Assembly (NCBI GenBank): GCA_002712305.1
Contig: PATE01000097.1
Span: 6,516-15,936 of the forward strand
DNA: 9,421 nt
From: Gemmatimonadota bacterium
GTDB lineage: Bacteria; Latescibacterota; UBA2968; UBA8231
Direction: 5' to 3'
The notes beneath the pieces are model-generated. The model searched no databases, was not told the origin of the DNA, and saw nothing but the letters and a program-made list of their open reading frames with translations. Positions 1 through 9,421 of the stretch are shown here, piece by piece. The position numbers were made by a program, and so were the translations under genes. Numbering within the stretch: position 1 is the first letter of the stretch; every line of letters begins with the position of its first letter.

Positions 1-477
1 CGCTACCGCGTGCGCACCGGCCCCGACGCAGACGACGACGGGCACATGGATGAGGTATCCGGCGAGCGCACGATGGAGCTTCAGCGATATGCCACTGTGA
101 CGCTGACGCTACCACCGAAGCAGGTCACGATCGTCGAGGTCAAGCAGGTGGAGCGACTCGGAGATCTTCGCTCACGCGCCGACCTTGCCCTCTCACCTCT
201 CGACACGTATCTGGGGCCGGAAGGCGAGATCGACGTCAAGGTCCACAACATCGGTGCCCTGCCAGCCCGCGACATCACAGTGAGCCTGGTGCGGGGAGGA
301 ACGGTGGTGGCCTCCCACGTGATCGGACATATCGAAGATCCCCACGACCTGTTGCCCCGCATCGCGACCGTCCACTTCAGTGACGCTCAGGACCGCGACA
401 CTGTGATCGTCGATCCGGAGGACACCATACCCGAGATCGCCGAACACAATAACCGCCTCGTGCTGGGAAGTCGGTAA
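1..477 (+). CDS. C-terminal part of a CARDB-domain (Ig-like) secreted protein, 5' truncated
   Basis: The frame is open from the first base, so this is the tail (158 codons plus TAA at 475-477) of a longer gene entering from the left. Residues about 1-50 form beta-rich sequence ending in LTLPPKQVTIVEVKQ, which resembles the end of a larger extracellular or glycoside-processing protein. Residues about 58-156 match the CARDB fold: it opens with ADLALSP, has VKVHNIGALPARDITVSLV in the middle, and ends with the family's typical VDPEDTIPEIAEHNN. CARDB domains are adhesion or spacer modules in surface proteins, so an exported location is likely, but any signal peptide lies outside the window. No catalytic residues can be assigned here. 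A GTG at 10 is in frame but has no ribosome binding site and is not a credible start. The next gene starts about 100 bases downstream. Confidence 0.7.
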   Translation, partial: RYRVRTGPDADDDGHMDEVSGERTMELQRYATVTLTLPPKQVTIVEVKQVERLGDLRSRADLALSPLDTYLGPEGEIDVKVHNIGALPARDITVSLVRGGTVVASHVIGHIEDPHDLLPRIATVHFSDAQDRDTVIVDPEDTIPEIAEHNNRLVLGSR

Positions 478-563
478 CATGCAGCACAACCAGGTGCCTT
501 GCCCTGCGACTGCCAATCGGGCTTCGTACGCCTTGTAAGCACTGTCGGGGACATGGCGTGAGG

Positions 564-573
564 AAGGAGAAGG
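564..573 (+). promoter_or_regulatory. Ribosome binding site of the EEP gene
   Basis: The purine run AAGGAGAAGG lies 4-8 bases before the candidate starts. The AAGGAG core is 8 bases from GTG 578 and 5 bases from TTG 575, which favours the GTG. Confidence 0.5.
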
Positions 574-577
574 TTTG

Positions 578-1671
578 GTGCGACGGAGGCCGGTCGCTTT
601 TCACCAAGCCAGGACCGAGGAACCGGTCGTTGCCGCACGCGGCACTCGGGTGTGGGGCCGTTTGCTCCGCAGCATGTTCGTGGTCTGCGCCCTCGTACTG
701 CTGTCGTCAGCGCTAATCCTGTGTCGCTCGGCGCTTCATCGTGACCTGAGCGTAGTCCGCCACTATCACCCTCCGGGTGTACAGCCAGTACAAGATGGTT
801 CGCACCTGAGGGTTATGGCCTACAACATCGCCCACGGCCACGGCAGCCGATCTTTCAGCGGTCGGGGGGAACTCCACCGCGTCTTCAGCCACTCATCGCG
901 GCAGGACGTTCTGGACAACCTGCGCCAGGTGGCGGCCGTCATCCGCGAGGCTGACGCTGGTGTAGTTGCCCTCAACGAAGTGGATGTCCACAACACGAGC
1001 AGCTTTGACCTCGACTTCGTGGAGGTCCTGCGCAGCGAGCTATCGGGGGCGTATCCCCACGCCGCCCACGACACCAAATGGTTGTTCTGCCTGCCTTTCT
1101 ATCAGCACCACACAGGCAATGCCATCCTGAGCAAATACCCTCTTGAGGAAGCCAAGAACATCGATCTTGGAGAAGGGGGTCTCTTCAACACTCTCTGGGC
1201 AGTCACACGGCACTTGCAGCCACGATCCGACTCGCATCGACGCCCGTCACCGTGGTCGCCACGCATCTGGAGTCGGCGAACAACCCATTCCGAATCTTCG
1301 GCGGCGAGACCACATACCGAACGCGGCAGTCCAGCCGGCTGATGGCGTGGGCTTGAGGACGCTCTCACGTCATCTTTGCGGGAGACTTCAACAGCGTGCT
1401 GAGCCGATAGAGGATGGCGTTGCCCGCTCTGTTGACCAGGTATGAGGAGGATCGCACGATGATTCTGATCGAGGAAGATCCGCGATGGGGCGTCCCTTCG
1501 CTGGCCGACCCCCTCGATCCCCCTTGTTTAACCGCTAGGACGCATCGCCCCACACGCACGATCGACTTCATCATCCCCGATACCACATTCCAAGTCCTGT
1601 CGTACGACGTCATCGATGCAAACGCCTCTGATCATCGACCGGTGGTAGCCCAGTTGCAGATAAGCCGATAG
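578..1671 (+). pseudogene. Broken endonuclease/exonuclease/phosphatase (EEP) family gene
   Basis: The gene begins at GTG 578 (or TTG 575) with AAGGAG at 564-569. An N-terminal membrane segment lies at about residues 33-50 (FVVCALVLLSSALIL), so it would be membrane-anchored or exported. The EEP motifs follow in order: MAYNIAHGHG (about 80), VVALNEVDVHN (about 130; the metal-binding Glu), GNAILSKYPL (about 180), VVATHLES, FAGDFNS, and DANASDHRPVVAQL at the end. They are not in one frame. After the Trp codon at 1196-1198 the homology moves to the frame starting at 1198, consistent with one lost base (probably a G). That frame then has TGA at 1354-1356 and TAG at 1408-1410 before the terminal TAG at 1669-1671. 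EEP proteins are metal-dependent phosphodiesterases (DNases, sphingomyelinases, phosphoinositide phosphatases); the substrate here is unknown. The first frame alone would give a 254-residue product ending at 1342, lacking the Asp and His of the active site, so it is almost certainly inactive as written. Confidence 0.8.
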
Positions 1672-1751
1672 CGCACCGTCCTCGGAGTGGCCGCGAACCG
1701 TCACTACCCATACAGTCTGTTGATGGACTACGAGGGTGTGTCGACCACGGA

Positions 1752-2894
1752 GTGAGTCGAACACAGGAACAGGTAGACATGGCAAGAATGGTAGAAGAGC
1801 TCGACACGGGCGTCGTGGTGACACAGGTCACCCAGGGCGACGAATCCAAGGAGAACATTTACTGCGAGCTCCCCTGGTGCGATAGGAACTCCCAGGGCTT
1901 TGTCTATAGACAGCAAGCGGCTGGAGGCGGCCCCAACGGATCAGACTACATCTACTGCAGGTTCGGCTCCTGGGAAACGAATCTCATCGGTACGGGTCTC
2001 GGAAGCTGCGGGATCACCTTCGATGGAATCTTCTTCTACAGACGTGTCGCCGATGGCAAGCAGGAGTTTGTCCGCGTCGATCTGACGTCGGGTGAAAGTC
2101 GGGTCATCTACGAGTTCCCTCAGGACTTCGCGCCAAGGGGAAACGTCACGATTTCGCCCGACGAGAGATACTACGCATACGGTGTCGTCATCGGTTTCGA
2201 CCCTGTGCTGTTCGGCATCGAGCTTGTGGACCTGAAGTCCGGCTCACGAGAGATCATTCACACAGATCCCGAGATCTGCAATCCCCATACGCAATTCGAG
2301 CCAACCCACGGCAAGTGGGTCATGGTCCAGCACAACCGCGGATCGGAGTACCTGCCCGATGGCACACGCACTCGCCTGACCGGCGAGCTGGGCGCGACGG
2401 AGTACCTCGTGAGCATTCCGGATGGCCAAGTCACCAGACTACCGGTGGGCAAGCCCCACACGACGGGAATCACGGGACACGAAGCCTGGATATCCGGGAA
2501 GGACGAAATCCTGATGTCGGTAGTTGCACGCGAAGACTACACTCCCGACCAGGGCAATCTGATCGCCGTCACCGCCACGGGACAGGTGCGCCGCGTCGGC
2601 ATCCCGGGCATACAGGTGAACCACGTGGGCACGACGCCGGACGGACGTCTCTTCACCGTCGATGACTGGCGTGAGACGAGCAAACTGCTGATGGGATCGA
2701 ACGCATCAGGCAGAAGCGCCGTCGTCTGCGAAGCCCGGACATCGAGGGGTAAGTCACAGGCCACCCACGGACACCCCTATCTCTCACCGGATGCGAAGTG
2801 GCTTGTCTTCAATTCAGACAGCCCCGGTCAGCCGCAGATTCACGTCGCTTCCATCCCTGCAGCCATGACGAAGGATGTCCTGTCCGAGGACTGA
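1752..2894 (+). CDS. Oligogalacturonate-lyase-like protein (PL22 family, seven-bladed propeller)
   Basis: This 380-residue protein has no signal peptide, so it is probably cytoplasmic. It opens with DTGVVVTQVTQGD, typical of PL22 proteins, and carries repeated propeller-blade signatures such as NVTISPDERYYAYG (131-144) and HPYLSPDAKWLVFNSD (341-356). In characterised oligogalacturonate lyases a His is the catalytic base and three His plus one Gln hold Mn2+. Likely equivalents here are H243 (in TGHEAW) for the base, and H291 (VNHVG), Q336, H339 and H341 (QATHGH, with the family's Q-x-x-H-x-H spacing) for the metal. PHTQFEPTHGKW (178-189) also fits a conserved family segment. Known members beta-eliminate short unsaturated oligogalacturonides in pectin breakdown; the true substrate here could be another uronide. 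Start: GTG 1752 is the longest; ATG 1779 in the same frame gives 371 residues and is equally plausible, as neither has a strong Shine-Dalgarno. It converges with the PhyH gene, 12 bases between stops. TolB/WD40-like propeller is the fallback call. Confidence 0.8.
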   Translation: MSRTQEQVDMARMVEELDTGVVVTQVTQGDESKENIYCELPWCDRNSQGFVYRQQAAGGGPNGSDYIYCRFGSWETNLIGTGLGSCGITFDGIFFYRRVADGKQEFVRVDLTSGESRVIYEFPQDFAPRGNVTISPDERYYAYGVVIGFDPVLFGIELVDLKSGSREIIHTDPEICNPHTQFEPTHGKWVMVQHNRGSEYLPDGTRTRLTGELGATEYLVSIPDGQVTRLPVGKPHTTGITGHEAWISGKDEILMSVVAREDYTPDQGNLIAVTATGQVRRVGIPGIQVNHVGTTPDGRLFTVDDWRETSKLLMGSNASGRSAVVCEARTSRGKSQATHGHPYLSPDAKWLVFNSDSPGQPQIHVASIPAAMTKDVLSED

Positions 2895-2906
2895 CACCGC
2901 CGGGGG

Positions 2907-3734
2907 TCACGCCGATGGCGCGGCTGCCATGCGGGGCTCGGCGAGAGACCGCCAATTGTCGTAGTAACGCTGCGCTCTCGCCGGCAGGCCTGGGCGAATG
3001 TTGTCAGCCAGAAGCCAGCGGTGATCGCCCTTCTCACCCGGATCGTAATCGGACCGGTGGTCGATCATGCCCCCCATCAGTGTTGAGCGCCGCTTCATCG
3101 CCTCTGGCATCACTCCCCGATGAATGCTGTTGCCGTTCCAGAAGATCGTCTGCCCCTTGCGAAGATCGATCCGGGTGGCGCCTGGGATCTCACCACTGCC
3201 GCCCTGCAAAGCTTCGTGTTCGCGATCTGTACGGAAACGATTCTGGCTGCCCGGTACGATCCATAGACAGGGATCGTCGACCAGGGCCATGTGCCACTTC
3301 ATGAAGTGCTTCCGGTAGCGACCGAGGATCTCCATCTCCTCCTCATAGCTGCCATCCTTCACCTGGCCTCCAGTATCCCGATGCCAGCCGATCACGTATT
3401 GGCCCTGCACACAGCACAGGTGTACCCAGCCCATGCGCAACTCGTCACCGAGGAAGGACTGCAGATAGCGGGCGATCGGTTCGGATGCGAGATACTGGGC
3501 GAAGGCGGGTTCGGCGAACTCAGGTGCCACAAGACCGCTGATAAAGGCCGGTTCCACGGCCTCGCCTCCAAGGTGGATTCCGTCTGGGTCATCGACGACC
3601 TCTCCCGATCGGACTCGTGCCGCAACGCGGTCAGCGGCAGCCGCCAGTTCCTGAAGCAGAGCCGCGTCCACGGCGTCGTCGACGATGAAGTAGCCCCGAT
3701 CGTGGTACTGGCTGATCTGTGCCTTGCTGGCCAT
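2907..3734 (-). CDS. Phytanoyl-CoA dioxygenase (PhyH) family protein with canonical HxD site
   Basis: This 275-residue protein belongs to the PhyH family of Fe(II)/2-oxoglutarate oxygenases, which hydroxylate small molecules using O2 and 2-oxoglutarate. The N-terminus QYHDRGYFIVDDAVD (about 9-23) is the usual PhyH opening. The iron ligands are visible as H118 and D120 in GWHRDTGG and as the distal H205 in SIHRGV; R215 or R216 in KRRSTL is the likely 2-oxoglutarate anchor. LWIVPGSQN (157-165) is the family's conserved turn. The length is normal for the family and the gene looks intact. The start is ATG at 3734-3732, chosen because AAAGGA (3745-3740 on this strand) sits 5 bases upstream; an upstream ATG at 3740 and a TTG at 3752 are in frame but lack a site. 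It is transcribed divergently from the URO-D-like gene and convergently with the PL22-like gene. The substrate cannot be deduced; human PhyH chemistry should not be assumed. Confidence 0.85.
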   Translation of the reverse strand: MASKAQISQYHDRGYFIVDDAVDAALLQELAAAADRVAARVRSGEVVDDPDGIHLGGEAVEPAFISGLVAPEFAEPAFAQYLASEPIARYLQSFLGDELRMGWVHLCCVQGQYVIGWHRDTGGQVKDGSYEEEMEILGRYRKHFMKWHMALVDDPCLWIVPGSQNRFRTDREHEALQGGSGEIPGATRIDLRKGQTIFWNGNSIHRGVMPEAMKRRSTLMGGMIDHRSDYDPGEKGDHRWLLADNIRPGLPARAQRYYDNWRSLAEPRMAAAPSA

Positions 3735-3910
3735 CGACATCCTTTCTATCAATCTGTGCGGCCGGGCCCTGCCCAGGCGCTGCGCTCATGGTCATGACTC
3801 ACAAGATAGCCTCATCGATTCGGCGAGGACATCACGGCGATGTTGCCGATCAGTCGCTGCTTCTGCAAGATTCCAGGAAGGCCCGAAATCTATCGTTGAT
3901 CGAGAGAAGC
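3735..3910. promoter_or_regulatory. Divergent intergenic region, probable promoters for PhyH (-) and URO-D (+)
   Basis: About 176 bases separate the starts of the two divergent genes, so both promoters and any shared operator should lie here. I could not pick a convincing -35/-10 pair. There is an imperfect palindrome TCATGGTCATGA near 3786-3797 and a small possible stem, CGGC-gatgtt-GCCG, near 3836-3849. These are weak candidates only. The plus-strand frame is open through this region but reads as non-coding residues with no similarity to URO-D proteins. Confidence 0.35.
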
Positions 3911-5038
3911 ATGAGCTACATCCGCCCCAACTACGACGTTGCCCGCGAGAAAGCGGGATTCAGTTGGCAGGTCAGTGGCTCCTACCTCTCCTGCGTGGAA
4001 CTGTCCGGGATTCCCGTGAAGGACTTCTACACGCGACCTGCAGCGTGTATCGAGGTGTACCGCACGGGGCGAGAGCGGATGTACGAGATGTTCGGAGAGT
4101 GGTTGCCACCGCTGGCACCGGCAACGCCTCCCATCAGCTACATGCACGCCAACTGCCTTGGCGCAGAGTTAATCTTCGTCGAGGGGGGTGAGGTCGGACA
4201 CACACATCCCTTCGACTCCCTCGAGCAGGCCATCACGCGACTCCAGGAACCCGTCGACTTCGCCACTTCAGGAGACACGCCGTTCTACCTCGATTTCTGG
4301 AAGCAAATGCGGGACGCCTTCCCGGATGAGAAGGTTGGTTTCAGCTTCGGCGTCGAAGGCCCCATCACGACGGCGTGGGAACTGCGGGGCCAGGGATTCC
4401 TTACAGACCTGTTCGATGAACCCGAACGGGTGAAGCAGTTCCTGCAGCTGACGACGGCCAGCATTGTCGATGTGTTCCGCTTTCGCGCCGAGCTCGACGG
4501 GATTCAGTTCCCAGATCCGAGTGCCACAGGGATGGTCGACGACATCGCCAGCTTTGTCTTGGCCCATATGTTTGCAGAGTTTGTTCTGCCATACTGGGAG
4601 CAGTACTACGCTGGCATCACCACCGGCATCCGGCGAGCCCACGTGGAAGATCTGCGTCGGGAACAATTGCGGTCTCTGCAGGACGTCGGGCTGAGTTACT
4701 TCGATCCGTCCATCTCTCACAAGCTCGACCCACCCATGCTGCGTGATGAGATGCAGGTACCCTTCGGCTGGCGCTTGGGGAGCTTCCACTATCAGGACAT
4801 GGATGAAGAGTTGGTGCGCGACATTCTATTTCAGGCCGCAGCAGATGGGGCCAGTTCGCTTTTCACCATCATCGAAGGAACCCTCTCCAACGACGAGGGA
4901 CACGACAAGGTGATGGCCTTCAAGAAGGCAGGAGAAGAGGCAGAGAGGCTTCTCGCGGAAGGTTGCAGTCGTCAGAAGCTCGGAAGTTATGTTACCGAAC
5001 ACGGTAAGGAGCGGTTCTGGGACTACTTCCCGGAGTAG
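3911..5038 (+). CDS. Uroporphyrinogen-decarboxylase-like (URO-D / cobalamin methyltransferase superfamily) protein
   Basis: This 375-residue protein has the length and layout of the URO-D superfamily, a TIM-barrel fold covering heme-pathway decarboxylases and zinc-dependent methyltransferases (MtaA, CmuA type) that move methyl groups to or from corrinoids or thiols. Recognisable parts are FGVEGPITTAWELRG (146-160), a segment like DDIASFVLAHMFAEFVLPYW (210-229) before the catalytic edge, and the C-terminal helix after LFTIIEGT (317-324). In methyltransferase members a zinc H-x-C follows this block; here the matching position reads RRAHVEDLR (241-249), with the His but no Cys, so metal binding may differ. 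It lacks the arginine-rich N-terminus expected of true HemE, and no heme genes are nearby, so a catabolic methyltransferase-like role is more likely. The start is ATG 3911, preceded by weak GAGAGAAG; the frame continues upstream to 3719, but that would overlap the PhyH start and adds unrelated residues. It is followed 69 bases later by a PhyH gene, probably co-transcribed. Confidence 0.75.
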   Translation: MSYIRPNYDVAREKAGFSWQVSGSYLSCVELSGIPVKDFYTRPAACIEVYRTGRERMYEMFGEWLPPLAPATPPISYMHANCLGAELIFVEGGEVGHTHPFDSLEQAITRLQEPVDFATSGDTPFYLDFWKQMRDAFPDEKVGFSFGVEGPITTAWELRGQGFLTDLFDEPERVKQFLQLTTASIVDVFRFRAELDGIQFPDPSATGMVDDIASFVLAHMFAEFVLPYWEQYYAGITTGIRRAHVEDLRREQLRSLQDVGLSYFDPSISHKLDPPMLRDEMQVPFGWRLGSFHYQDMDEELVRDILFQAAADGASSLFTIIEGTLSNDEGHDKVMAFKKAGEEAERLLAEGCSRQKLGSYVTEHGKERFWDYFPE

Positions 5039-5107
5039 ACATGTCTCTCTTCGGCGCAGTAGTCGATCCGTTCACCGCGCAACTCCAACGACAGCAGGTG
5101 ATGAGCG

Positions 5108-5911
5108 ATGAATCAGCGCGAGAAGTTCCTCTTCGACCTCAACGGCTATCTCGTCCTGGAAGACGTCCTGTCCCCCGACGAGGTTGCTGCCGCTAACGCG
5201 GCGGTCGAACACCACGCCGACCTGATCGGCAACCGCGACCCCGGTCTGTCTGAGGATGCGGTTGGGTTGAGAGGCGACGAGGGGCGTGGCGAGTTCCAGC
5301 AGAATCCGCTGACCTTCGACCGCCCCTGGTGCGACCCCTTCCGTCGTATGCTCGCCCATCCGCGGGTGATCGACGTGTTCAACGAGGTCCTGGGCCCGGG
5401 CTTTCGTCTGGACCATGGCCCCGTGCTGATCCGCATGCGGCATGGCACGGAGGGCCACCGGCTGCATGGCGGTACGACCTTCGATCCAAGCCAGTTCCAT
5501 CACTTCGCTCACGGCCAGGTGCACGCCGGATTGTGTGTCGCCGCCTGGCAGATGACGGACGTGAAAGACGGGGATGGGGGCTTCGCCTGCATTCCGGGGA
5601 GCCACAAGGCCAACTACCGGCCGGCCGTCGAGATGCTTCGCCTCGAGCAGGATTGGGGTTGCGTGCATCAGGTCGTGGCCGGCGCCGGTTCGGTCGTGTT
5701 CTTCAACGAAGCGCTGATCCATGGCACTCTGCCCTGGCAACCGAAGGATCGCGAACGGCGTTCGATGCTGTTCAAGTATTCGCCCGGTTTCATCTCATTT
5801 GGGCCGCCTCACGAGCAATGCCCGATCACCGACGCCACCCCCGAGGAGAAAGCACTCTACGCCCACCCGTCCCGTCCGGGACGGACGCACCTTGAGGGCA
5901 GCGAAACGTGA
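5108..5911 (+). CDS. Phytanoyl-CoA dioxygenase family protein with an H-G-G metal motif
   Basis: This 267-residue protein belongs to a PhyH branch that I recognise from planctomycete-type and other uncultured marine bacteria. It starts with FLFDLNGYLVLEDVLSPDE (7-25) and contains GPGFRLDHGPVLIRMR (96-111), DGDGGFACIPGSHKANY (154-170) and FFNEALIHGTLPW (198-210) followed by ERRSMLFKYSPG (216-227). The proximal iron motif, normally H-x-D, reads RLHGGTTFD (118-126): H120 is followed by two glycines. The distal His is H205, and R217 or R218 would bind 2-oxoglutarate. Loss of the carboxylate is what separates iron halogenases from hydroxylases, but D126 could supply a ligand, so chemistry is open. 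The start is ATG 5108 with AGGTGA (5096-5101) 6 bases upstream. The stop TGA at 5909-5911 overlaps a GTG that begins the decayed URO-D gene (GTGA), a sign of former translational coupling. The family call is firm; the substrate is unknown. Confidence 0.85.
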   Translation: MNQREKFLFDLNGYLVLEDVLSPDEVAAANAAVEHHADLIGNRDPGLSEDAVGLRGDEGRGEFQQNPLTFDRPWCDPFRRMLAHPRVIDVFNEVLGPGFRLDHGPVLIRMRHGTEGHRLHGGTTFDPSQFHHFAHGQVHAGLCVAAWQMTDVKDGDGGFACIPGSHKANYRPAVEMLRLEQDWGCVHQVVAGAGSVVFFNEALIHGTLPWQPKDRERRSMLFKYSPGFISFGPPHEQCPITDATPEEKALYAHPSRPGRTHLEGSET

Positions 5912-6291
5912 GCAATGTGAAGCCACGAGATCGCGTCGTCGCCGACTACTGCGCCGACTGTCGAGTTGCCTTTGGCCCGGGAATGGGACTATGTGCGCGT
6001 GCCCGTTGTGCCAGCAGATGTCGAACACCCTCGATTGCAGACGACGGGACCTTTCTCGTGGATTGACCGCGAAGGAGGTCACGATGAGTTGTGCCTCTTC
6101 GGTGGCGTGTCCTGCCACAGCCTGATCGAGGAACCGGCCAGTACCGTGCGGGAGGAAGTGCGCTACGCATCGAGCACGCGGCCCCAGGTGGTGGCCTGGT
6201 CATCGCCACGAGCAACGTCGTACAACCGGGCACGACGCTCGAAAACTACGAGGCCATGCGGCAGACGGTTCGGGACTTCGGCAGCTATTGA
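5908..6291 (+). pseudogene. Collapsed remnant of a second URO-D-family gene
   Basis: The GTG at 5908 overlaps the PhyH stop (GTGA) and opens with SNVKPRDRVVA, a typical URO-D-family N-terminus (K/T-P-R-[ED]-R-V-x-A). That frame then becomes non-homologous and stops at TGA 6064-6066. From about 5966 the neighbouring frame (+1) gives family-like sequence, including VPVVPADVEH and DELCLFGGVSCHSLIEEP (about 6083-6136), then EEVRY. Near 6165-6170 the similarity moves back to the first frame, consistent with one lost base, giving RIEHAAPGGGLVIATSN and VVQPGTTLENYEAMRQTV, which match the ggG-(I/V)-x-x-(T/S)-N...QPGT-x-x-EN signature at the C-terminus of catabolic URO-D-like proteins. It ends at TGA 6289-6291. 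Total length is about 128 codons against the usual 330-380, so roughly two thirds of the gene, the whole barrel centre, is missing. The C-terminal identification is good; the frame path through 5940-5966 is less certain. Confidence 0.6.
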
Positions 6292-6423
6292 GCCGTTTGA
6301 TGTGACAACGTCGCTCTGAAAAAAACTGTTTGCGGTGGCAAGCCGGATTACTCTTCATAAATAGTATTGGATTCTGTCCAGCCTACGTCGGTCGAAATCA
6401 CAGCCTCACCCTGAAGGAGACTC
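6292..6423 (+). promoter_or_regulatory. Leader and probable promoter region of the exported dehydrogenase gene
   Basis: This 132-base gap contains the most AT-rich stretch of the neighbourhood (about 6316-6377), with an A-run at 6319-6325 and TTCATAAATAGTATTGG at 6354-6370. TAGTATTG at 6362-6369 resembles the TAnnTTTG -7 element of FCB-group promoters at most positions, but no TTG is present at the expected -33 distance, so this is a weak call. A strong ribosome binding site, AAGGAGA (6414-6420), precedes ATG 6424 by 3 bases (6-7 from the core). Confidence 0.35.
6414..6420 (+). promoter_or_regulatory. Strong ribosome binding site for the dehydrogenase
   Basis: AAGGAGA lies just before ATG 6424. 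It is the best Shine-Dalgarno in the window and decides the start, placing a clean signal peptide at the N-terminus. Confidence 0.7.
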
Positions 6424-8787
6424 ATGGGTTCGCAACGTCGAAGAGCTGTCACTTTGTTAGTGGCTTTCCTTGTTGGCTCAGCGGCGGATGCACAGGAAGC
6501 CTATCCACCAGGCACGTATCAGCTCACGCCACGCATCGATCTGGGTCTGCAGCCCGTTCGTGTCCACATCCCACCGCAGTTCGATCATCTACCCCAGGAT
6601 CTGACCCTCAACCTGCCCCCGGGATTCAGCGCCAGTGTCTACGCGGCTTTTAAATCCTTCCATCGTCCTCGCTTCATGGCCTTCGATGACGACGGCGTTC
6701 TGCATGTGGCCAACATGAACGCCGATGAGATCCTGGCACTGCCTGATCGCGATGGAGATGGTGTAGCGGATGAAGCGATCGTGGTGGCGACAAACTTCGA
6801 ACGGCCCCAGTCTCTCCAATTCTTCCAGGGCGATCTCTATGTCGGGGACAGTCCGCGCATCCTTCGTTATCGCGATGAAGATGACGACGGCATCTATGAG
6901 AAACGGGAGGTCTTCGTCAGCAACATCCCCACCGGCGGGTGGCACTCCACACGCACCCTGGTGATCGATGAACCTGGCGGCAAGATGTATCTGAGTGTCG
7001 GCTGGCCTTGCGATATGTGTCGCACCGAGGGTTTGGAACGCGGTACGATTCTGCAGTTCAACCTCGACGGTTCCGGGCGTCGAGTTTTCGCATCGGGTGT
7101 GCGAAATGTCATCGGCATGGCCATCCACCCCACTACGGGAGAACTGTGGGGGACGAACAACGGCCACCAGCATGAAGGGATCGCTTCCCCTCCGGAGTGG
7201 GTCGACGTGATTCGCGACGGTGGATTCTATGGCACGCCCCTGGCTTACGGCTATCAGTCCTGGACCGATTTCACCAACCCAAGTTATCGCGAACTTCTAC
7301 CGATCACGGCAGCCGACTCGGCCCGCGTTGCCACCATGGAGCGGCCGGCGGTCCTGCTTCCGGGCCATACGGCACCCATGGGTATTCACTTCTACGATCA
7401 CGAGCAGTTTCCAACGCGATACCGGCACGCTGCTTTTGTCGCGCTGCATGCGGGTCACGCCTACCTGGCCCCCGTCGAGGGGTATTCGGTCGTTGCCCTG
7501 TTCGCCGAACCGGATGGCAGCCAGGCCCGAGTTGCAGACTTCATCACCGGTTTCCAGGCAGGCGTCGACATCGAGGATGTCTGGGGCCGTCCCCATGGCC
7601 TGATCACCGATGCCGATGGCAGCCTCTATGTCACCAGTGACGACGACAACCTGATGATCCTGCGGATCGACCATGGGCCGGTGGTCGCCGATTGGCAGCG
7701 CCACAACATGCCCGACTCGCTCACCGTCGGTACGCCACTGGACATCGATGCCTTGGTCCATGTCGAGCGCTCACCTGCGGATGGCTCTCCCCTTGAGGTG
7801 ACGGCCGACTTGAGTCAGATAGGCGGCCCCTCCGATGTTGCACTCTCTCCGACAGGCGATGCGGACTTCCGACTCCAGTATCGCATGGTCGTGCCCCCGA
7901 GCCTGCGTCCCGGCCTCAAGAGGGTGAGGGTGCGTGTTCATCCGTCGAATGCCACCGAGGAACAGGATGTCCACATGGCGTGGCAGATCGCGGTGTTACC
8001 CGACAGGCAGGTCGAGGACTATGTCATTTACGACGATGAGTTGGCCGCCGGTTGGACCCTTGCCAACAAGACCGCCTTCACGACGCGCCCCTTTAATCTG
8101 CAGAACGACGAGTTCGTCTTCAGGGGCGAGAGGTCCGTCTTATTCCGCACGATTGCCGGCGACTGGGACTGGGTCCTCCGCTTCCGCCCCCCAGACCCTG
8201 TCGACCCGAGCGGTTACAGTGATATCAGTTTCGCCTTCCATGCTGGGATCGATGACTGGTGGCGGGGCGAGAAGTTCAGCCTCTACATATTTGGTCATCT
8301 GATCAATCTAGTCGATGAAGGATATGTTGATCCGACCGCGAGGGATTGGCAGAGGGTGAAGATCCCTCTGACGCGGTTCGGACCGGCAGCGCCACTGAAG
8401 GAGGTCACCTTCGGCGGCGACTTCTATGCGGCCATGTATCTGGATGAGATTCGATTGGAGGGTGTCGCGACACCCACAGCGATCGCCGACGAAACATCGA
8501 CGTCTCCATCCGCTTTTGCGCTGGCGCAGAGTTATCCCAACCCCTTCAACAGCGATACGGTCATTGAGTTCGTCGTTCCGGCCACCGACCGCGTGCGCCT
8601 GCGGATCTACAATCTGTCGGGCCAGGTCGTAGCCGATCTCGTCGACGAAGCCCTGGTGGCCGGCGCGCATCAGACCCGATGGGATGCGCTCAATGATGCG
8701 GGACAGCCGGTGGCCAGTGGCGTTTATCTGTACAGATTGCAGGCTGGAGAGTTGGAGACGTCTCGCAAACTCGTACTTGTGCGATGA
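6424..8787 (+). CDS. Exported PQQ-type sugar dehydrogenase (sorbosone/glucose dehydrogenase propeller) with T9SS sorting domain
   Basis: This 787-residue protein has a signal peptide at 1-23 (RRR, hydrophobic core, cleavage after ADA). Residues about 60-417 form a six-bladed propeller of the soluble glucose/sorbosone dehydrogenase type, enzymes that oxidise sugars with pyrroloquinoline quinone. Key marks are RPRFMAFDDDGVLHVAN (81-97), GGWHSTRTLVID (171-182; H174 is the likely catalytic base), the CDMC pair (196-199), GVRNVIGMAIHPTTGELW (225-242; R227) and RPHGLITDADGSLYVT (389-404). DRDGDGVADE (108-117) and DEDDDGIYE (151-159) look like calcium-binding loops. About 425-525 is Ig-like; 530-680, starting YVIYDDELAAGW, resembles a carbohydrate-binding jelly roll. 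Residues 697-787 carry SYPNPFN, LRIYNLSGQVV and SGVYLYRLQAG, a type IX secretion sorting domain, so it should be exported and attached to or released from the cell surface. AAGGAGA and ATG 6424 fix the start. The gene is intact. The electron acceptor and sugar are unknown; a non-PQQ NHL-type propeller is the alternative. Confidence 0.85.
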   Translation: MGSQRRRAVTLLVAFLVGSAADAQEAYPPGTYQLTPRIDLGLQPVRVHIPPQFDHLPQDLTLNLPPGFSASVYAAFKSFHRPRFMAFDDDGVLHVANMNADEILALPDRDGDGVADEAIVVATNFERPQSLQFFQGDLYVGDSPRILRYRDEDDDGIYEKREVFVSNIPTGGWHSTRTLVIDEPGGKMYLSVGWPCDMCRTEGLERGTILQFNLDGSGRRVFASGVRNVIGMAIHPTTGELWGTNNGHQHEGIASPPEWVDVIRDGGFYGTPLAYGYQSWTDFTNPSYRELLPITAADSARVATMERPAVLLPGHTAPMGIHFYDHEQFPTRYRHAAFVALHAGHAYLAPVEGYSVVALFAEPDGSQARVADFITGFQAGVDIEDVWGRPHGLITDADGSLYVTSDDDNLMILRIDHGPVVADWQRHNMPDSLTVGTPLDIDALVHVERSPADGSPLEVTADLSQIGGPSDVALSPTGDADFRLQYRMVVPPSLRPGLKRVRVRVHPSNATEEQDVHMAWQIAVLPDRQVEDYVIYDDELAAGWTLANKTAFTTRPFNLQNDEFVFRGERSVLFRTIAGDWDWVLRFRPPDPVDPSGYSDISFAFHAGIDDWWRGEKFSLYIFGHLINLVDEGYVDPTARDWQRVKIPLTRFGPAAPLKEVTFGGDFYAAMYLDEIRLEGVATPTAIADETSTSPSAFALAQSYPNPFNSDTVIEFVVPATDRVRLRIYNLSGQVVADLVDEALVAGAHQTRWDALNDAGQPVASGVYLYRLQAGELETSRKLVLVR

Positions 8788-8795
8788 TGTGGGTC

Positions 8796-8826
8796 GGAGC
8801 CGCCGGCACGCCTGAGCTGGCGCTCC
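8796..8826 (+). terminator. Stem-loop after the dehydrogenase gene, possible terminator
   Basis: GGAGC-c-GCCGGC pairs with GCTGGCGCTCC around an 8-base loop (8808-8815), making an 11-pair GC-rich stem with one bulged C and one G-U pair. It starts 8 bases after the TGA at 8785-8787, the usual place for a terminator. There is no T-tract after it (CCCC follows), so it may be a weak or factor-assisted terminator, or an mRNA 3' end protector. Confidence 0.4.
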
Positions 8827-8836
8827 CCCCTGGACC

Positions 8837-9025
8837 ATGAAAGAGCACCGATCTCCCAACCCCCTTGTCGACGTACGGCGCCCACAACACGACGCGGTGG
8901 CCGACTTCAATCCCACCGGCTTCGTCTGGCGGCCCGTCGAGGGCGCCACGTCATATGAACTGAAGGTTGGGCCGGATCCGGCCCTCACATCTCAGGAGAC
9001 CCGCACCTACACGGTGACCAAAGGT
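8837..9025 (+). pseudogene. Orphan N-terminal fragment of a heparinase II/III-type (DUF4962-like) protein
   Basis: From ATG 8837 the frame gives about 62 residues that read like the N-terminal Ig/FN3-like domain (DUF4962) of bacterial heparinase II/III-family proteins. The telltale segment is FNPTGFVWRPVEGATSYELK (about 8906-8965), matching the family's N-P-P-G-F-x-W-x-P-V-x-G-A-x-S-Y-x-L pattern, followed by GPDPALTSQETRTYTV. The similarity stops near 9018-9030, where the DNA becomes the antisense of a kinase gene. The rest of the lyase, including its catalytic domain, is absent. The plus-strand frame stays open to the window end, but beyond 9025 it only mirrors the kinase. No ribosome binding site is evident before 8837 and the usual signal peptide is missing, so expression is doubtful. 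The DUF4962 assignment rests on one short segment. Confidence 0.5.
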
Positions 9026-9421
9026 CTTTGCCAGTTTCTCTCCCACATGCGGAAAGTCGTGCTGATCGGGCACGCTCGTCTCGTGCAGCTGTCGCATGAT
9101 GCGACCGCAGATCTGTGCCTGCTGCACGGGGTCATCCAATTCGCGAAGCATCGTTCCGGGCTGAAATCGTTCCAGCAGCATCGCACTCAATTCGCGGTCG
9201 TGGTCGATCAAGCGATTGATACCGTGTCCGTCCCAGACTCGCAGGGCTCGTGCTTCCGAGTAGATGTGTCGCTGAAGACCAACCTTGATCACGACCTCGC
9301 GACCATCGGGCATCGTCGCGTACCCCACGTAGTTGGCCTTGATCTCCTTGGTAGCCGGCCCGAGCTCGAGATCCCCTTTTTCGACGCACCGCTCAAGAAT
9401 GTCGGGCAGTCGGGCAACCAC
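8951..9421 (-). pseudogene. Streptomycin-6-kinase-like (APH) gene, 3' truncated by rearrangement and cut by window edge
   Basis: The frame enters from the right edge and reads LPDILERCVEKGDLELGP, then ANYVGYATMPDGREVVIKVG, in which the Lys of VIKVG (about residue 46 of the visible part) is the ATP-binding lysine of small-molecule kinases and the Glu of SEARALRVWDG pairs with it. AMLLERFQPGTMLREL and the R-x-L-H of IMRQLHETS match the N-lobe to hinge of the streptomycin-6-phosphotransferase (APH(6)/hydroxyurea-resistance) family. Members are about 280-300 residues. Here recognisable sequence ends near 9025 (KLAKTF) and the frame runs only to TGA at 8951-8953 through DNA that is the complement of the heparinase fragment. 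The catalytic H-G-D loop and metal-binding Asp are therefore missing, so the product cannot be an active kinase. The real start, probably 10-25 residues upstream, is outside the window. Environmental members of this family are often metabolic kinases rather than resistance genes. Confidence 0.65.

Follow-up and report, generated by a model that had tools for sequence, protein, structure and literature searches.

The PhyH superfamily of Fe/2-oxoglutarate oxygenases is marked by a 2-His-1-carboxylate triad, HxD...H, from which several described enzymes depart. SyrB2 and CytC3 read HQA in place of HxD, and their distal motifs (FWSTLMH and FWSNTMH, respectively) put a Ser four residues before the distal His (position -4). 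In SyrB2 this Ser is residue 231, which we take to line the chloride pocket. HygX, the closest described relative of the protein considered here, has been deposited, according to the titles of its PDB entries, in an apo form, with iron (4zpi), with nickel and 2-oxoglutarate, and with hygromycin B added to these two (4xcb). The HygX study (PNAS, 2015) reportedly describes varied metal coordination. Together with AviO1, EvdO1 and EvdO2, HygX has a proposed role in orthoester formation (review, PMC8234114). In AspH, finally, Fe is bound by two His and a water, and the enzyme hydroxylates (PMC6817910 and PMC13168262).

The locus and its kinship with HygX

The stretch of DNA analyzed here (the window) is 9,421 nucleotides long and corresponds to bases 6516–15936 of contig C16 in a 4.77-Mb assembly of 146 contigs, in which there are 152 PhyH matches. 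Its relevant features, in window coordinates, are:

2907–3734, minus strand: second PhyH protein (ORF, PhyH match) with a canonical HRD (H118-R-D) and a Gly four residues before its distal His, a contrast member
3719–5038, plus strand: URO-D-like ORF (PF01208, 37 bits) just upstream of the focal gene, start codon uncertain
5108–5911, plus strand: focal gene (ORF, PF05721, AF2 model), encoding a 267-aa PhyH-superfamily (Fe/2-oxoglutarate oxygenase-like) protein of the HygX-like LHGG branch
5465–5473, plus strand: H120-G121-G122, proximal iron His kept and HxD Asp changed to Gly
5483–5485, plus strand: D126, previously suggested as a substitute ligand, not conserved
5708–5710, plus strand: E201, invariant acid (Glu or Asp) by branch conservation, candidate third iron ligand or second-sphere acid
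5720–5722, plus strand: H205, distal iron His
5756–5761, plus strand: R217-R218, of which R217 is the expected 2-oxoglutarate-binding Arg

The focal protein matches PF05721 (PhyH) with 54.4 bits against a gathering score of 22, which bears out the family membership given in a preliminary description of this DNA. The residues named there (HGG at 120–122, H205 and R217/R218) are at exactly those positions in the translation, with H120 encoded by CAT at 5465–5467, and the neighbor at 2907–3734 does keep HRD, as was also stated. With HGG in place of HxD and H205 kept, the focal protein is without the triad, but this does not exclude it from the superfamily, as HygX and SyrB2 lack the triad too. 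In the AF2 model (mean pLDDT 95.2, pTM 0.92) the jelly-roll strands around H120 and H205 are intact.

By both sequence and fold, HygX is matched above other PhyH structures. The first match of the single focal protein in the PDB (phmmer) was HygX, at an E-value of 2e-7, and up to an E-value of 10 there was no halogenase among the matches. With a profile made from 85 rows of the branch, HygX scored 6.5e-26, followed by DhiD at 7e-14; SyrB2 reached 2.7e-9, the best stretch of that match lying in the C-terminal part. The AF2 model is closest to HygX in VIA-align (Z 23.8, 2.7 Å over 214 residues; other PhyH-type enzymes at Z 21.3 and below) as well as in Foldseek (E 5e-17), where the first sixteen matches are all HygX chains. 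The HygX entries matched were PDB 4xc9, 4xca, 4xcb and 4zpi. The focal protein also has the combination of LHGG and Glu at -4 from the distal His, and the ten best HygX matches in the source genome are all members without HxD. In a FastTree tree computed without the motif columns, 47 of the 48 members lacking the HxD acid sit in one clade of 49 (support 93), inside which HygX is nested, with a support of 92 for its grouping with an HTG/HRG/HSG subgroup and 73 for the surrounding clade of 45. The HRD neighbor joins the tree at the base of the LHGG branch. Since HygX, solved with the same motif, is already known, the novelty of the focal protein is modest.

The branch without an HxD acid

When 133 PhyH domains, taken from stretches of the source genome, are aligned, the focal HGG occupies the HxD column, in which 104 other domains (among those scorable) read HxD. 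In the alignment of 85 branch relatives, on the other hand, the triplets are HGG (51), HGS (17), HGA (6), HEG (5) and single others including one HGD, and 84 of the 85 have no acid at position 122. The same is true of 110 proteins in a wider set of 111, which were chosen for their resemblance to the focal protein, come almost entirely from one class and cover about 25–80% identity to it. H120, H166, H205 and R217 are invariant across these 111 proteins, and R218 is found in 100. Judged by this conservation, HGG characterizes the family and is neither a point mutation nor a chance finding; the preliminary description had supposed as much of the LHGG motif. A branch member (E 1e-30 or better) occurs in 46 of 60 sampled genomes, with up to about 30 per genome; nearly all of the genomes that hold one belong to the same class, and the sampled genomes elsewhere in the phylum have none.

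Could the branch simply have decayed? Loss of one ligand is a usual first step towards a pseudoenzyme, in this case a PhyH fold without iron chemistry, and a related double-domain ORF has a degenerate domain without either His. Such a fate is nevertheless very improbable for the focal protein, given that both His, the 2-oxoglutarate Arg and the acid at residue 201 are invariant over the whole span of identities above, and that the entry titles of HygX, which shares the motif, give Fe and 2-oxoglutarate as bound.

The double-domain ORF just mentioned (L040, 584 aa) is one of two such PhyH proteins, the other (L043) having 608 aa. The N-terminal domain of L040 has lost both iron His (SGG ... TTIRG), while its C-terminal domain retains them. 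This pairing of a degenerate and an intact domain recalls scaffold/catalytic pairs such as TlxI/TlxJ. Outside the branch, a PhyH protein at G000:C109:39000-40600 (L158) reads HQH for HxD, with Ser at -4. Tandem arrays of two or three branch genes (L193, L194, L205, L207, L208 and L215) mix the Glu type with an MDGAQTHG type.

The acid at residue 201

What, if anything, takes the place of the missing Asp? The preliminary description had put forward D126 or another acid. D126 is an unlikely ligand, as it is conserved in only 70 of the 111 branch proteins and has no matching Asp in the HygX alignment. Another acid, E201, is a strong candidate as judged from conservation: all 111 proteins have an acid at residue 201, which is Glu in 98 of them and Asp in the other 13. 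Twelve of the 13 with Asp carry one extra residue, which widens the spacing to the distal His from four residues to five. No column of the genome-wide alignment is more enriched for acid in the branch than residue 201 (98%, versus 6% in HxD members), and none has lost more acid than residue 122 (0% versus 100%). At the -4 position of the 104 HxD members of the source genome there is no Glu, and Asp occurs in six. DSSP assigns strands 196–200 and 205–208 in the AF2 model, joined by residues 201–204; E201 and H205 are thus predicted to share one hairpin.

Within the source genome, Glu at -4 is exclusive to the acid-less branch. This exclusivity fails beyond it: three SyrB2-like proteins of related genomes (L216, L217 and L219) combine an intact HQD with Glu at -4, and a homologue on a Cupriavidus necator plasmid (L224) has HHE together with Glu at -4. 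(For L216 and L219, the best PDB match is SyrB2, at E about 1e-23.) In these four proteins, to go by their motifs, the Glu cannot be a simple replacement, since an acid is present at the HxD site. Such relatives fit either a second-sphere role for the Glu or an ancestor that had both acids before one was lost. When the traits at 122 and 201 were mapped on the tree, the first trait changed three times and only one independent pair had support, so the swap appears to be essentially one event in one clade, not repeated co-evolution. Fisher's test gives a tiny p value for the association, but with the swap on essentially one clade this value is not a valid probability and does not amount to statistical proof of co-evolution.

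Because of the relatives with both acids and the single-clade swap, the case for E201 as a direct iron ligand is about evenly balanced. A relocated facial triad, His120 ... Glu201-x3-His205, may have replaced HxD...H, the carboxylate having shifted from the HxD motif to the one around the distal His, possibly by way of an ancestor with both acids (as in the Cupriavidus HHE plus Glu), and the arrangement having then multiplied within an uncultured bacterial class whose genomes carry many copies of it; we hold this whole sequence of events to be a serious contender, if a little short of an even bet. If E201 were shown to bind iron, the branch would provide a clean natural example of a metal ligand moved between motifs with function kept.

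Alternatively, the focal protein might be a two-His oxygenase of the AspH type, in which E201 belongs to the second sphere, a water molecule occupies the free ligand position and the reaction is a hydroxylation. AspH itself is the precedent, and the coexistence of Glu at -4 with an acid at the HxD site in L216, L217, L219 and L224 indicates that the Glu need not be a ligand. However, AspH belongs to a different family, and the acid at 201, kept as strictly as both His, suggests more than a peripheral role. This alternative overlaps with a water-mediated role of E201, except that E201 would not help to hold the metal; it is a reasonable possibility but the less probable one.

The site is most likely either a rearranged or a two-His iron site. 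On balance, the focal protein is probably an active-site-intact Fe(II)/2-oxoglutarate oxidase of a HygX-like PhyH branch, in which E201 replaces the HxD Asp directly or via water and which oxidizes a sugar-like substrate rather than halogenating it. Iron would be held by H120 and H205 and 2-oxoglutarate bound by R217, and E201, on the hairpin of the distal His, would take the place of the missing Asp, either by binding the iron itself or by way of a bound water. Activation of O2 would then lead to hydroxylation, oxidative dealkylation or oxidative cyclization of the substrate.

One branch member of the source genome (L049, G000:C6:21637-22089) reads HGQ and FFGGVAHGT, with acid at neither site; it counts against the proposed replacement of the Asp by E201, and is by its motifs the best candidate in that genome for a truly open iron site.

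Halogenation, substrate and comparison with known systems

HxG and HxA are the motif of WelO5, BesD and SyrB2, and the Asp of HxD is indeed Gly (G122) in the focal protein, with H120, H205 and R217 intact. It was on this pattern that the preliminary description proposed a radical halogenase, with G122 leaving a halide site on the iron. The branch-wide loss of the Asp on which that proposal drew is real, but the likeness to radical halogenases found no support, and halogenation is a most improbable activity here. The nearest relative is HygX, which is not a halogenase. The chlorinating-enzyme model TIGR01762 gives the focal protein 17.2 bits against a cut-off of 226.3, a cut-off exceeded by nothing in 11 related genomes, and fragments of SyrB2 and CytC3 find their matches in the source genome among HxD members and not in the LHGG branch. 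All 111 branch proteins have an acid in place of the small Ser of SyrB2 and CytC3, and a Glu in this position would presumably occupy the halide site or repel the halide. Nor does a two-His site alone give halogenation: AspH hydroxylates and, given chloride, showed no halogenase activity (PMC6817910), and the carboxylate-to-Gly exchange by itself was not enough to make a BesD-related hydroxylase halogenate efficiently (PMC13244439).

The distinction matters because HxG or HxA in a PhyH protein is easily taken for a halogenase signature, a rule that the LHGG branch breaks. Genomes of one uncultured class hold from several to about thirty copies each, and motif-based mining would list hundreds of false halogenases. 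An acid four to five residues before the distal His offers a simple discriminator.

What might the substrate be? The window neighbors of the focal gene, including the URO-D-like ORF (which has weak similarity to MtaA/CmuA methyltransferases), were found beside none of eight orthologous or related loci, and the remaining neighbors of those loci vary from one to the next, so there is no conserved gene partner. At two of the closest loci with flanks (L061 and L062, 78–79% identity), a DHDPS-family aldolase gene lies about 9 bases downstream, with an NAD-dependent epimerase beyond, and a 64% relative (L065) is found near an alpha-L-fucosidase. Latescibacteria have been described as algal polysaccharide degraders (PMC4454575). 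Because of these orthologue neighbors, the polysaccharide degradation and the substrate of HygX, a sugar-like substrate is plausible for the focal enzyme. As to HygX-like oxidation of an aminoglycoside or sugar substrate, with orthoester formation, what the gene context suggests is limited to sugars.

Other parts of the window deserve mention. The region 6424–8787 encodes a large secreted-type protein with a DUF7133/glucose-sorbosone dehydrogenase-like propeller and a C-terminal tail resembling a sorting domain. At 575–1671, an endonuclease/exonuclease/phosphatase-like gene appears to be split over frames (start part 575–1342; C-terminal part, with SDHRPVVAQL, 1414–1671), which suggests a frameshift or an assembly error. 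Over window positions 4231–9019, a region that contains both the focal and the GSDH-like gene, contigs C16 and C67 share 4,789 bases with 7 mismatches (99.85% identity), and then diverge; either these are variants from different strains, or the ends of the contigs carry a recent duplication.

How does the branch compare with known systems? Poribacteria, as here, have a large expansion of PF05721 genes, mostly of unknown function, and the excerpted account of these (PMC3909097) does not describe the LHGG branch or its motif. Human AspH resembles the focal protein in that the HxD carboxylate is missing from a 2-oxoglutarate oxygenase that still hydroxylates (PMC13168262), but it belongs to another family of the superfamily. 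SyrB2 and CytC3 share with it the PhyH superfamily, the missing HxD Asp and the two His and Arg that are kept, but differ in reading HQA for its HGG and in having Ser, not Glu, at -4, and are kin to the HxD members. HygX is only about 20–25% identical, and its substrate and reaction are therefore not transferable; it also comes from an antibiotic gene cluster, whereas the focal protein has many copies in a Latescibacterota-type genome. On the other hand, HygX is alike in its PhyH fold, its LHGG motif, its NEALMHG, which places a Glu four residues before the distal His, and the Arg that follows that His.
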